Origin: Vibrio ezurae NBRC 102218
Lineage (GTDB): Bacteria > Pseudomonadota > Gammaproteobacteria > Enterobacterales > Vibrionaceae
NCBI RefSeq assembly: GCF_000467185.1
Contig: NZ_BATM01000044.1
Span: 1-64,000, forward strand
Reading direction: 5' to 3'
Length of the DNA stretch: 64,000 nt
The position numbers and the translations under genes were made by a program. The notes beneath the pieces were generated by a model that ran no database searches, had not been told where the DNA came from, and saw only the letters and a program-made list of their open reading frames with translations. Position 1 is the stretch's first letter. Each line of letters starts with the position of its first letter. Shown in pieces: positions 1 to 64,000 of the stretch.

Positions 1-17
1 AAAGTCGATGTAATATC

Positions 18-48
18 AATACCTATAAATGATTTATTTATAGGTATT
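18..48. repeat. perfect inverted repeat near left edge
   Basis: Two 12-base arms (18-29 and 37-48, AATACCTATAAA and its complement) flank a 7-base loop. There is no clear T-tract on either side, so this may be an operator or the end of a gene lying outside the window. The rest of bases 1-249 holds nothing else I can support. Confidence 0.5.
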
Positions 49-249
49 ATTCCCTACCCTGATCATAATCGTGACTTTGCTTGGATATAAGCGGTAAAAA
101 TGGAATGTAACGTTTAATCACGATAAATAGAATGGTGAATAACGACAGCTTTCATTATAACTTGCTGTATTTAAAGTGTTTTATGTTAGGTTTGCCACCG
201 CCACATAGCAGGAGGCACTAATGACATCTCAACACTAAACTCACGTCAA

Positions 250-1224
250 TCAAGAGTTTGGTAGCAATCTTGCCAGCTCTTCAATCAATATTTCTTTCAT
301 CCATAAATGCGCGGCGCTGCTTGAACACCTTTGATGATGGACAAGGTAGGCAGGCACTGAGAGTGCGTGTTGCTGGTCTAGCTCTTGTGATGGCAAGGAA
401 ACAAAATGCTCACCAAAGCCCTGTAGTGCTTGGATGCTGTTAGTACCAAACAATATCGAATCTGATGCCATGAGCACGTCTATTAATATCTGGGTTTGAG
501 AGCTTCTTAAAATAGGGTGGTTGTCATGCATTATTTGTTTGTAGACTTGCAAAATGGGTGCATTGAAAGAGTGCTGCTGATCTTCATCAACCACCATACC
601 AATCATAGGAAAGTTAAGAGTGTCTTTTAACGCGACGTCTTTAGCACTGCTTAAAGGGTGAGAGGATCGCACGAACAATTGAGGTCGTAGTAGCCCAAGA
701 TGTTTTGACGCATATTTTTCATTTGGTGGTTGGGTAAAGTGCAGCGCAAAATCGATATGGCCTTGGTCAATGGCAGGATAGGGATTTGCTTTGGCAGAAT
801 GCTCTGTAATCGTCACTCTAGGAGCTATTTTTTGCAGTCGCAATATGAGCTTTGGAAATAGTGCACTGGATAAAAATGCAGGCATAGAGATTGCGAAGCG
901 ATTGTCTGACGTAGAGGGATCAAACGCTTCTTGGCCGAACACTTGTTGCAGTTGCGGGAGTAACACCAGTAACTGTTTTTCTATTTGCAGTGCTTTTTCT
1001 GTAGGCACTAAGCCTGTTGATACGCGGGTAAACAAAGGGTCATTAAAGGTGTCTCGTAAGCGTGCTAGCGCTCTGCTGACCGCGGATTGAGAGACAAACA
1101 ATACTTGAGATGCCCGCGAGACGTTCCTTTCTCTTAATAGCACATCCATTGTCACTAAAAGATTCAGGTCCACTCTGGCTAATGTTGGGTTCATCAATGC
1201 CGCCCTATTATTCGTTTCACTCAT
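250..1224 (-). CDS. LysR-family transcriptional regulator
   Basis: A 324-residue protein with the standard LysR layout. An N-terminal winged helix-turn-helix covers residues about 18-75 and includes VSQSAVSRALARLRD. A periplasmic-binding-like effector domain follows from about residue 100 to the end. It would bind DNA as a tetramer and respond to a small molecule. It is transcribed divergently from the secreted DUF1254 protein, with 94 bases between the two starts. LysR regulators very often control the divergent neighbour, so that gene is the likely target (inference). The effector cannot be told from the sequence. Confidence 0.9.
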   Translation of the reverse strand: MSETNNRAALMNPTLARVDLNLLVTMDVLLRERNVSRASQVLFVSQSAVSRALARLRDTFNDPLFTRVSTGLVPTEKALQIEKQLLVLLPQLQQVFGQEAFDPSTSDNRFAISMPAFLSSALFPKLILRLQKIAPRVTITEHSAKANPYPAIDQGHIDFALHFTQPPNEKYASKHLGLLRPQLFVRSSHPLSSAKDVALKDTLNFPMIGMVVDEDQQHSFNAPILQVYKQIMHDNHPILRSSQTQILIDVLMASDSILFGTNSIQALQGFGEHFVSLPSQELDQQHALSVPAYLVHHQRCSSSAAHLWMKEILIEELARLLPNS

Positions 1225-1318
1225 AATTAATTATAAATATAAGTCGTTAGACGCAAATAGAGCAAGTGCCTATTCTGAATAGCAACAGAAGATACTCAGT
1301 TTAACGACAGGCGGATAC

Positions 1319-2806
1319 ATGAAAAAAACACTACTTACGACCATCATTGCTCTTGGCTTAGTCAGTACAGCAAGTGCTGCAACTTATAAGGCTGATGTGC
1401 CAGCTTCAATCATCACTCCGAATCAAGTCGAGTCTAAATATCTTGGCGAGCTTGCATATACCGATGGTGCCCCTTCTCTGGAAACGCACCGCAAAGCGAG
1501 TGATTTTGTGGACACGGCAGATGCAGTACGTGTGTTTCTTTCGGGTATCCCAGTTGCATCTATTCAGGGGTTATTGGCAGGTCATCAGAGCATAGGAATG
1601 GAGGCAAACCGAACTATTGGTATTTCTGAACAGTTATTGGACGCAAAAAGTATCTGGTTAACCGCCAATACGACAACCCCTTATGTATCGGGTGAAATTG
1701 ACCTAAAAGAAGGGCCTGTGGTTCTTGAAGTGGGCACTCCTGTGCTGGGGTTAGTGGATAATGCGGCCTTTAAATTTGTTTCTCGCGTTGGTGCGACTCA
1801 TCCGCAAGATCAAGGGAAAGGTGGGAAATATTTCTTCTATCATTCTTCGTATCAGGGGGAGCTACCGAAGGGGTATATTCACGTTAAATCAGATGGTTAT
1901 CGTCACTGGTTATTATTGCGAGTCATCACTGCGCCGCAAACAATGGACAGCGATATCGCTAAGCTGAAAGAGACCATGAAGCTGTACCCTTATGGCAAGC
2001 AAGATCGTACCAACTTTAAAAACTTTTCGGGTGTTAAATACAATACGGTGCACGCCATGGATGAGTCTTTTTATGCCGAAATTAATGCGTTGATTCAGTA
2101 TGAACCATCGTCAGTGTTTGATGCTGAATGGCTATCTATGGCAAAACGTTTAGGCATTGAAAAAGGCAAACCTTTTGCGCCTGATGCACGTATGCAGGGC
2201 ATTTTCAAAGAAGCGGCAAAGATTGCGACTGCGGAAGCTCGTAGTTATTACTTCCATCCAGATGAGTCGGTAACTCGATACTCAGACAGAAAATGGTTTA
2301 CGCCATTGGTGAATGGGCATGAATTTATCGACAACGACAATGGCGTAGTTAACGCCGATGATCGCGCGCTGTTCCACTTTATGGCAACAGGGATCACCCC
2401 AGATATGGTGACAAAAACTGAAGGTCAAGGCTCGGATTATCTTCTGGCGACGAGAGACCAAGACGATAAGCTGCTTGATGGGTCAAAGCATTATACGGTC
2501 ACGCTACCTGCGGGTGTGCCAGTGACTAAGTTCTGGTCATTTATGGTGTACGATAATCAAACCCGCTCTATGTTAGAGACCGACCAAAAAGGGGCTGGGG
2601 TCGATGGATTAAGCAAAGGTGTGAAGAAAAACGCGGACGGCTCAACTACGATTCATTTTGCGCCCAAAGCTCCACAAGGCGCTGAAGGCAATTGGGTGCA
2701 AACGGTGGATGGCAAAGGTTATAACGTGATTTTCCGTGTTTATGGTCCGACACAAGACTGGTTTGATGGCTCGTGGAAGCCAAGTGATTTTAAAGCGGTG
2801 AGATAA
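1319..2806 (+). CDS. secreted DUF1254/DUF1214 domain protein
   Basis: A 495-residue protein starting with a clear signal peptide, MKKTLLTTIIALGLVSTASA, so it is exported to the periplasm or beyond. The body fits the DUF1254 plus C-terminal DUF1214 pattern; near the C-terminus it has KFWSFMVYDNQTRSMLETDQ and a FRVYGPTQDWFDGSWKPSDF ending typical of the family. No enzymatic activity is firmly established for these proteins. The start is supported by the signal peptide. It stands alone between a divergent LysR gene and a strong terminator shared with the convergent ABC gene, so it is probably a single-gene LysR regulon member. Confidence 0.88.
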   Translation: MKKTLLTTIIALGLVSTASAATYKADVPASIITPNQVESKYLGELAYTDGAPSLETHRKASDFVDTADAVRVFLSGIPVASIQGLLAGHQSIGMEANRTIGISEQLLDAKSIWLTANTTTPYVSGEIDLKEGPVVLEVGTPVLGLVDNAAFKFVSRVGATHPQDQGKGGKYFFYHSSYQGELPKGYIHVKSDGYRHWLLLRVITAPQTMDSDIAKLKETMKLYPYGKQDRTNFKNFSGVKYNTVHAMDESFYAEINALIQYEPSSVFDAEWLSMAKRLGIEKGKPFAPDARMQGIFKEAAKIATAEARSYYFHPDESVTRYSDRKWFTPLVNGHEFIDNDNGVVNADDRALFHFMATGITPDMVTKTEGQGSDYLLATRDQDDKLLDGSKHYTVTLPAGVPVTKFWSFMVYDNQTRSMLETDQKGAGVDGLSKGVKKNADGSTTIHFAPKAPQGAEGNWVQTVDGKGYNVIFRVYGPTQDWFDGSWKPSDFKAVR

Positions 2807-2858
2807 CGCAATACATCCCAAAATAGCGGGATAGTGTTAGCCATCATGGATGAGAATT

Positions 2859-2897
2859 AAGGCCTGACTTTTAATGTATAAGAGTCAGGCCTTTTTA
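2859..2897. terminator. bidirectional Rho-independent terminator
   Basis: AAGGCCTGACT and AGTCAGGCCTT form an 11-bp GC-containing stem followed by TTTATT on the plus strand and preceded by A-rich sequence. It sits between the convergent DUF1254 and ABC transporter genes and can serve both. Confidence 0.85.
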
Positions 2898-2910
2898 TTA
2901 TCGCCTCTTT

Positions 2911-4635
2911 TTAGCTGGCGCTAAGTAGTGGTTTTACTGAGGAGGTTTCCTTACCCAGCTCCATAACCCGCTCAAAAAGCCCGGTTAGATGGCTTTGGTG
3001 ACTGACCATAATAATGGTGCTGTGTGGCAGCTCAGTACGCAACTGCTCAATCAGGGCATAGGCACTTGGTTCATCTAAACTACTTGTTGCCTCATCAAGA
3101 ATCAGTAGCTGAGGTTTTTGCACCAATGCGCGTGCTAGCGCCACCTTTTGCTGCTCTCCGCCTGAAAGCTTCATTTGCCATTCAGCTTCATCGTCTAACT
3201 GCTGCGCAAGTGAGCTAAGCCCAACCTGCTCTAGTGCCGTTTGATAGAGTGCGCTGTCTGAGCTCGGTGCTTGCGGGTAGCTTAAACATTCACGCAAACT
3301 GCTTTTCGGTAGATAAGGCTTTTGTGGCAGTAGCAAAATATTGTGATCATCGGTGCGGAATTGACCTTGGTAAAATGGCCAAATGCCGGCTAATGTGCGC
3401 AGCAGTGTGGATTTACCTAAACCACTGGCGCCTTTGATCATCAGTGACTCTCCCGATTTCACTTGCAATGAAATATTCGAAAGTAGAGTTTGACCATTCG
3501 GTTTTTGTATCTGCAGTTGTTCGCAAGACACACCATAAGGCGCAGTGGTTGGCTTATCGGTCACCCCTTGGCTCGATGTTGTTGCTGATGCTTGCGCAAG
3601 GGCCTCACATTTATCCATGGCCTCAATAAATTGAGTAAGACGAACCACGGTCGCACTCCAGTGGGTTAGATCGTCGTAACGGAAGATAAACCAGCTTAGA
3701 GAGCTGTAGACTCGCATAAATGCCATACGTACTTGGAACAGACCACCTACGGTAATCACTCCTGCCATTAAGGCTGGAATGGCGGCAAAATAAGGCACCA
3801 TAGCCGCAATTTGGTGATAAGTATTGACCACCATACCCAGCTTTTTCTCTCTTCCCATTAACGCTTTCCAGTTGAAGGAAATATCGTCAAAGCTTGAGTC
3901 TAATTGCGCTTTTTCACGCTTTTGGCCATGCATTAAGGCAATTTGCTCTGCACTGTCTCGGCTACGCAACAATCGAGCACGAAAGTTTGCTTCACGCTTT
4001 TGCTGTTGGTAGTAGAGCTTATGCAGCTTATGACCAAAGAAGTGAGTCACTCCCGCGCCGACAATAGAGTAAATCAGCGCAAGCCACAGTAAGTAGCCTG
4101 ATATTTTTATGTCATCAAACAAAGGCAGCAGGAAATCGCTAGAAAGCCCCCATAAGATAACGCTAAACGCTGACAGCGTCGCGACACTTTGAATCAATCC
4201 TAAAATCAGAGTTAAAGTATCGGTCGTGAGTAACTTTATGTCTTCTGCAATACGTTGATCAGGGTTATCCGGCTCTTCGGTAAGCGTGAGTCGATAGAAG
4301 TTTTGGTTGCTGAGCCAACGGCCGACAAGACGTTCGGTTAGCCAAGTACGCCAGCGTATCTCTACCCATTGTTGTAGCCATTTTGCATACACTTTCATTA
4401 CGACGATAATGGCGACAAAGCCAATAAATTTGAGCAGTAGGTCGTAGATAAGCGGGCCGTCTAATGCGGCGAGTGCATCAAAAAACTCTTTGTTCCAAAC
4501 ATTCAATTCTACCATTACTTGCACAAGCAGTAAGGAGAGAGCCACGGTGGCAGCAAATAACAACCACGAGATGAGGCTGGCTTTACTGGACCAATAAGGC
4601 TTTGCTATCGCATAAAATTGTTTAAGGATTAACAT
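2911..4635 (-). CDS. SbmA/YddA-type ABC transporter, fused permease-ATPase
   Basis: About 574 residues from the chosen start at 4635, where an AGGGG Shine-Dalgarno lies seven bases upstream; a longer reading to 4662 lacks one. The N-terminal half has roughly six membrane segments of the SbmA/BacA type, with the family-like stretch LNVWNKEFFDAL. The C-terminal ATPase shows Walker A GASGLGKST, signature LSGGEQQKVALARAL, Walker B LLILDEATSSLDE and a switch histidine in MVSHQ. It is the last gene of a TonB receptor - M16 protease - ABC operon. E. coli YddA and Pectobacterium FusD occupy the same setting, so it probably moves peptides or the released product across the inner membrane. The direction of transport is not decided by sequence. 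Confidence 0.88.
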   Translation of the reverse strand: MLILKQFYAIAKPYWSSKASLISWLLFAATVALSLLLVQVMVELNVWNKEFFDALAALDGPLIYDLLLKFIGFVAIIVVMKVYAKWLQQWVEIRWRTWLTERLVGRWLSNQNFYRLTLTEEPDNPDQRIAEDIKLLTTDTLTLILGLIQSVATLSAFSVILWGLSSDFLLPLFDDIKISGYLLWLALIYSIVGAGVTHFFGHKLHKLYYQQQKREANFRARLLRSRDSAEQIALMHGQKREKAQLDSSFDDISFNWKALMGREKKLGMVVNTYHQIAAMVPYFAAIPALMAGVITVGGLFQVRMAFMRVYSSLSWFIFRYDDLTHWSATVVRLTQFIEAMDKCEALAQASATTSSQGVTDKPTTAPYGVSCEQLQIQKPNGQTLLSNISLQVKSGESLMIKGASGLGKSTLLRTLAGIWPFYQGQFRTDDHNILLLPQKPYLPKSSLRECLSYPQAPSSDSALYQTALEQVGLSSLAQQLDDEAEWQMKLSGGEQQKVALARALVQKPQLLILDEATSSLDEPSAYALIEQLRTELPHSTIIMVSHQSHLTGLFERVMELGKETSSVKPLLSAS

Positions 4636-4705
4636 AGATCCCCTAATAAGACGAAAGTACATACTGCCATTGGGCAGTATGTACTGTTGTTAAGGTTGAA
4701 AATGA

Positions 4706-7498
4706 TTAATTTTCTGCTTTCTCGGCAGGCATTAAGCTGGCATCAATCCAATTATTGGTGGTTAATATTTGCTTGGCCAAAGTGTCAATTTGAGCGGGAG
4801 TCACACTGTCTACCCAAGCTAAATAGTCATCGATGACGGTGAAACTGTCCCCATATTGCGCAACATCATTGAGATAATTTAGACGCTGACGATCAGAGAT
4901 ATTGTCCGGGGCTAAGGCATTTTTGGTTTGAACAATGATTTCTGAAAGCTCTTTTTGGGTTACGCCTTGTGCTACGACTTTGTCCAGTATCGCCATTGCT
5001 TTGGTTTTAAGCTCTTCGCCACGTAGCGGGTCGTGCCCATAACTGAGCATGCCAAAGGCTTGGTTGCGATCTCGGTCCATTCGGATGGCAAAGCGTGCCG
5101 AATAGACGCCGCCAGATTCTTCACGCAGTGTTTCACGTAAACGGTTCGATATGATGCGACTTAACAGGTACGCCTGGTCGTTGCGCTCTACGCTATACGC
5201 CAAGTCCTGATTGAAAATCAAACTGGTGATGGCCATTGGCTCTTCGCCGGCGGCAATTTTGACTTCATGTTTGCCACTGCCTAGTGGTGGGAGCTCAATT
5301 TTAGAGTACTCCGCCTCTGTTGATGGCAGAGAGCCAATATAGCGCTGCGCAAGCTCAATGACCTGTTTTGCTTCTGCATTACCGACAACGATCAAGTGAT
5401 GTTGGTTAGCGTTTGAGAACAAATTATTCCAAGTATTGAGCAGGTCTTTGGCTTCTATCTTGTCCAGTTGTTGCTTGGTAATACGCAAGCGCTCAGGGTT
5501 ATTTACGTAGCGGATTTTATCGATTGCTGCATTAAACTGACCATTTGAGCTTGATTTCTGATTCTCAATACCACGCTCCATCAATAGTTTAGTCGCGTGC
5601 CAAATCTCATCATCAATTTGTGGTTGAGTGATTTGTAAATAGAGGTTTTGCAACCAATTTTCTAATGACTTCGTGTTTGAAGTTCCAGAAAAACCATGCA
5701 CGCTTTGGTTGATATAGCTACTCATACGATTTGAATAAGGCGCATTCAACATCACCAATTGGTCGCTGCTAAAATCGCCATAGCCAAACTTACTCATTTG
5801 ACGTAATAGCAGGGCAATTGAACGTTGGTCAGCCGGTAGGTGTTGACTGCCACCCCAACCACGATAATCCAAGCGTAACTCGTGACTGGTTTCATCACTG
5901 TATTCAAACCAAACTTGCGTGCCGTTTTCCAGAGTCCACACCTTCACGCCTTCTTGCTCTTTAAAAGAGACAACCTTTGCTTTTTCAGGCACGTCAGAGA
6001 GCAGTTGTTTGCTCACGGTAACGGGCTTGATGGCCGCTGGTGGGTTTGCCTTGGCATGTTCCCATGCTTGCGTTAATTGCGCATCGCTTGGCAATTCGGT
6101 TTGGTTTTCCAGTTTGACCTGTGCGATCACGAGTGGGTTTAGTGTGTGCACCATGTGTTTTAGGTGCGCATTAATTTCTTCTAGCGTAATGCTATTTGAT
6201 AGCTTTTCGACCACATGAGCGTACTTATCTGAGTCGACAAGCGGTGATTGTGAGCGCAGGCGGTTAAAGATAGACATCATTTCACGGCGGTTAGTTGTGC
6301 TGCGTAGTGAGTCTGCCATTTGCTGGTAACGATTGATCATACTCTGACGTACGGTGGTCAGATCGTCTTGGTCAAAACCATGCTCAGAAAAACGACTGAG
6401 TTGCTCAAAGGCTTCTTCAGTACTAGCAAGGTAGTTTTTGCCCGTTAAAATCACCATCAAACGATTGTTACGATAGCCTGCTGCCATAGGACGAGTTGAC
6501 ATCATTATTTTACTGATGTTGTCGCTCTCTACATTGTATTGCTCGCGTAGACGCTTATTAAGTACTTGCATGGTGATATCGTTGACCAGCTTGGTACGTA
6601 ACTCGGACTCAGTGTGCGGAGTAACTTCATAATCTCTAAAGTTGAAAGAGAGGACTTCTGTCGTAATTTCTTTATCCGCAATGACTTTGAGGTGTAAGGT
6701 GTTGTCTAGCGGTACATTTAAGTTATGACGTTTTGGTAACTCTTGTGCAGGTAAAGCGCCAAAGTAGCGATTAAGCATTTTCTCTACTTCGTCTTGGTCG
6801 GTTGAGCCGACCACAATTAAGGTCATATTATTAGGGTGGTACCAATCGTGCCAAAATGCCTCGATACGACTGGCATCCACGTGACGCACCAACTCCATGT
6901 CACCAATGGGTTCTCTATCTCCAAAGCGACTACCTTCGAGTAGAATCTGGCGGTTTGCTTTGCCTAAGCGCGCCATCATACTCAGAGTATTTCTCCACTC
7001 TTCTTCAACAACAGGACGTTCACGTTCCAATTCATCTTGGTCAAACACCAGTGCACTGGCTTGTTGAGAGAGCATATTAAACCCTTCGCTCAACATCTTT
7101 TCTGAGTTATTGGGTAGGTGAAGGAAATAAGAGGTGGTGTAGTATTCGGTCATTGCGTTTACATCACGCCCAAATACCATACCTAAGGTTTGTTGGTGTT
7201 CAATTAAGGTATTTGCCGGAAATTGCTCCGTACCATTAAACGCCATATGTTCTACTAAATGCGCAATGCCTTTTTGGTCTTCTTCTTCATCTAAAGAGCC
7301 GGCATGAATAACAAGTTGTAGGGAGACGCGATCTTTAGGACGGTCATTTTCGACTAAAATATAACGCATGCCGTTGTCGAGTTCGCCTTGAACCATATCT
7401 TGGCGTATGGGTAACTGAGGATCGTCAATGTCTATTTTACTGTGCTGGCAGCCTGTTATGGCAATACACGCCGCAATTAAAAAGGGGATAGTTTTCAT
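4706..7498 (-). CDS. M16-family zinc metalloprotease lipoprotein, PqqL/FusC-like
   Basis: About 930 residues starting at 7498, where MKTIPFLIAACIAITGC forms a lipoprotein signal with lipobox cysteine 17. The track-length start 18 codons upstream would bury this signal. The inverted zinc motif HLVEH lies at residues 80-84, and the downstream ERERPVVEEEW supplies the further glutamate ligand. The length fits two M16 half-barrels in one chain, as in PqqL and FusC, which cleave protein substrates brought into the periplasm. It sits 81 bases after the TonB receptor gene and 70 bases before the ABC gene, all in one direction behind a Fur box. Its likely role is digestion of an imported iron-protein such as a ferredoxin; the substrate is inferred only. 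Confidence 0.92.
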   Translation of the reverse strand: MKTIPFLIAACIAITGCQHSKIDIDDPQLPIRQDMVQGELDNGMRYILVENDRPKDRVSLQLVIHAGSLDEEEDQKGIAHLVEHMAFNGTEQFPANTLIEHQQTLGMVFGRDVNAMTEYYTTSYFLHLPNNSEKMLSEGFNMLSQQASALVFDQDELERERPVVEEEWRNTLSMMARLGKANRQILLEGSRFGDREPIGDMELVRHVDASRIEAFWHDWYHPNNMTLIVVGSTDQDEVEKMLNRYFGALPAQELPKRHNLNVPLDNTLHLKVIADKEITTEVLSFNFRDYEVTPHTESELRTKLVNDITMQVLNKRLREQYNVESDNISKIMMSTRPMAAGYRNNRLMVILTGKNYLASTEEAFEQLSRFSEHGFDQDDLTTVRQSMINRYQQMADSLRSTTNRREMMSIFNRLRSQSPLVDSDKYAHVVEKLSNSITLEEINAHLKHMVHTLNPLVIAQVKLENQTELPSDAQLTQAWEHAKANPPAAIKPVTVSKQLLSDVPEKAKVVSFKEQEGVKVWTLENGTQVWFEYSDETSHELRLDYRGWGGSQHLPADQRSIALLLRQMSKFGYGDFSSDQLVMLNAPYSNRMSSYINQSVHGFSGTSNTKSLENWLQNLYLQITQPQIDDEIWHATKLLMERGIENQKSSSNGQFNAAIDKIRYVNNPERLRITKQQLDKIEAKDLLNTWNNLFSNANQHHLIVVGNAEAKQVIELAQRYIGSLPSTEAEYSKIELPPLGSGKHEVKIAAGEEPMAITSLIFNQDLAYSVERNDQAYLLSRIISNRLRETLREESGGVYSARFAIRMDRDRNQAFGMLSYGHDPLRGEELKTKAMAILDKVVAQGVTQKELSEIIVQTKNALAPDNISDRQRLNYLNDVAQYGDSFTVIDDYLAWVDSVTPAQIDTLAKQILTTNNWIDASLMPAEKAEN

Positions 7499-7579
7499 AC
7501 GATAGTGGCGCGCAATGCGCGCCAGCTCCTGATTAGTGATAAGAGTGCTCAAAAGAGATGAATATGAATGGCATTGGGG

Positions 7580-10036
7580 TTAATTACGTAGATTGACGTT
7601 TAGCCATATTTGTCGACCTTGGTTGAAAAAATCATCTGGGTTAACAACGCCGTCAACGTAATAACCAGACGTTGAGATAACCTCTTGAGTATTAAGAAGG
7701 TTGGTGACACTCAAGCCTAAAATGACATGATTACCAAGCTGGGTTGGGGTCCAGTTAACAGCCATATCCCAAGTGACGTAGTCATCCAGATCTACAGATT
7801 TTAATGAGTTGATGTTTTCTTCTTGTCCGTCGATATCAACCTTTACCGAATTAAGGTATACAAGATCTGTTTTGCCTTGCGTATAGTTAATGCGGTTGTT
7901 CCAAACTAACCCGGCATCCGCCCAAAACATATTAAGATCTAAGCTACTTTTAAGGGGCTCTTGGTAACCACTGACATTCATCTCACTGTAGCGAACAAGC
8001 TCACCATCAATCATTACCCACGTATCTTGGAACCCAACATCTAGGCTGTCACCTTCACCGTACCTACCTTTAATATCTCCGTGTCCACGGCGGTAGTTGT
8101 ATGCGACTTTCCAGTTTGCGCTGAAGTAACCTCCCGCAAGTTCGTATGGTTTACGAGTGGCAACATCAAGGCTGACAATGTGGTTTTCACTTTCAAGATT
8201 GTTGTGAATAGTCGCTGTATTTTGTGTTGCGTCTTCAGAGTAAGTCAGGCCATCTCTTTGCATACGATAGATGTATGTCGTATTGAATGAGAAGTTGTTG
8301 ATATTGATGTCCCAAGACGCGCTAAGTTCGTCTGCATAAGGCACATCAGCTGAGCTTAGAGATAAGTTATCGTATGTTTGATGTGATGCACATGTGAGAT
8401 TGCTTGCATCGACATTACTCCAATCACCGTCGTTTGGAGTACAGTTACTCGAGCGAGAGTAATATTGATATTGTTCCGCTTCTAGTGCTAAGCCGAGTAG
8501 ATTTGAGCTGTAGTAGCGGTTAGCACCTAAGGTAATGCGATTGGTGTTTACAAGATCAAAATCCCAGCTGGTTGTAATACGAGGAGAGAAAACGGTTTTG
8601 TTAAATCCGCTCAAATGGTCGACACGACCGCCTAAGTATAATCCCCAACGCTCCCATTGCATTTTGCTATCGGCAAAGAGGCCATATTGCTGAACGTTCA
8701 CATCATAGTTTCCGGCATGGTAGCGAGTTAAGCTTGAAATACTTGGACTACCTATACCTAAATCAAGATATTGGTATGCCGCAAACTCGTTGGCGCGATC
8801 AACGGTACCTTGCTGGTGGCTAGCCTCTACCCCAAAGCTTGGCTGAAACTCAATCGAGCCAAAATAAGTCGGATCAACATAGTAGGCTGATTTAAACTGG
8901 TATGAGTCTTGATTTTTCTGAAGGCTACCGTAACTGCCCTGATTATATCTGTCGAATCCTGTAGCAGTGCGTATGATGTTCGTCGAAAAATAGTCGGTGT
9001 TAGATTCACGTTCATCATTTAAGCGATCGTATGCCAGGGTATTCTCCCAGTGCCCATTATCGAACATGTAATCCAGTTTAAATGTCGCGCCGATCCCAGC
9101 GTGAGACGTGGTTGAATCACTGCCATCTACGACAGCATTATTGTTATTGTGATCGTTTAAAAAGCTGTTTTTATGATGAGCGGTGTAGCGTACGTCACTT
9201 GTTGTTTGCCATCGGCCTGATTCCCAGATGTGGGTAATGAAGAGATTGTCCATGGTCTCATCGGTATCTTTGTCATTCGCCAATGGAATGTCCGATGCTT
9301 GATGGCTGACGTTAAGCGCGAGCTTTTGATTCTCACTAATTGGTCCTGCAATGTGCAAGGCATGCATGCGCTTTTGGTAGTTAGGCTGATAATAGCCTGA
9401 GCCATCAATAGGAGTGCCATAACTATCTTGAAAGTTGCTGCCTACCTTTTGCTTGGCGTTCCAAGAACTGTCATTCATGCGATAGTTGTAATCAATCACA
9501 AATTCATCGGTAGGTTTACGCAGACTGGCGTTGACCACACCGCCTGTAAAGCCCCCGTATTCAGCGCCAACGTTATAGTCCAGCACTTCTATGCTATCAA
9601 TCAGGTTGGTATCAATGAAATAACCAGAGGTATGTCCTGAGCTTAAACTGCCAGGCAAATCGCTTCCGCCACCAAAAGTGGTGCTGTTATTGATGCCTAC
9701 GCCGTCAATCGTGTATTTCGTTTGATGAGGTCTTGCGCCCGAAAGAGAGATTTCTTCAGGTGTAAGGTCACCACCTTGCATCGAACTTTGTGCGTCATTA
9801 ATACCCACTCTCGGTTCATGTTTGAGAGCTTCAGAGATCGTAGGATTATCTTTTGGTGATTGCTCTAGTTCTAACCGATCAACGGTCAGCGCCGTTCCAG
9901 TGACCACGACAACCTCTTGGTCATTATTATCTTCTGTTGCGGCTGTGTCAGTTTGAGTTTGGGCAGCGGCATATCCGCCATACAAAGCGGCAATTATCCC
10001 TATAGTTAATGGGGTTATTTTGTTAGAGCAATCCAT
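7580..10036 (-). CDS. TonB-dependent outer-membrane receptor, FusA/YddB-like
   Basis: About 818 residues from ATG 10036, which has a TAGGA Shine-Dalgarno eight bases upstream and gives a compact signal peptide ending YGGYAAAQ. Longer readings (starts 10054 and 10096) lack good ribosome sites. A TonB-box-like EVVVVTG lies just after the signal, followed by a plug domain with SGARPHQTKYTIDGVGINN and EYGGFTGGVVNASLRKP, then a long barrel of alternating aromatic strands ending IWLNVNLRN. The plug style matches YddB/FusA receptors of plant-type ferredoxin uptake. It is first in the operon with the M16 protease and the ABC protein, directly behind a Fur box, so expression under iron limitation is expected. 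The ligand is unknown. Confidence 0.9.
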   Translation of the reverse strand: MDCSNKITPLTIGIIAALYGGYAAAQTQTDTAATEDNNDQEVVVVTGTALTVDRLELEQSPKDNPTISEALKHEPRVGINDAQSSMQGGDLTPEEISLSGARPHQTKYTIDGVGINNSTTFGGGSDLPGSLSSGHTSGYFIDTNLIDSIEVLDYNVGAEYGGFTGGVVNASLRKPTDEFVIDYNYRMNDSSWNAKQKVGSNFQDSYGTPIDGSGYYQPNYQKRMHALHIAGPISENQKLALNVSHQASDIPLANDKDTDETMDNLFITHIWESGRWQTTSDVRYTAHHKNSFLNDHNNNNAVVDGSDSTTSHAGIGATFKLDYMFDNGHWENTLAYDRLNDERESNTDYFSTNIIRTATGFDRYNQGSYGSLQKNQDSYQFKSAYYVDPTYFGSIEFQPSFGVEASHQQGTVDRANEFAAYQYLDLGIGSPSISSLTRYHAGNYDVNVQQYGLFADSKMQWERWGLYLGGRVDHLSGFNKTVFSPRITTSWDFDLVNTNRITLGANRYYSSNLLGLALEAEQYQYYSRSSNCTPNDGDWSNVDASNLTCASHQTYDNLSLSSADVPYADELSASWDININNFSFNTTYIYRMQRDGLTYSEDATQNTATIHNNLESENHIVSLDVATRKPYELAGGYFSANWKVAYNYRRGHGDIKGRYGEGDSLDVGFQDTWVMIDGELVRYSEMNVSGYQEPLKSSLDLNMFWADAGLVWNNRINYTQGKTDLVYLNSVKVDIDGQEENINSLKSVDLDDYVTWDMAVNWTPTQLGNHVILGLSVTNLLNTQEVISTSGYYVDGVVNPDDFFNQGRQIWLNVNLRN

Positions 10037-10117
10037 AAATCCTACAATATTCATCTTGATAGTGGGGAAATAATGATTGGCGAGATGAGCGGGCATCTTT
10101 ATATATTTGAACGGTTA

Positions 10118-10132
10118 TGCGAATCATTATCA
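10118..10132 (-). promoter_or_regulatory. Fur box upstream of receptor operon
   Basis: TGCGAATCATTATCA matches the 7-1-7 Fur motif TGATAATNATTATCA at all but two positions. It lies about 80 bases upstream of the chosen receptor start, within the expected promoter region. Iron repression of the three downstream genes is inferred. Confidence 0.75.
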
Positions 10133-10136
10133 TTAA

Positions 10137-10477
10137 GATGTGTATCATCCATATTTAAAAATGAAAGACAAGCTTTCATTTATGAAACTAATGATAGGTT
10201 CAAATTTTTATTGATATTTATGATGCTTCACGATTTGAGTGGTTAAATTATAGTCTATATAAGTATGAGATCTTATGGTTATTGTCAGTAGCAAGAAGCC
10301 CAATAGTACTGTAAGTGATTGATGGTATGGGGATAATTAGATGATGATGTAAGGTAACACTATAGGCTATTGAGAGAGCCTATAGTGTTTAATTTATTCC
10401 TTATAGATCGTAAGGAATTTACAAGGATAGCGCATATTTAAAGAAAGGTTTACGGCCCTAAAAGGCGTTAAAGTGAT
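10137..10477. other. non-coding stretch with strong hairpin
   Basis: About 340 bases without a gene. It carries the receptor promoter region and a perfect 13-bp hairpin (arms 10356-10368 and 10377-10389, AACACTATAGGCT and complement, 8-base loop) followed by TAATTTATT on the plus strand. The hairpin may end the small minus-strand gene to its right. Nothing else is recognised. Confidence 0.6.
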
Positions 10478-10777
10478 TTATGAATTTGCGCATTGAGTGG
10501 AGTAGTGATCATTATTTGTCGATTGAGGCGCTAATACAAAAAGATCGCCTTGCCACATTCGAAAATCAAAACACCATTTGGCAAATTCTTCACGCTTGGG
10601 TTTTGCTATTTGCATTTCAACGCAGTGAGCTTGGCAAAATAATTCCCAACTATTTGGCTCCAGAAAGTGTTTAGGATCGGTTTCAGCCAAATACTTTTCA
10701 ATAAACTGCTTTCGCTTCTTAGCTTCCGCTTGTTGATAATTCGTTAAAAGTGAAAATCGTTTTGACGTTTGAGTCAT
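10478..10777 (-). CDS. hypothetical small protein
   Basis: About 99 residues from ATG 10777; an in-frame TTG lies five codons earlier. It is rich in charged residues at the start (KKRKQFIEKYL) and contains KREEFAKWCFDFRMWQGD, three tryptophans in all, and two cysteines around a histidine (FCQAHCVEM). There is no signal or membrane segment. No good Shine-Dalgarno is visible for either start, so translation is uncertain, although the composition looks protein-like. I do not recognise the family. It stands alone between the receptor operon and ktrA. Confidence 0.5.
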   Translation of the reverse strand: MTQTSKRFSLLTNYQQAEAKKRKQFIEKYLAETDPKHFLEPNSWELFCQAHCVEMQIAKPKREEFAKWCFDFRMWQGDLFVLAPQSTNNDHYSTQCANS

Positions 10778-11306
10778 TGGGTAATTTCGCAAATTAGTGG
10801 GTTCTTGACTAGATTAATGTGTTTTGCCTAAAAAGGGCAAATACTACTGGAAAGTAGTGCGTCAGATCGTGATGGAGTAGACACTGAAATGAAGGCAGTT
10901 TTCCGCAATTAGGTGCATTTTATTAACATTTTGTAGCATTTAGAGCGGAGAGGTTTTGGTTTACTGGTGCTTAATAAAAGTACAAATATTAACTACGAAG
11001 ATGCCGATTAAATTTTTTGTTCGTGGGAATTATAATCAATATTAAGCATAAGAATTTATAGTGTGTACGTGCATCGTGTTGTTGAGAGAATGTTTCTATT
11101 TGTAATTATCTTAATGGTAAGTATGACAAGCACAGCCGCAACAGGTGGTTAATCTTTACAGTGTAAATTGAGCGAGTATGTAAAATTTAAGAACTTTGAT
11201 AACTATCTTTTAATTATTCAATATTTCGTTATGTAAATCAGATGTTTACTATACTGAAAATCGCAACGGTTGTAGTTGAACCAAATAGCGTCATTGGAGG
11301 AAGTAG
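10778..11306. promoter_or_regulatory. ktrAB upstream region
   Basis: About 530 AT-rich bases with no supportable gene. A possible -10 hexamer TATACT lies at 11250-11255, some 50 bases before ktrA, without a convincing -35 at the usual distance. The ktrA start is preceded by a strong GGAGGAAG site. Confidence 0.35.
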
Positions 11307-11969
11307 ATGAGATCAGCGAAAAAGCAGTATGCAGTGATAGGTCTGGGAAGATTTGGCTTGTCGGTTTGTCAGGAGTTAAGCCGAGCAGGTGCACAGGTAC
11401 TGGCTATTGATGTTGATGAAGAGCGCGTAAAAACGGCCATAGAGTATTCAACAGAAGTGATTGTGGCGAACTGTGCGCAAGAGGAAACGGTCGCAGAACT
11501 CAAACTTGAAGAATACGATATGGTGATGATTGCCATCGGCAGTGATATTAACGCCAGTATTTTGACAACCTTAGTCTTAAAAGAAGCGCATTGTAAAACT
11601 GTTTGGGTCAAAGCCAATGACCGATTCCACGCGAGAATTTTGCATAAAGTCGGTGCGGATAGAGTCATTATGCCCGAAAGAGAAATGGGCATTCGTATCG
11701 CTAACCAGATGATTGATAAACGCGTGAAGGATTTCCATCCTTTAGGCAGTGGTATTGCATTAACTGAAGTGATTGTCAGCGCTAAAATGCTCGGTAAATC
11801 ATTGGCTGATATGTCATTGTGCCGAGAAGAGGGCGTCAGTGTTATTGCTTTGAAGCGCGGGCCTGAAGTGATTGCCTCACCAAGCTATAAAAAGAGCTTA
11901 GAAATTGGGGATGTGATTATTATTGTTGGGCCTGAAGTCATACTTGCACAAAAACTACGAACATTATGA
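11307..11969 (+). CDS. ktrA: KtrA, cytoplasmic RCK subunit of Na+-dependent K+ uptake
   Basis: A 220-residue regulatory subunit. The N-terminal RCK/Rossmann domain has the nucleotide-binding pattern VIGLGRFG (residues 10-17) with an acidic D35 at the end of the second strand. An RCK-C domain fills residues about 136-220. In the family it forms an octameric ring that binds nucleotides and gates KtrB. A strong Shine-Dalgarno (GGAGGAAG) precedes the start, and the stop overlaps the ktrB start by four bases (ATGA), so the two are translationally coupled. The pair is the standard Vibrio Ktr system. Confidence 0.95.
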   Translation: MRSAKKQYAVIGLGRFGLSVCQELSRAGAQVLAIDVDEERVKTAIEYSTEVIVANCAQEETVAELKLEEYDMVMIAIGSDINASILTTLVLKEAHCKTVWVKANDRFHARILHKVGADRVIMPEREMGIRIANQMIDKRVKDFHPLGSGIALTEVIVSAKMLGKSLADMSLCREEGVSVIALKRGPEVIASPSYKKSLEIGDVIIIVGPEVILAQKLRTL

Positions 11970-13333
11970 TACCAAGAATTCACCAGAGTCGAGTATACAG
12001 CTTAGGGCCTGAAAGAAAGGGCGGTAAAGGTGGGGAGCCAAGAATCATTGTTCTTAGCTTTTTGTTGATTCTATTTCCGTCAGCGGTACTACTGACACTG
12101 CCAATTTTCTCCGTTTCTGGGTTGTCGATGACGGATGCGCTTTTTACCGCAACTTCAGCCATTAGCGTTACGGGGCTAGGCGTAGTAGATACTGGTCAGC
12201 ACTTTACGCTGAGCGGTCAAATCTTATTGATGATCCTTATGCAGATAGGTGGATTAGGTCAGATGACCTTATCCGCCGTTCTTCTCTATATGTTTGGTGT
12301 ACGTTTGTCATTGCAGCAGCAAGCGTTAGCAAAGGAAGCATTAGGGCAAGATCGCCGCATTAATTTGCATCGACTAGTCAAAAAAATCATCATTTTTGCC
12401 CTAGTGGCAGAGTTTGTCGGGTTTTTAATTCTGAGCTATCGATGGGTCCCTGACATGGGGTGGAGCACGGGTATGTTTTACGCACTGTTCCATTCGATTT
12501 CTGCATTTAACAATGCAGGGTTTTCTCTATTCTCAGACAGCTTGGTGGGTTTTGTTGGCGATCCGATAGTGATTAGCTGTCTTGCCGCTTTGTTTATCCT
12601 AGGCGGTCTTGGTTTTACTGTTGTGGGCGATCTCTCGGCAAATCTCCATAAAGGCGTACGACACCTACAACTGCATACCAAGATAATGCTACTTGGCACT
12701 CCGATCTTACTGATTGTAGGTACGCTCGCCTTCTGGTTGCTTGAGCGACACAACGCCGCCACTTTAGGCAGCTTATCCGCTTCAGACCAATGGTTAGCTG
12801 CATTCTTCCAGTCTGCCACAGCGCGTACCGCAGGCTTTAACAGTATTGACCTATCGTCTCTCACCTCTCCTGCCATGTTGTTTATGATGTTACTCATGCT
12901 TATTGGCGCCGGTTCAACCTCAACCGGTGGTGGTATTAAAGTATCGACTTTTGTTGTTGCCACCTTGGCAACGTGGAGCTTTTTGAGCCAGAAAAAACAT
13001 GTGGTGCTGTTTCATCGCACTATTGGCAGTCAAACAGTGACTCGTTCATTAGCCATTATCGTGGTCAGTGGCATCTTGCTGTTCTTCGCGATGTTTGGAC
13101 TCATGATTACCGAGCAAGCGCCATTTAAAGTGATTATCTTTGAAACCATTTCCGCGTTTGCGACGGTCGGCGTCAGTGCCGGGCTTACCGCTGAACTTTC
13201 AGAGCCAGGAAAACTCATTATGATCGTGGTGATGATTATTGGTCGTATTGGGCCTTTGACCTTAGCCTATATGTTGGCGAGACCAGAAAAAACCTTAGTG
13301 AGATACCCTGAAGAGCCAGTATTTACAGGTTAA
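11966..13333 (+). CDS. ktrB: KtrB, K+ channel-like transport subunit
   Basis: A 455-residue integral membrane protein of the Trk/Ktr/HKT superfamily, with four membrane-P-loop-membrane repeats. The four selectivity-filter glycine regions are visible: SAISVTGLGV, SAFNNAGFSL, TARTAGFNSI and SAFATVGVSAG. The length suits KtrB. It acts in the inner membrane, taking up potassium driven by sodium, with KtrA bound underneath. Coupled to ktrA by an ATGA overlap and followed by a large hairpin, it ends the operon. Confidence 0.95.
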   Translation: MIPRIHQSRVYSLGPERKGGKGGEPRIIVLSFLLILFPSAVLLTLPIFSVSGLSMTDALFTATSAISVTGLGVVDTGQHFTLSGQILLMILMQIGGLGQMTLSAVLLYMFGVRLSLQQQALAKEALGQDRRINLHRLVKKIIIFALVAEFVGFLILSYRWVPDMGWSTGMFYALFHSISAFNNAGFSLFSDSLVGFVGDPIVISCLAALFILGGLGFTVVGDLSANLHKGVRHLQLHTKIMLLGTPILLIVGTLAFWLLERHNAATLGSLSASDQWLAAFFQSATARTAGFNSIDLSSLTSPAMLFMMLLMLIGAGSTSTGGGIKVSTFVVATLATWSFLSQKKHVVLFHRTIGSQTVTRSLAIIVVSGILLFFAMFGLMITEQAPFKVIIFETISAFATVGVSAGLTAELSEPGKLIMIVVMIIGRIGPLTLAYMLARPEKTLVRYPEEPVFTG

Positions 13334-13352
13334 CATCATCTACAAAGCTTTT

Positions 13353-13420
13353 AAGCATACTTATTATGAATGGCTAAGAGAATATCTCGTGTGTCGTTAC
13401 AGGTAAGTATGCTTTTCTAT
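13353..13420 (+). terminator. long-loop terminator after ktrB
   Basis: AAGCATACTTA (13353-13363) pairs with TAAGTATGCTT (13404-13414), followed by TTCTATTTT. The 40-base interior can form a second small hairpin (GAGA-ATA-TCTC). This most likely ends ktrAB. Confidence 0.6.
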
Positions 13421-13834
13421 TTTATATCGGATCGATTTCGCATTGAACCGAAAGTCCATTTCCCATATTTTATACAAGACATTTCATATATCTAAATATT
13501 CACGGAAGTCTTCGTGTTTTATTTAAATCTCCCTACCTTTGTTAATGATTTATTATTAATGCTGTTGTGTTATATAGGCTGATATTTTTATGGCGTAACA
13601 GTATATTATTAACCTTATTTATATGAATAAACTGATGTAACATAGTGTTTTCAAAATGAGTCAAATATTTGTAAATCAAGTAAAAAATATTGCAGGCATT
13701 AAAGTTATTTTTAGTATTGGAGCTACTGTACAACTAAAGTTTACGCTTGCAGTGCCGGTGCCTCTAGCAAAATCTTAATCACTTATGCGAACGAAGCGAA
13801 TTTATTTTATAAAAATGCACATGGAGTAAAGGAA
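13421..13834. other. AT-rich non-coding stretch
   Basis: About 400 very AT-rich bases between ktrB and the next gene. A minus-strand frame at 13542-13733 has an asparagine- and isoleucine-heavy composition typical of AT-rich noise and no ribosome site. Nothing else is recognised. Confidence 0.4.
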
Positions 13835-14278
13835 GTGAAAGCCAATATATTGAAGAGTAAAGTTAACACCAAAACATTAACCTTGGTTTTACTGTCAGTT
13901 CTAACGTTAGGTGTCTATAATGCTATGTGGTTATTTAAAAACAATAGTGTGATTGAGGATATATTAGAAGATAAGATCTTCGATTACAAAATTATAATTG
14001 TTTTGGCCGCAATGATAGGTTGGTCTTCCTTTCTTTCATCTGAAACTGATTTTTCTACATTGGCCAGTTTGCTAAGTCTGTTATCTGGAATAGTTTATAT
14101 TGTTTGGGCATTCAAAGCTAAGAAATCAATTCAAAAAATGATGTTAAATGATCATAAAATAGATTACTCAATGAATTCTTTTTACACGTTCTTATTTAAT
14201 ATCTATTATATAAACTTCTGTATCAATGAACTTGAAGAAGAAATTGAAAAATCAAAAGTTCTTTCAGGGGCACAGTAG
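13835..14278 (+). CDS. small membrane protein, DUF4234-like
   Basis: A 147-residue protein from a GTG start with a GGAGTAAAGG ribosome site. Its first membrane segment contains TLTLVLLSVLTLGVYNAMWL, whose LTLGVYN-W pattern is typical of DUF4234 proteins. Two or three further hydrophobic segments follow (KIIIVLAAMIGWSSFL, LLSLLSGIVYIVWAF), then a charged C-terminal tail. No function is known for the family. The gene is clearly more AT-rich than ktrAB before it and the EamA gene after it, suggesting separate acquisition. It is monocistronic, with its own terminator. Confidence 0.75.
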   Translation: MKANILKSKVNTKTLTLVLLSVLTLGVYNAMWLFKNNSVIEDILEDKIFDYKIIIVLAAMIGWSSFLSSETDFSTLASLLSLLSGIVYIVWAFKAKKSIQKMMLNDHKIDYSMNSFYTFLFNIYYINFCINELEEEIEKSKVLSGAQ

Positions 14279-14333
14279 CATATTCAATATTAATGCTATT
14301 GAGTCAGTATTTTATTGAACTTGTTAATAGCCT

Positions 14334-14380
14334 GACGCCAGTTTGTAGTGGATACCGTTCACTCCAAACTGGCGTCTTTG
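14334..14380 (+). terminator. terminator hairpin after DUF4234-like gene
   Basis: GACGCCAGTTTG (14334-14345) and CAAACTGGCGTC (14365-14376) form a perfect 12-bp stem, extended inside by AGTG/CACT and followed by TTTGG. An outer, weaker pairing of AGCCTGAC with GTTAGGC resembles integron attC ends; see findings. Confidence 0.7.
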
Positions 14381-14443
14381 GTTGTTAGGCACACCTTTTG
14401 GTGGGAACCCTCATCATACCACTAACTCTTTTATATACTGCTA

Positions 14444-15409
14444 ATGGTGAACAAGCCCACATTAATATATGATTCGATCTCCTCTTCTTTTTACGGTGTC
14501 TATCCCCCTATGCCTGCGTCTTCTTTCTCATCAATCCCGGTAGGGGTTCGATTCATGCTGCTGTCTGCGGTGGGTTTTGCGTTGATGTCTGCCTGCGTGA
14601 AGTACATCAGTAATTACGGTATTCCTGTATTTGAAATCGTTGCCGCGAGAGCTTTGGTTTCTTTCGTTATTAGTTATGCTGATGTTAAACGGAAAGGGAT
14701 TTCGCCATGGGGTAATAATAAGCGATTGCTTTTGTTGCGTGGGGTTGTGGGTACGTCTGCTTTGATGTGTGTCTATTACGCGTTGACCACCTTGCCTCTT
14801 GCTGAAGCGACTATTTTGCAATATGTGCATCCAGTGTCGACGGCGTTGCTAGGGCTTTTGTTTTTAAAAGAACGCATTCAAAAATCCACTATGATATGCA
14901 TTGGGCTTTGCTTGCTGGGGGTGTTTGTGATGGTTCAGCCAAGCTTAGTTGGACGTGTGAGTGATGTGCCGCTATTTAGTATCGGTATTGCTTTGTGTGG
15001 CGCTTTTGGCAGTTCAATTGCTTATATTATCGTAAGAAAGCTTAGCCAAACGGAAGATAGCTCCGTCATCATCATGTATTTCCCATTGGTGGCGCTGCCT
15101 GTTTCTACGTTATTAATTTGGAATGAATTTGCCTGGCCTAGCGTGTTTATCACGATTATGTTGGTTCTAGTGGGGATTTTTACTCAAATTGGCCAGTACG
15201 GTTTGACTAAAGCGATGCAGACTCAAGATGCGGGTAAAGCGTCGGCATACTCTTATATTCAGATTGTGTTCTCGGCCTTGCTTGGCGTATGGATATTCAA
15301 TGAGCTCCCTTCTATTTGGACTTACTTGGGAGGCGGCTTAATTGTGACTGGTGCGCTTATTAATGTGTTTGGTAAGTCTTTATTGAAAAATACTCGGCGC
15401 ATTGTTTAA
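14444..15409 (+). CDS. EamA/DMT-family inner-membrane transporter
   Basis: Up to 321 residues with about ten membrane segments in two EamA repeats, the layout of the drug/metabolite exporter superfamily. The first repeat includes GFALMSACVKYIS and LPLAEATILQYVHPV, a recurrent DMT motif. The second ends with GVWIFNELPSIWTYLGGGLI. The true start may be ATG 14510 (MPASSF): a TATACT -10-like hexamer at 14434-14439 lies almost on the upstream ATG, and neither start has a good ribosome site. Substrate unknown; metabolite or amino-acid efflux is typical. It is a single gene, ending at a shared terminator with the convergent TRAP operon. Confidence 0.88.
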   Translation: MVNKPTLIYDSISSSFYGVYPPMPASSFSSIPVGVRFMLLSAVGFALMSACVKYISNYGIPVFEIVAARALVSFVISYADVKRKGISPWGNNKRLLLLRGVVGTSALMCVYYALTTLPLAEATILQYVHPVSTALLGLLFLKERIQKSTMICIGLCLLGVFVMVQPSLVGRVSDVPLFSIGIALCGAFGSSIAYIIVRKLSQTEDSSVIIMYFPLVALPVSTLLIWNEFAWPSVFITIMLVLVGIFTQIGQYGLTKAMQTQDAGKASAYSYIQIVFSALLGVWIFNELPSIWTYLGGGLIVTGALINVFGKSLLKNTRRIV

Positions 15410-15465
15410 TTGTTTAACGGGTTACATTTTCAAAGTAACTTGTTCGGTAATACGACTGAACAGTA

Positions 15466-15493
15466 AAAAGGCATGCTTTGCATGCCTTTTGTG
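15466..15493. terminator. bidirectional terminator
   Basis: AAAAGGCATGC and GCATGCCTTTT (15466-15476 and 15480-15490) make a perfect 11-bp stem with a 3-base loop and T/A tracts on both sides. It lies between the convergent EamA and TRAP genes. Confidence 0.9.
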
Positions 15494-15512
15494 TTGCTGG
15501 ACTAGCATGTGA

Positions 15513-16817
15513 TTAATTGATCAAGCCAAAGGCTCTTGGCAAAGCTAAGCTGATTGATGGAATAAAGGTAATCAGCAGTAGGGTGGCAATGAGCACCGCA
15601 CAGAACGGCAATATAGCTCGAATCACCCCTTCAATTCTCGCACCGCTGACACTGCATCCGACAAACAGCGCGGTTCCCACTGGCGGCGTGGCAATACCAA
15701 TACATAAATTGAATATCATCATCATTGCGAAGTGGATGGGGTGCATACCCAGTTGCGTGGCAATAGGCATGAATATTGGTGTGAAAATTAACACCGCTGG
15801 GGTTAAGTCCATGAACATGCCGACAATCAGCAAGATGATGTTCATCAAGATGAAGATGATGATGGGGTTATCTGAAATAGACAGCATCCACTCGCTGATC
15901 ATACTTGGCAATCCTGTAAACGCCATCGCCCAAGACATAATGGTGGAAGCGCCAATCAAAAATAGCATGATGCCAGTGATCTCAGCGGTTTCGACACAAA
16001 TGGTTTTGAGCTCTTTTGTACCTAATGTTCGGTAACACAGTGATAAACCGAACGAATACAGCACCGCTATACAGGCTCCTTCTGTCGCGGTAAAAATGCC
16101 GCCGATAATGCCCCCAATCACGACGACGACCAAGCCTAAACTAGGGATTGCGCGCCAAGTGATGATGAGCTTTTCTCGCATAGAGAGCTCAACCGCCGCG
16201 CTTCGATAGCCTCGTCTTTTAGCAATAATATAGGCCACGACCATACAGCTTAATCCCATTAAGATTCCCGGCACGTAACCGGCAATAAATAGGGCGGCTA
16301 TGGATGTGCCTCCACTGACCACAGAAAATACAATCAATGAGTTACTGGGCGGAATCAGCAAGCCAGCAGGGCACGATGCGACGTTTACTGCGGTGGAATA
16401 CGACTTATCATAACCTTCTTTCTCTAGCTCGGGTTCTAAGGTTTTGCCAACGGCTGCCGCGGCAGCTACAGCCGAACCTGAGACTGAGCCAAACAACATA
16501 TTAGCTAAAACATTCACGTGTGAAAGTGCACCGGGCAGACGTCCAACAAGTATCTTGGCAAACTGCACCAATCGCGCGGCAATGCCCCCGCGATTCATGA
16601 TGTTGCCTGCTAAGATAAAGAAGGGGATGGCGAGTAAGCTAAAGCTATCGATACCAGTGACTATTTTTTGACCGGCTGTCATAAAAGCAACATTGGTGGG
16701 GAGAATAGAACACATGATCACCAACGAGGACATCGCGATAGCAATCGCAATGGGCACGCTAAATGCGATAAGAAATAAAAATAAGCACAATAGCCAGAAG
16801 CCAATTGAAATATCCAT
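15513..16817 (-). CDS. TRAP transporter large permease, DctM type
   Basis: 434 residues from ATG 16817 (MDISIGFWLLC). The start follows the small-subunit stop by a single base, so the longer reading into the upstream gene is wrong. About twelve hydrophobic segments and family motifs such as IPFFILAGNIMNRGG, LFGSVSGSAVAAAAAVG, GLLIPPSNSLI and GIATPPVGTALFVG identify DctM. With DctQ and DctP it forms a sodium-driven tripartite importer of organic acids. Confidence 0.95.
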   Translation of the reverse strand: MDISIGFWLLCLFLFLIAFSVPIAIAIAMSSLVIMCSILPTNVAFMTAGQKIVTGIDSFSLLAIPFFILAGNIMNRGGIAARLVQFAKILVGRLPGALSHVNVLANMLFGSVSGSAVAAAAAVGKTLEPELEKEGYDKSYSTAVNVASCPAGLLIPPSNSLIVFSVVSGGTSIAALFIAGYVPGILMGLSCMVVAYIIAKRRGYRSAAVELSMREKLIITWRAIPSLGLVVVVIGGIIGGIFTATEGACIAVLYSFGLSLCYRTLGTKELKTICVETAEITGIMLFLIGASTIMSWAMAFTGLPSMISEWMLSISDNPIIIFILMNIILLIVGMFMDLTPAVLIFTPIFMPIATQLGMHPIHFAMMMIFNLCIGIATPPVGTALFVGCSVSGARIEGVIRAILPFCAVLIATLLLITFIPSISLALPRAFGLIN

Positions 16818-16818
16818 A

Positions 16819-17319
16819 TTATTCACCTTCCTGTGCGGGTTGTGCTGGAGCAAACATCTCAAGGGTGCTCAATACGATATAAGTCAGCATGATAATTCCG
16901 GATAGAGGCAAAATGAGATAAACGTAGGCCATCGGAATTTGCAACGCGGGTGAAAATTGCGTCATAGTTCGGCTCATCAATAGCATTCCACCTTTTACCA
17001 TCGCAAGGCTAATGAAAGCCACTGAGATGAGGTTGATTGCGACATGAAAATATTTACGGTGTTTGGCTTTAACAGAACCAATAAAAAGGGTGATCGCAAG
17101 ATGCCCATTTTTGCCAAATAAGTAACTGGCACCAGCCAGCCCGAACCAAATCATGGTGTAGCGAGCGAGCTCGTCGGTAAATGAGCTTGGATCATTGAGT
17201 ACATAGCGGCTAAAGACTTGCCAGGTTACGGTGATGACTAGTGTGACAATTGCAACCCCGCAAAATGTCAAAATAGCCTTGTCTAGAAAAGTTTTGAACT
17301 GACGTAAAACTGAGAACAT
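16819..17319 (-). CDS. TRAP transporter small permease, DctQ type
   Basis: A 166-residue protein with four membrane segments and the DctQ hallmark WFGLAGASYLFGKNGHLAI. It couples to the large subunit in the inner membrane. The stop TAA is one base from the dctM start, indicating translational coupling. It lies between the binding-protein gene and dctM in the usual P-Q-M order. Confidence 0.93.
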   Translation of the reverse strand: MFSVLRQFKTFLDKAILTFCGVAIVTLVITVTWQVFSRYVLNDPSSFTDELARYTMIWFGLAGASYLFGKNGHLAITLFIGSVKAKHRKYFHVAINLISVAFISLAMVKGGMLLMSRTMTQFSPALQIPMAYVYLILPLSGIIMLTYIVLSTLEMFAPAQPAQEGE

Positions 17320-17349
17320 CCTTCCTCCACGTCAACAGCTAAAGATTAA

Positions 17350-17369
17350 GCCCTCCATGAAAGGAGGGC
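17350..17369 (-). terminator. intercistronic hairpin between dctP and dctQ
   Basis: GCCCTCC and GGAGGGC (17350-17356, 17363-17369) form a GC-rich stem with a 6-base loop just after the binding-protein stop. Without a T-tract it is more likely an RNA-stabilising or attenuating hairpin, giving more binding protein than permease (inference). Confidence 0.5.
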
Positions 17370-17385
17370 ATTGATATGGGTGTGA

Positions 17386-18345
17386 TTACAACGCTTCGAT
17401 TGCGTCGATGTAGTATTTCAGCGCAGGGTCTTTTTTCGCGCTGTTGATCATAGGAAGTACCTTCTCGCGGAACTTGCTCGTATCAACTTCAATGAAAGTG
17501 ACGCCAGATTCTTTCGCGACTTTCATATTCTTCTCGTCAGTAGCCGCCCAGATTTTAATTTCCTCTTCCATGGATTCTAGAGCTGCTTCTTTAACGATTT
17601 TTTGCTGTTCAGGTTTTAAACTTGCCCACGTAGACTCAGAAATCATGATCAGATCTGGAGTCATCATGTGTTGGTCCATCGCATAGAACTTGGCAACTTC
17701 AGAGTGCTTCATTTCAACTAGGCTAGAAATATTGTTTTCAGCGGCATCAATAACGCCTTGTTGAAGTGCAGTGTATACCTCTGTGAAAGGTACTGGTGTT
17801 GCTCTTGCACCCAGCAAGCGCACCATTTCCATCATAGTGGGTGATTCTGGTACACGAATTTTAAGACCCGCAAGATCGTCTGGAGAATGAATTGGCTTTG
17901 AGCTGTAGAAGCTTCGAGAGCCTGAGTCGTAGAGTGTGATGCCAATGAAGCCTTTGCCTTTGCTGGACATCAGAAGCTTTTCAGCGGCATCACTGCGCAT
18001 AAAGCTGTGCATGTGATCTGAGCTGCGAAATAGATAAGGAATGGAAATAGCTTTGTAGGTAGGTTCAAATGACTCGGCGAGTGAGCCATTGATTTTAGCC
18101 ATATCTAGTGCTCCGGTGACCACTTGCTCAGCCTGATCACGTTCTGAACCTAACATGCCATTAGGAAAAATCTTAACGGTGATATCGCCATTTGATTTCT
18201 CTTTGACCTTGTCCGCAAAAATAACCATCCCTGCATGGGCTGCACTGTTTAAGTTCATTGCATGGCCAAGAGTGATTGTTTTTGCTTGTGCACCTACGGT
18301 GAACAGCACCGATGATGCGATAAGTGTTATGAGAGACTTTTTCAT
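17386..18345 (-). CDS. TRAP periplasmic solute-binding protein, DctP type
   Basis: 319 residues with signal peptide MKKSLITLIASSVLFTVGAQA. The DctP-family core shows LGSERDQAEQVVTGALDM, and the ligand-binding arginine lies in LKIRVPESPTM, the conserved arginine that salt-bridges substrate carboxylates. It includes FTEVYTALQQGVIDAAENN, a highly conserved DctP segment. It therefore binds an organic acid, possibly a C4-dicarboxylate or uronate. It is the first gene of the dctPQM operon. No regulator is directly adjacent; a LysR gene lies 3 kb away beyond two unrelated genes. Confidence 0.94.
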   Translation of the reverse strand: MKKSLITLIASSVLFTVGAQAKTITLGHAMNLNSAAHAGMVIFADKVKEKSNGDITVKIFPNGMLGSERDQAEQVVTGALDMAKINGSLAESFEPTYKAISIPYLFRSSDHMHSFMRSDAAEKLLMSSKGKGFIGITLYDSGSRSFYSSKPIHSPDDLAGLKIRVPESPTMMEMVRLLGARATPVPFTEVYTALQQGVIDAAENNISSLVEMKHSEVAKFYAMDQHMMTPDLIMISESTWASLKPEQQKIVKEAALESMEEEIKIWAATDEKNMKVAKESGVTFIEVDTSKFREKVLPMINSAKKDPALKYYIDAIEAL

Positions 18346-18665
18346 TCCTTATATCCTTTTTTGGGAATTTTATTCAAATATTGGGATTAACCAATAATAT
18401 GCATTTGCTTGCATCTCGTAGGTAATCTTATATTACAAATAAGCTTCATTTGTGGATCTGACTCTCGCAACGGTTAGATTCTGCTTTTTTGTTTGATTTT
18501 TACCGCAACTGATCACAGTTTCATCGTTTGTGTAATGAAATATGACAAGTACTTTGTCGGTTTAAGCAAATCGCGATATTGGCTTTTGTCGTGCTAGAAA
18601 TAAAAATGCAATGTTGATGCGCAGAGAGCAGGGGCTAGAGTTGAATCTGCCCCTTAATTAGGGAG
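18346..18665. promoter_or_regulatory. TRAP operon upstream region
   Basis: 320 bases upstream of dctP and downstream of the EptA-like gene. It must contain the TRAP promoter, but I cannot pick a convincing -35/-10 pair. CCCCTTAATTAGGG near 18651-18664 is a small imperfect palindrome. No gene is seen. Confidence 0.3.
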
Positions 18666-20282
18666 TTACTGCTGTGGGGTAGTAAAGATAGATGCGCCGC
18701 TTGGACAGGTTTTGGTTTGCACTTCCAGCAGGGAAAGCACAGAGCAATAGAAGTTATCTTGTGAAAATGGTCGGTCTTTATTTTTCATAACCTCTTGGGC
18801 TTTAAAGGGTGATGAATCACTTAACCACGCGATTGCCGCAACGTGCTTTTGGACTTCTGGCGCAAACGCATAGGGCATACCGTGTAAGTAAATATCATCT
18901 TCGCCGAGTGATTCTCCATGATCGCTCATATAGAGTAATGCCGTGCGATAGTGCTTTGAATAGGTGTCTAACCACTCAATGCTTTGGTCTATAAAATGGT
19001 CGGTATAGAGTATGGTGTTGTCATACGCATTAATGATCTCTTCACTTGAACATTTGTCGAGCTGATTACTCTTACATACAGGAGTGTAGTGCTCAAACTT
19101 GGCCGGATAGCGTTTATAGTACTCTGGACCATGACTGCCCATGGAATGCAATACGATCACGATATCTTGATCAGGGTGTTGGCTAACGTAGTCATCAAGC
19201 CCGATAAGCATACCGGTGTCGCGGCATTCAGGGTCGCAGACAGTGTTCGTGTCCGGTGATTTAAATGACTGATACTCCACTCGTTTTGCTACGCCTTTTG
19301 AGGTGGAATTATTGTCGCGCCACAGCACTGCGACTTTGTTCATGGAGAGAGTGTCCAGAGCGTTAAGCTTGTCATAGATGGAATCACTACTGAATTGTTT
19401 ACGTGAATCAGAAGAGAACATACACGGTACAGAGACTGCTGTGGATGTGCCACAACTGGTCATGTTTGAAAAACTGATGACGCCCTTACGTTGAGTCAGT
19501 TTAGGGTTTGTTTGTCGTGAATAACCGTTTAAGGAAAAATGGTCTGCTCGTCCTGTTTCACCCACAATGAGTACGATCAGTTGATGCGCGTCTTTTGTGG
19601 TATGAACAATTTTGGCATCGGGTGACACATTTTCCATTTCTGCAGCAGGTTTGAGCAAATCACTGTGGTTACCTTTGAAGTATTTCCCTACAGAGTAAAT
19701 AGGAAACAGTGGTGCACTGTAGTAACGCACGCTTTTGTATTCTCGGAAAAATGAGGCGTAGTTGGCTGAGTAGGCCAACAAAGCGAGCATGATGACCACT
19801 ATAGCGAGCATGACAGAGATTATTTTGGCTCTTATTTCAATAAATAAGGACTGGTAATGTAAAGAGGCTCTATAAATGAGGACGGCGGGCAAAACTGCAA
19901 AGGCTGCCACAACCAATACCAGCTGGGTTGAGAGTAAACCAAAGGCTTCAGCGGTGTCTGTTTGTAGCATATTTTGCAGCATGGTTGTGTCGACCACCAC
20001 ACCGTAGGTCCATGCAAAGTAAGCCGCGCTTGCACCGATGAAAAAGCCTGCAATGAGTATCGCCTTGGTAAAATACCGTCCGGCCAACAGTGAGAAAAAC
20101 AGCGCATGTACGGCAATTAACAGTATGAGTGCGCTGAGCGCAAATCCGATATTTCCCTCCGATAAGGGAAACGCATCGATAAAGTGTTTAAAAAAGCTTA
20201 AATTGAATAAGACTGAAAATAATAGGGAACAGCCCCAGATCAGACGATATTGAGGCGTTATCATCGGTTTGAGTCGTTTCAT
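18666..20282 (-). CDS. eptA: EptA-like lipid A phosphoethanolamine transferase
   Basis: 538 residues. The N-terminal third has about five membrane segments (residues about 10-185); the periplasmic sulfatase-fold domain follows. Visible active-site elements are VGETGRADHFSLNGY (metal-binding glutamate), the nucleophile threonine region SCGTSTAVSVPCMFS, HSMGSHGPEYYKRYP and MSDHGESLGEDDIYLHG. Several cysteines fit the disulfides of this family. It transfers phosphoethanolamine from phosphatidylethanolamine to lipid A or another envelope glycan and usually alters cationic-peptide sensitivity. No two-component pair sits next to it. The exact acceptor is inferred from similarity. Confidence 0.9.
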   Translation of the reverse strand: MKRLKPMITPQYRLIWGCSLLFSVLFNLSFFKHFIDAFPLSEGNIGFALSALILLIAVHALFFSLLAGRYFTKAILIAGFFIGASAAYFAWTYGVVVDTTMLQNMLQTDTAEAFGLLSTQLVLVVAAFAVLPAVLIYRASLHYQSLFIEIRAKIISVMLAIVVIMLALLAYSANYASFFREYKSVRYYSAPLFPIYSVGKYFKGNHSDLLKPAAEMENVSPDAKIVHTTKDAHQLIVLIVGETGRADHFSLNGYSRQTNPKLTQRKGVISFSNMTSCGTSTAVSVPCMFSSDSRKQFSSDSIYDKLNALDTLSMNKVAVLWRDNNSTSKGVAKRVEYQSFKSPDTNTVCDPECRDTGMLIGLDDYVSQHPDQDIVIVLHSMGSHGPEYYKRYPAKFEHYTPVCKSNQLDKCSSEEIINAYDNTILYTDHFIDQSIEWLDTYSKHYRTALLYMSDHGESLGEDDIYLHGMPYAFAPEVQKHVAAIAWLSDSSPFKAQEVMKNKDRPFSQDNFYCSVLSLLEVQTKTCPSGASIFTTPQQ

Positions 20283-20453
20283 TACCCCTCCTAAACGGAT
20301 ACTACTTTTCTATTGAAGTATTATGTAATAAGTATAGAAAATGACAAGATTGTACCTAGGGTATGAAAGGGGGAATTAAGATTGAATAAAATGGAAGGAA
20401 CTTATTTTGTTTTCTAGGAAAACCATAAACAACAATGATTTAGCTATAAATTA

Positions 20454-20490
20454 ATGACACCAAGCAGATCGATATACTGTTTGGTGTCAT
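20454..20490 (-). terminator. terminator after universal stress gene
   Basis: ATGACACCAAGCAG (20454-20467) pairs with CTGTTTGGTGTCAT (20477-20490) with one G-U. It lies just beyond the stop of the minus-strand usp gene and before the EptA-like gene. Confidence 0.7.
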
Positions 20491-20516
20491 GCGATTAAGG
20501 CATTAAATCACAGTGA

Positions 20517-20945
20517 TTATTGGCCTTCTAGTGGCACCACTAATATGTCGATAGGGGAGTTATGGATGAGATGTTTGGAGTAAGAGATAATAGTGCTCCA
20601 AAAATCATGATGGTGACCACAGATTAATAGATCGCATCCGTACTCGGCAATGGTATTTGGCAGTTTATCGCTGAGATCCCCTGTCCCGATTAGGAAGTGT
20701 TTTAATGGAAAATCGACATTACCAGTAAGCTGTTGCAATTGTTCGACAGAGGTTCGTTTAATCGGAGGTTCTTGACCATCGGTACAGATATCCACAAGTT
20801 CGGTGTATATCTCTCCATGCGACCCATCGATATGGACAAAGGAAACCTCAGCCTCAAATGTTTTTGCTAGAGCAGAAGCTTTCTCGATCAGTACTTTACT
20901 GTCGTCAGATAACTCTAGTGCGACAAGAATATGTTTGTAGTTCAT
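20517..20945 (-). CDS. universal stress protein, UspA family
   Basis: 142 residues, the normal size for a single Usp domain. It begins YKHILVALELSDDSK, contains FVHIDGSHGEIYTELVDIC, and ends with CDLLICGHHHDFWSTIISYSKHLIHNSPIDILVVP, the classic UspA C-terminal strand and loop. It has the UspA-like version without a clear GxxGxGxxG ATP-binding loop. It is a cytoplasmic dimer, induced in growth arrest in relatives. It is a single gene with its own terminator. Confidence 0.93.
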   Translation of the reverse strand: MNYKHILVALELSDDSKVLIEKASALAKTFEAEVSFVHIDGSHGEIYTELVDICTDGQEPPIKRTSVEQLQQLTGNVDFPLKHFLIGTGDLSDKLPNTIAEYGCDLLICGHHHDFWSTIISYSKHLIHNSPIDILVVPLEGQ

Positions 20946-21166
20946 AACGTCACCCCTTCGATTAATAACTCTTAAAAACCACTCATCATGCTAATCAAAT
21001 GATCAGATATTATCGAGTCGCAGTAAGGCTCTAAAGCCGCTACAACGACTCATTAATGACTCGATTGGTATAATAATAGTTATATTTGCCGAGAAAGTGT
21101 GCAAGCCAGTTCTCAAATCAGAGACTTAGAACAAAATGAAACATTTATTACTGACAGCTTGCTACG

Positions 21167-22063
21167 TTACTTACGTAGGGTTTTTGTGTACTCGTTGAAA
21201 CCAGCCACTATGGCATCAATCACCACTTGTTGTGCATTGGTTTTGCGTGCGCGGTAGCGATACACCAAAGAGATGTCGCGACTAGGGAACTCATAGTCTG
21301 TCATCCATTCAATTAACTCACCTTGTTTGATGGCGTTTTCAGCAATATATTCTGACACAAAGGCGAAACCAAAATTGTTTCTTGCCATATTGACCACTGA
21401 CTCGGCGCTGGTTAGCGAAATTTTAGGGTACAGTTTGACCGTTTCTAACTGGCTGCTTGCCGTATTGTAGCCTGTGATTAATTGATGTTGTAAATGGCCG
21501 ATGTAATCCAATTCTTTTAGTTGCGCCAGCTTGGTGGGCGGTGTTTGCATAAAGTGAGGGGATGCGACAATTTTTACATTGATCGACATGAGCTTTTTCG
21601 CGATGAGATTACTGTCTGGTAGATCTCCCACCAAAATACCAATATCAGCCTCAGAGTCTAATGTAGAAGTGTCTGAAGCTGGGATGAACTTTAATTTTAA
21701 TTTAGGGTATTTTCTTAAAAGCTCTTCCACTTTGTCTTTAATAAAGTACTGATATACAAAATCAGTACAGTCGATGGAAACTCGACCTGAAATGTCATTT
21801 TTGTCGTTATTAATATTATCGATTTCTTCAGCAAGATTGAGAAAGTGCGGCGCGAGACGCTGATAATATTGGGTGCCTGTGCTGGTGGGCGTAAGGGTGG
21901 TTTTTGAGCGAATGAATAGGCGGGTATTCACATCTTCTTCTAAGGTAGAAATGCGTCTACTTACGGTTGATAGAGGGATTTCTAGCTCCTCACTTGCGGC
22001 TTTCATACTGCCTAATTTAACGACTTGGCAAAAGATATAAAAATTATCGAAGTGTTTAGCCAT
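21167..22063 (-). CDS. LysR-family transcriptional regulator
   Basis: 298 residues with the helix-turn-helix at residues about 5-62 (MKAASEELEIPLSTVSRRIS) and a LysR substrate-binding domain from about 90. It belongs to the CrgA/AaeR-like group judged by TPTSTGTQYYQR. It is followed at some distance by the usp gene and preceded by the PL15 lyase gene, all on the minus strand and separated by terminators or long gaps, so its target is not obvious. Confidence 0.9.
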   Translation of the reverse strand: MAKHFDNFYIFCQVVKLGSMKAASEELEIPLSTVSRRISTLEEDVNTRLFIRSKTTLTPTSTGTQYYQRLAPHFLNLAEEIDNINNDKNDISGRVSIDCTDFVYQYFIKDKVEELLRKYPKLKLKFIPASDTSTLDSEADIGILVGDLPDSNLIAKKLMSINVKIVASPHFMQTPPTKLAQLKELDYIGHLQHQLITGYNTASSQLETVKLYPKISLTSAESVVNMARNNFGFAFVSEYIAENAIKQGELIEWMTDYEFPSRDISLVYRYRARKTNAQQVVIDAIVAGFNEYTKTLRK

Positions 22064-22293
22064 TTGATTCCTTACACCCTCTTCGAACAGACTGTTTTAA
22101 CATACAACACAGGTGCTAAAGTTTCGAATGATAATTGAGATATAGGAACAACTAACTGTTTTTTCGGTTGATTTTAATACAATGACTGTTTAGTTATACA
22201 TGTATATGAGATGAAGCGGTTGAGAGGTGTAGACGTACTGGTTATGGAAACATAACGAGGGGTTAACTGATTAAGTGTACCTTATGCAATAAA

Positions 22294-22324
22294 AAAGGCT
22301 CTAGATACAATATCTAGAGCCTTT
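22294..22324 (-). terminator. terminator after PL15 lyase gene
   Basis: AAAGGCTCTAGATA and TATCTAGAGCCTTT form a perfect 14-bp stem with a 3-base loop, and reading on the minus strand it runs into a T-tract. It is placed 28 bases after the lyase stop. Confidence 0.92.
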
Positions 22325-22351
22325 CACATTTAGCTTAGCGTATCGAAAGAA

Positions 22352-24430
22352 TTACAGTTCGATAGTCGCTGTTTCGCCATCAACAGTTAGCTCAAGAGTG
22401 TTGCCAACTAATTTGTGAGACACTTCAACTTGCTCGCCGTTGTTCTTATTAGGAACAAGTAGAGTTAGGATGTTGTGCTCTTTAGATGGTTTGAATTCCA
22501 CTTCAACGTGACGGTGGATTTCAAGATCTTTGAATTCGTATGGGTCAACTTCGCCGAAGCCTTCAACATTTTTCACAGAAGTGATGTTGTCTTCAGATTC
22601 GTTGATGAAGCGTACGTCTAGATGCGCTTTTTCACCACGGATAGTGAATGATTTCTCAGCCACTTCGTTAGTGTAAGTTGTGTGCATTAGCCAAGTCATG
22701 TCTTTCTCTTCAGAAAGAGTCGCTTTGTCTTGAACTACGAATACTTTACCTTGAACGAACCAGACTTTACGCTTGTAAGATTCGATTTCAGGAACGAAGA
22801 ATTTGTATGATGCTGTTGCATCACCTTCAACCATCTTGATATCAGATTCTGTATCGTAGTCTGTGATGTTACCGCCCGCTTCAATACAGTAGCGATCTTG
22901 GTGACCTTCAAACTTAGTATTTTTGTTCTCACCGTACTGACCTTTACCGCCAAATAGAGGAAGGTTTTTAGAGAACGTGTGACGACGCCATTTAGTGTGC
23001 ATGTCTACACCGAAACCACCGTAGTAGCCAGTGATAGACGCAAGAGTTTCACCAAATGCGTGTAGAGTAAATGCGTTTTGATCACCATGAGAGTGGCTGA
23101 TTGAGCCAAATGGAGAACATTTGAACACCATGTGAACGTGCTCTTCGCGCTCAGTCATCTTGTTGTGGAATGCAGCCCAACCAGTGATTGGGAATACTTT
23201 CAACAATGGATCGTTTGAAGGCGCTTTCTCTTCTGGTGCATCCCAAAGGATGTTGAAACGAAGATCGTCGTAGCCGAAGTCCCACCAACCGAAGTTGTAG
23301 AATTTAGTGTGCGCTTCAGTATCACGAGCTTTAAGTTGGTTGTAGTACCAAACGTATTCTGGTTTTTGGTTAACACCTGCGTAGTGCTTGATGTTGTAAG
23401 CCAGTTTTAGACCTGGGAAATCACCAATTGAAGACTGGTCACAGAAGCTAGCGCGCTTAGAGTGAACAGGCATGCAGTATAGTGGGAAGTCACCTGTGTT
23501 TTCGTAGAATGTTTTGTTGAACATGTCTACGCCACAGTATGCTTTCAATAGGTCGAATGCTTCGCCTAGGAATGCAGTTTGTGTGTTCCAGTAGTCAGGG
23601 CCTTCAGCCCAACCGCCGTCTTCACCGCCCCATGGTGGGTAGTGTACTGCGTAGTATTCTAGTGCGTAAGCAATGTATTCGCCTGCTTTAGGGTGATCGT
23701 GGTAAAGCGCGATACACGTTGGGATAATAGCAGAAGAAATAGAACGAACACCGTGGCTGTTCAGTGGGTTGTTCAGTAGATCAACCGTCACTTTAAGGTG
23801 ATGCATGATTTCGTCTAGACGAGTGATCAATGCGTTCTTAACGATTTCACGTTCTTCATCAGTGAAGTGTGCGTTTAGCCAGTCGTAACCCCAAGCCATA
23901 GCTGCAATAACACGGAAAGCCGCTTCGTCATTGTAACCACGAGATGTCACGCCATCTGGATCGTATGTAGCAAGTTTAAGAGTCCAAGCTTTTGCTTTTG
24001 CAATTAGCGCGTCGTCGTCGTTAACGATACCTGCAATAGATAGGTTACGAGTCGCGTTCATTGCCATTTGGCAATCTACGTACATTTGACGCCAGTAAGG
24101 ACGCCAAAGAGAAGCTTTACCTACTGTTTCTGGTGGGTATGCCTGAGGCTCATCGTACGGTTCAGTATCATAGAACTTTTCAGTAGAGTTCTTGATGAAG
24201 TCATCATACATACAGAAAGAAGGATCGGCTTTTACTTTAGCCTTAAACTCTGCAAGGTCAGCGCCTTGAACTAGAAGACGTGGACGTGCTTCTGAAAGAG
24301 TATCCAAAAATGATAGGTCAAAGTCTCTTTTTTGAACTTCGATCGGTAGAAGGTCTACCAAGTTACCTGCTGACGTATCATTCTCTAGCTTCATCTTTCT
24401 GATAGCATCAAGCGCTTTGTCGTTGCTCAT
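22352..24430 (-). CDS. PL15-family exo-oligoalginate lyase, cytoplasmic
   Basis: 692 residues with no signal peptide. From about residue 48 (ARPRLLVQGADL) it follows the Atu3025 PL15 exolyase closely in my memory: WRQMYVDCQMA, SRGYNDEAAFRV, AMAWGYDWLNAHF, the catalytic-histidine stretch NSHGVRS, DGGWAEGPDYW, and in the C-terminal heparinase II/III beta-sandwich SHSHGDQNAFTLHAFGE. It lacks most of the N-terminal beta domain of the 776-residue Agrobacterium enzyme. It would cleave short alginate oligomers to unsaturated monouronate, which becomes DEH. It is monocistronic, with its own terminator, and no other alginate gene is adjacent. Regular use of CGT, GGT and CTT codons suggests high expression. 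Confidence 0.9.
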   Translation of the reverse strand: MSNDKALDAIRKMKLENDTSAGNLVDLLPIEVQKRDFDLSFLDTLSEARPRLLVQGADLAEFKAKVKADPSFCMYDDFIKNSTEKFYDTEPYDEPQAYPPETVGKASLWRPYWRQMYVDCQMAMNATRNLSIAGIVNDDDALIAKAKAWTLKLATYDPDGVTSRGYNDEAAFRVIAAMAWGYDWLNAHFTDEEREIVKNALITRLDEIMHHLKVTVDLLNNPLNSHGVRSISSAIIPTCIALYHDHPKAGEYIAYALEYYAVHYPPWGGEDGGWAEGPDYWNTQTAFLGEAFDLLKAYCGVDMFNKTFYENTGDFPLYCMPVHSKRASFCDQSSIGDFPGLKLAYNIKHYAGVNQKPEYVWYYNQLKARDTEAHTKFYNFGWWDFGYDDLRFNILWDAPEEKAPSNDPLLKVFPITGWAAFHNKMTEREEHVHMVFKCSPFGSISHSHGDQNAFTLHAFGETLASITGYYGGFGVDMHTKWRRHTFSKNLPLFGGKGQYGENKNTKFEGHQDRYCIEAGGNITDYDTESDIKMVEGDATASYKFFVPEIESYKRKVWFVQGKVFVVQDKATLSEEKDMTWLMHTTYTNEVAEKSFTIRGEKAHLDVRFINESEDNITSVKNVEGFGEVDPYEFKDLEIHRHVEVEFKPSKEHNILTLLVPNKNNGEQVEVSHKLVGNTLELTVDGETATIEL

Positions 24431-25064
24431 ACGAACTCCCGTGAATAAATCGTAGTGTGGGGGAACAAATAAAAATCTGATAAACCTTATTGTAATACAA
24501 TTGATTTATAATCTCGACGACCATTTTAACAAATAGTCAGTTTTGTGACCGCCTCCGCAGGTCGAGATTTTCTTTTGCAACTAACGTCAGGAAAGTATTG
24601 CGTTTATCGGAGTATTTATATCCGTGCCTCCAGTAAAGTATCCGGAGCTATTTACGTTTCTGAAGTACTAGTATTTATGTTGATGATATTCATAGCTTAT
24701 TGATTTTTATAGAGTAGATAAGCTGGATTTGAATAAACGGTAAGGATGGTTGGCAACACACACGTCAGCAGCGAAAAGGTTTATAAGTAATACTTTTCAT
24801 ATTCAAATATTAATAAAAAGAATGCAGCGCCGTACATTTAGTTACATTTTCTCGTGTGCGTATTTTGCGTGGTATTTAACCGTTTTTTAGAGGAGATGAT
24901 TGTGCGCGAGCAAAATATGTTGTCAAAGTAGGTCATATTCAAGGGGGGAGGGGAATAATATTTTATAACGCAGAAGTGAATCACAGATGTCTTTGAGGAT
25001 TCTTGGTGAAACCCATTGTTGTTTGCTAAGTTTAAATCATACAGTGATAACAAAGGTAGCGACA
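24431..25064. promoter_or_regulatory. divergent upstream region of lyase and hpf
   Basis: 634 bases without a supportable gene. AATCTCGAC (24510-24518) and GTCGAGATT (24561-24569) form a long-range inverted repeat enclosing GACC...GGTC, about 80 bases upstream of the lyase start, so it would lie in its 5' leader or promoter. An 11-codon frame at 24896-24931 follows an AGAGGAG site and may be chance. A minus-strand frame at 24838-25086 covers the hpf start and is judged spurious. Confidence 0.4.
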
Positions 25065-25421
25065 ATGAAAGTAAATATTCAAACACATCATGTATCCATT
25101 ACCGAAGATTCACGCGTCGAGATAGAAAGTAAGTTTAGTAAGATAGAAGCTCATTTCCCACAACTTATCAGCTGCGACATTATCATTACCAAAGAACACG
25201 GCCATCATGAAGTCGAAATCTTTACCAACTACGAAGGCGTGAGAGTGTCGGCTAAATCCACCAATGATGTCATGTACCCAGCCATTACTGCGGCACTGAA
25301 AAAACTGGATGTTGGTCTGAGAAACCGTAAAGGTCAGTTGAAATCAGATTTACATGAAAAGCCAACCAGTACCAAACCTGAAATTGCCTCTGACATTATT
25401 CAAGAGATGAAACTGGTTTAA
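25065..25421 (+). CDS. hpf: ribosome hibernation promoting factor, HPF/YfiA family
   Basis: 118 residues from ATG 25065 (MKVNIQTHHVSITEDSRVEI). The longer frame upstream adds unrelated residues and is rejected. The fold is the S30AE beta-alpha-beta domain, with SKFSKIEAHFPQLISCDIIIT, EVEIFTNYEGVRVSAKSTNDVMYPAI and the basic helix KKLDVGLRNRKGQLKSD. It is the short HPF/YfiA type, without the C-terminal dimerisation domain of long HPF. It binds the 30S decoding region in stationary phase. It is a single gene and not next to rpoN-ptsN, so it is likely an extra paralogue. Confidence 0.92.
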   Translation: MKVNIQTHHVSITEDSRVEIESKFSKIEAHFPQLISCDIIITKEHGHHEVEIFTNYEGVRVSAKSTNDVMYPAITAALKKLDVGLRNRKGQLKSDLHEKPTSTKPEIASDIIQEMKLV

Positions 25422-25450
25422 CGCCCTCACTCTTCTTGTCATCTTATCGT

Positions 25451-25534
25451 ATAGGGTCAAGTATTGAGTCTTACACTAAAGGTAATAAGCGGCGCATTGC
25501 TTATTACCTTGTAAAATACCAAGCTTGACCTATT
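25451..25534. terminator. nested bidirectional terminator
   Basis: The inner stem AAGGTAATAAGC / GCTTATTACCTT (25479-25490, 25499-25510) is flanked by outer arms ATAGGGTCAAG (25451-25461) and CTTGACCTAT (to 25534). It lies between the convergent hpf and DUF3541-like genes. Confidence 0.8.
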
Positions 25535-26626
25535 TTATTCTTTCTTTTCTAACCCGTAAGGAAGAGACTCAAAGATCTGCGGAATGCTGTGGATGTTTGG
25601 TCCAACTGTGGGTTGATGCCAGTCCAATAGTAAAATAGCCAACAGATTGCGATGCTCTCCAAGATTGTAGTTAATGTTTCCTTTCGCGGAAGGGACCAAG
25701 CCTGCGTTTTTATCGATGGAGTGTTGGATTGCCTGACGGGTTTTGTCTACAGCAGGATCATCATCCAGCCCCGCCAGCAACAAACTGATCCCCACCTCTG
25801 AGATTACGTCTTGTTTGGTGTTGGCAATAATCGTGTCGATATTGTTTTTGAAGTAGTGGAATACCCAAGGGTGATCGCTCTCGTTTACCGAGTGTTGGTA
25901 GTAACCAGAGTCTGCAATAACAAGATGGGTCATCCCATATATTTTGTTTTCATACTGCTCTTTTGTTAACAAATGGTCTTGGTCATCAGGATAGGTTTGT
26001 TGCAAGGTTTGAGTATATAACTCAACGTAATCGCCCAGTTCTAACTGTTTCAACCAATACGCTTGATTGGCTAATTGCGCCGCCCAGGCTTGGATCATCT
26101 CTTGGTTGGAGAACAGTGCGGCAAAAGGGTAGTCCAGTAAACGTTGACGAAATAGCACATCATCTTTGTGTTTTAACCCATAGCTGTCAATGCGAGCCAT
26201 ATAACGCAGCAGATCCAATCCCAAATAAAAGTATTCCGGTTTATCTACAGTGGCTTGCAGTCGTCTTTGGCTACGTTCACTGTGACTTTGTCGATACTGA
26301 TTTAATCTTTGTTCTGCGTACGGCGCCAATGATTTTTGCTCGGCGAGATCGTCCGCCAGCTGATTGAGCTTAATGGCGATATCTGCAATATTTTGTTGGA
26401 TAAGGGTAAGATATTTCGGATCTTGTGTCTGTCTAAATAAACGTAAGCCAAAGTGTTCTTGTTTGTAGGCCGATAACGTAAAGAGATCGTGCTCGTAGGT
26501 GTGTTTGATGGTCTCAGCAGAGTTGTGGTAGGTTTCCGATGAAGAAAGGGAGTGAGATTGCCAGTAGCAACCTATACCCAATAATACACTCAGTTTACCG
26601 ATGAACAGCCATCGTTTCTTTGTCAT
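25535..26626 (-). CDS. DUF3541-like exported protein
   Basis: 363 residues. The N-terminus MTKKRWLFIGKLSVLLGIGCYWQ is a signal anchor or an uncleaved export signal. The rest is mainly helical, with many aromatic and glutamine residues, and contains YFYLGLDLLRYMARIDSYG, THLVIADSGYYQ, EVGISLLLAGL and NYNLGEHRNLLAILLL. I associate this with the DUF3541 family of vibrios and relatives, whose function is unknown; the assignment is from memory. The helical repeats suggest an alpha/alpha toroid-like fold (inference). It is not in an operon. Confidence 0.75.
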   Translation of the reverse strand: MTKKRWLFIGKLSVLLGIGCYWQSHSLSSSETYHNSAETIKHTYEHDLFTLSAYKQEHFGLRLFRQTQDPKYLTLIQQNIADIAIKLNQLADDLAEQKSLAPYAEQRLNQYRQSHSERSQRRLQATVDKPEYFYLGLDLLRYMARIDSYGLKHKDDVLFRQRLLDYPFAALFSNQEMIQAWAAQLANQAYWLKQLELGDYVELYTQTLQQTYPDDQDHLLTKEQYENKIYGMTHLVIADSGYYQHSVNESDHPWVFHYFKNNIDTIIANTKQDVISEVGISLLLAGLDDDPAVDKTRQAIQHSIDKNAGLVPSAKGNINYNLGEHRNLLAILLLDWHQPTVGPNIHSIPQIFESLPYGLEKKE

Positions 26627-26791
26627 CTAAGTAAACCTTTTCAGCCCAAACTAGAAGTGATATGTCATTTTATTTTAGTTGGTATTCAAATACGTACCAT
26701 AAATTTAATTGTCATATAAGCAAAAGAGTCTTTGTAAGCAAGAGTGTGTTTGGGCAAATCGGCGGCGGTTTAAAAAAAGAAGAGCGGACGA

Positions 26792-27274
26792 TTAATTAAA
26801 GTCCAATATGTTGAATACCGCGGCTTTACACTGCTCAATATTATCCACATCTTGTGGGATCACCAGTACCGTATCGTCCCCAGCAATAGAAGCCAAAATC
26901 GAAGCGTTGGTATCAAAGTCGATAAGTCGTGCGATAAGTTGTGCACTGCCGGGTTTGGTTTTTACCACGACCATAGCCTTATTATGTTGAATGGAGTCAA
27001 TTTGAGACGCAATCGAGGAATTAAAACGGATTGGGCTGCTTTCTGGTGCTAAACAATACACCTTTTTACCGACAGAGTTAGCCACTTTAATGACGCCTAG
27101 TTGGCAAAGTAAACGAGACACGGTCGATTGGCTAATACCTTCAAAACCATGCTCTATTAAGCTTCTTCTTAATTCACTCTGATTATAAAAGCTATTCTCT
27201 CTTAGGACTTGTTTACATACGCTTTCTAAGGTTTTGTCTTTATTGTGAATGCGATTTAATGTGGGGGTGTCCAT
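26792..27274 (-). CDS. ArgR-family arginine regulator, probable second paralogue
   Basis: 160 residues. The N-terminal winged helix includes SELRRSLIEHGFEGISQSTVSRLL, the ArgR recognition helix with SQSTVSRLL. The C-terminal oligomerisation and arginine-binding domain ends with ASIAGDDTVLVIP, matching the conserved GTIAGDDT segment with the paired aspartates. Lengths agree with hexameric ArgR. It is not next to mdh or to arginine genes, so it may be an extra copy controlling catabolism or a local target. A TGAAT-N-ATTC type sequence near 27368-27383 upstream could be a weak ARG box for autoregulation. Confidence 0.9.
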   Translation of the reverse strand: MDTPTLNRIHNKDKTLESVCKQVLRENSFYNQSELRRSLIEHGFEGISQSTVSRLLCQLGVIKVANSVGKKVYCLAPESSPIRFNSSIASQIDSIQHNKAMVVVKTKPGSAQLIARLIDFDTNASILASIAGDDTVLVIPQDVDNIEQCKAAVFNILDFN

Positions 27275-27894
27275 AGAGCTCCTACCGTGAAAGGCTATTT
27301 AATGAGTAAACTTTGTGCGACCGGATAATAGCATTGAAACAAAAAACGGTATTTGAACAAGATCACTGAATAGAAAAAATTCTTATTTGTAATCAAGCTG
27401 TTGCATATGTTGTGTGGCATTTATTTCACTTCGAGAAATAAGTCATAGTGTCATAATCTTTCGCTATTAACCCACGTAACGTCTTACCATTAATCAAGAT
27501 ATTCCCCCCGAAAAACAGCAATATTCACTCATTCCATATATGCACAATTACCTTTCAATAATAAATACAACCCTTATCTCCTTTACGTTTTCTTCTATTT
27601 ACGATGCAACCTGTTGTATATCTTTGACTTATTTATGAACGCATCGAGTGTCAGATGTTTTGTTTCATAACAAAGTGACACAATTATCATAAATGGAATG
27701 ATTGATGTCGATATTTGGTATTTTGATCACGGAAATTTAAGCGTAACTTAACGGTATCGAAGTTATAGCCAATAAGTTTTATATGGCGAGACTTCGTGGG
27801 GATGTATAGAGAGCAGCCAAGAATCAAGTTATTACAACGAGTCATTTTCGACTGTTCTTTATATTAAGTTTAACTGCCAAATACGAGGTTTATT
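27275..27894. promoter_or_regulatory. divergent upstream region of argR paralogue and atp operon
   Basis: 620 AT-rich bases without a gene. It must hold promoters for both directions. I see a weak ARG-box-like site (about 27368-27383) and no certain -35/-10 pair. Its length is unusual for an atp leader and leaves room for regulation. Confidence 0.35.
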
Positions 27895-29065
<1,171 letters not shown>

Positions 29066-29110
29066 TTATTAACCAGAATTAATTAACAAATTTATATATC
29101 GGAGATACAA

Positions 29111-29347
29111 ATGGATATCGTAAGCGCAGTTTTATACGTAGCAGGTGCATTGCTAATTGGTCTTGGTGCAGCGGGTGCAGCATCTGGTATCGGTAACCTA
29201 GCAGGTAAATACCTTGAAGGTGTAGCACGTCAACCTGACCTAACACCAATGCTTCGTACTCAGTTCTTCATCATGATGGGTCTTGTGGATGCGGTACCTA
29301 TGATCGGTGTTGGTATCGGTCTATACATCATCTTCGCAGTAGCTTAA
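29111..29347 (+). CDS. atpE: ATP synthase subunit c
   Basis: A 78-residue hairpin of two membrane helices with the glycine-rich first helix [12 protein letters not shown], the polar loop ARQPD, and the ion-carrying aspartate D60 in [12 protein letters not shown]. The sodium-site glutamine/glutamate/serine set is absent, so this is a proton-type ring (inference from known Na+ motifs). A strong GGAG ribosome site precedes it. Confidence 0.97.
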
Positions 29348-29414
29348 CTCAAATTTTACAAGCTTAAAAAAGAACGATTTATAAGTATTCAAAATTTAGT
29401 TTAGTGGTGAAGGT

Positions 29415-29885
29415 ATGAACTTAAATGCAAGCATGCTCGGACAAGCAATTTCATTCGTGATCTTTGTTTGGCTATGTATGAAATATGTATGGCCACCTCT
29501 CACAGCGATGTTAGACGAGCGCCAAAAAGAAATTGCTGAAGGCCTACGCCATTCAGAAAATGCAGCTAAAGAGCTAGAAATAGCCAAAGCAAACGGTGCT
29601 CAAATCATCGAAGATGCGAAACGCAATGTGACTGAAATGGTAGAGCAAGGCAACAAACGCCGTAGCGAAATCATCAGCTTAGCTCAGCAAGAAGCTGAAC
29701 AAGAAAAAGCACGCATCTTAGAACAAGGTAGAGCCGAACTAGAAGGCGAGCGTCAAAAATTACGTCAAGAACTTCAGGCGAAAATGGCAGACGCAGTAAT
29801 TGAAAGTGCACAGAAGTTGATTAGTAAGAACCTGGATTCTGAAGCGAACCGAGCTCTAGTTGATCAATTGATAAGTGAAATCTAA
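29415..29885 (+). CDS. atpF: ATP synthase subunit b
   Basis: 156 residues: one N-terminal membrane helix ([18 protein letters not shown]) and a long charged coiled coil rich in alanine, glutamate and lysine, forming the peripheral stalk as a dimer. The length equals the E. coli b subunit. It lies eleven bases before atpH. Confidence 0.97.
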
Positions 29886-29896
29886 GCGGAGGCAAT

Positions 29897-30448
29897 ATGT
29901 CAGAGTACACAAGTATTGCTCATCCCTACGCCAAAGCATCGTTTGACTTTGCTTTGAGCGAAAATAAGTTACAAGAATGGCAACAAATGCTGTCAATTCT
30001 TGTAGCGGTGGCAGAAGAAGAAACTATCGCAAGTGAGATTTCTTCAGCGCAAGGTGCAGGTGCACAACAAGCCGAAACACTGGCTGACATCATGATTGAG
30101 GTTTGCCAAGGACTTGTTGATGAACACGTTATCAACCTGATTAAAGTTCTGGCAGAAAATGGCCGTCTTTCAGTTGTCAAAGAGTTGTACGACCTGTTTA
30201 CCGAGCTAAAGGATGAACATGAACGTGTTATCCCTGTGACTGTCACAAGCTCAGAATCACTTACACAAGAGCAAGTCGCGTCATTGACTGCCGCACTTGA
30301 GAAAAAATTAGAGCGTCGAGTTGAACTAGAGCAAGTGCTCGATAACACGATGGTAGGCGGGATTGTCGTCCAAGCAGGCGAAACAATCATCGATGGTTCA
30401 GTGAACACATCAATCAGCCGACTAGCTAGTCAACTTCACGCGAGATAG
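29897..30448 (+). CDS. atpH: ATP synthase subunit delta
   Basis: 183 residues. The N-terminal six-helix domain begins [17 protein letters not shown], and the C-terminal part contains [22 protein letters not shown], the family signature. It joins the b dimer to the F1 head. It is in the canonical place between atpF and atpA, with a GGAGG site. Confidence 0.96.
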
Positions 30449-30457
30449 GTAACAGAT

Positions 30458-31999
30458 ATGCAATTAAATTCAAATGAAATTAGCGATCTGATCAGAGAGC
30501 GTATCGCAAAATTTAATGTGAGCACTGAAGCTCGCAATGAAGGTACTATCGTCTCTGTTCGTGATGGCATCATCACAATCAACGGTCTTGCAGACGTAAT
30601 GCAAGGTGAGATGATTGAATTGCCAGGTGGTAAGTTCGCACTTGCACTTAACCTTGAGCAATACTCTGTAGGCGCCGTAGTTATGGGCCCTTACACAGAC
30701 CTTTCTGAAGGTATGAAAGTAAAAGGTACTGGTCGTATCTTAGAAGTACCAGTAGGTAACGGACTGCTTGGTCGTGTGGTTAACACCCTTGGTGAGCCAA
30801 TCGATGGTAAAGGCGCAATCAGCTTTGACCAACTAAACCCAGTAGAAGTTATTGCACCGGGTGTAATCGAGCGTCAATCTGTAGACCAACCAATTCAAAC
30901 TGGCTATAAAGCCGTTGATACAATGGTGCCAATCGGCCGTGGTCAGCGTGAGCTAATCATCGGTGACCGTCAAACTGGTAAAACAGCAATGGCGATCGAT
31001 GCAATCATTAACCAGAAAGATTCTGGCATCAAATGTGTGTATGTAGCGATTGGTCAGAAAGCATCAACTATTGCTAACGTAGTACGTAAACTTGAAGAGC
31101 ACGGCGCTCTTGAGAACACTATCGTAGTAGTAGCATCAGCGTCTGAATCAGCTGCACTTCAATACCTTGCTCCTTACGCAGGTTGTACCATGGGCGAATA
31201 CTTCCGTGACCGTGGTGAAGATGCACTTATCATTTATGATGATCTATCAAAACAAGCAGTAGCTTACCGTCAAATTTCGCTACTACTTAAACGTCCACCG
31301 GGCCGTGAAGCATTCCCTGGTGACGTATTCTACCTTCACTCACGCCTTCTAGAACGTGCGGCTCGTGTAAACGAAGCTTACGTTGAGAAATTCACTAACG
31401 GTGAAGTGAAAGGTAAAACAGGTTCTCTAACTGCTCTACCAATCATCGAAACCCAAGCGGGTGACGTATCAGCGTTCGTACCAACTAACGTAATCTCAAT
31501 CACAGATGGTCAGATTTTCCTTCAGACTCAACTGTTTAACTCAGGTTTACGTCCAGCGGTTGATCCAGGTATCTCTGTATCACGTGTTGGTGGTGCTGCT
31601 CAAAGCAAGATCATCAAGAAACTGTCTGGTGGTATCCGTACTGCATTGGCTCAATACCGTGAATTGGCAGCGTTTGCACAGTTCTCTTCTGACCTAGATG
31701 AGACAACTCGTAAGCAGCTTGACCATGGTGAGCGCGTAACTGAACTGATGAAACAGAAACAGTACGCACCAATGTCTGTTGCAGCTCAAGCTGTGGTTAT
31801 CTTCTCTGCTGAGAAAGGTTACTTGGCTGACGTTGAACTCTCTAAAATCGGCTACTTCGAACAAGAGTTGTTGGCTTACGCAAACAGCCAAAACCCAGAG
31901 TTGATGGCAACTATCAACGCTACGGGTGACTACAACGACGAAATCGAAGCGGGTTTACACGAGATACTGAAAGGCTTTATTTCAGTCCAGTCATTATAA
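30458..31999 (+). CDS. atpA: ATP synthase subunit alpha
   Basis: 513 residues, the standard length. Walker A is GDRQTGKT; the family signature [14 protein letters not shown] is present, as is the beta-barrel N-terminal domain. It binds non-catalytic nucleotide and alternates with beta in the F1 hexamer. Strong codon bias (GGT, CGT, AAC) fits high expression. Confidence 0.98.
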
Positions 32000-32045
32000 A
32001 AGCTCTGGTTTGTTGACTAGAAATCGAAACAAATAGGAGCAGATA

Positions 32046-34330
<2,285 letters not shown>

Positions 34331-34345
34331 GAGGCAGAGTGCATT

Positions 34346-34789
34346 ATGGCTATCGGAGTTACAGAGAATACATTTCAACTTAACATCGTAAGTGCGGAAG
34401 GTACGCTGTTTTCAGGGCCTGCACATGCCCTTGCGGTTTCAGGCGCTGACGGTGAGCTGGGTATTCGCCCAGGTCACTCGCCACTTCTTAGCAAAATCAA
34501 GCCAGGGGTAACCGTGTTTGTTACTGGCGAGAAACAAGAAGAGCAAGTGCTTTATGTTTCTGGCGGCTTAGTGGAAGTGCAACCTGATGTAGTGACTGTT
34601 CTAGCGGATACTGCCCTACACGGTAAAGATATTGACCGTGCTCGCGCAGAAGAAGCAAAACGTGCTGCATTAGAAAACATCAACAAAGGCGATATGGACG
34701 CTAACTTTGCTCAAGCTCAGCTTGAACTAGCGAAAGCCATTGCCCAGTTACGTGCAGTAGAGCTAACCGGCTCACGCTCTCGTCACTAA
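34346..34789 (+). CDS. atpC: ATP synthase subunit epsilon
   Basis: 147 residues: an N-terminal beta sandwich with [17 protein letters not shown] and a C-terminal two-helix region ([18 protein letters not shown]) that can inhibit ATP hydrolysis. It is slightly longer than the E. coli protein. It ends the operon and is followed within 15 bases by a hairpin. Confidence 0.96.
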
Positions 34790-34799
34790 ATGATGTAAA

Positions 34800-34817
34800 A
34801 GGAGCCTTCGGGCTCCT
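34800..34817 (+). terminator. atp operon terminator hairpin
   Basis: AGGAGCC-TTCG-GGCTCCT is a 7-bp stem with a UUCG tetraloop directly after atpC. The following ATATACC is only weakly U-rich, so some read-through into the structured stretch beyond is possible. Confidence 0.75.
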
Positions 34818-34820
34818 ATA

Positions 34821-35032
34821 TACCAACTTGAATGTTCATTTAGGTTGGTATCAGTTATATGCTGACTTGTCCCTAGAATAAGCGACAGGTTAGGCTCCCT
34901 AAGTAAGCAGTGAAGCGTAAGACTTACCACAGGGAATACCGGTTCTTTTAGCAGAGAAACTTCAGAACAGTAGTAGTTCTGATCCCCTAAGGCCTCAGGT
35001 GACTCACCCTCTCTCTGAGGCTCTTTCCTTTC
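34821..35032 (+). ncRNA. candidate structured small RNA downstream of atpC
   Basis: About 210 bases with at least four separate hairpins: TACCAAC/GTTGGTA (34821-34827, 34844-34850); TCCCT-GTAAG/CTTAC-AGGGA (34896-34907, 34923-34935); CAGAAC/GTTCTG (34963-34968, 34976-34981); and GCCTCAG/CTGAGGC (34992-34998, 35015-35021) followed by the pyrimidine tract TCTTTCCTTTCT, a terminator-like end. No open frame here looks real. I do not match it to Qrr, CsrB, 6S or tmRNA. It could be an independent sRNA or the 3' tail of the atp transcript. Confidence 0.45.
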
Positions 35033-35477
35033 TGAAATACACGATAAACACAAATATTTACACCGACCTTATTATGACCAAATCTATTTTTGTATCCGGT
35101 CATAAGACATGAGTTGCGTATGTTGTATTAGATGCTAATGGCTTGTTTATAGAGTGATTTCTGCACTTGTAGCGCAAAATATTGAGCCAGAGCTTATGTG
35201 GTTAAAGTGATGAAGGGGAGAAGGGATAAGTTAAAAAAACATCGATATAGACTAAATTAAAGCCTTTACAGCCTGATAAATTAGTGTAGTATCCAATTTC
35301 ACTCTGTGATTCAGAGTTATTAATGAAATATAAAGTAAAAGCAAAACCCTCAGAATTCCTTCGTTTGTGTAGTCATCCTCAGTGTTTCCTTAGCTTCATC
35401 GTAGCATTAAATAATTCAAAATTTCAGCGTCTCGCAATTTCGCGAATAAATATGATTTTAAAAATAAGGGACACATT
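35033..35477. promoter_or_regulatory. cspA upstream region and long 5' leader
   Basis: No gene is supportable. Cold-shock genes of this type carry leaders of about 150 bases; the AT-rich stretch about 35300-35477 fits. The frame at 35323-35505 overlaps the csp start and is a shadow. I see no further feature. Confidence 0.4.
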
Positions 35478-35690
35478 ATGTCTAACAAAACTACTGGTAT
35501 CGTAAAATGGTTTAACGAAGAGAAAGGTTTTGGTTTCCTAACTCAAGACAATGGCGGCCAGGACGTATTCGTTCACTTCCGTGCTATCGCTTCTGAAGGT
35601 TTCAAAACTCTAGCTGAAGGCCAAAAAGTGTCTTTCACAGTTGAGCAAGGTCAAAAAGGCCTTCAAGCTGCTGACGTTGTAGCTATCTAA
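35478..35690 (+). CDS. cspA: CspA-family cold-shock protein
   Basis: 70 residues, a single cold-shock domain. RNP1 is KGFGFL (in [12 protein letters not shown]) and RNP2 is DVFVHF. It binds single-stranded RNA and DNA as a chaperone. An AGGGAC ribosome site lies before the ATG, the leader is long, and a terminator follows. Strong codon bias suggests very high expression. Confidence 0.96.
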
Positions 35691-35700
35691 GTTTTAGTCG

Positions 35701-35733
35701 GCGTAGACGGTCTGTGATCGTCTACGCTAACTT
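35701..35733 (+). terminator. terminator after cspA
   Basis: GCGTAGACG (35701-35709) and CGTCTACGC (35719-35727) form a 9-bp stem, followed by TAACTTTTC. Confidence 0.85.
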
Positions 35734-35931
35734 TTCGTTGCACACCTATTAGTCATTTATATCGTAACATCGCAAGTAAAAACCCGTCACACATCTGCAA
35801 GCTGTAAATGTTCGTCTCGTTAGTTATTTTCTTCGCTACATCAATATAAATAAAATCTTATCCACCCCGTCAATTTCAGTCAGCATTATTGCGTCTGAAA
35901 AAAGAGGACCCTAAATTATTTAAGGAGAGTT

Positions 35932-36015
35932 ATGTCTCGTTCTATTGGACGCAAGCGTTTTTGGTTTCAAAAACTGCGTATTCAAACCAGCACTAAATTT
36001 AAAAAAGCCAGCTAA
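35932..36015 (+). CDS. 27-residue very basic micro-protein
   Basis: ATG 35932 to TAA 36013-36015 encodes 27 residues beginning MSRSIGRKRFWFQKLRIQT and ending KFKKAS. It is too short for ordinary ORF lists. A textbook Shine-Dalgarno TAAGGAGAG lies six bases upstream. It has nine lysine or arginine residues and no acidic residue. A separate terminator hairpin follows 30 bases after the stop, so it looks like a real monocistronic gene. The charge suggests ribosome or RNA association, but I do not recognise the family. Confidence 0.6.
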   Translation: MSRSIGRKRFWFQKLRIQTSTKFKKAS

Positions 36016-36045
36016 TTATCACTCTTAGCCTATTGTAACAATGTG

Positions 36046-36092
36046 AACTCAAGTCGTTTTCGTGATCCAGAACGCTTTGAGTTAATATTTTA
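36046..36092 (+). terminator. terminator after micro-ORF
   Basis: AACTCAA-GT-CGTT (36046-36058) pairs with AACG-CT-TTGAGTT (36071-36083), with one mismatch and one G-U, followed by AATATTTTAGTTT. Confidence 0.65.
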
Positions 36093-36247
36093 GTTTCCCC
36101 TTTCTTTATCTCTCTTATTGAAATCCTATCTAGCCATTGATGTGCATGTAAGTGCCTATAAAGTGGTGAGTTATACGTAAATTCCTTGAATTCATTGGCG
36201 TCAGGTATTAATTTAGCTGCCAACAGTAAATGCCAAGAAGAATTACA

Positions 36248-37468
36248 ATGACTACAGAAAATAATCAAAGTCAGTCATGGGCTCAGCCTATGCCACAGCA
36301 ACAATTCGAATTTATGTCTAAAGTACTCTCTGCACCTTCGCCAATTGGCTTTGAAGCTGCAATGAGTTACGGCATTATCAAACCAGAGTTTGAATCTTTC
36401 ATGCCACAAGGCTGGGGTATCCATCAATTTAAAGGCAACGCGAGCATTGTGTTCGATTCTCATCCGGGCCGTGATGATCTAACCAGCGTTATGATCGTGG
36501 GTCATGCGGATAAAATCCGTATGCAAGTTCGTAAAATTGATGCCGATGGTAAAGTATGGATCAATACCGACTCTTTCTTGCCGACCACATTGATTGGTCA
36601 CGAAGTACAAGTATTCTGTCAAGATCCTGACAATATTGGATCTTACAAAACGATCAAAGGCGCAACCGTTGAAGCGCTTGGTGCGATTCACTTTTCTACT
36701 CCAGCGCAACGTAGCGGTACTCAGGGCATTAAACCTGAATCTATCTACCTAGAACTACAAATGCACGGTGAAGACCGTAAAGCGCAAGTTGAGGCACTAG
36801 GTTTGCGCGTGGGTGACCCAATCTTGCTAGACCGCCCTATTAAACGTGGCGTGGCGGCAGACACGTTCTACGGCGCTTACCTTGATAACGGTCTAGGTTG
36901 TTTCTCTGTGACTGAAATTGCACGTACTCTCGCGGCAGAAGGTCTAGATAACGTTCGCGTGCTTTACACTATCGCGACTCATGAAGAGATTGGTCGTTTT
37001 GGTTCAACACAAGTAGTGGGTGAGCTAAAACCTGACATCTTGATTGCAACTGACGTTAATCATGACTACGAAGCGGCGCCAGGCATTGGCAGTCGTAACA
37101 TGAACCCATTGAAAATGGGCGCAGGCTTTACCATTGGACGCGGCTCAGTATCATCTGAATACTTAGTACAAACTATGGATACCCTATGTCGTGAAAAAGG
37201 CATTCCATGCCAGCTAGACTTCTCTGGCCGTGATATGGGTACAGACGGTATGGCGGCAGCGCTTGCTGGCGTAGACAGCGCGGCAATTACGATTGGTTAT
37301 CCTATCCGTAATATGCACACTTCATCAGAATCTGCGCATACAGGTGATTTGCTCGCCTCTATCGAAGCGATCACTGAGCTACTTCGTCACTTCAATAGCA
37401 TGAATGACAGCAAGGGCATTAGCCGTGATGATCTGAAAAACAGCCATATCCGATTAGATAATGCATAG
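36248..37468 (+). CDS. M42-family metallo-aminopeptidase
   Basis: 406 residues from ATG 36248 (MTTENNQSQSW). The in-frame start 18 bases upstream is less likely. The dinuclear metal ligands of M42 can be followed: histidine in VGHADKIRM, bridging aspartate in GAYLDNGLG, catalytic and ligand glutamates in THEEIG, aspartate in IATDVNHD, and histidine in RNMHTSSE. It is a cytoplasmic, usually dodecameric, aminopeptidase of the FrvX/glutamyl-aminopeptidase type. It is a single gene with a strong terminator. Confidence 0.93.
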   Translation: MTTENNQSQSWAQPMPQQQFEFMSKVLSAPSPIGFEAAMSYGIIKPEFESFMPQGWGIHQFKGNASIVFDSHPGRDDLTSVMIVGHADKIRMQVRKIDADGKVWINTDSFLPTTLIGHEVQVFCQDPDNIGSYKTIKGATVEALGAIHFSTPAQRSGTQGIKPESIYLELQMHGEDRKAQVEALGLRVGDPILLDRPIKRGVAADTFYGAYLDNGLGCFSVTEIARTLAAEGLDNVRVLYTIATHEEIGRFGSTQVVGELKPDILIATDVNHDYEAAPGIGSRNMNPLKMGAGFTIGRGSVSSEYLVQTMDTLCREKGIPCQLDFSGRDMGTDGMAAALAGVDSAAITIGYPIRNMHTSSESAHTGDLLASIEAITELLRHFNSMNDSKGISRDDLKNSHIRLDNA

Positions 37469-37496
37469 TATATAAATCTAAGCTTATAGGTGGTAA

Positions 37497-37537
37497 AAAG
37501 CCGTCCTAAATCTTATGTTAGTTAGGACGGCTTTAAA
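37497..37537 (+). terminator. terminator after M42 gene
   Basis: AAAGCCGTCCTAA (37497-37509) and TTAGGACGGCTTT (37522-37534) form a perfect 13-bp stem. Confidence 0.88.
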
Positions 37538-37788
37538 CAAGTGGCCACTGTATGTTTTAAAACCAAGGTGGCTACCTAAGTTTGGCATTGAAGACTATCT
37601 CAAGTTACTCTGTGATTTTTTAAGTGGTCAAAATTTTATTGGGTTTTAATAGACCTCACTATTTTGTGAGCGAAGAGTTCTAGACCTTTTTTACTCATGA
37701 TGCTTATTCTTATCCATGACAAGATTAATTATAAGTAGGCGTACAGTTTTCTGAAAGCTCACAATAAATCGTAGAGTCGATAATTTTA
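37538..37788. other. non-coding gap before replication-like module
   Basis: About 250 AT-rich bases between the M42 terminator and the last gene of the minus-strand module. No hairpin, repeat or attachment site is evident to me. Confidence 0.4.
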
Positions 37789-38448
37789 TTACTTCAAAAC
37801 GCTTAAATCAGTTGCAGCAAGGTAATCTTCTCGAAAAACTTCGGATATTAACATTTTTTCAGGTATTTTCAGTCGTAATACTGTCCCTGAGCGAATAATA
37901 ATTTTACTTATTGGGCTGTTAATAAATGTTATATCGCCTTTTTTTAAGGTAATTCCTGATCCTAGTATTGGGGCATTGTTTACTTTTATACCTTTGACTG
38001 TTTCGTATCCGAATATAGTCAGATTCTTACCTAGATGTGAGATAGTTTCTTTAAATTTGATTTCTACTAATATTTGTCTAGATTTAACAATGCTTCTTAG
38101 TTGTTCAACTTTGTCTTTTACTGAAGAAGAAAAGACCCATTCATTTAATATTGGTTCCCACTTTCCACCTAATCGTAGACATTCTTTGTAGGTGACTGTG
38201 TTCTTCCTCCCTGCCTTTAAAGTACAGATCTCTATTGAGTGTTGCTGTGATAGTGGGAGGGTAAGCTTGAAGACAGCGTCATGTGCAAAATGCACATACC
38301 TATCAGTGATCTCTTCAACATGTAATCGGTGCTTCCCTAAAGATAGCCCTTTGCTGTAATCATCAATAATAATACGGCAATGGCTTTTACCGTCTACGCT
38401 ACAGCGGAAGTACTTTTCTCCTCTCTCCAATATTTCAAAATTACGCAT
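37789..38448 (-). CDS. unknown beta-rich protein of replication-like module
   Basis: 219 residues, not recognised as a whole. The pattern LGGKWEPILNEWVFSSSVKDKVEQL (residues about 96-120) resembles a small GGKW...WVF domain I associate with phage and plasmid proteins. The C-terminal part looks like a beta-barrel (NNAPILGSGITLKKGDITFI). There is no signal or membrane segment. Its start overlaps the stop of the P-like gene by one base (TAATG), so it is coupled to it and presumably works with it. Base composition is more AT-rich than the genes around the module. Confidence 0.75.
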   Translation of the reverse strand: MRNFEILERGEKYFRCSVDGKSHCRIIIDDYSKGLSLGKHRLHVEEITDRYVHFAHDAVFKLTLPLSQQHSIEICTLKAGRKNTVTYKECLRLGGKWEPILNEWVFSSSVKDKVEQLRSIVKSRQILVEIKFKETISHLGKNLTIFGYETVKGIKVNNAPILGSGITLKKGDITFINSPISKIIIRSGTVLRLKIPEKMLISEVFREDYLAATDLSVLK

Positions 38449-39359
38449 TAATTTGAATCCTGATTTTCAGTTTGTGTTTGTTTTACAAATGCTGCATCGT
38501 CAGTTATTTCATCTACTTGAATGTGTTTGTTACCGATAATTGATTTAATACGCGCTCCCATAGGGTTTTCAAATGCTTGCCCTTGAGAAATTATCTTATT
38601 CACAGCTTGATCATGGTGTGTTTCAGTAGAAGCCTGAACATGTCGGCTGATTTCCTGTTGCCTTTCTTCAAGTGTTATATCCATATCATGGAAAATAACA
38701 TCTCTAAACCACTGAATGTATTTACGATTGAATTCCCGCTCAAAGTTTTTCTCAGGTAAACTTCTAACTTCCCTCATTTTGTGTTTTTTTACAAACAACT
38801 CGACACGATCTAGCTTATTTATAGGTACGGGAGCATGAAAAAGATGCTGTCGTGCCTGATACATTACTTCTTTCGTTGGTGAGTTTGCTAATTGCTTCAG
38901 CCTGATTAATGATGGAGGCCACTCACGATCTTCGTCTAAACGTTCAAGTAGGTTAGCCTGAAGGCGAGCAAATGAGTCAGGGGTTAAATCGGCAGCGAAG
39001 TGCATAAAGTGACTATCAGGTTCTTCGCCAAAGTAATGCTTCATTTTTGAATCAAATGCTTGCATCAGCATAGCCCAAACGCGCAGTATCTGTTCACTTT
39101 TACCCAGCCTGTGGTACTCATCAAGTACTTTCTGAGAATTAGGATTTGTTAAACCACGACGATTAGACACATTATGCCTAGTTTCTAAAGCCCTATTTTG
39201 GCCTGCATTCTGTCGCCTATAACTAGGAGCATTGGATTCCCTTACTTTTCCTAATGAGGATTGCTTTGACTGCTTTCCTGCTCTGGCTAAATGCTCTTCA
39301 AATGACGAGCCTATAACGTCACTAATTTTTTTTATTTTGTCTCGTTCATTATTCATCAT
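38448..39359 (-). CDS. lambda P-like putative helicase loader
   Basis: 303 residues. The first 90 are basic and probably disordered (NAPSYRRQNAGQNRA). Residues about 95-160 follow the phage replication protein P pattern: a tryptophan-led helix (RVWAMLMQAF), then LTPDSFARLQANLLERLDED and REWPPSLIRLKQLAN, comparable to the proline-rich PFLPSPGQFVAW region of lambda P. The central part contains ELFVKKHKMREVRSLPEKNF. P proteins recruit the DnaB helicase. It is coupled to the next gene and preceded by an O-like gene. The similarity is by pattern only. Confidence 0.65.
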   Translation of the reverse strand: MMNNERDKIKKISDVIGSSFEEHLARAGKQSKQSSLGKVRESNAPSYRRQNAGQNRALETRHNVSNRRGLTNPNSQKVLDEYHRLGKSEQILRVWAMLMQAFDSKMKHYFGEEPDSHFMHFAADLTPDSFARLQANLLERLDEDREWPPSLIRLKQLANSPTKEVMYQARQHLFHAPVPINKLDRVELFVKKHKMREVRSLPEKNFEREFNRKYIQWFRDVIFHDMDITLEERQQEISRHVQASTETHHDQAVNKIISQGQAFENPMGARIKSIIGNKHIQVDEITDDAAFVKQTQTENQDSN

Positions 39360-39413
39360 GAATCACTTAGTAATATTTAAAGTAAATAAAAGGTTAAGGT
39401 TATAGTGAGCCTA

Positions 39414-40157
39414 TTAACCATCAAATTCGTCACTAGGATAATAATCCTTGAATTTTTCCTCAAATTCACTCATAGCTGATTGTTTAGCTGGTCGGGAAAA
39501 CGAATTATTACCAGTATTGGCAAGTCGAGATTGTTTATAGAAATTAATTTTCTGGTGTAGTCGGTTAATTAATTGGCTAAGAGTAAAAATTTCTTCTCCG
39601 GATTTATGTACGTCTTGAACCAAAGATTGCCAGATCTCAGTATTTCCGCCCACTCCCATTTTGAACAAGAGCCCTTCAGCCCAGTCATGTATCTCTGCCT
39701 CATGAACCTGCCATATGTGGTAAGTCTTTTCTTTCGCCGATTTGTCTAGAGGAGTAATTTGCGATCTTTGTCCTCGATTTAATCTACTTTTTTGCGGTCG
39801 TTTGTGAAAGTTTTCTCTTTGCGTTTGTGCTTGAGCATATAAATCAGGCAATACTGGAGCCGATTGTTGAGAAATCATCAAATTATTATCTAGGTGTAAG
39901 CTCCCAGAAAGGTTGTCACTATGATTATAAGTACGGTGATTATTCAAATTAACTAGTTTACTTTGATTGCTAGAAAGGTGATGGAGTATGGTATTAATAG
40001 CCCCATTACTCATACCTGTTAGAGATTGAAGTTCTGCATATGTGGTTTGGAAGTTGCCGTTTCTATCAGCAAGTTCGGCTAATGCCAGCAACACAAGTTT
40101 ACTTTCACCAACAACTAACTTTAGACTCCAAACCATACTGGTTATCTTGCTTGACAT
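39414..40157 (-). CDS. winged-helix replication protein, lambda O/DnaT-like
   Basis: 247 residues. The N-terminal winged helix reads MVWSLKLVVGESKLVLLALAELADRNG, then TTYAELQSLTGMSNGAINTILHHL, the style of phage O-like and DnaT-like primosomal proteins. A glutamine- and serine-rich linker follows (residues about 85-135), then a helical C-terminal region (VHEAEIHDWAEGLLFKMG). It is first in the three-gene operon. In phages the O protein binds the origin and calls P. No iteron array is apparent inside the gene, which in lambda carries the origin. Confidence 0.7.
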   Translation of the reverse strand: MSSKITSMVWSLKLVVGESKLVLLALAELADRNGNFQTTYAELQSLTGMSNGAINTILHHLSSNQSKLVNLNNHRTYNHSDNLSGSLHLDNNLMISQQSAPVLPDLYAQAQTQRENFHKRPQKSRLNRGQRSQITPLDKSAKEKTYHIWQVHEAEIHDWAEGLLFKMGVGGNTEIWQSLVQDVHKSGEEIFTLSQLINRLHQKINFYKQSRLANTGNNSFSRPAKQSAMSEFEEKFKDYYPSDEFDG

Positions 40158-40443
40158 GCTGTAATCCTCTAACGCTTTCTTTGTTGAATTATCGTTGAGT
40201 CGGCAAAGATTAGCAATGGGTTGTGCTCTATTGGTTTTTGCTTTTTCCTATGCAATGAACAGATTGCTTAAAAGATTGATGATGTACTTTTATCTGCTAC
40301 GCTGTCATCATCGTTGTGTGAAGAAAACATGGAAATAGATATTTGACCGTTATTTCTAACAATTTGATCGTAGAGGATGATCAACCCTTTTTGACCTTGT
40401 ATACTCTGGCTTGAAAGATCTTAAATGAGACAAGGGAATAACA
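40158..40443. promoter_or_regulatory. divergent promoter region, replication-like module and efpL
   Basis: 286 bases between divergent starts. TTGACC-like and TATACT-like elements (40389-40404) precede efpL, with TATACT 40 bases before its start. I find no repeated operator. Confidence 0.4.
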
Positions 40444-41016
40444 ATGCCTAAGGCAAGTGAAATCAAAAAAAGTGCTGCGATTGAGCACAACGGTAAAGTG
40501 TACTTCGTTAAAGAAATCAACAAACTAACGCCAAGTGGTCGTGCTGGAGCCAGCCTATACCGTATGCGTATGTATGATGTCGCAACAGGTGCAAAGGCCG
40601 ATGAGAGCTTTAAAGCCGATGAAATCATTAACCTTGCAGATTTCAGTCGTCACCCTTCAACGTTCTCTTACGTGGATGGTGATGAATACGTATTTATGGA
40701 CAGTGAAGACTACACGCCATACAACTTCAATAAAGAGAGCATTGAAGAAGAACTTCAGTTCGTGAATGAAGAAACGCAAGGTCTATTTGTACTGCTTGTT
40801 GATGGCAGTCCTGTAGCGCTTGAACTTCCTTCTGTTGTGGAATTGGAAATCGTAGAAACTGACCCTTCAATTAAGGGTGCATCAGCGGCGGCGCGTACTA
40901 AGCCTGCAACGCTATCGACTGGTCTTATTATCCAGGTTCCTGAATACATTGCTGGCGGCGAGAAGGTTCGTGTGAACACTTCAGACAAAGCATTTATGGG
41001 TCGTGCTGACAAATAA
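40444..41016 (+). CDS. efpL: EfpL (YeiP), elongation factor P-like protein
   Basis: 190 residues with three beta-barrel domains (KOW-like, OB, C-terminal). The tip of domain I reads TPSGRAGAS with arginine 33 where canonical EF-P carries the modified lysine, the EfpL hallmark. The C-terminus [20 protein letters not shown] matches the EF-P signature. It enters the ribosomal E site and relieves stalling on proline-containing and some other motifs. It is a single gene with a strong terminator. Confidence 0.95.
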
Positions 41017-41057
41017 AGCGCGCTCAAACGCAGCAAACATTTTAACAATATGAAAAC

Positions 41058-41087
41058 GCAGTGCATTGAATGCACTGCATTTTTTTT
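41058..41087 (+). terminator. terminator after efpL
   Basis: GCAGTGCATT (41058-41067) and AATGCACTGC (41069-41078) form a 10-bp inverted repeat, followed by eight T residues. Confidence 0.95.
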
Positions 41088-41374
41088 ATCTGGAAGGGAG
41101 GAGATCCCCGTAGAGTAGCGTAAAAATCGTTTTATCCACTGGTGCAAATTTGATCGCACAACGCTATATTTATTGATGTATGTGAATAATGTTGCAGTGG
41201 TGTTGGTTTAGTGTGAAACTGACTTGTATGGCCTACATTGTGGTTTTTCAATCACGAGCAAAGGATTGCTGTACCCATCGCAATAATTGATCAGACATAG
41301 CATTGATACTCGCTAGGATGAACTGTTATTGAAGACGATGAGTATAAGGTAGGCGCTATTTTATGGAGTCGTAT

Positions 41375-42394
41375 ATGTACAAATCATGTCAAATTGCTAT
41401 TTGCACAGCAATAGCGCTTGGTCCTGTTCCCGCAAGTTTTGCACAAGGTGTAGCAAGCACTTACATCGTCAATGGCACCCCTATATCCGTGCAAATGTAC
41501 CCCTCGTTTGCCAGTTTATATTTTGATCAGTTAGATACTTCCGGGCTGCATCAAAACTATTGTGGCGGCACTATTCTTGATCAATACCATGTATTAACCG
41601 CAGCTCACTGCGTAGAGGGAGATTCATATTATTATACCTACACCTCTGTCGCGCCTCAGTTGCAAAATGAACAACAAATTATTGCGCGTGTAGGTACATT
41701 ACCTAAAGTTGAGCTGATCCGAGCCAGTGAGTTTTATTACCCAAGCACCTTTATAGATAGCGCTAACTTAAGTTGGCCAGACGATATTGCGATTATAAAA
41801 TTAGAACAACCAATGCCAGTTTCATCCTCTGACTATACGCAATTGGCTTCGTTAGCGGATGCCAATGTGTATAACGTGGTCGGAACCGAGATGCTATCCA
41901 TTGGGCATGGTTATACTCGTTCAGATACGGGGAACGACAATATATTGCAGGGAATCACACAAAGGATATTATCGAGCTCAGCGTGTGAATCCGCCAATAT
42001 CAGTAGTAAGCAGTTGTGTTTGCAAGGTGATGTAGATATTGATTCCCAGTTACGTAACTCTACTTGTGGGGGGGACTCTGGCGGGCCTTTGTTTTGGTAC
42101 AACGGTACTCAGTATATTCAGGTCGGTATTACCAGCTATGGTCCTTCCCAATGTGGCGATCCGAGTGCGGACTACTCCTCGGCTTACACTGAAGTCGCAG
42201 AATATCGAGATTGGATTGATAGCGTATTAGCGGGGCGAGAAGTTCCGAAGACGATAGTGACTGAATTTGATCGCGAAAACTACACCCCAGAAGAAGAAGC
42301 GGATATCTTGGCTGAAGAGTCCGGTGGATCATTGTCTTGGATGTGGTTATTTACGCTATTGATTGGGCATAAGCTTCGCTCTCATAGAGCGTAA
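41375..42394 (+). CDS. secreted trypsin-like protease with GlyGly-CTERM tail
   Basis: 339 residues from ATG 41375, which has GGAG five bases upstream. Signal peptide MYKSCQIAICTAIALGPVPASFA. S1 catalytic triad: histidine in LTAAHC, aspartate in WPDDIAIIKL, serine in CGGDSGGPLF. The mature chain would start IVNGTPISVQ, suggesting a short or absent pro-region. The C-terminus has ESGGSLSWMWLFTLLIGHKL then an RSHRA basic end: the GlyGly-CTERM signal handled by rhombosortase and type II secretion, as in the V. cholerae Ves proteases. It is a single gene with a terminator at its stop. Confidence 0.93.
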   Translation: MYKSCQIAICTAIALGPVPASFAQGVASTYIVNGTPISVQMYPSFASLYFDQLDTSGLHQNYCGGTILDQYHVLTAAHCVEGDSYYYTYTSVAPQLQNEQQIIARVGTLPKVELIRASEFYYPSTFIDSANLSWPDDIAIIKLEQPMPVSSSDYTQLASLADANVYNVVGTEMLSIGHGYTRSDTGNDNILQGITQRILSSSACESANISSKQLCLQGDVDIDSQLRNSTCGGDSGGPLFWYNGTQYIQVGITSYGPSQCGDPSADYSSAYTEVAEYRDWIDSVLAGREVPKTIVTEFDRENYTPEEEADILAEESGGSLSWMWLFTLLIGHKLRSHRA

Positions 42395-42417
42395 CTCATC
42401 ATAATGAAGAGGTGAGA

Positions 42418-42446
42418 TAAGCACGCTAATTTGCGTGCTTAAGAGT
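42418..42446 (+). terminator. terminator after protease gene
   Basis: TAAGCACGC and GCGTGCTTA (42418-42426, 42433-42441) with a 6-base loop, followed by AGAGTTTTT. Its right arm overlaps the stop codon of the convergent small gene. Confidence 0.85.
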
Positions 42447-42609
42447 TTTTAGCATCAAGGGTGCAGTTGGAAAATGTGACAGAGGTGCTCTGTCCACTTT
42501 GTTTTGCCATGCTGGCTGAACGCGCTTCTAGCGTCATGTCGTATAAGCCATTCATTGAGAAGCCGACAATAACACCTAAGATCACAAATTGTATTGGCTT
42601 TATATTCAT
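42439..42609 (-). CDS. small single-span membrane protein
   Basis: 56 residues from ATG 42609 (MNIKPIQFVILGVIVGFSMN), with a GAGGG ribosome site five bases upstream. The six-codon longer reading lacks one. An N-terminal membrane anchor is followed by a short polar tail containing a cysteine (SVTFSNCTLDAKNS). I do not recognise it. It is convergent with the protease gene and downstream of yegD on the same strand. Confidence 0.55.
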   Translation of the reverse strand: MNIKPIQFVILGVIVGFSMNGLYDMTLEARSASMAKQSGQSTSVTFSNCTLDAKNS

Positions 42610-42741
42610 ACATCCCTCAAACATCAATCGCCTAATATTCGTTCTTTTACGAATATAGCCACAATCTGAGATTTATACCAACTGTAACCGTCAACGGCTA
42701 TGACAATACCCATAAAGGGTAATGACTGCGATTGCTCGACG

Positions 42742-44094
42742 CTATTTAAAACAAACGTCTGCCCAACGTGCCAGCCCAGCCGTGACGGAACCAAAGTAAT
42801 TGCCACTGACGATAGGGATGTTCGGTAGTACAGATTTCACCGCATTTTGCAGTGTGGTTGAGCGCGCCGAGCCACCGGTCATAAAGACTACATCTGGAGT
42901 GATTTGAGATTGTTTTACCGCTTCTAATACCAGCTTTGTAATCTTATCTTTAGGAACTGCGATCGCCGCTTCCATTTCTTGCTGCAATACGGGCACTTCA
43001 ATGATTTCAGAGAGCAGTTTGATGTTTGCGTGATAGTGCTCTGCTTCCGACAGAGCAATTTTTGTTTTTTCGGCCTCAGAGACAATGCTGTAACCCAGCG
43101 CCCCTTGGTGAACTTCAATCATGCGTGCCAGTTTGGCAGGATCCACTGCTTCTCGTTGCAATTGCTTGAGTACAGGCAAGTTCTCTTTAGCGTAAAATTC
43201 ACGCTGAGCTTGTACGTTGTTGATTAAAATAGAATGCCAAAACTGACTAATAGGAAGCTCTAGCCCGGAACGTTTTCGACCTCCTTTCCCCAACGCCGTC
43301 ATAAATTGCTTATAGGCTATATGGATATCAAGATCGTTTCCTCCGACAAGCTGGCCGGTATGCCCAAGCAGAGTTTGTGTGCGATCGCTCTTGCCAAGCC
43401 AAGAAGGGCCCATTTGGATCATAGAGCAGTCGGTTGTACCACCGCCGATATCGACGATTAACACATTTTTATTTTCAGTCAAGGTGCTTTCGTAATCCAG
43501 TCCAGCCGCAACAGGTTCAAATTGAAACTCGATGTTTTTAAAACCCGCTCGGGTAGCGGCACGCAGTAAAATATCTTGCGCTTGCTGGTTGGATTTTTCT
43601 CCGCCGCGCCCAAGAAAGTTGACTGGGCGACCGATAACAGTATCGGTGATTGAATAGCCTAAAGAGGTTTCAGCTTGCGACTTGATGTTCTCCATCATGG
43701 CGCACACGAGGTCTTCAAAGAACGCCAGTTGCACTTCTTTTAAGCCGCGCGCACCAAGAAATGATTTCGGCGATTTAATGTAATACACATCTTTTGGTTC
43801 CTGCAAATAGAGATCCAGTGCCGCTTGACCAAAGAGAATCTCTTCTTCCATCACGTCAATGCCTTCTTCCTGATTGCTACGAATAGCACGCTTTAAGATA
43901 GCCTCACCGTGCTCAGTAATAGGAAGAATATTTTTACGACGAAACAGATACTCTGAGATTGCCTCAGAAGTGGGAGCACAAAGGGTTGATGAAATGTACT
44001 TCTGATCGTTGTCCAGTGGGATGTGAATGGCCTGGTTATCGATAATGTGTGCGACTGAGCAGTTTGCGGTACCGTAGTCAAAGCCGATTGCCAT
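42742..44094 (-). CDS. yegD: YegD, Hsp70-like actin-fold chaperone
   Basis: 450 residues from ATG 44094, with GGAG six bases upstream; the longer frame is rejected. The actin/Hsp70 ATPase elements are present: phosphate-1 GFDYGTANCSVA, phosphate-2 IVDIGGGTTDCS, and adenosine loop FMTGGSAR. It ends shortly after the nucleotide-binding domain and lacks the substrate-binding half of DnaK, as in E. coli YegD. The cellular role is poorly known. Confidence 0.93.
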   Translation of the reverse strand: MAIGFDYGTANCSVAHIIDNQAIHIPLDNDQKYISSTLCAPTSEAISEYLFRRKNILPITEHGEAILKRAIRSNQEEGIDVMEEEILFGQAALDLYLQEPKDVYYIKSPKSFLGARGLKEVQLAFFEDLVCAMMENIKSQAETSLGYSITDTVIGRPVNFLGRGGEKSNQQAQDILLRAATRAGFKNIEFQFEPVAAGLDYESTLTENKNVLIVDIGGGTTDCSMIQMGPSWLGKSDRTQTLLGHTGQLVGGNDLDIHIAYKQFMTALGKGGRKRSGLELPISQFWHSILINNVQAQREFYAKENLPVLKQLQREAVDPAKLARMIEVHQGALGYSIVSEAEKTKIALSEAEHYHANIKLLSEIIEVPVLQQEMEAAIAVPKDKITKLVLEAVKQSQITPDVVFMTGGSARSTTLQNAVKSVLPNIPIVSGNYFGSVTAGLARWADVCFK

Positions 44095-44196
44095 AGTGTT
44101 CTCCAAAGGTCTATCTCGCAGAAAGGGGCGCAATTAAACACCGTTTATCGGTCTTGGGTCAAGAGAGGCAAGCAATTTATACCCACCTAATAGTGG

Positions 44197-44427
44197 TTAT
44201 CTCTGAACGTAAAAACCATCAAGCTTCATTAAGTGTCCATTTTCTAGATCACAGAGCTTTATAAAGAGGTTATTTGATAAATTATGAGTGTAAATAGACA
44301 GATAGCTCATAACTCTATTGCATCCGATGGTCGGTATCCCTAATATAACGCCCATCAATAGTAGATAATACCGCTTCTCATTTGCGTTTGTGTCACCGTT
44401 TGGACTTTGTTTCTCCTTTTTTGACAT
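44197..44427 (-). CDS. possible small membrane protein
   Basis: 76 residues with a lysine-rich start (MSKKEKQSPNGD), one hydrophobic span (YYLLLMGVILGIPTIGC) and a polar tail. The composition is plausible, but no ribosome site is seen and it overlaps the promoter zone of the DUF3450 operon. It may be a chance frame. Confidence 0.3.
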   Translation of the reverse strand: MSKKEKQSPNGDTNANEKRYYLLLMGVILGIPTIGCNRVMSYLSIYTHNLSNNLFIKLCDLENGHLMKLDGFYVQR

Positions 44428-44565
44428 ATTTTTATGAACGCTGGGGTGAGATCAAAGCGTTTGCACAGCAGGTATTATATACACATGAATAGCGTGTCGA
44501 GCGTCTGTCTAGCAGGATATGCTCCTATTCAATATCAGCTAAATCAAAGATTTAATGAGAACCCT

Positions 44566-45351
44566 ATGAACCACAACACCATGCGAACTCTATTAGTAGC
44601 AGGCTTATCTTTAGTCAGTTCGCTCGCGTTTGCCTCCCAACAGAGCACATTGCAACAGTCTCAAAACATCGAGACTCAAATCACCAAGAGTGCAGCGAAC
44701 AGTCAAAAGAAAGTCGTTAAAAGCAGTGCACAGGCCATTCGTTTAGAAGCTGATATTGCTGCTATTAAGCGAGAAGTACACAACCTAGAGGTGTACCAAA
44801 AACATCTTAATGGCTTGATTAGCAGCCAAACCGAAGAGTTGGCTAGCTATGACTCCCAAATTTCAAAAATTGATGATACTCGCCAAAGCATTGTTCCTTT
44901 GATGTACGAAATGCTAGAAGGTCTGGAAGCGATCAACGCGAATGATCGTCCGATTCGAACTGAGGCGCGTGCTAAGCGACTGACCAGCCTTAAACATATG
45001 ATGACGCAAGCGGATGTCAGTGATGCGGAAAAATACCGCCGCATCTTGGAAGCCTACCAGATAGAAATGGATTACGGCACTAAGATGGGAGCGTATTCAG
45101 GGCCGATTCAATTTGACGGTAAATCAATGATTGTTGAGCAACTTTATCTAGGGCGCATCGCTTTAGTGGCTCGTTCCAATGATCGCCAACGCTATTGGGC
45201 GTGGGATGCAAGTCAAAAAGTGTGGTTAGAGCAAAACAGTCGCCTAGGACACGACATTGATAAAGCCTTTGATGTTGCAGCAAAACAAGCGTCACCTTCA
45301 TTGCTGAAATTACCCGTATCGTTAACTCAAGGGCAGGAGATCTCACAATGA
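44566..45351 (+). CDS. DUF3450 periplasmic coiled-coil protein of TonB cluster
   Basis: 261 residues from ATG 44566 (MNHNTMRTLLVAGLSLV); the earlier in-frame start would bury the signal peptide, which ends SSLAFA. A long coiled coil covers residues about 30-110. The C-terminal half contains AYQIEMDYGTKMGAYSGPI and RQRYWAWDASQKVW. DUF3450 genes open TtpC/TonB2-type clusters in vibrios. Its stop overlaps the ttpC start by four bases. Function in the complex is not settled. Confidence 0.88.
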   Translation: MNHNTMRTLLVAGLSLVSSLAFASQQSTLQQSQNIETQITKSAANSQKKVVKSSAQAIRLEADIAAIKREVHNLEVYQKHLNGLISSQTEELASYDSQISKIDDTRQSIVPLMYEMLEGLEAINANDRPIRTEARAKRLTSLKHMMTQADVSDAEKYRRILEAYQIEMDYGTKMGAYSGPIQFDGKSMIVEQLYLGRIALVARSNDRQRYWAWDASQKVWLEQNSRLGHDIDKAFDVAAKQASPSLLKLPVSLTQGQEISQ

Positions 45352-46721
45352 AACGCTACCTAGCCACTATAACATTAAGTGTGATGATGCTGTTTAGCAT
45401 TGCACCCAGTTACGCCAACCAAAGTCTGTTAAATCAAACCGCGCACGCTAAAGCCGCCGAACAAAAAGCCAACAAACAGCGTGAAGGAGAATTTGCGGCA
45501 ACAGAAGCGCAATTAAAGCGAGAATTAAACGCTTTGCAGGCGAAACGCAAGCGCCTCGACAAAGACATTCAGACCCTCAGCGATACCTTCCAAGTGAATG
45601 AACAAATTCTGGCGGATAAAGAGAAACAACTGACGTTAGCCACCGGCAGTTTAGGCGAGATTTTTGGGGTCGTACGTCAGGCAGCCAAAGATGTGCAGCT
45701 TGAGCAACAACGCTCGGTTGCTTCCATTGGTGCAGCCGCGGATGTTGCTGTTGTCTCGGCCATCATTGAGGCAAAATCGATTCCGACAAAAGACGAGTTA
45801 TATGGTCTTTGGCAGGCGTACGTACACCAAATCAATGCCGGCGCTCAAGCCTCGTTGGTGTCGGTTCCTTATGTGGATCACTCTGGCGAAATCTCGCAAA
45901 AACAAGTTCTGCGTTTGGGTGCGTTTGCTTTAGCGGATGAAGAGGGTTACTTAGCATGGGATGCAAGTAAGCATATTGCAACACGTTATAGTGTTCAGCC
46001 TGATTCGGCTCTGCTTTCTAGTATGAAGGTCAGTCAGGGGGTATCTGTGGTTGCTGTGGATGCGACTCGCGGGGCATTGTTAGAGCAATTGGCGAACAAT
46101 CCTACCCTAATACAACGCATTGAGCAGGGTGGCATCGTTGGTAAGATCATTTTAGGTTTACTGCTGATAGGTCTGCTCATTGGGGTGTACCGCGCGCTTA
46201 TTTTGCTTTCCATTAAATCCAAAATATCGAAACAGCTAAAACAGGTCGACAGTCCAACAGCCGACAACCCTTTGGGTCGCGTCATGTTGGTACATAAAGA
46301 GGATAAAAGCCCCACGATTGAAGCGTTAGAGCTTCGTTTGCTTGAAGCGGTGATGGACGAGCAAGAGAGTTTAGAAAAGGGCATTTCAACGGTGAAGTTG
46401 CTTGCCGCTATTGCGCCAATGTTGGGGCTGTTAGGAACAGTAACAGGCATGATAGATACGTTCCAAACCATCACTCAATTTGGTAATGCCGACCCTCGTA
46501 TTATGGCGGGTGGTATTTCAATGGCTCTTATCACCACTGTGCTTGGGCTTATTGCAGCGATGCCATTACTACTAGTGCACAACATGCTGTCTAGCTTATC
46601 GGAAGGCATTCGTAACATCATAGAGAAGCAGGGAGTTGGCTTGGTTGCAGAAAGAGCGGAACAAGCGCAAAACCTGAAACTCACTACTGAGCAAAATGCT
46701 AGCCAAGAGGTTATCGCGTAA
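45348..46721 (+). CDS. ttpC: TtpC-like, extended ExbB/TolQ-family protein
   Basis: 457 residues. Signal peptide ending PSYANQ, a coiled-coil periplasmic region (residues about 25-100), a domain resembling the DUF3450 C-terminus (DEEGYLAWDASKHIATRY), then three membrane segments with MotA/TolQ/ExbB motifs such as LGLLGTVTGMIDTFQ and GGISMALITTVLGLIAAMP. In V. cholerae and V. anguillarum TtpC is required for the TonB2 system. Coupled both upstream (ATGA) and downstream (TAATG). Confidence 0.92.
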   Translation: MKRYLATITLSVMMLFSIAPSYANQSLLNQTAHAKAAEQKANKQREGEFAATEAQLKRELNALQAKRKRLDKDIQTLSDTFQVNEQILADKEKQLTLATGSLGEIFGVVRQAAKDVQLEQQRSVASIGAAADVAVVSAIIEAKSIPTKDELYGLWQAYVHQINAGAQASLVSVPYVDHSGEISQKQVLRLGAFALADEEGYLAWDASKHIATRYSVQPDSALLSSMKVSQGVSVVAVDATRGALLEQLANNPTLIQRIEQGGIVGKIILGLLLIGLLIGVYRALILLSIKSKISKQLKQVDSPTADNPLGRVMLVHKEDKSPTIEALELRLLEAVMDEQESLEKGISTVKLLAAIAPMLGLLGTVTGMIDTFQTITQFGNADPRIMAGGISMALITTVLGLIAAMPLLLVHNMLSSLSEGIRNIIEKQGVGLVAERAEQAQNLKLTTEQNASQEVIA

Positions 46722-47278
46722 TGAGCGAGATGTTGGCATTTTTGAGCCAGTTAACGGATCTCCCCATTTTCGGCTCGATTGAGCAGTTGATGTTTCGTGG
46801 TGGTCCGGTTTTATGGTGGCTTGCCTTTGTGATGCTGATCTTTTGGATATTAGTGCTCGATAGGGTGATGTATTTTGTGTGGGTATTCCCTAAATACCAA
46901 CAGCAATGGGTGCAGAAGTGGCAACAACGCAGTGATCGTCATTCATGGTTTGCTCTGTGTCAGCGTGAGGCGTGGTTATCAGAGTCAGAGCTGAATTTAA
47001 ATCGTTCATTATCATTGATGAAAGTATTGATCTCTTTATTCCCTATGCTGGGGTTACTGGGAACCGTGACCGGTATGATTTCCGTCTTTGATGTGATGGC
47101 CGCGCAAGGTAATAGTGAGCCTCGTTTAATGGCTGCTGGCATTTCTATGGCGACGATTCCCACAATGGCTGGCATGGTCGCGGCTCTAGTGAGCATGTTT
47201 ATTTATTCTAGATTGTGCGGGCTTGCTGAACGTAAGCAATTGCATTTAGAGCGTTTATTGCGAACTCATAACGGTTAG
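46721..47278 (+). CDS. exbB: ExbB, proton-channel subunit
   Basis: 185 residues with three membrane segments and the conserved stretches FPMLGLLGTVTGMISVFD and GISMATIPTMAGMVAAL. It forms the proton-conducting pentamer with ExbD. The start overlaps the ttpC stop by one base. Confidence 0.94.
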   Translation: MSEMLAFLSQLTDLPIFGSIEQLMFRGGPVLWWLAFVMLIFWILVLDRVMYFVWVFPKYQQQWVQKWQQRSDRHSWFALCQREAWLSESELNLNRSLSLMKVLISLFPMLGLLGTVTGMISVFDVMAAQGNSEPRLMAAGISMATIPTMAGMVAALVSMFIYSRLCGLAERKQLHLERLLRTHNG

Positions 47279-47314
47279 TAAAATGCGTATACAGTTTTTA
47301 AAGGTTTTATTGAA

Positions 47315-47719
47315 ATGAGATTAGGACGACGTCGCCAGCGCAATGATGAAGCGCAAGTGGATATGACTTCGATGCTCGACATCGTATTTATCATGTTGAT
47401 CTTTTTTATTGTGACCAGCTCATTTGTGCGTGAGTCCGGGGTAGAAGTGAATCGCCCTCAAGCGGCGAATGCCACCAGTCAGCAAGATGCGGGTATTTTT
47501 ATCGCGATTACCGACAATAACTTGGTTTATATTGATAAACGTCTCATCGATGTTGAGCGTGTACAGGCCACATTGGAAAACTTACTGATTGATAAACCGG
47601 ATGCTTCTGTGGTGATCCAAGCGGATAAATTTGCCTTTAACGGCACAGTGGTACAAGTCATGGATGGCGTCAAAGGCGCGGGCATTGAGAAAATCGCTCT
47701 GGCAACGGTCGCGAAATAG
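47315..47719 (+). CDS. exbD: ExbD, TonB-energising subunit
   Basis: 134 residues: one membrane helix carrying the essential aspartate in DMTSMLDIVFIMLIFFIV, then a periplasmic domain (VVIQADKFAFNGTVVQVMD). It is the standard ExbD length. Confidence 0.95.
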   Translation: MRLGRRRQRNDEAQVDMTSMLDIVFIMLIFFIVTSSFVRESGVEVNRPQAANATSQQDAGIFIAITDNNLVYIDKRLIDVERVQATLENLLIDKPDASVVIQADKFAFNGTVVQVMDGVKGAGIEKIALATVAK

Positions 47720-47722
47720 AGA

Positions 47723-48355
47723 TTGTTGATGAAACGATTATTTATCGCTTTACCTGTTGCGCTGCTACTGACCTGCTTTGTGTTTGGTTTTATGACGTGG
47801 CTAGTGAACTTAGGTAAAAGCCCACTGCCTGAACAACAATCAATCGTGCGTTTTGATATTGTCCAGGTTGAGCAAGAGAGTCATGCGCAAAGACGTCAGC
47901 GTCAGCTACCTGACCCTCCTAAAAAACCTACGCAACCACCGGAAATGAAAAGCAATAATTCAAGCCAGCTTTCAGATACGCCTTTTACCATGCAAAAGTT
48001 TGAGATGCCGTTGGTGACCGTTGATACCGCGGTATCAGGTTTAGCTATTGCGAATCCGGGCTCGGTTAATATTGGGCATAATCAGCAAGTGATGCCTCTA
48101 CAACGAATTGAACCGCGTTATCCTGCTCGTGCGTTAAGCCGTAAAATAGAAGGCTATGTGGTGATGAGCTTTACCATTAACGATAGAGGTCGCCCAACCG
48201 ATATTGAAGTGGTGGACAGTAAGCCGAAGCGTATTTTTGACCGAGAAGCCACACGAGCATTACAACGCTGGAAGTATCAACCTTTGATCGTTAATGGCAA
48301 AGCCATCGCGCAAAAAGGGCAAACGTTGAAGTTGGAGTTCAGACTGCAAAAATGA
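47723..48355 (+). CDS. tonB: TonB, TonB2/3-type short form
   Basis: 210 residues: N-terminal membrane anchor (LFIALPVALLLTCFVFGFM), a short proline stretch (PDPPKKPTQPPEM) much shorter than in TonB1, and a C-terminal TonB domain with ALSRKIEGYVVMSFTIND and ALQRWKYQP. It transfers energy to outer-membrane receptors, possibly including the receptor encoded at 7580-10036. Its stop overlaps the TPR gene start by four bases. Confidence 0.94.
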   Translation: MLMKRLFIALPVALLLTCFVFGFMTWLVNLGKSPLPEQQSIVRFDIVQVEQESHAQRRQRQLPDPPKKPTQPPEMKSNNSSQLSDTPFTMQKFEMPLVTVDTAVSGLAIANPGSVNIGHNQQVMPLQRIEPRYPARALSRKIEGYVVMSFTINDRGRPTDIEVVDSKPKRIFDREATRALQRWKYQPLIVNGKAIAQKGQTLKLEFRLQK

Positions 48356-49530
48356 AGTACTTACTACCTACTTTAGCCCTGTTTATCAGCTTGATTGCGA
48401 GTACGGCACACGCTCAAGAGCTCAGTCGTAATGTTGCCACTCGTCTGTATAAAGCGTATGAGCTACAAAGCAATGATCACAACGTCAAGGCGATAAAGGT
48501 GCTAGAAAGTATCTCAACCAGCCGAGTGTATGACACTTCTGTGGTACAACGAATGCTGGGCATTTTGTACTGGCAAGAAAAGCAGCCGCACAAAGCTGAA
48601 GCTGCGCTATCGAAAGCGATTACGTCCAATGGTTTGCCCGTTGAACAACACTTAGAAACCTTGCGTATGTTAGCGGATGTCCAGCTCTCGAATGGCCATA
48701 CCCGCCAAGCAATAAAAACCTATCACGAGATCATTGCGCAAAATAACACCCATAAAATCATTGCCCCAAATGCCATTCAGCAAGTGTGGTTACGTATTGC
48801 GCAAGGCAACTATCACCTTGAGCAATGGCAGCCTGTCATCACGGCTGTGAATCACTATTTCGCCATAGGTGGTGCTCAGCAAGTGTCAGTATTGAGTTTA
48901 CGATTAGGTGCTGAGTTGTCATTAACCCAATGGCGCAGTGCATTAAAAACGACGCTAGCACTAAGAGGGTTAGAGCCTAAAAGTGATCGCTGGTGGGTTC
49001 AAACCATCAATCTGTATTTACGAGTTGAAGATTACCCACAAGCATTAGCTGCGACTAAGCAGTATCAAAGGGCTGGATTTCAGTTAACCGAAGCACAATA
49101 TCGCATGTTGGCGCAGCTGTACTCCAAACAAAAAGTGCCGTTAAAGGCCGCAGAAGTGTTCCATGATTTAAACAAATCTAAGGCGACGCCAGCCAAAGAT
49201 TTTGCCATTGAAGCGCAGTATTGGCAGCAAGCGCGAGAATGGACAGAGTCGCTTGAGGCATGGGCTAAAGCCAGCAGTCAGGACCCTCAATATCGCTGGC
49301 CGTATATTCAACTGCTGATGCGAAACAAGCAATACCAAACGGCGCTCGCACAACTGAAAAAGCAAAAAACCAGCTTGAGAACAGAGCTCACCAGTGTTGA
49401 GGCTTATTATCGCTTAGGGGATATTGCAAAGGCGCTCAATCATGCGCAAAAGGCCAATCAAATAGACTCGACGCCTTCGACGATCAATTGGATTAAATAC
49501 TTAACGGAACTAAAAGCCAGTCAATCTTAA
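48352..49530 (+). CDS. TPR-repeat protein of TonB cluster
   Basis: 392 residues with signal peptide ending STAHAQ and tetratricopeptide-like helices throughout (for example GILYWQEKQPHKAEAALSKA and AYYRLGDIAKALNHAQKANQ). The same gene closes TonB2 clusters in other vibrios. It is probably a periplasmic scaffold; the role is not firmly known. It ends the six-gene operon. Confidence 0.9.
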   Translation: MKYLLPTLALFISLIASTAHAQELSRNVATRLYKAYELQSNDHNVKAIKVLESISTSRVYDTSVVQRMLGILYWQEKQPHKAEAALSKAITSNGLPVEQHLETLRMLADVQLSNGHTRQAIKTYHEIIAQNNTHKIIAPNAIQQVWLRIAQGNYHLEQWQPVITAVNHYFAIGGAQQVSVLSLRLGAELSLTQWRSALKTTLALRGLEPKSDRWWVQTINLYLRVEDYPQALAATKQYQRAGFQLTEAQYRMLAQLYSKQKVPLKAAEVFHDLNKSKATPAKDFAIEAQYWQQAREWTESLEAWAKASSQDPQYRWPYIQLLMRNKQYQTALAQLKKQKTSLRTELTSVEAYYRLGDIAKALNHAQKANQIDSTPSTINWIKYLTELKASQS

Positions 49531-49789
49531 GCCTTAATCGCCACAGTTAAAGAGCCTATGTTAAGCTCGCTCTATGAAAGAAATCGCTCGATTTAATCTG
49601 GAGTGAGCCTGCATGGCTTGTACTGACAATTTGGGTTTACTGCGATTAAACATCCAGAAAGGCTCAAGCTAATATGACTGTCCAACGGTTATCGCCAGCT
49701 TTCGACCTAGTCTCATCATAAAGTTGCATTCTAGAATAAAATATCGCACCATTCTGCCACGATTACTTTGCCCACCAGAGAAAATACAC

Positions 49790-50035
49790 ATGAACAATGA
49801 TGCGGACATTATTACTACCCTAGAAGAGCTTGAAGCGTTTTTAGTCGCGGTCGAAAATGGCGGTTTTAGCCTAACCAATGTGGCTGGACTGGCCTTAGCT
49901 ACGAGCAACAAAGACGGTCGCCGCTTTGTAGCGGTATTGGATGATAATCATCAGCTTTTACTGTCTCGCTGGGTAACAGAAGATGTATTCCAAAACGGGC
50001 AAGATTTGGTAAGACGCGGTCCAACGCGCCATTAA
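49790..50035 (+). CDS. hypothetical small protein
   Basis: 81 residues from ATG 49790 (MNNDADIITTLEELEAFLVAV), preceded by an AGAGAA site. Acidic N-terminal helix, then GRRFVAVLDDNHQLLLSRWVTEDVF. It is cytoplasmic by composition. I do not recognise a family. The 260 bases before it contain only tiny frames (for example 49613-49672 after GGAGTGAG) that I cannot support. Confidence 0.65.
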   Translation: MNNDADIITTLEELEAFLVAVENGGFSLTNVAGLALATSNKDGRRFVAVLDDNHQLLLSRWVTEDVFQNGQDLVRRGPTRH

Positions 50036-50042
50036 TCTAATC

Positions 50043-50107
50043 GGGGTCAGGTCTAGAAATTTGCAGGTTAGATAAAGTCTAGCCTGCAAATTTCTAGACC
50101 TGACCCC
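50043..50107. repeat. 65-nt near-perfect hairpin, REP/MITE-like
   Basis: Arms of 30 bases (50043-50072 and 50078-50107) with one G-U or T-G pair and a 5-base loop TAAAG. The outer 25 bases are perfectly complementary, and the ends read GGGGTCAGGTCT and AGACCTGACCCC. This terminal sequence is of the kind found in REP-type palindromes mobilised by RAYT/IS200-like transposases (from memory). It lies between convergent genes and will also act as a terminator, being followed by ATTTTC. Confidence 0.85.
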
Positions 50108-50113
50108 ATTTTC

Positions 50114-51619
50114 TTACTTGGTAAGGCGAGGAATATCCTCTTTTAGAATAGTGAATACAGCTAGGTGTTTACGTTGATTTCCAGCAACATAACGTATTTG
50201 TAGGCTATTGTTTTTAGTAGAGCCATCTAGCGTAGCTAAAACTGTTTCGGGTACATCAATACTGATTAGATCTTGTTCATTTGGACGTTGATTTAATGTA
50301 TGAGATAACCATGCGGTAAGATCATTGTCTCCTGATACTTCGATTTGGTAGTTAAGTGCATCGTCCCATAAATCAGTATTCGTCAAATTAAACGAAATAT
50401 TAATGCCATCGTTTTCACCTTCCGCAATGGTGATATCTTTGAATTGAGCATGATTGATCACGCTTTCTTGCTCAGAATCATAACCTGGTGTCGATAGTGT
50501 AAATGTTGCTTTATACCATAAGTGGTCTGAGACAAAATCACGTTCTTCGTATGTCGGTTCTCCATGTTCGTTGACATGCATGCCAGAGTGTTTTTCATCC
50601 CATTGATAAGTATCATCTTCACCATGAGGCCCAGGGAAGTAAGTTTTAATTCTTGGTCCAATTAGTGAGGCATCTACTAACTCAATATCTTCAGCGTTCG
50701 CATTGTAGTAAATGAAATCAATACGATCACGGTCGTCTAATCCTCGACCACACTCATTGACGTATGATGCACCTTGTGTCCAACTATCATCTATATGGAA
50801 TGGCCAAGTTGCTCCCATATTGGTTGCAGGATCAGGATAGAGATGACGATAGCTGTCAGTATATCCTGCGTCCAGAATGCGTCTATGAGTCATAAAGTCA
50901 TGAACCGTTCCTTTTCGATCATACATATTGGCTGTATCTTCAGTCCAATCTAGTCCAGAGGCTTCGTTTAAGTCGCCACCGAAAATGATAACTGCATTAT
51001 TTTCAAGGTAAGGGGATAGCTGTTCAAGCATGTAACTAGCTTGACGTGGGCGGTATGATTGAAGATTTAATGCATCAAGATCTTCTTGGCTAGTGATCGG
51101 GAGACAGCCGGCATGAGCTTGCCATGTTATACCGTTCCCACCTCTTGCATCGTAAGTGATATAGCGTGTGTAATCTAAGTGATTTGAAAAGACAATAACG
51201 TCACGTCCATTGACATCAAGGACAGCACCAATATTTCCACCATATTCATTATGGGCATCAATGGTATTTTTTATAGGATGCTTAGACAAGATCCCAACAC
51301 TTCCAACACTATTATTTCCATGGTAATAGTGCATACCAAGTCGCTCTGCCATTCTTGCTGTTATTCCAGTCGCTTCTTGGAAAAAAATAATGTCTGCATT
51401 GGCATGTTGAAGTTCTTTTACGGCAACCTCAAACGAACTAGTATCATTGAAATCTCGATATAAATTTTGCCACATATTGGCAGATACTATGTTTAAAGTA
51501 GTAGTGTAACTTTCTGGAGGAGTGATCTCAGGAGCCGATGTATTGTTATTATCGTTGCTATCGTTACACCCAACTAGTAGAGCGGATAGTAGAAGGGGGA
51601 CGTACAGTTTATTGTTCAT
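50114..51619 (-). CDS. endonuclease/exonuclease/phosphatase-fold lipoprotein
   Basis: 501 residues from ATG 51619; the lipoprotein signal MNNKLYVPLLLSALLVGC gives cysteine 18. The EEP-fold active-site residues can be followed: asparagine in IVSANMWQNL, glutamate in FFQEATG, histidine in SNHLDYTRY, aspartate and asparagine in GGDLNEASG, aspartate in DRIDFIYY, and the terminal SDHLWY pair. A beta-sandwich domain fills the C-terminal about 120 residues. It is probably a surface or periplasmic phosphodiesterase or nuclease. More AT-rich than the TonB cluster, and its stop lies seven bases from the palindromic repeat. Confidence 0.88.
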   Translation of the reverse strand: MNNKLYVPLLLSALLVGCNDSNDNNNTSAPEITPPESYTTTLNIVSANMWQNLYRDFNDTSSFEVAVKELQHANADIIFFQEATGITARMAERLGMHYYHGNNSVGSVGILSKHPIKNTIDAHNEYGGNIGAVLDVNGRDVIVFSNHLDYTRYITYDARGGNGITWQAHAGCLPITSQEDLDALNLQSYRPRQASYMLEQLSPYLENNAVIIFGGDLNEASGLDWTEDTANMYDRKGTVHDFMTHRRILDAGYTDSYRHLYPDPATNMGATWPFHIDDSWTQGASYVNECGRGLDDRDRIDFIYYNANAEDIELVDASLIGPRIKTYFPGPHGEDDTYQWDEKHSGMHVNEHGEPTYEERDFVSDHLWYKATFTLSTPGYDSEQESVINHAQFKDITIAEGENDGINISFNLTNTDLWDDALNYQIEVSGDNDLTAWLSHTLNQRPNEQDLISIDVPETVLATLDGSTKNNSLQIRYVAGNQRKHLAVFTILKEDIPRLTK

Positions 51620-51902
51620 GATGATGCCTTTAAAGGGAATGAATTCAGGCACTGATATTAATCATACAATATGACGGCAATAACGATTCTTCGGTTAGAT
51701 TAATTTAGCTTGAGGTATAGATTTTATTAAATGAAACGTCATTGATTGGTCACATATTGGCTCACTACTATAATCCTGAGTTAAATCATGCGATTTTCAA
51801 AAATTAATTAAATGGCCTTAATTAGTTAAAAAATTTGCCTCACTTATCGTATCTTGATAAGTTCCACTTTATAGGCGTACCACTGACCTCTACGGTAAAA
51901 CA

Positions 51903-52181
51903 ATGGCAAGAACCGCACACGCGCTTCATATTTTGGTGAAGCACAAAGACAAAGCTGAAGACATTATGGCTCAGCTTAAAAAAGGCAAAAAATTTGCTGA
52001 ACTCGCAAGAAAGTACTCCACTTGCCCTTCAGGTAAAAAAGGGGGCGATTTAGGCGAATTTAAGAAAGGCCAAATGGTTCCACAGTTTGATAAAGTGGTC
52101 TTTAGCGCTGAAACCATCACTCCTCATTTGGTGAAAACTAAATTCGGTTGGCATATCGTGAAAATTTTATATCGCACGTAA
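51903..52181 (+). CDS. ppiC: parvulin-type peptidyl-prolyl isomerase, PpiC
   Basis: 92 residues, a single parvulin domain without a signal peptide: [43 protein letters not shown] and [11 protein letters not shown]. It matches cytoplasmic PpiC in size. Confidence 0.95.
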
Positions 52182-52251
52182 TACCATGTTATCGATATAA
52201 CTATTTATAAACGTCAACGAATCGACCAAATGTAAGCTCGAGGAAATAACT

Positions 52252-52584
52252 ATGTACGTTGTTACACCCAAAAGTACCGCTTTACTTGAAAAAATGAACG
52301 GGCTAGATGTGGTATTAGATGTCAATATTGAAGTGACGAATATTGATGAGATGCTAAAAGAGGGTGAACATGCCCACTTTCTGGTCAGTTTTGAGGCTGA
52401 TGATGAAAATGAGCCAGAGCAATACCCACTAGGCGACTTAATTGCTCAAGCGATGCAAACTTTAGATGAGTTAAATGAAGGTGCGATGGCTTGTTCATTC
52501 ACACTTGATCGCGTATGGATGAATGGTGATGAAATTCATCTATCAGTACGAACTCTTGATAAGCAAGAATCTTCATTATCTTAA
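52252..52584 (+). CDS. hypothetical acidic protein
   Basis: 110 residues with an AGGAAATAACT ribosome site. Acidic (DEMLKEGEHAHFLVSFEADDENEPEQYPLGDL), a likely alpha-beta fold, no signal or membrane segment. I do not recognise it. It lies downstream of ppiC, 70 bases apart, and has its own terminator. Confidence 0.8.
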   Translation: MYVVTPKSTALLEKMNGLDVVLDVNIEVTNIDEMLKEGEHAHFLVSFEADDENEPEQYPLGDLIAQAMQTLDELNEGAMACSFTLDRVWMNGDEIHLSVRTLDKQESSLS

Positions 52585-52586
52585 AC

Positions 52587-52618
52587 AAAAATGGGCGGAT
52601 ATTAATTAGCCCATTTTT
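52587..52618 (+). terminator. terminator
   Basis: AAAAATGGGC (52587-52596) and GCCCATTTTT (52609-52618) form a 10-bp stem with T residues in the distal arm and after it. Confidence 0.88.
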
Positions 52619-53003
52619 ATTTATATTTAATTATTCAACTCTGGTTCGATTTCTTATTTTGCATAGTGAAACTGTAGATCTTTCACAGTGTTCGGCAAAT
52701 GTTGAGTGCACGAATATCTTTGGCAAACGGTAGGGATGATAGAAAGCTACAGCTATCCAATGATACCGAAATTTAAAGAACAGGAGGCTTATCACAAAGA
52801 TGAACAGCGATGAAATAAAGAGCAGATCAACAAGCACAATAGCACATACGTAAACTGTGAGATACAGCGCAGAAGATTGTAACAATCAAAGTCTGTATTC
52901 TTCTTAATAAACAAAGAGATATCATTGAAAATGAGCTTTTGGCTTGATAGCAATCGGTTAAGAAAATTCAAGGTTCATTTGACCGATCTTTAAAAGGTTT
53001 CAC
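52619..53003. other. stretch without a clear gene
   Basis: Contains a minus-strand frame (52631-52885, 84 residues) with two hydrophobic spans and a cysteine-bearing tail but no ribosome site, perhaps a decayed membrane gene. Downstream, ATCGGT...ACCGAT (52951-52987) forms a hairpin just before the terminator at 53004. A short untranslated RNA ending there is possible. Confidence 0.3.
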
Positions 53004-53036
53004 ATCCGATATTAAGTTTCTAATATCGGATTTTTA
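53004..53036 (+). terminator. orphan Rho-independent terminator
   Basis: ATCCGATATTA (53004-53014) and TAATATCGGAT (53021-53031) with a 6-base loop, followed by TTTTATG. No plus-strand gene lies within the preceding 400 bases, so it may close a non-coding transcript. Confidence 0.75.
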
Positions 53037-53113
53037 TGTCTTTCATTCCTACTTTCGAAAATATGCTGTCGTTTCCCCAATAACATCAATAAATTAGAAA
53101 AGTTAAGGCTATT

Positions 53114-53230
53114 CTAGATATTCTGACTAAGCCTTTGATACCTTCTAGGTAATTTATTGGTCAAGTTGATCTCGCTTCTAGTCAGCACCTTCACCACTCG
53201 TTGTGCCTGCTTATGGTTATATTCTGTCAT
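53114..53230 (-). CDS. possible 38-residue basic protein
   Basis: ATG at 53230, stop at 53114, with AGAGG six bases upstream. The product begins MTEYNHKQAQRVVKVLTRSE and ends LPRRYQRLSQNI; it is basic with no membrane span. It may be a real small gene or the remnant of a larger one. Confidence 0.35.
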   Translation of the reverse strand: MTEYNHKQAQRVVKVLTRSEINLTNKLPRRYQRLSQNI

Positions 53231-53270
53231 ATAAACCTCTGTGTGCTCCGTCAATTCCTCTCCCTAAAAG

Positions 53271-53297
53271 TCTAACGTATTCACTTTGTTTTAGGGA
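53271..53297. repeat. inverted repeat upstream of PTS genes
   Basis: TCCCTAAAA (53271-53279) and TTTTAGGGA (53289-53297) form a 9-bp stem followed by TTAAAAG. It may be a terminator for transcription coming from the left or an operator. Confidence 0.45.
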
Positions 53298-53351
53298 TTA
53301 AAAGTACTTTTCCTACATTAATGGCCGTTTAGTTATCAATAGGTGCGTTGG

Positions 53352-53367
53352 ATCACACTGGTGTGAT
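53352..53367. promoter_or_regulatory. palindromic operator candidate, PTS promoter
   Basis: ATCACAC-TG-GTGTGAT is a 7-2-7 perfect palindrome about 180 bases before the IIB gene. The half-site order is the reverse of a CRP site, so a GntR- or LacI-type factor is more likely. No protein is assigned. Confidence 0.4.
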
Positions 53368-53546
53368 GCTGAGACAAAGCTATTGGTTTTCATTATTTGA
53401 ACTTAACTCACAAAAATTAACTCAGATATATCCTCAATAAAATGAAAATTAAAAACTTGTGATGACCTCGTTATATTTTCATTTTTTTGAAGGTTAATAT
53501 CACCCCGTAAATTTTTAATGCAAATTAACTTTTTAGGATGGAATTT

Positions 53547-53861
53547 ATGAGAATTTTTTTATGTTGTTCAGCCGGTATGTCCACAAGCATGTTGGTTAAA
53601 AAAATGAAAGAGTCAGCAGAAGAGCGGGGAATTGATTGCACTATTGATGCCTTCTCAATATCAGAATTTGAAACGCACTTAGCACAAAATGATGTTTGTC
53701 TTGTTGCTCCACAAGTGAAGTTTAAGTTTAACGATTTCAAAGCTCGTGCCGACTCCGAAGGTAAAGGATGCGGGCTTATTGAAATGGCTAATTACGGGAT
53801 GATGAACGGTGAGTTAGTGCTTAACCAAGCTATCTCGCTTTACAACACTAATAACCAATAG
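53547..53861 (+). CDS. PTS IIB component, lactose/cellobiose family
   Basis: 104 residues from ATG 53547 (MRIFLCCSAGMSTSML), where AGGA lies eight bases upstream; the ATG nine bases earlier overlaps that site. The phosphorylated cysteine is C7 in CCSAGMS. The typical VCLVAPQVKFKF follows. It receives phosphate from IIA and passes it to the sugar on IIC. It is first in the operon. Confidence 0.93.
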   Translation: MRIFLCCSAGMSTSMLVKKMKESAEERGIDCTIDAFSISEFETHLAQNDVCLVAPQVKFKFNDFKARADSEGKGCGLIEMANYGMMNGELVLNQAISLYNTNNQ

Positions 53862-53869
53862 GATTAATT

Positions 53870-55195
53870 ATGTCACTATTTAATAACGTGATGAATTTTG
53901 TTGAAAATACCGTATCGCCCATTGCCGGTAAAGTATCAACACAAAGGCACATCAATGCAATTAAGGACGGGTTTGTCGCTACAATGCCATTCTTAATTGT
54001 TGGCTCTTTGCTTCTAGTTCTAGCATTTCCTCCAGGAAAAGGTAATTTTTTCCTAGACGGATGGCACTCACTGGTTGAGTTCATTGGTATGGGTAATATT
54101 CTTGCGCCATTCCAACTTAGCATGGGGATATTTGCACTGTATGCCTCTTTTAGTATCGGCTTTAGCTTAGCCGAATCTTATGGTCTACGAGCATTGAACT
54201 CTGGCCTGTTATCGATGTTCACTTTTCTTTTAGCTGTCGCACCGGTTGAATTTATCGATATTGGCGGGATTATGCCCATCGCGAATATGGGTGGAACTGG
54301 GGCTTTTACTGCTATTATGGCCGGTTTATTTGTACCCGAACTTCAACGTTTGTTGCGTGATAAAAATATTCGATTAAAACTTCCAGATGCCGTACCACCA
54401 AAGATTGCGGCATCTTTTGATTTACTTATTCCTATTATTATCGTCGCGATATTAGTTGTTGGGATTAATGTATCGCTAGGGAAGTTTGATTTAAATATTC
54501 CTTCTGCTGTTATGGCTATTTTTAGCCCACTTGTATCTGCGTCCGATTCATTTTTTGCCTGTCTTATCGCTGTAATTATCATTCAATTACTTTGGTTTGG
54601 CGGAATTCATGGATCTTCAGTTGTTGTCAGCGGCATCCTTTATCCCATCTTAATTATTAACCTTGGTCTCAATCAAGAAGCTCTAGCTGCGGGTACAGAA
54701 TTACCCAAAATATTCGTTAATCCACTTTTAGATTTCTTCATCTTTGTTGGAGGAGCTGGTGGTACTTGGGGCTTCGTTGTTCTAATGATGCGCTCACGTT
54801 CAACACACTTAAAAACGATAGGCCGAATGTCAATTATCCCTGGCACATTCAATATAAATGAGCCCGTGATATTTGGTGCACCTATTGTAATGAATCCTAC
54901 TTATTTCATTCCTTGGATGCTTTCTCCAATCGTCAATACCTGCATTGTGTGGCTTGCGTTTAAAACTGAATTTGTATCAAAAATCATTTCATTACCACCT
55001 TGGACAATGCCTGCACCTATTGGCGCTGTTATTGCTACCAATTCTGGTACGGCTGCAATAGTGGTTGCTTTATGCGTTGTTGTCAGTGTCGTCATTTATT
55101 ACCCGTTCTTCAAGATTCATGAAAAGCAGCTCTTGGCTGAAGAGAACATCATCGAAGATGCAGAACCTAAATCCCCTCAATTCGCTAAGGCATAA
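53870..55195 (+). CDS. PTS IIC membrane component, CelB family
   Basis: 441 residues with about ten membrane segments. The family stretches GFVATMPFLIVGSLLLV, WFGGIHGSSVV and IPGTFNINEPVIFGAPIVMNP, the last bearing the sugar-binding glutamate, are present. The length matches lactose/cellobiose IIC. The substrate is unknown. No 6-phospho-beta-glucosidase gene accompanies it, which argues against ordinary cellobiose or chitobiose. Confidence 0.94.
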   Translation: MSLFNNVMNFVENTVSPIAGKVSTQRHINAIKDGFVATMPFLIVGSLLLVLAFPPGKGNFFLDGWHSLVEFIGMGNILAPFQLSMGIFALYASFSIGFSLAESYGLRALNSGLLSMFTFLLAVAPVEFIDIGGIMPIANMGGTGAFTAIMAGLFVPELQRLLRDKNIRLKLPDAVPPKIAASFDLLIPIIIVAILVVGINVSLGKFDLNIPSAVMAIFSPLVSASDSFFACLIAVIIIQLLWFGGIHGSSVVVSGILYPILIINLGLNQEALAAGTELPKIFVNPLLDFFIFVGGAGGTWGFVVLMMRSRSTHLKTIGRMSIIPGTFNINEPVIFGAPIVMNPTYFIPWMLSPIVNTCIVWLAFKTEFVSKIISLPPWTMPAPIGAVIATNSGTAAIVVALCVVVSVVIYYPFFKIHEKQLLAEENIIEDAEPKSPQFAKA

Positions 55196-55197
55196 AT

Positions 55198-55539
55198 ATG
55201 ACTTTTAGTATTAATTCTCAAAATGACATTACCGAAGAATTTTTGATGTCACTACTTTGCTCTGCCGGAGAAGCTCGTTCGTCGGTAATGGCAGCGATGG
55301 CTTCAGCTCAAAAAGGTGATTTTGAACAGGCTTCATTGTTCATTGATACCGCTGATAAAGCTCTAACAGAAGTTCATAAAACTCAAACGACGTTAATAGG
55401 GTATGACGAAGGTGTTGGCAAAGTCAGCATGACTTTAATTCTAACGCATATTCAAGACCACATTATGACAGCGATGCTCTGCAAAGATTTGGCGTTAGAA
55501 ATCATAGCTATTCACCGAAAGTTAGGAGATTTGAAATGA
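55198..55539 (+). CDS. PTS IIA component, lactose/cellobiose family
   Basis: 113 residues, a three-helix protein. The phosphoryl histidine region is THIQDHIMTAML with H84 as the likely phosphorylated residue. SLLCSAGEARSSVMAAMASA matches the family's first helix. The stop overlaps the next gene's start by four bases (ATGA). Confidence 0.93.
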   Translation: MTFSINSQNDITEEFLMSLLCSAGEARSSVMAAMASAQKGDFEQASLFIDTADKALTEVHKTQTTLIGYDEGVGKVSMTLILTHIQDHIMTAMLCKDLALEIIAIHRKLGDLK

Positions 55540-56426
55540 ACAAGCGCATTTTCGATTTAACCCGTACTGATATCGATACGATGAACCGAAAAGATATTCT
55601 CGATTGTATTGCTCGCTCAGAAGGTAGGGCAATGATGGTTGAAAATGTTGTATCTATGCAACCCCCTGTTGATCTGGTTTCCGGAGCTGAATTAGCAGCA
55701 GCATTTGGAGCTGACATGATCACTTTAAATTGCCTCGACATCTTAAAACCGGAAGCCGTAATTACCGGTGCCCTAAATCATGGTGTAGCCCCAACATGTA
55801 ACATTCAGGAGCTTAAAGAACTATCAGGTCGACTGATGGGATGCAACCTTGAACCTGTTCCTGAAGGATTCAGTGATATTGAAATAGGTCGCTCTGTGAC
55901 AAGAGAAACGATAGAGGCTCTTGTTGCTAGTGGTCTTCATTACGTGATGTTAACAGGAAACCCTGGAATGCAAGTTTCTCAAGAGACCATCTTGAATGCC
56001 ATATCACTTGTTCGAGAAATCTCAGAGGACATTGTCATTATTGCTGGAAAAATGCATGGCGGTGGTATTGGTAACGATTACAACTTAGACATTATCCCTC
56101 AGTTTGCAGCCGCTGGTGCTGACATCATGATGTTTCCTGCTCCTTATACCACCCCAGGAGTAACACCTGAAATAGCCTACCAAATGATGAGTGAAGTGCA
56201 TCGAGCTGGAATGCTCGGACTATTAGCTATTGGCACATCACAAGAAGGGGCATCAGAGAGCTTTATAGAGCAAGTCGCTTTAGCTTCCAAAGGGGCTGGA
56301 GCAGACATAGTTCATATCGGTGACGGTGGATATGGTGGTTTAGCACCACTGGAGAATATCTTCCGTATGGGCATGACTATTCGCGGTAAACGCCATCAAT
56401 ACAAACGAATGGCGAATCGCCGCTAA
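55536..56426 (+). CDS. TIM-barrel protein coupled to PTS, DUF7916-like
   Basis: 296 residues predicted as an alpha/beta barrel: AELAAAFGADMITLNCLDIL, HYVMLTGNPGMQVS, IVIIAGKMHGGGIG, AAAGADIMMFPAPYTTPGVT, LLAIGTSQEGAS and GADIVHIGDGGYGG. The last glycine-rich loops resemble phosphate-binding sites of phosphosugar barrels. I recall related proteins beside lactose/cellobiose PTS genes under the name DUF7916, with no proven activity. Translational coupling to IIA suggests that it acts on the imported phosphorylated sugar, perhaps as an aldolase, epimerase or hydrolase (inference). Followed by AT-rich sequence and the porin gene. Confidence 0.8.
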   Translation: MNKRIFDLTRTDIDTMNRKDILDCIARSEGRAMMVENVVSMQPPVDLVSGAELAAAFGADMITLNCLDILKPEAVITGALNHGVAPTCNIQELKELSGRLMGCNLEPVPEGFSDIEIGRSVTRETIEALVASGLHYVMLTGNPGMQVSQETILNAISLVREISEDIVIIAGKMHGGGIGNDYNLDIIPQFAAAGADIMMFPAPYTTPGVTPEIAYQMMSEVHRAGMLGLLAIGTSQEGASESFIEQVALASKGAGADIVHIGDGGYGGLAPLENIFRMGMTIRGKRHQYKRMANRR

Positions 56427-56497
56427 GCAAAACGTCGCTAAGTAAAAAAATAAAAAATTAGGGCTTTGCCCATAACGTGAAATAACAGGAAAATATT

Positions 56498-57628
56498 ATG
56501 TTAAAGAAAACACTATTAAGCACTCTTGTTGGTGCAGCTATCATTACCGCTTCAGGATCAGCACTTGCTTCTTCAGAGCTTACAGATAAATTTGAAATCT
56601 ATGGACAAGTCGCTGTATCTGTATGGCAATTTGGTGAAGATAAAATTAATACCGGTGAACAGCCTATTCAGGTAGAAAATGAATCTCGTATTGGTGTACG
56701 CGGAGACGTGGATTTAACTCGAGGACCAAATCTTTTTTGGCAACTTGAAGGTGGTAATGTCGGGGATGCGGGTCAGAACTCAGGTCTTGGTGTGCGAGAT
56801 ACTTTTGTTGGTATTAACTTTGAAGATGGTGGGAAAATTCGTTTAGGCCGATTACTTACCCCTTTGTACCAAATGATTGATTGGCCTTATTCGGGTCAAC
56901 GTGCAGGTGCTGTATTTGATTGGGGAGGCGATATTGTTGGCAATACCAATTATGATCGTCAATCCAATATGATTCGCTATGACTCTGCGGAAAGAAGTGG
57001 ATTTAAATTTAGTTTAGCGGGGGGACGTGGTACAGAAAGTGATGCTGGATCTAACTTTATTGGTGCGGGTGCACATTTAACCAAAGGTAACATTACCATT
57101 AATGCCGGCGCAGAATATGGTGTAGATCGTCAAGTTAGTGCCAATGCAGATTTATATGATAAGTGGTTGTCTCAACAACCAGGAAATAATCCCACATTTA
57201 ACGATGTTGAAGGTCAAACTAAATCTGACACTCAAGCGTACTTACTTGGATTTGAAGCTGATGTAACAGATGACTTTCAATTATATGGCGCAATCAAATA
57301 CCAAAAAGCAGTTTATGAAGATGCAACCTTTACCGTCGATGGCGTAGATGTTGAAATTAAAGATCTTGAGCTTGATCAAGGCAGTTACTCAGTAGGAGTT
57401 GTCTATAGTGGATTTGAGCATTGGGTTCTGAAAGCGAATTATGCAGCTAACTTAGATGTAAAATCGAGTGGTACAACCATTCATGGAACTGCGGACTCAA
57501 TCATCTCAGCTCAGGCGTTGTACTTCCTCAGCGATAGTGCTTTAACTTATGTTCGACCTTATGTTATTGATCAAAACGACTCTGGGTATGAATTTGGTTG
57601 GGGGGCTGGTGTAGAGTATTACTTCTAG
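56498..57628 (+). CDS. general porin, OmpU/OmpC-type
   Basis: 376 residues with signal peptide MLKKTLLSTLVGAAIITASGSALA. A 16-strand porin pattern runs through FEIYGQVAVSVWQFG, GVRGDVDLTRGPNLFWQLEGG, RDTFVGINFEDGGKIRLGRL, with the terminal aromatic GWGAGVEYYF needed for barrel insertion. Placed between the PTS and yhf genes with AGGAAAAT as its ribosome site, it probably supplies outer-membrane passage for the same substrate (inference). It ends at a strong terminator. Confidence 0.93.
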   Translation: MLKKTLLSTLVGAAIITASGSALASSELTDKFEIYGQVAVSVWQFGEDKINTGEQPIQVENESRIGVRGDVDLTRGPNLFWQLEGGNVGDAGQNSGLGVRDTFVGINFEDGGKIRLGRLLTPLYQMIDWPYSGQRAGAVFDWGGDIVGNTNYDRQSNMIRYDSAERSGFKFSLAGGRGTESDAGSNFIGAGAHLTKGNITINAGAEYGVDRQVSANADLYDKWLSQQPGNNPTFNDVEGQTKSDTQAYLLGFEADVTDDFQLYGAIKYQKAVYEDATFTVDGVDVEIKDLELDQGSYSVGVVYSGFEHWVLKANYAANLDVKSSGTTIHGTADSIISAQALYFLSDSALTYVRPYVIDQNDSGYEFGWGAGVEYYF

Positions 57629-57712
57629 TTCCTAGTACATGTCTGTTAAGACACAACAGAGCATGTAACTTTGAATCCTAACATGGAACATTGAACATTA
57701 AGTATTGGTTCA

Positions 57713-57746
57713 CCAGTGACTCAAAAAAGGGTCACTGGTTTTTTTA
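57713..57746 (+). terminator. terminator after porin gene
   Basis: CCAGTGAC (57713-57720) and GTCACTGG (57731-57738), followed by TTTTTTTATC. It separates the PTS-porin transcript from the yhf-like transcript. Confidence 0.95.
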
Positions 57747-57823
57747 TCTTACGAACTCATTAATTTCCCCTTTTTTCATTTTTTGTGAACAAAAACACCG
57801 TTAGTTCATAATAATCTTGGTAT

Positions 57824-57857
57824 GATTAAATCATGCAAAAAAATGAAGATTTAAATC
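57824..57857. promoter_or_regulatory. paired AT-rich palindromes at yhfZ start
   Basis: GATTAAATC (57824-57832) and GATTTAAATC (57848-57857) lie 24 bases apart; the second directly touches the yhfZ start codon. Both are followed by ATG. A related GATTTTAAATC occurs at 61816-61826 upstream of yhfX. They could be sites for YhfZ itself. Confidence 0.4.
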
Positions 57858-58760
57858 ATGGCGAATAATTTTATTAAAAAACATGGTGTAGCATTAATAC
57901 ATATTTCACGTTATTTACTAACCGTCAAACCACATGACAGGCTACGAACTATCGATGAATTATCCGCTGAATTAGGGTGCTCTGTGGGTTACATTGCAAC
58001 CGCTATAAAAAAAATTGAGGCTGAAGGTGCTGTCACTTTAGATCGCCGTGGACGCAACGGTACTTTTATTTCAAATTTAGATTATTGCCAGCTAATTCGA
58101 TTAGCTGAATTTGGCAATATGGTATGTGCTATGCCGCTACCTTACACCAAACATTACGAAGGATTAGCGTCAGGATTAAAAGCACAGATAAGTGTCCCTT
58201 TTTATTTTGCGCACATGCGCGGGGCTGATGTTCGTGCTGAATGTTTAAAAAATGGCATATATGACATTGCTATTATGTCTCGATTAGCAGCAGAGCATTA
58301 TGTTGCTTCTGGTGATTTAGATATAGCACTAGAGCTTGGTCCAAATACCTATGTATCAGAACACAGATTAATTTGTCGACAAGGCGAACTACATAATATT
58401 AAGCGTGTTGGTGTTGATCCTTCATCACCGGACCAAAAGCTACTGACTGAAACATACTTTAAAAATCAAAATGTTGATATTGTCGAAGCTCCATATAATG
58501 AATGCCTTGAATTAATTGCCAACAATACTATTGATGCATCAATTTGGTATTTATCAGACAACGAACGGCTTACTTCTATGGGATTATCAGCTGCATCAAT
58601 CAGTCATGTTCCTGATTGTGAAAAAGCGTCTTCGGCTGTATTAACAGTGAGTAAAAAGGCGCAGCACGTTAAGATTTTAATTGACCATATGGTGGATACC
58701 AACAACTTATTACAACATCAAAATGATGTTGTAACCGGTAAAGTAATACCAACCTATTAA
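57858..58760 (+). CDS. yhfZ: YhfZ-like HTH regulator
   Basis: 300 residues, the length of E. coli YhfZ. N-terminal winged helix (RLRTIDELSAELGCSVGYIATAIKKIEAEGAVTLDRRG, residues about 28-66), then a periplasmic-binding-like effector domain with ECLKNGIYDIAIMSRLAAEHY and ELIANNTIDASIWYLSDNE. It begins the yhf transcript, 16 bases before yhfY, and is the natural regulator of the cluster. The effector is unknown. Confidence 0.88.
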   Translation: MANNFIKKHGVALIHISRYLLTVKPHDRLRTIDELSAELGCSVGYIATAIKKIEAEGAVTLDRRGRNGTFISNLDYCQLIRLAEFGNMVCAMPLPYTKHYEGLASGLKAQISVPFYFAHMRGADVRAECLKNGIYDIAIMSRLAAEHYVASGDLDIALELGPNTYVSEHRLICRQGELHNIKRVGVDPSSPDQKLLTETYFKNQNVDIVEAPYNECLELIANNTIDASIWYLSDNERLTSMGLSAASISHVPDCEKASSAVLTVSKKAQHVKILIDHMVDTNNLLQHQNDVVTGKVIPTY

Positions 58761-58776
58761 TTGAGAAATATAGATT

Positions 58777-59136
58777 ATGCATGAAAGAATGACCTTACTA
58801 CTTAATTCGGGAGTGATTAGCCCAAACGCACACCTAGGTGCTATGACTGCGATTAAAACGCTTAATGATGAGTGGGCGCTTTGCACTGATAACGAACAGT
58901 TCCAAATGGCGATGACTCACCTTGCGAGAGCAATTGATAGAATCAGTGACAATGAGGCAATAAAAGATGGGCTTGACCCAACGGTAATGGATGAAATTAT
59001 TTCAGATGCTGCTTTTCCTGAAATCATAGAAATGAATGAAAAAATTTGTCGTGGCGCAGGGCTTGTAGAGGTGCCAGTGACTGAGGATAGCTTTTTCATT
59101 TGTAACTTATTCTCTCTTTATTTAGCTAGCCATTAA
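58777..59136 (+). CDS. yhfY: YhfY-like PRD-domain protein
   Basis: 119 residues forming one PTS-regulation-domain-like helical bundle (MTHLARAIDRISDNEAIKDGL). It carries a single likely PRD histidine (H49 region). It has no DNA-binding domain, so it may report PTS phosphorylation to YhfZ (inference). Between yhfZ and php, spaced 16 and 10 bases. Confidence 0.85.
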   Translation: MHERMTLLLNSGVISPNAHLGAMTAIKTLNDEWALCTDNEQFQMAMTHLARAIDRISDNEAIKDGLDPTVMDEIISDAAFPEIIEMNEKICRGAGLVEVPVTEDSFFICNLFSLYLASH

Positions 59137-59146
59137 GGGACATATT

Positions 59147-60037
59147 ATGCCTATAAATGAAAGTGGTTATACGTATTGCCATGAGCACCTCCACATCGAC
59201 CTGTCAAAACAAAAAGGGGACGATGATTGCAAACTGGATCAGTTTGAGTTGATTAGTGCTGAGCTAAAAGCACTTAAAACACGTGGCGTTTTTAACATCG
59301 TAGAAGTCACCAATAAATTTATGGGCCGTAATCCTCAATTTATTGAAGCTTTAACAAAAGAAACACAGATGAATATTCTCTGTTCAACAGGGTTTTATAT
59401 TGAAGGTTTCTTTCCAAACGCGCTAAAGCAAATGTCTGTGGTTGATATAGCCAAAACAATGATTCACGAAATTGATAATGGTATTGACGATAGCAATTTA
59501 CGTGCTTCGGTAATTGGAGAGATCGGTAGCAGTCACAATGTGTTTACTGATACAGAACGCAAAGTATTTGAAGGGGCAGCGATTGCTCATTTAGAAACGG
59601 GTTGCCCAATCTCAACGCATACCTCATTTAGCACTATGGCTAAAAGCCAAGTAGAACTTCTCAGAAATATGAAAGTAAATCTTAACAATGTCTCTATTGG
59701 GCATTGTGATTTGCGGGATAACTTTGACGATATTCTTTGGTTACTTGATCAAGGGTGTTATGTCCAATTCGATACCATTGGTAAAAATGACTACTACCCA
59801 GATGCCAAGCGAATCGCCGTTATTGACTCTCTTATCCGTCGTGGATACGCAGATCGAGTGATGCTTTCAATGGACATTACTCGTAAATCACACCTTAAAG
59901 AAAATGGAGGACTTGGGTTTTGTTATTTAATTGATCACTTCGTCCCCATGCTTCTTGAGCGAGGAATACAACAACAATATATCGACCTCATGCTTAAACA
60001 TAACCCCGCCAACTTTTTTGGCACAACACAAAAATAA
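59147..60037 (+). CDS. php: Php (YhfV), phosphotriesterase-homology metallohydrolase
   Basis: 296 residues, close to the 292 of E. coli Php. The amidohydrolase metal ligands are visible: HxH as H12 and H14 in TYCHEHLHID, glutamate in VIGEIGSSHN (in place of the carboxylated lysine of true phosphotriesterase, as in PHP), histidines in STHTSFSTMA and IGHCDLRD, and aspartate in MLSMDITRKSH. It is a cytoplasmic TIM-barrel hydrolase; the natural substrate is unknown. Confidence 0.93.
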   Translation: MPINESGYTYCHEHLHIDLSKQKGDDDCKLDQFELISAELKALKTRGVFNIVEVTNKFMGRNPQFIEALTKETQMNILCSTGFYIEGFFPNALKQMSVVDIAKTMIHEIDNGIDDSNLRASVIGEIGSSHNVFTDTERKVFEGAAIAHLETGCPISTHTSFSTMAKSQVELLRNMKVNLNNVSIGHCDLRDNFDDILWLLDQGCYVQFDTIGKNDYYPDAKRIAVIDSLIRRGYADRVMLSMDITRKSHLKENGGLGFCYLIDHFVPMLLERGIQQQYIDLMLKHNPANFFGTTQK

Positions 60038-60049
60038 TAAGGTAGAAAA

Positions 60050-60409
60050 ATGAAAACTATCGCAATTGCTGGTTTACAACGTGAACAAATTAAAGAACAG
60101 ATTGAAACAGCGGCACCGGGTGTCTTCACTTGCTTCATTCTTAGTGACATAGATGCAGCCATGAAAGTGAAGTCGGGTGAAATTGACTATTACATTGGTG
60201 CTTGTAATACAGGGGCTGGCGCCGCGTTATCTATGGCCATTGCCATCATTGGATACAATGAATCTTGCACAATCGCAAAACCTGCTTTCCAAGCAAAAGA
60301 AGAAGAAATTCAGACATTTATCAGCGAAGGTAAAAAGGCATTCGGATTATCAATTGAGCACGTCGAACATGCTGTTCCAATGCTAGCGAAACAACTGGCT
60401 AAGGTGTAA
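60050..60409 (+). CDS. yhfU: YhfU-like DUF2620 protein
   Basis: 119 residues with a Rossmann-like outline: MKTIAIAGLQREQIKEQIE, DYYIGACNTGAGAALSMAIAI and EEEIQTFISEGKKAFG. Function unknown. It always seems to accompany yhfT; here the two are two bases apart, suggesting a transporter-linked soluble subunit similar in outline to a PTS IIB (inference). Confidence 0.88.
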   Translation: MKTIAIAGLQREQIKEQIETAAPGVFTCFILSDIDAAMKVKSGEIDYYIGACNTGAGAALSMAIAIIGYNESCTIAKPAFQAKEEEIQTFISEGKKAFGLSIEHVEHAVPMLAKQLAKV

Positions 60410-60411
60410 TT

Positions 60412-61716
60412 ATGGATATAATGAATATAGCGCTCATCGCGACACTTTGTGCAATGACCGCTCTAATCGCAAATATGAGTGCGGCTGTTTTTCATGATGG
60501 GATTCGTCCCATCCTCCCTCAGGTCATAGACGGACATATGAAAAGGCGTGATGCAGGCTCTGTTGCATTTGGTCTTTCTATTGGCTTTGTGGCTTCGGTA
60601 GGGATTTCATTTACGCTTTCAACGGGTTTGTTGAATCCGTGGTTATTGTTCTTGCCGACCGACATTATCGGTGTCATGGCGGGCAGTCGAATCATTGCTG
60701 CAATTGGTGGTGGTATCTGGGGAATCCTAGTTGTCACAAGTCTGGCTGGTGTAAATGCAGTATTAACGGGATTACCAATAGACGCATTGGGTGCGCTTGG
60801 AGAGCTAGGGACACCAGTCATGTCTGCATTTGCATTGTTCCCGTTATTAGCCATTTTCTATCAATTTGGTTGGAAAGCAGGGGCAATATCAGCGGTTGTG
60901 ATTCTTGTGTCACGATTGTTAGTGGTTAAATATACAGGCATTTATCCAGAATCAATTCAAATTTTTGTTGGGATGGTGATGCTGATTAGCATTGCTATTC
61001 GAAAAGATATTAAAGATAAAGCCAATGGCATTGTCCCTCCTGATATGAGCGGTTTAACGGGCTTATTTGAAGAGCGAACTAAACGCATTTATAAAAACAT
61101 GCCATTTCTAGCCATCACTGGCGCTCTTATTGCCGCCGCCGCCGCATCAGGTATTTTTGCTGGCTCAGAAGTCTCTATTTATGCATTAGCCGATGCTTAT
61201 AAGATTACAGATCCTATTGCTCATAAAGAAGCAATGAATCAAGTTGCCTTATCGGAGTTTATGCGTGGTCTTGGGTTTATTCCATTGATAGCAACCACCG
61301 CCTTAGCAACTGGTGTCTATGGTGTGGTCGGTATGACCTTTGTGTTTGTAGTCGGGTATTTATCACCTAATGTACCAGTGGCCGCAGTACTGGGTGCTAT
61401 TACTATTTGTTTAGAGATATTGCTACTTCGTAATATTGGTCGCTTTTTAGAGAAGTTCCCGTCGATTCGTAATTCGTCAGATAACATCCGAAATAGCATG
61501 AATACCTTAATGGAGTTCGCGTTATTAATTGGTGGTGTATTAGCGGTTATGAAAATGGGTGGAACAACCGGGTTTACCATTTTCGCCATCTTGTACTTCT
61601 TAAATGAAGTTATGGGTCGACCGGTACTTAAGATAGCTGCGCCTGCCGTCGCTGCAATTTTAACGGGTGTTGTTCTGAACTTATTGTTTGTGGTGGGTAT
61701 GTTCGCACCTATTTAG
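60412..61716 (+). CDS. yhfT: YhfT-like membrane transporter
   Basis: 434 residues, exactly the length recalled for E. coli YhfT, with about ten to eleven hydrophobic segments (VAFGLSIGFVASVGISFTLS, GVMAGSRIIAAIGGGIWGIL, LITGALIAAAAASGIFAG-like). An early charged motif FHDGIRPILPQVIDG is probably a cytoplasmic loop. It is likely to move the pathway substrate or product across the inner membrane. No standard transporter family is assigned with confidence. Confidence 0.87.
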   Translation: MDIMNIALIATLCAMTALIANMSAAVFHDGIRPILPQVIDGHMKRRDAGSVAFGLSIGFVASVGISFTLSTGLLNPWLLFLPTDIIGVMAGSRIIAAIGGGIWGILVVTSLAGVNAVLTGLPIDALGALGELGTPVMSAFALFPLLAIFYQFGWKAGAISAVVILVSRLLVVKYTGIYPESIQIFVGMVMLISIAIRKDIKDKANGIVPPDMSGLTGLFEERTKRIYKNMPFLAITGALIAAAAASGIFAGSEVSIYALADAYKITDPIAHKEAMNQVALSEFMRGLGFIPLIATTALATGVYGVVGMTFVFVVGYLSPNVPVAAVLGAITICLEILLLRNIGRFLEKFPSIRNSSDNIRNSMNTLMEFALLIGGVLAVMKMGGTTGFTIFAILYFLNEVMGRPVLKIAAPAVAAILTGVVLNLLFVVGMFAPI

Positions 61717-61725
61717 TTCAACTTG

Positions 61726-61757
61726 AGGTCTTCTCTTGCTTCTCGATGAGAAGACCT
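61726..61757 (+). terminator. intergenic hairpin yhfT-yhfX
   Basis: AGGTCTTCTC (61726-61735) and GAGAAGACCT (61748-61757) form a perfect 10-bp stem without a T-tract. The 200-base gap and the palindrome at 61816-61826 suggest that yhfX has its own promoter. Confidence 0.55.
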
Positions 61758-61815
61758 ATATTCCACTGAGCTATCAAATAACAATAAAAGACGTGAAGTG
61801 AGCAAACTTCATTTT

Positions 61816-61826
61816 GATTTTAAATC
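61816..61826. promoter_or_regulatory. palindrome upstream of yhfX
   Basis: GATTTTAAATC, matching the pair in front of yhfZ apart from one added T. It lies 90 bases before the yhfX start. Confidence 0.35.
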
Positions 61827-61915
61827 ATTAAGAAGGCTTTCAATATAATTAAGCATATTGCTATCGATATAGTATTTATTCTCATTATATTGGAGACTAA
61901 ATATAGAGTAGGTTT

Positions 61916-63052
61916 ATGTTCTTAAATGCACTAACAAAACAGAACCCAGAATTAATTAACGCAGCCTTAGAACTTCATCAGCAAGGTGTGATTCTTCCTG
62001 ATACCTATGTCGTTGATGTTGAGCAGTTTACTCAAAATGCCAAGCGAATAAAAAGTGAAGCGGATAAGAACAGCATCAAACTGTATGGGATGACAAAACA
62101 GTTTGGACGTAACCCTTATCTAGCGAGAATTTTAATAAACTTAGGTTATGAAGGGATTGTCGCCGTTGATTATAAAGAAGCTCGAACGCTGCACAGCGCA
62201 GGTATAAAAATATCGCATGTTGGACACCTAGTTCAACCGCCGACGGCCATTCTTAAAGAGCTTATTGAAGAAATAAAGCCTGATGTTATTACTGTTTACA
62301 CATTGGCTAAAGCTCAAGCTATTTCGAATATGGCGTTAAATGCCGGACGAGTTCAAAAAATATTATTAAAATTCTTTGATGAAGGTGACCACCTTTATAT
62401 TAACCAAGAATCAGGTTTTCCGATCGATACCTTAGACGAAGTATTGGAAGAAGTATCTAATATGCAAGGGGTTAAGATTGAAGGTTTAACTCACTTTCCT
62501 TGTTTTCTGCACAACAACGGAGAAACAACCTTAACACCTAATTTCCATACCCTGATAAAAGCCAAAAACAATATTGAAGAAATGGGCATTCAGTTGAATC
62601 AAATCAACTCACCGTCATCAACAAGTTGCGAGACCCTCCCAACTCTTGGACGTTTTGGGTGCACACATGGTGAGCCTGGGCATGCATTAACAGGAACCAC
62701 CCCTGCTAATCAAAATGGCACGACCTCAGAAAAGGTAGCCATGCTATATCTATCTGAAGTCTCTCACGACTTTAATGGACAGTCGTATTGCTATGCCGGA
62801 GGTTATTACCACCGCGGACACTTATCAAATGCCATTGTGAATGATGAATGGGTGGAAGTGAGCAACGATGACGACTCCAACATAGATTACCACCTACGAC
62901 TGCATGGGCTATTTCCTGTAGGAGCTCCTGTGATCATGGCTTTTAGAACACAAGTTTTTGTCACGAGAAGTGATGTGGCGTTGGTCGAGGGGATTTCTGA
63001 TGGCAAACCCAAGCTTATCGGTCTCTATGATTCATTAGGTCGGGAGATTTAA
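61916..63052 (+). CDS. yhfX: YhfX-like PLP-dependent alanine-racemase-fold enzyme
   Basis: 378 residues. N-terminal alanine-racemase-type barrel with the PLP lysine expected in KLYGMTKQFGRNPYLA (residues about 54-69). Further barrel strands are IVAVDYKEARTLHSAGIKI and KIEGLTHFPCFLHNN. The C-terminal beta domain contains LGRFGCTHGEPGHALTG. It is like E. coli YhfX (about 387). It probably racemises or otherwise acts on an amino acid or amino-acid-like group. Its stop lies one base before the yhfW start. Confidence 0.9.
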   Translation: MFLNALTKQNPELINAALELHQQGVILPDTYVVDVEQFTQNAKRIKSEADKNSIKLYGMTKQFGRNPYLARILINLGYEGIVAVDYKEARTLHSAGIKISHVGHLVQPPTAILKELIEEIKPDVITVYTLAKAQAISNMALNAGRVQKILLKFFDEGDHLYINQESGFPIDTLDEVLEEVSNMQGVKIEGLTHFPCFLHNNGETTLTPNFHTLIKAKNNIEEMGIQLNQINSPSSTSCETLPTLGRFGCTHGEPGHALTGTTPANQNGTTSEKVAMLYLSEVSHDFNGQSYCYAGGYYHRGHLSNAIVNDEWVEVSNDDDSNIDYHLRLHGLFPVGAPVIMAFRTQVFVTRSDVALVEGISDGKPKLIGLYDSLGREI

Positions 63053-63053
63053 T

Positions 63054-64000
63054 ATGCCACGTTTTATAGTCGTTGTACTCGATGGGTTTGGGGTCGGTGA
63101 AATGCCGGATGTTGCAGTGGTTCGCCCGCAAGATAGAGGGGCGAATACGGCGTGTAAATTAATGAATCATTTCCCTCATGATTCTCTACCCACATTAGAA
63201 TCACTTGGTCTGGTGAATATTACGGGAACCAAGGTGCCTTCAATGAAAGCGAATGCATTCGCCAACGTCGGAAAAATAATGCTTGAACATGAAGGTGGCG
63301 ACACCTTTATGGGGCATCAGGAAATTATGGGCACCAAGCCAAAATCCCCCCTTATTAAGCCATTTAAAGAGTCCATAGATCTTATAGAGCAGGCATTATT
63401 GAATGCAGGCTGCTCCGTAGAACGAATGTGTAAAGATGGACTTGAATTGCTGCTTGTAAATGAATGCGTAACAGTCGGCGATAATCTTGAGGCTGATTTA
63501 GGGCAGGTATATAACATTGCAGGGAACCTTAACCAGATAACCTTTGAAAGCCTGCTTGATATTGGAAAGGTTGTCCGCCGTAATAATTGCGTGGCCCGTA
63601 ATATCGTATTTGGGGGTAATTTAAGCTCTTCATCTCAACTATTGGATGCGATAGAAACTAAGGGTTCGACTTATATAGGTGTGAGTGCGCCAAAATCTGG
63701 TGTTTATGACCGCGGATTTCAAGTCATGCACTTGGGGTATGGCGTTGATACTAGCAAACAAGTGCCAGCGCAACTTCATCAAGTCGGTGTTAAAACGACG
63801 TTGATCGGTAAAGTGGCCGATATAGTGGGTAATGAATCTGGTACTAATTATATGCAAATGGTCGATACCACGAAGATAATGGACAAAGCGGCGGCTGAAA
63901 TTAAGGAAAACAGTGACGGGTTTTTCTGTATTAATATTCAAGAAACCGATTTGTCTGGTCATCAAGAAGATCCCCTGCGTTACTGGGAGACTTTGAAGAA
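63054..64000 (+). CDS. yhfW: YhfW-like phosphopentomutase-family enzyme, cut by window end
   Basis: Starts at ATG 63054 and stays open to base 64000 (315 codons seen; E. coli YhfW is about 408). The alkaline-phosphatase superfamily start is MPRFIVVVLDGFGVGEMPD with the metal aspartate. The phosphopentomutase-style threonine region is GGDTFMGHQEIMGTKPKSP, and further on come LIGKVADIVGNES and INIQETDLSGHQEDP. It would move a phosphate within a sugar or similar molecule. It is coupled to yhfX. The missing yhfS may follow outside the window. Confidence 0.92.
   Translation, partial: MPRFIVVVLDGFGVGEMPDVAVVRPQDRGANTACKLMNHFPHDSLPTLESLGLVNITGTKVPSMKANAFANVGKIMLEHEGGDTFMGHQEIMGTKPKSPLIKPFKESIDLIEQALLNAGCSVERMCKDGLELLLVNECVTVGDNLEADLGQVYNIAGNLNQITFESLLDIGKVVRRNNCVARNIVFGGNLSSSSQLLDAIETKGSTYIGVSAPKSGVYDRGFQVMHLGYGVDTSKQVPAQLHQVGVKTTLIGKVADIVGNESGTNYMQMVDTTKIMDKAAAEIKENSDGFFCINIQETDLSGHQEDPLRYWETLK

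Follow-up and report, generated by a model that had tools for sequence, protein, structure and literature searches.

A DUF7916 barrel protein encoded with a Lac-family PTS in Vibrio ezurae: a possible NanE-like enzyme of sugar-phosphate metabolism

Introduction

Which enzyme acts on the sugar phosphate brought in by a Lac-family phosphotransferase system (PTS) when no phosphoglycosidase is encoded with it? This question is raised by a locus of Vibrio ezurae NBRC 102218, lying in a stretch of 64,000 nucleotides of contig NZ_BATM01000044.1 that was analysed as a whole and is here called the window. The IIA gene of this locus is joined to the gene of a protein of family DUF7916, which is already a Pfam family, although no mention of this name was found in a literature search that was not exhaustive. 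DUF7916 proteins are found among Vibrionaceae and elsewhere in the order, as well as on numerous Enterococcus plasmids, and carry two misleading names in public records.

A comparable arrangement was reported in 2012, when a pneumococcal island with a Lac-family PTS was described as containing a hypothetical protein annotated as PEP phosphonomutase-like, whose HHpred matches include IMPDH, GMP reductase and NanE at more than 99% (PMC3283741). This pneumococcal PTS-linked protein, which carries one of the public labels of the family, may be a DUF7916 member and, if so, the family is also present in an island tied to virulence in mice. Because of this earlier HHpred remark (PMC3283741), the idea of a relationship to NanE is not new; what is new is the register shift in the NanE alignment, the survey of Vibrionaceae, the co-occurrence with GH1 and GH4 and the link to the yhf genes.

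The PTS-DUF7916 locus

The features of this region are listed below, with identities to the E. coli K-12 proteins.

53547..53861, + strand: PTS Lac-family IIB (PF02302), 69 bits, cut-off 23.6
53870..55195, + strand: PTS Lac-family IIC (PF02378), TIGR00410 lacE subfamily 353.9 bits, cut-off 236
55198..55539, + strand: PTS Lac-family IIA (PF02255), 94.1 bits
55536..56426, + strand: DUF7916 (PF25509) barrel protein, 4-base overlap with IIA
56498..57628, + strand: outer-membrane porin (PF00267), 27.1 bits, cut-off 23.7
57712..57739, + strand: terminator-like hairpin, 11 pairs and a T run, consensus match only
57858..58760, + strand: yhfZ regulator, NF041241 357 bits, cut-off 260; 48% to YhfZ
58777..59136, + strand: yhfY-like protein, 29% to YhfY; no Pfam match
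59147..60037, + strand: php, phosphotriesterase family (PF02126), 53% to Php
60050..60409, + strand: yhfU (DUF2620), 71%
60412..61716, + strand: yhfT (PF10797), 62%
61916..63052, + strand: yhfX, 53%, in K-12 'putative PLP-binding protein'
63054..64000, + strand, continuing beyond the window to 64265: yhfW, 54%, in K-12 'putative mutase'

Separate IIA, IIB and IIC genes, all of the Lac family, define a Lac-family PTS and are found in the window (for IIB the start at 53547 was chosen for the scan, 53538 also being allowed by the ORF caller). IIC passes the lacE subfamily cut-off but lies below the cellobiose equivalog cut-off of 434 and also below those for lactose and chitobiose, hence the substrate cannot be named from IIC. 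In the initial annotation the barrel protein was described as translationally fused to the PTS. The IIA ORF (55198-55539) ends with a TGA stop at 55537-55539, and the barrel ORF (55536-56426, + strand, 296 amino acids) begins with an ATG at 55536-55538, giving a 4-base ATGA overlap, with a Shine-Dalgarno-like TAGGAG within the 3' end of the IIA gene upstream of the barrel start. The overlap thus stands, but with separate ORFs IIA and the barrel are two proteins and not a fusion; they are probably translationally coupled. Among 36 IIA-barrel junction rows, which include the same locus more than once, ATGA is found at eight and GTGA at two.

The porin gene begins 71 bases 3' of the DUF7916 gene and probably shares a transcription unit with it and the PTS genes. 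The hairpin at 57712-57739 may end this unit before yhfZ; such terminator-like hairpins are no commoner in the region than by chance (three found versus 3.6 in shuffles). The closest named locus is that of Vibrio halioticoli NBRC 102217, with 99% at the protein level, and the locus is also present on the V. halioticoli record AP024877 (244 kb) in the plasmid collection. Elsewhere in the window, a 512-aa ORF on the - strand (50114-51652) has a lipoprotein-like start and endonuclease/phosphatase-like motifs, as judged by eye.

The absence of a phosphoglycosidase, claimed initially for the operon, extends to the whole genome as far as GH1 and GH4 are concerned, neither PF00232 (GH1) nor PF02056 (GH4) having any match in it; among 14 control genomes the GH1 model matches in seven and the GH4 model in six. 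No glycosidase is encoded among the genes scanned between 53.5 and 64 kb, and GH20, besides GH1 and GH4 the sole glycosidase family searched genome-wide, is represented by two copies elsewhere in the genome. The genome encodes NagA (487 bits, cut-off 226) and holds no NanE over the cut-off (one weak match), so that an enzyme supplying NagA with GlcNAc-6-phosphate would be plausible in this organism.

Membership and spread of DUF7916

The window protein matches DUF7916 with 342.5 bits against a gathering cut-off of 27, over 1-292 of 296. This is the sole family over its cut-off; no match was obtained to GH1 or GH4 profiles, to NCBIfam at E 0.01 or in a PDB sequence search at E 1. In overlapping samples, the genomes with DUF7916 over the cut-off number 41 of 247 for Vibrionaceae (42 at E 0.001), 11/295 for the order (16 at E 0.001) and 5/398 for the phylum (6 at E 0.001), and the family is absent from all 14 control genomes. 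On plasmids, 221 of 72,556 records have matches, 187 of them from Enterococcus. E. faecium carries at least two forms, 41% and 36% identical to the window protein and with different neighbours. A nucleotide search of E. coli genomes with the window gene gave no match. The DUF7916 gene of an E. coli plasmid (L042) is present at 80% coverage or more on plasmids of 5 out of 5,426 E. coli genomes, with 25 more genomes matching; the ten partial matches listed retain no more than the final 21% of the gene, a pattern that would fit ongoing loss.

Public labels of these proteins read 'PEP phosphonomutase' or 'haloacid dehalogenase-like hydrolase'. Both identities were rejected in a Pfam scan, as the window protein has neither a PEP_mutase nor a HAD row at E 10; among 45 members, PEP_mutase is weak in two (best E 0.011) and HAD Hydrolase_3 is found in one (E 0.081).

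Predicted structure and kinship with NanE

AlphaFold2, with 39 sequences as input (six plasmid and phage-collection rows left out), predicts a (beta-alpha)8 barrel to which two helices are added at the N-terminus, at pLDDT 90.5 and pTM 0.91, and this confident model bears out the TIM-barrel assignment of the initial annotation. The two glycine-rich motifs noted there, GKMHGGG (171-177) and GDGGYGG (262-268), are present in the barrel protein. K172, G262, D263 and G268 are invariant in 49/49 aligned members, the window protein included, while G177 is kept in 48 and the glycines at 175-176 are variable; loop 175-179, just past Lys172, is the sole stretch with pLDDT below 50. In total 17 columns are invariant across the 49 members, several of them charged and some at strand ends. 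Invariant or near-invariant residues at strand ends are E36 (b1), N65/D68 (b2), N104/E106 (b3), T140-G141-N142-P143 (b4), K172 and H174 (b5), P201 (b6), S235-Q236-E237 (b7) and H260-D263 (b8). In phosphosugar barrels the loop after strand 8 is a usual phosphate site; the GDGG loop comes after strand 8 in the model and, by this analogy, may be a candidate phosphate site.

Comparison of the predicted fold by Foldseek and VIA returned many barrels with like scores and did not separate the families, Z being at least 8 in all 999 aligned chains. The Foldseek neighbours include YihT, a DeoC and, from M. jannaschii, the ADH synthase, and the VIA neighbours include MJ1099 (Z 16.9) and ADH synthase (Z 15.8). 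NanE is not among the 50 rows listed from either search, which excludes nothing.

Kinship with phosphosugar barrels, as initially proposed, is nevertheless supported by profile comparison, in which NanE is singled out. With the DUF7916 family profile against PDB sequences, NanE is first (E 0.0026) and carboxyphosphonate phosphorylmutase second (0.042). In hhalign with 19 E. coli barrels and eight other proteins, NanE obtains 84.6% and the next, TrpA, 18%; the E. coli barrels were compared as single sequences, and NanE alone was also given a family profile, of 11 sequences, which raises the match to 95.4% (pairwise E 1.9e-8, 123 columns). GuaC reaches 7.7% here, versus more than 99% for GMP reductase in the pneumococcal report (PMC3283741). 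The alignment places DUF7916 126-273 on NanE 39-164, two strands out of register, so that b4-b8 of DUF7916 lie on b2-b6 of NanE as its strands are read from the alignment. The catalytic residues of NanE are a lysine and a glutamate. HHalign sets Lys172 and the NanE lysine three columns apart, and the NanE glutamate lies outside the matched region; the register shift, the lysine offset and the lack of a counterpart for the glutamate count against a NanE-like reading. A circular permutation of NanE is not supported, as the best of 17 cut points gave 62.6 versus 62.2 for the native order, and moving segment 28-96 to the end gave 61.9 versus 62.0-62.3 in eight shuffled controls. In Pfam, NanE (PF04131) is not matched by the window protein even at E 10 and is weak in five of 45 members (best E 0.0038); PcrB is weak in nine (best E 0.0033), more than NanE, which also counts against a NanE-like reading, and Amidohydro_2 is found in six.

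Gene neighbourhoods in other genomes

The association with the PTS is seen well beyond the window, a Lac-type PTS gene being found within 5 kb of 35 of 49 Vibrionaceae copies, which is beyond chance. These copies are the full-length matches over the cut-off in 41 genomes, counting the two pieces in G235 as one and leaving out the sub-cut-off matches in G097, G047 (its second) and G204 (a short piece) and the partial G165:C1, and the survey looked for Lac-type relatives of the window PTS genes only. No such gene was found within 5 kb of the other 14 copies. Of the 40 copies that score at least 256 bits to the window protein, 35 have such a neighbour in this range, against none of the nine at 187-213 bits. 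The latter constitute a second Vibrionaceae form of DUF7916 (L045-L050, L081, L159, L160). A GH20 gene lies within 5 kb of ten of the 49 copies, and the one such neighbour that was scanned has 930 aa and an N-terminus resembling a signal peptide by eye. Flanks are shorter than 5 kb in five copies and shorter than 10 kb in nearly all, hence the counts for PTS (35), yhf (9) and GH20 (10) are lower bounds.

Some partners elsewhere point to amino sugars, each locus named here and in the next paragraph being a single example. In E. faecium, one locus (L043) reads GntR-SIS-LacD-DUF7916-IIC, in which the SIS protein, of the AgaS family, falls short of the model cut-off (417 versus 529 bits) and LacD passes its own; another (L086) reads beta-N-acetylhexosaminidase-GH2-GH84-DUF7916, the hexosaminidase being named from the record annotation. 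An E. coli IncK2/Z plasmid (L042) has a divergent GntR followed by IIBC-DUF7916, and this IIBC passes the curated GlcNAc-type cut-off (573.6 versus 553.2). G754 has IIC-DUF7916-IIB-IIA-ROK, and the NagC-like ROK of L108 scores 142.9 bits, far below the model cut-off of 650. Thus a GlcNAc-type IIBC, a NagC-like ROK, GH20, GH84, a hexosaminidase, an AgaS-family SIS and LacD are all found among the partners. The E. faecalis locus reads DUF7916-IIB-IIA-IIC-GH16-GH16, preceded by a divergent gene from the cluster to which the L108 ROK belongs. The large genes beside the L108 and L109 copies proved to be MetG, UvrD, GroEL and an RND pump.

Other partners are not amino-sugar genes. A Listeria-labelled contig (L088) carries RPE-like-148 aa ORF-DUF7916-IIABC-GH1, with IIABC of the bgl type; G766 (L111) carries DUF7916-IIC-nucleotidyltransferase-SIS-GntR-GH4-IIB; and G607 carries IIA-IIC-GFO/IDH/MocA-DUF7916-GntR, the GFO/IDH/MocA partner (at L078) not being an amino-sugar gene. 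The L088 GH1 scores 406 bits to the 6-phospho-beta-glucosidase model (cut-off 639) and the L111 GH4 198 bits to the alpha-galactosidase model (cut-off 486), and neither passes the NCBIfam cut-off for phospho-specificity. The 'UNVERIFIED' phage records L087, L088 and L089 hold bacterial-looking genes, in L088 a sugar operon, and are probably host DNA. The gene at L111:11811-13184, inside the PTS-DUF7916-SIS-GH4 cluster, resembles sugar-1-phosphate nucleotidyltransferases/hexapeptide acyltransferases, with a relative near the G011 copy in L071.

The yhf genes

YhfT was found in 35 of 247 Vibrionaceae genomes, and DUF7916 is present in 24 of these 35 versus 17 of the 212 others (odds ratio 25, p 2e-14 in a Fisher test that ignores kinship). 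Conversely, YhfT was not found in 17 of the 41 DUF7916 genomes, and in E. coli, as a control genome, YhfT occurs without DUF7916. Genes of the yhf set lie within 10 kb of nine of the 49 copies, and two of these nine, G000 and G128, belong to the V. halioticoli type. At locus L072 of G035, IIC, DUF7916, yhfZ, php, yhfU, yhfT, IIB and IIA follow one another on one strand from 11546 to 2187, and the clusters of yhfY, yhfX and yhfW are also represented in this block. At L066, L058 and L064 (G022, G101, G085), yhf clusters stand on both sides of PTS-DUF7916, giving two yhf sets. No function for the yhf genes was found in the literature search, again not exhaustive, and php has a match to phospho-furanose lactonase below the cut-off.

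Proposed function and its alternatives

The reading that we favour, although held tentatively and at somewhat less than even chances, is that DUF7916 is a NanE-like epimerase or isomerase of a PTS-delivered, probably amino-sugar, phosphate. The protein would be a cytoplasmic (beta-alpha)8 phosphosugar enzyme, distantly related to NanE, and its substrate would be the sugar phosphate brought in by the co-encoded PTS. Most likely it would epimerise or isomerise the 6-phosphate of an N-acetylhexosamine-type sugar, whether free or terminal in a short glycoside, by abstraction and return of a proton; the invariant Lys172, which ends strand 5, would presumably stand in for the NanE catalytic lysine. 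The product could then enter ordinary amino-sugar catabolism, with NagA in this genome and the AgaS-family SIS and LacD in E. faecium. The disaccharides usually transported by Lac-family PTS count against an amino-sugar-phosphate epimerase.

Alternatively, DUF7916 itself might split a phosphorylated disaccharide as the first intracellular step, by a chemistry unlike that of GH1 and GH4. This is consistent with the Lac-family PTS, with the absence of GH1 and GH4 from the genome, with compact PTS-DUF7916-regulator units such as L108 and with the failure of the GH1 and GH4 neighbours elsewhere to reach phospho-specific cut-offs. Clan GH-A glycosidases, however, need a carboxylate at the end of strand 4, where no conserved carboxylate is found among the 49 aligned members, and GH1 or GH4 is encoded in the same cluster at L088 and L111, while other relatives have the GlcNAc-type IIBC as partner or GH20 as neighbour; the GH1, GH4 and GlcNAc-type partners suggest that DUF7916 performs a step other than glycoside cleavage. 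Cleavage by DUF7916 is decidedly unlikely, and of the initial proposal the PTS link and the GH1/GH4 absence are supported, whereas replacement of a phosphoglycosidase is doubtful. The new enzyme class suggested there is conjectural, the family having a Pfam entry already and a PTS-linked pneumococcal protein of like label having been noticed in 2012 (PMC3283741). A lysine-dependent (Schiff base) aldolase or lyase acting on a ketose phosphate, like DeoC, LacD or YihT, would find a use for the invariant Lys172 at a strand end, and YihT, DeoC and ADH synthase in Foldseek and MJ1099 and ADH synthase in VIA are among the structural neighbours. Yet in class I aldolases of the DeoC/LacD type the Schiff-base lysine is on strand 6 and not on strand 5, the hhalign scores of fbaB, lsrF and yihT are low (1.7, 0.2 and 0.1%), and LacD is encoded beside DUF7916 in L043, making a second aldolase less likely there, so that this too is quite unlikely.

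It is unlikely, though less so, that DUF7916 carries out some other phosphosugar reaction, on a sugar that is not an amino sugar, in a pathway shared with the yhf enzymes. Here, the YhfT-DUF7916 co-occurrence, the nearby yhf genes in nine copies, sharing a strand with the IIC, IIB and IIA genes in L072, and the phosphotriesterase-family Php with its sub-cut-off lactonase match are set against the 17 DUF7916 genomes without YhfT, a statistic that ignores kinship, the hairpin that separates the two gene sets in the window and the E. coli genome with YhfT alone. Similarly improbable as a whole is a single catabolic route of PTS, DUF7916 and yhf genes, in which the strand-shifted, NanE-related barrel would rearrange a PTS-phosphorylated glycoside or amino sugar before Php, YhfW and YhfX act on it, with no phosphoglycosidase involved. 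A non-catalytic or regulatory barrel binding the PTS product would agree with the 14 copies lacking a Lac-type PTS gene within 5 kb, but the 17 invariant columns, with charged residues and strand-end positions among them, render it very improbable.

Comparison with known systems

With NanE (N-acetylmannosamine-6-phosphate 2-epimerase, PF04131), DUF7916 shares profile similarity over strands 4-8 and, three columns apart in hhalign, a lysine ending a matching strand, and it differs in the two-strand register shift, a longer N-terminus and the lack of a Pfam NanE match. The E. coli sgc operon likewise combines PTS genes with the unassigned SgcQ, of the BtpA family, and a putative epimerase, SgcE, as L088 has an RPE-like gene near DUF7916; SgcQ itself, compared as one E. 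coli sequence, reaches 0.9% against the DUF7916 profile, so that kinship is not supported. The pneumococcal island resembles the window in its Lac-family PTS and the associated hypothetical protein with a NanE match, and differs in having ROK, a sulfatase and a sulfatase-modifying factor, in place of which the window has the porin and yhf genes (PMC3283741). The yhf stretch of E. coli K-12 (yhfS to yhfZ plus php) has yhfS, for which no match was found in L080 or in the pool of DUF7916 loci, and shows neither PTS nor DUF7916; on the other hand, seven of its eight genes have orthologues in the window at 29-71% identity. Tying DUF7916 to the PTS, to the NanE-like profile and to the yhf genes would join two uncharacterised sets into a single pathway that can be tested, with a definite enzyme class to assay. 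If the PTS-DUF7916-yhf route is true, DUF7916 and the yhf operon of E. coli would both gain from it their first access to biochemical study.
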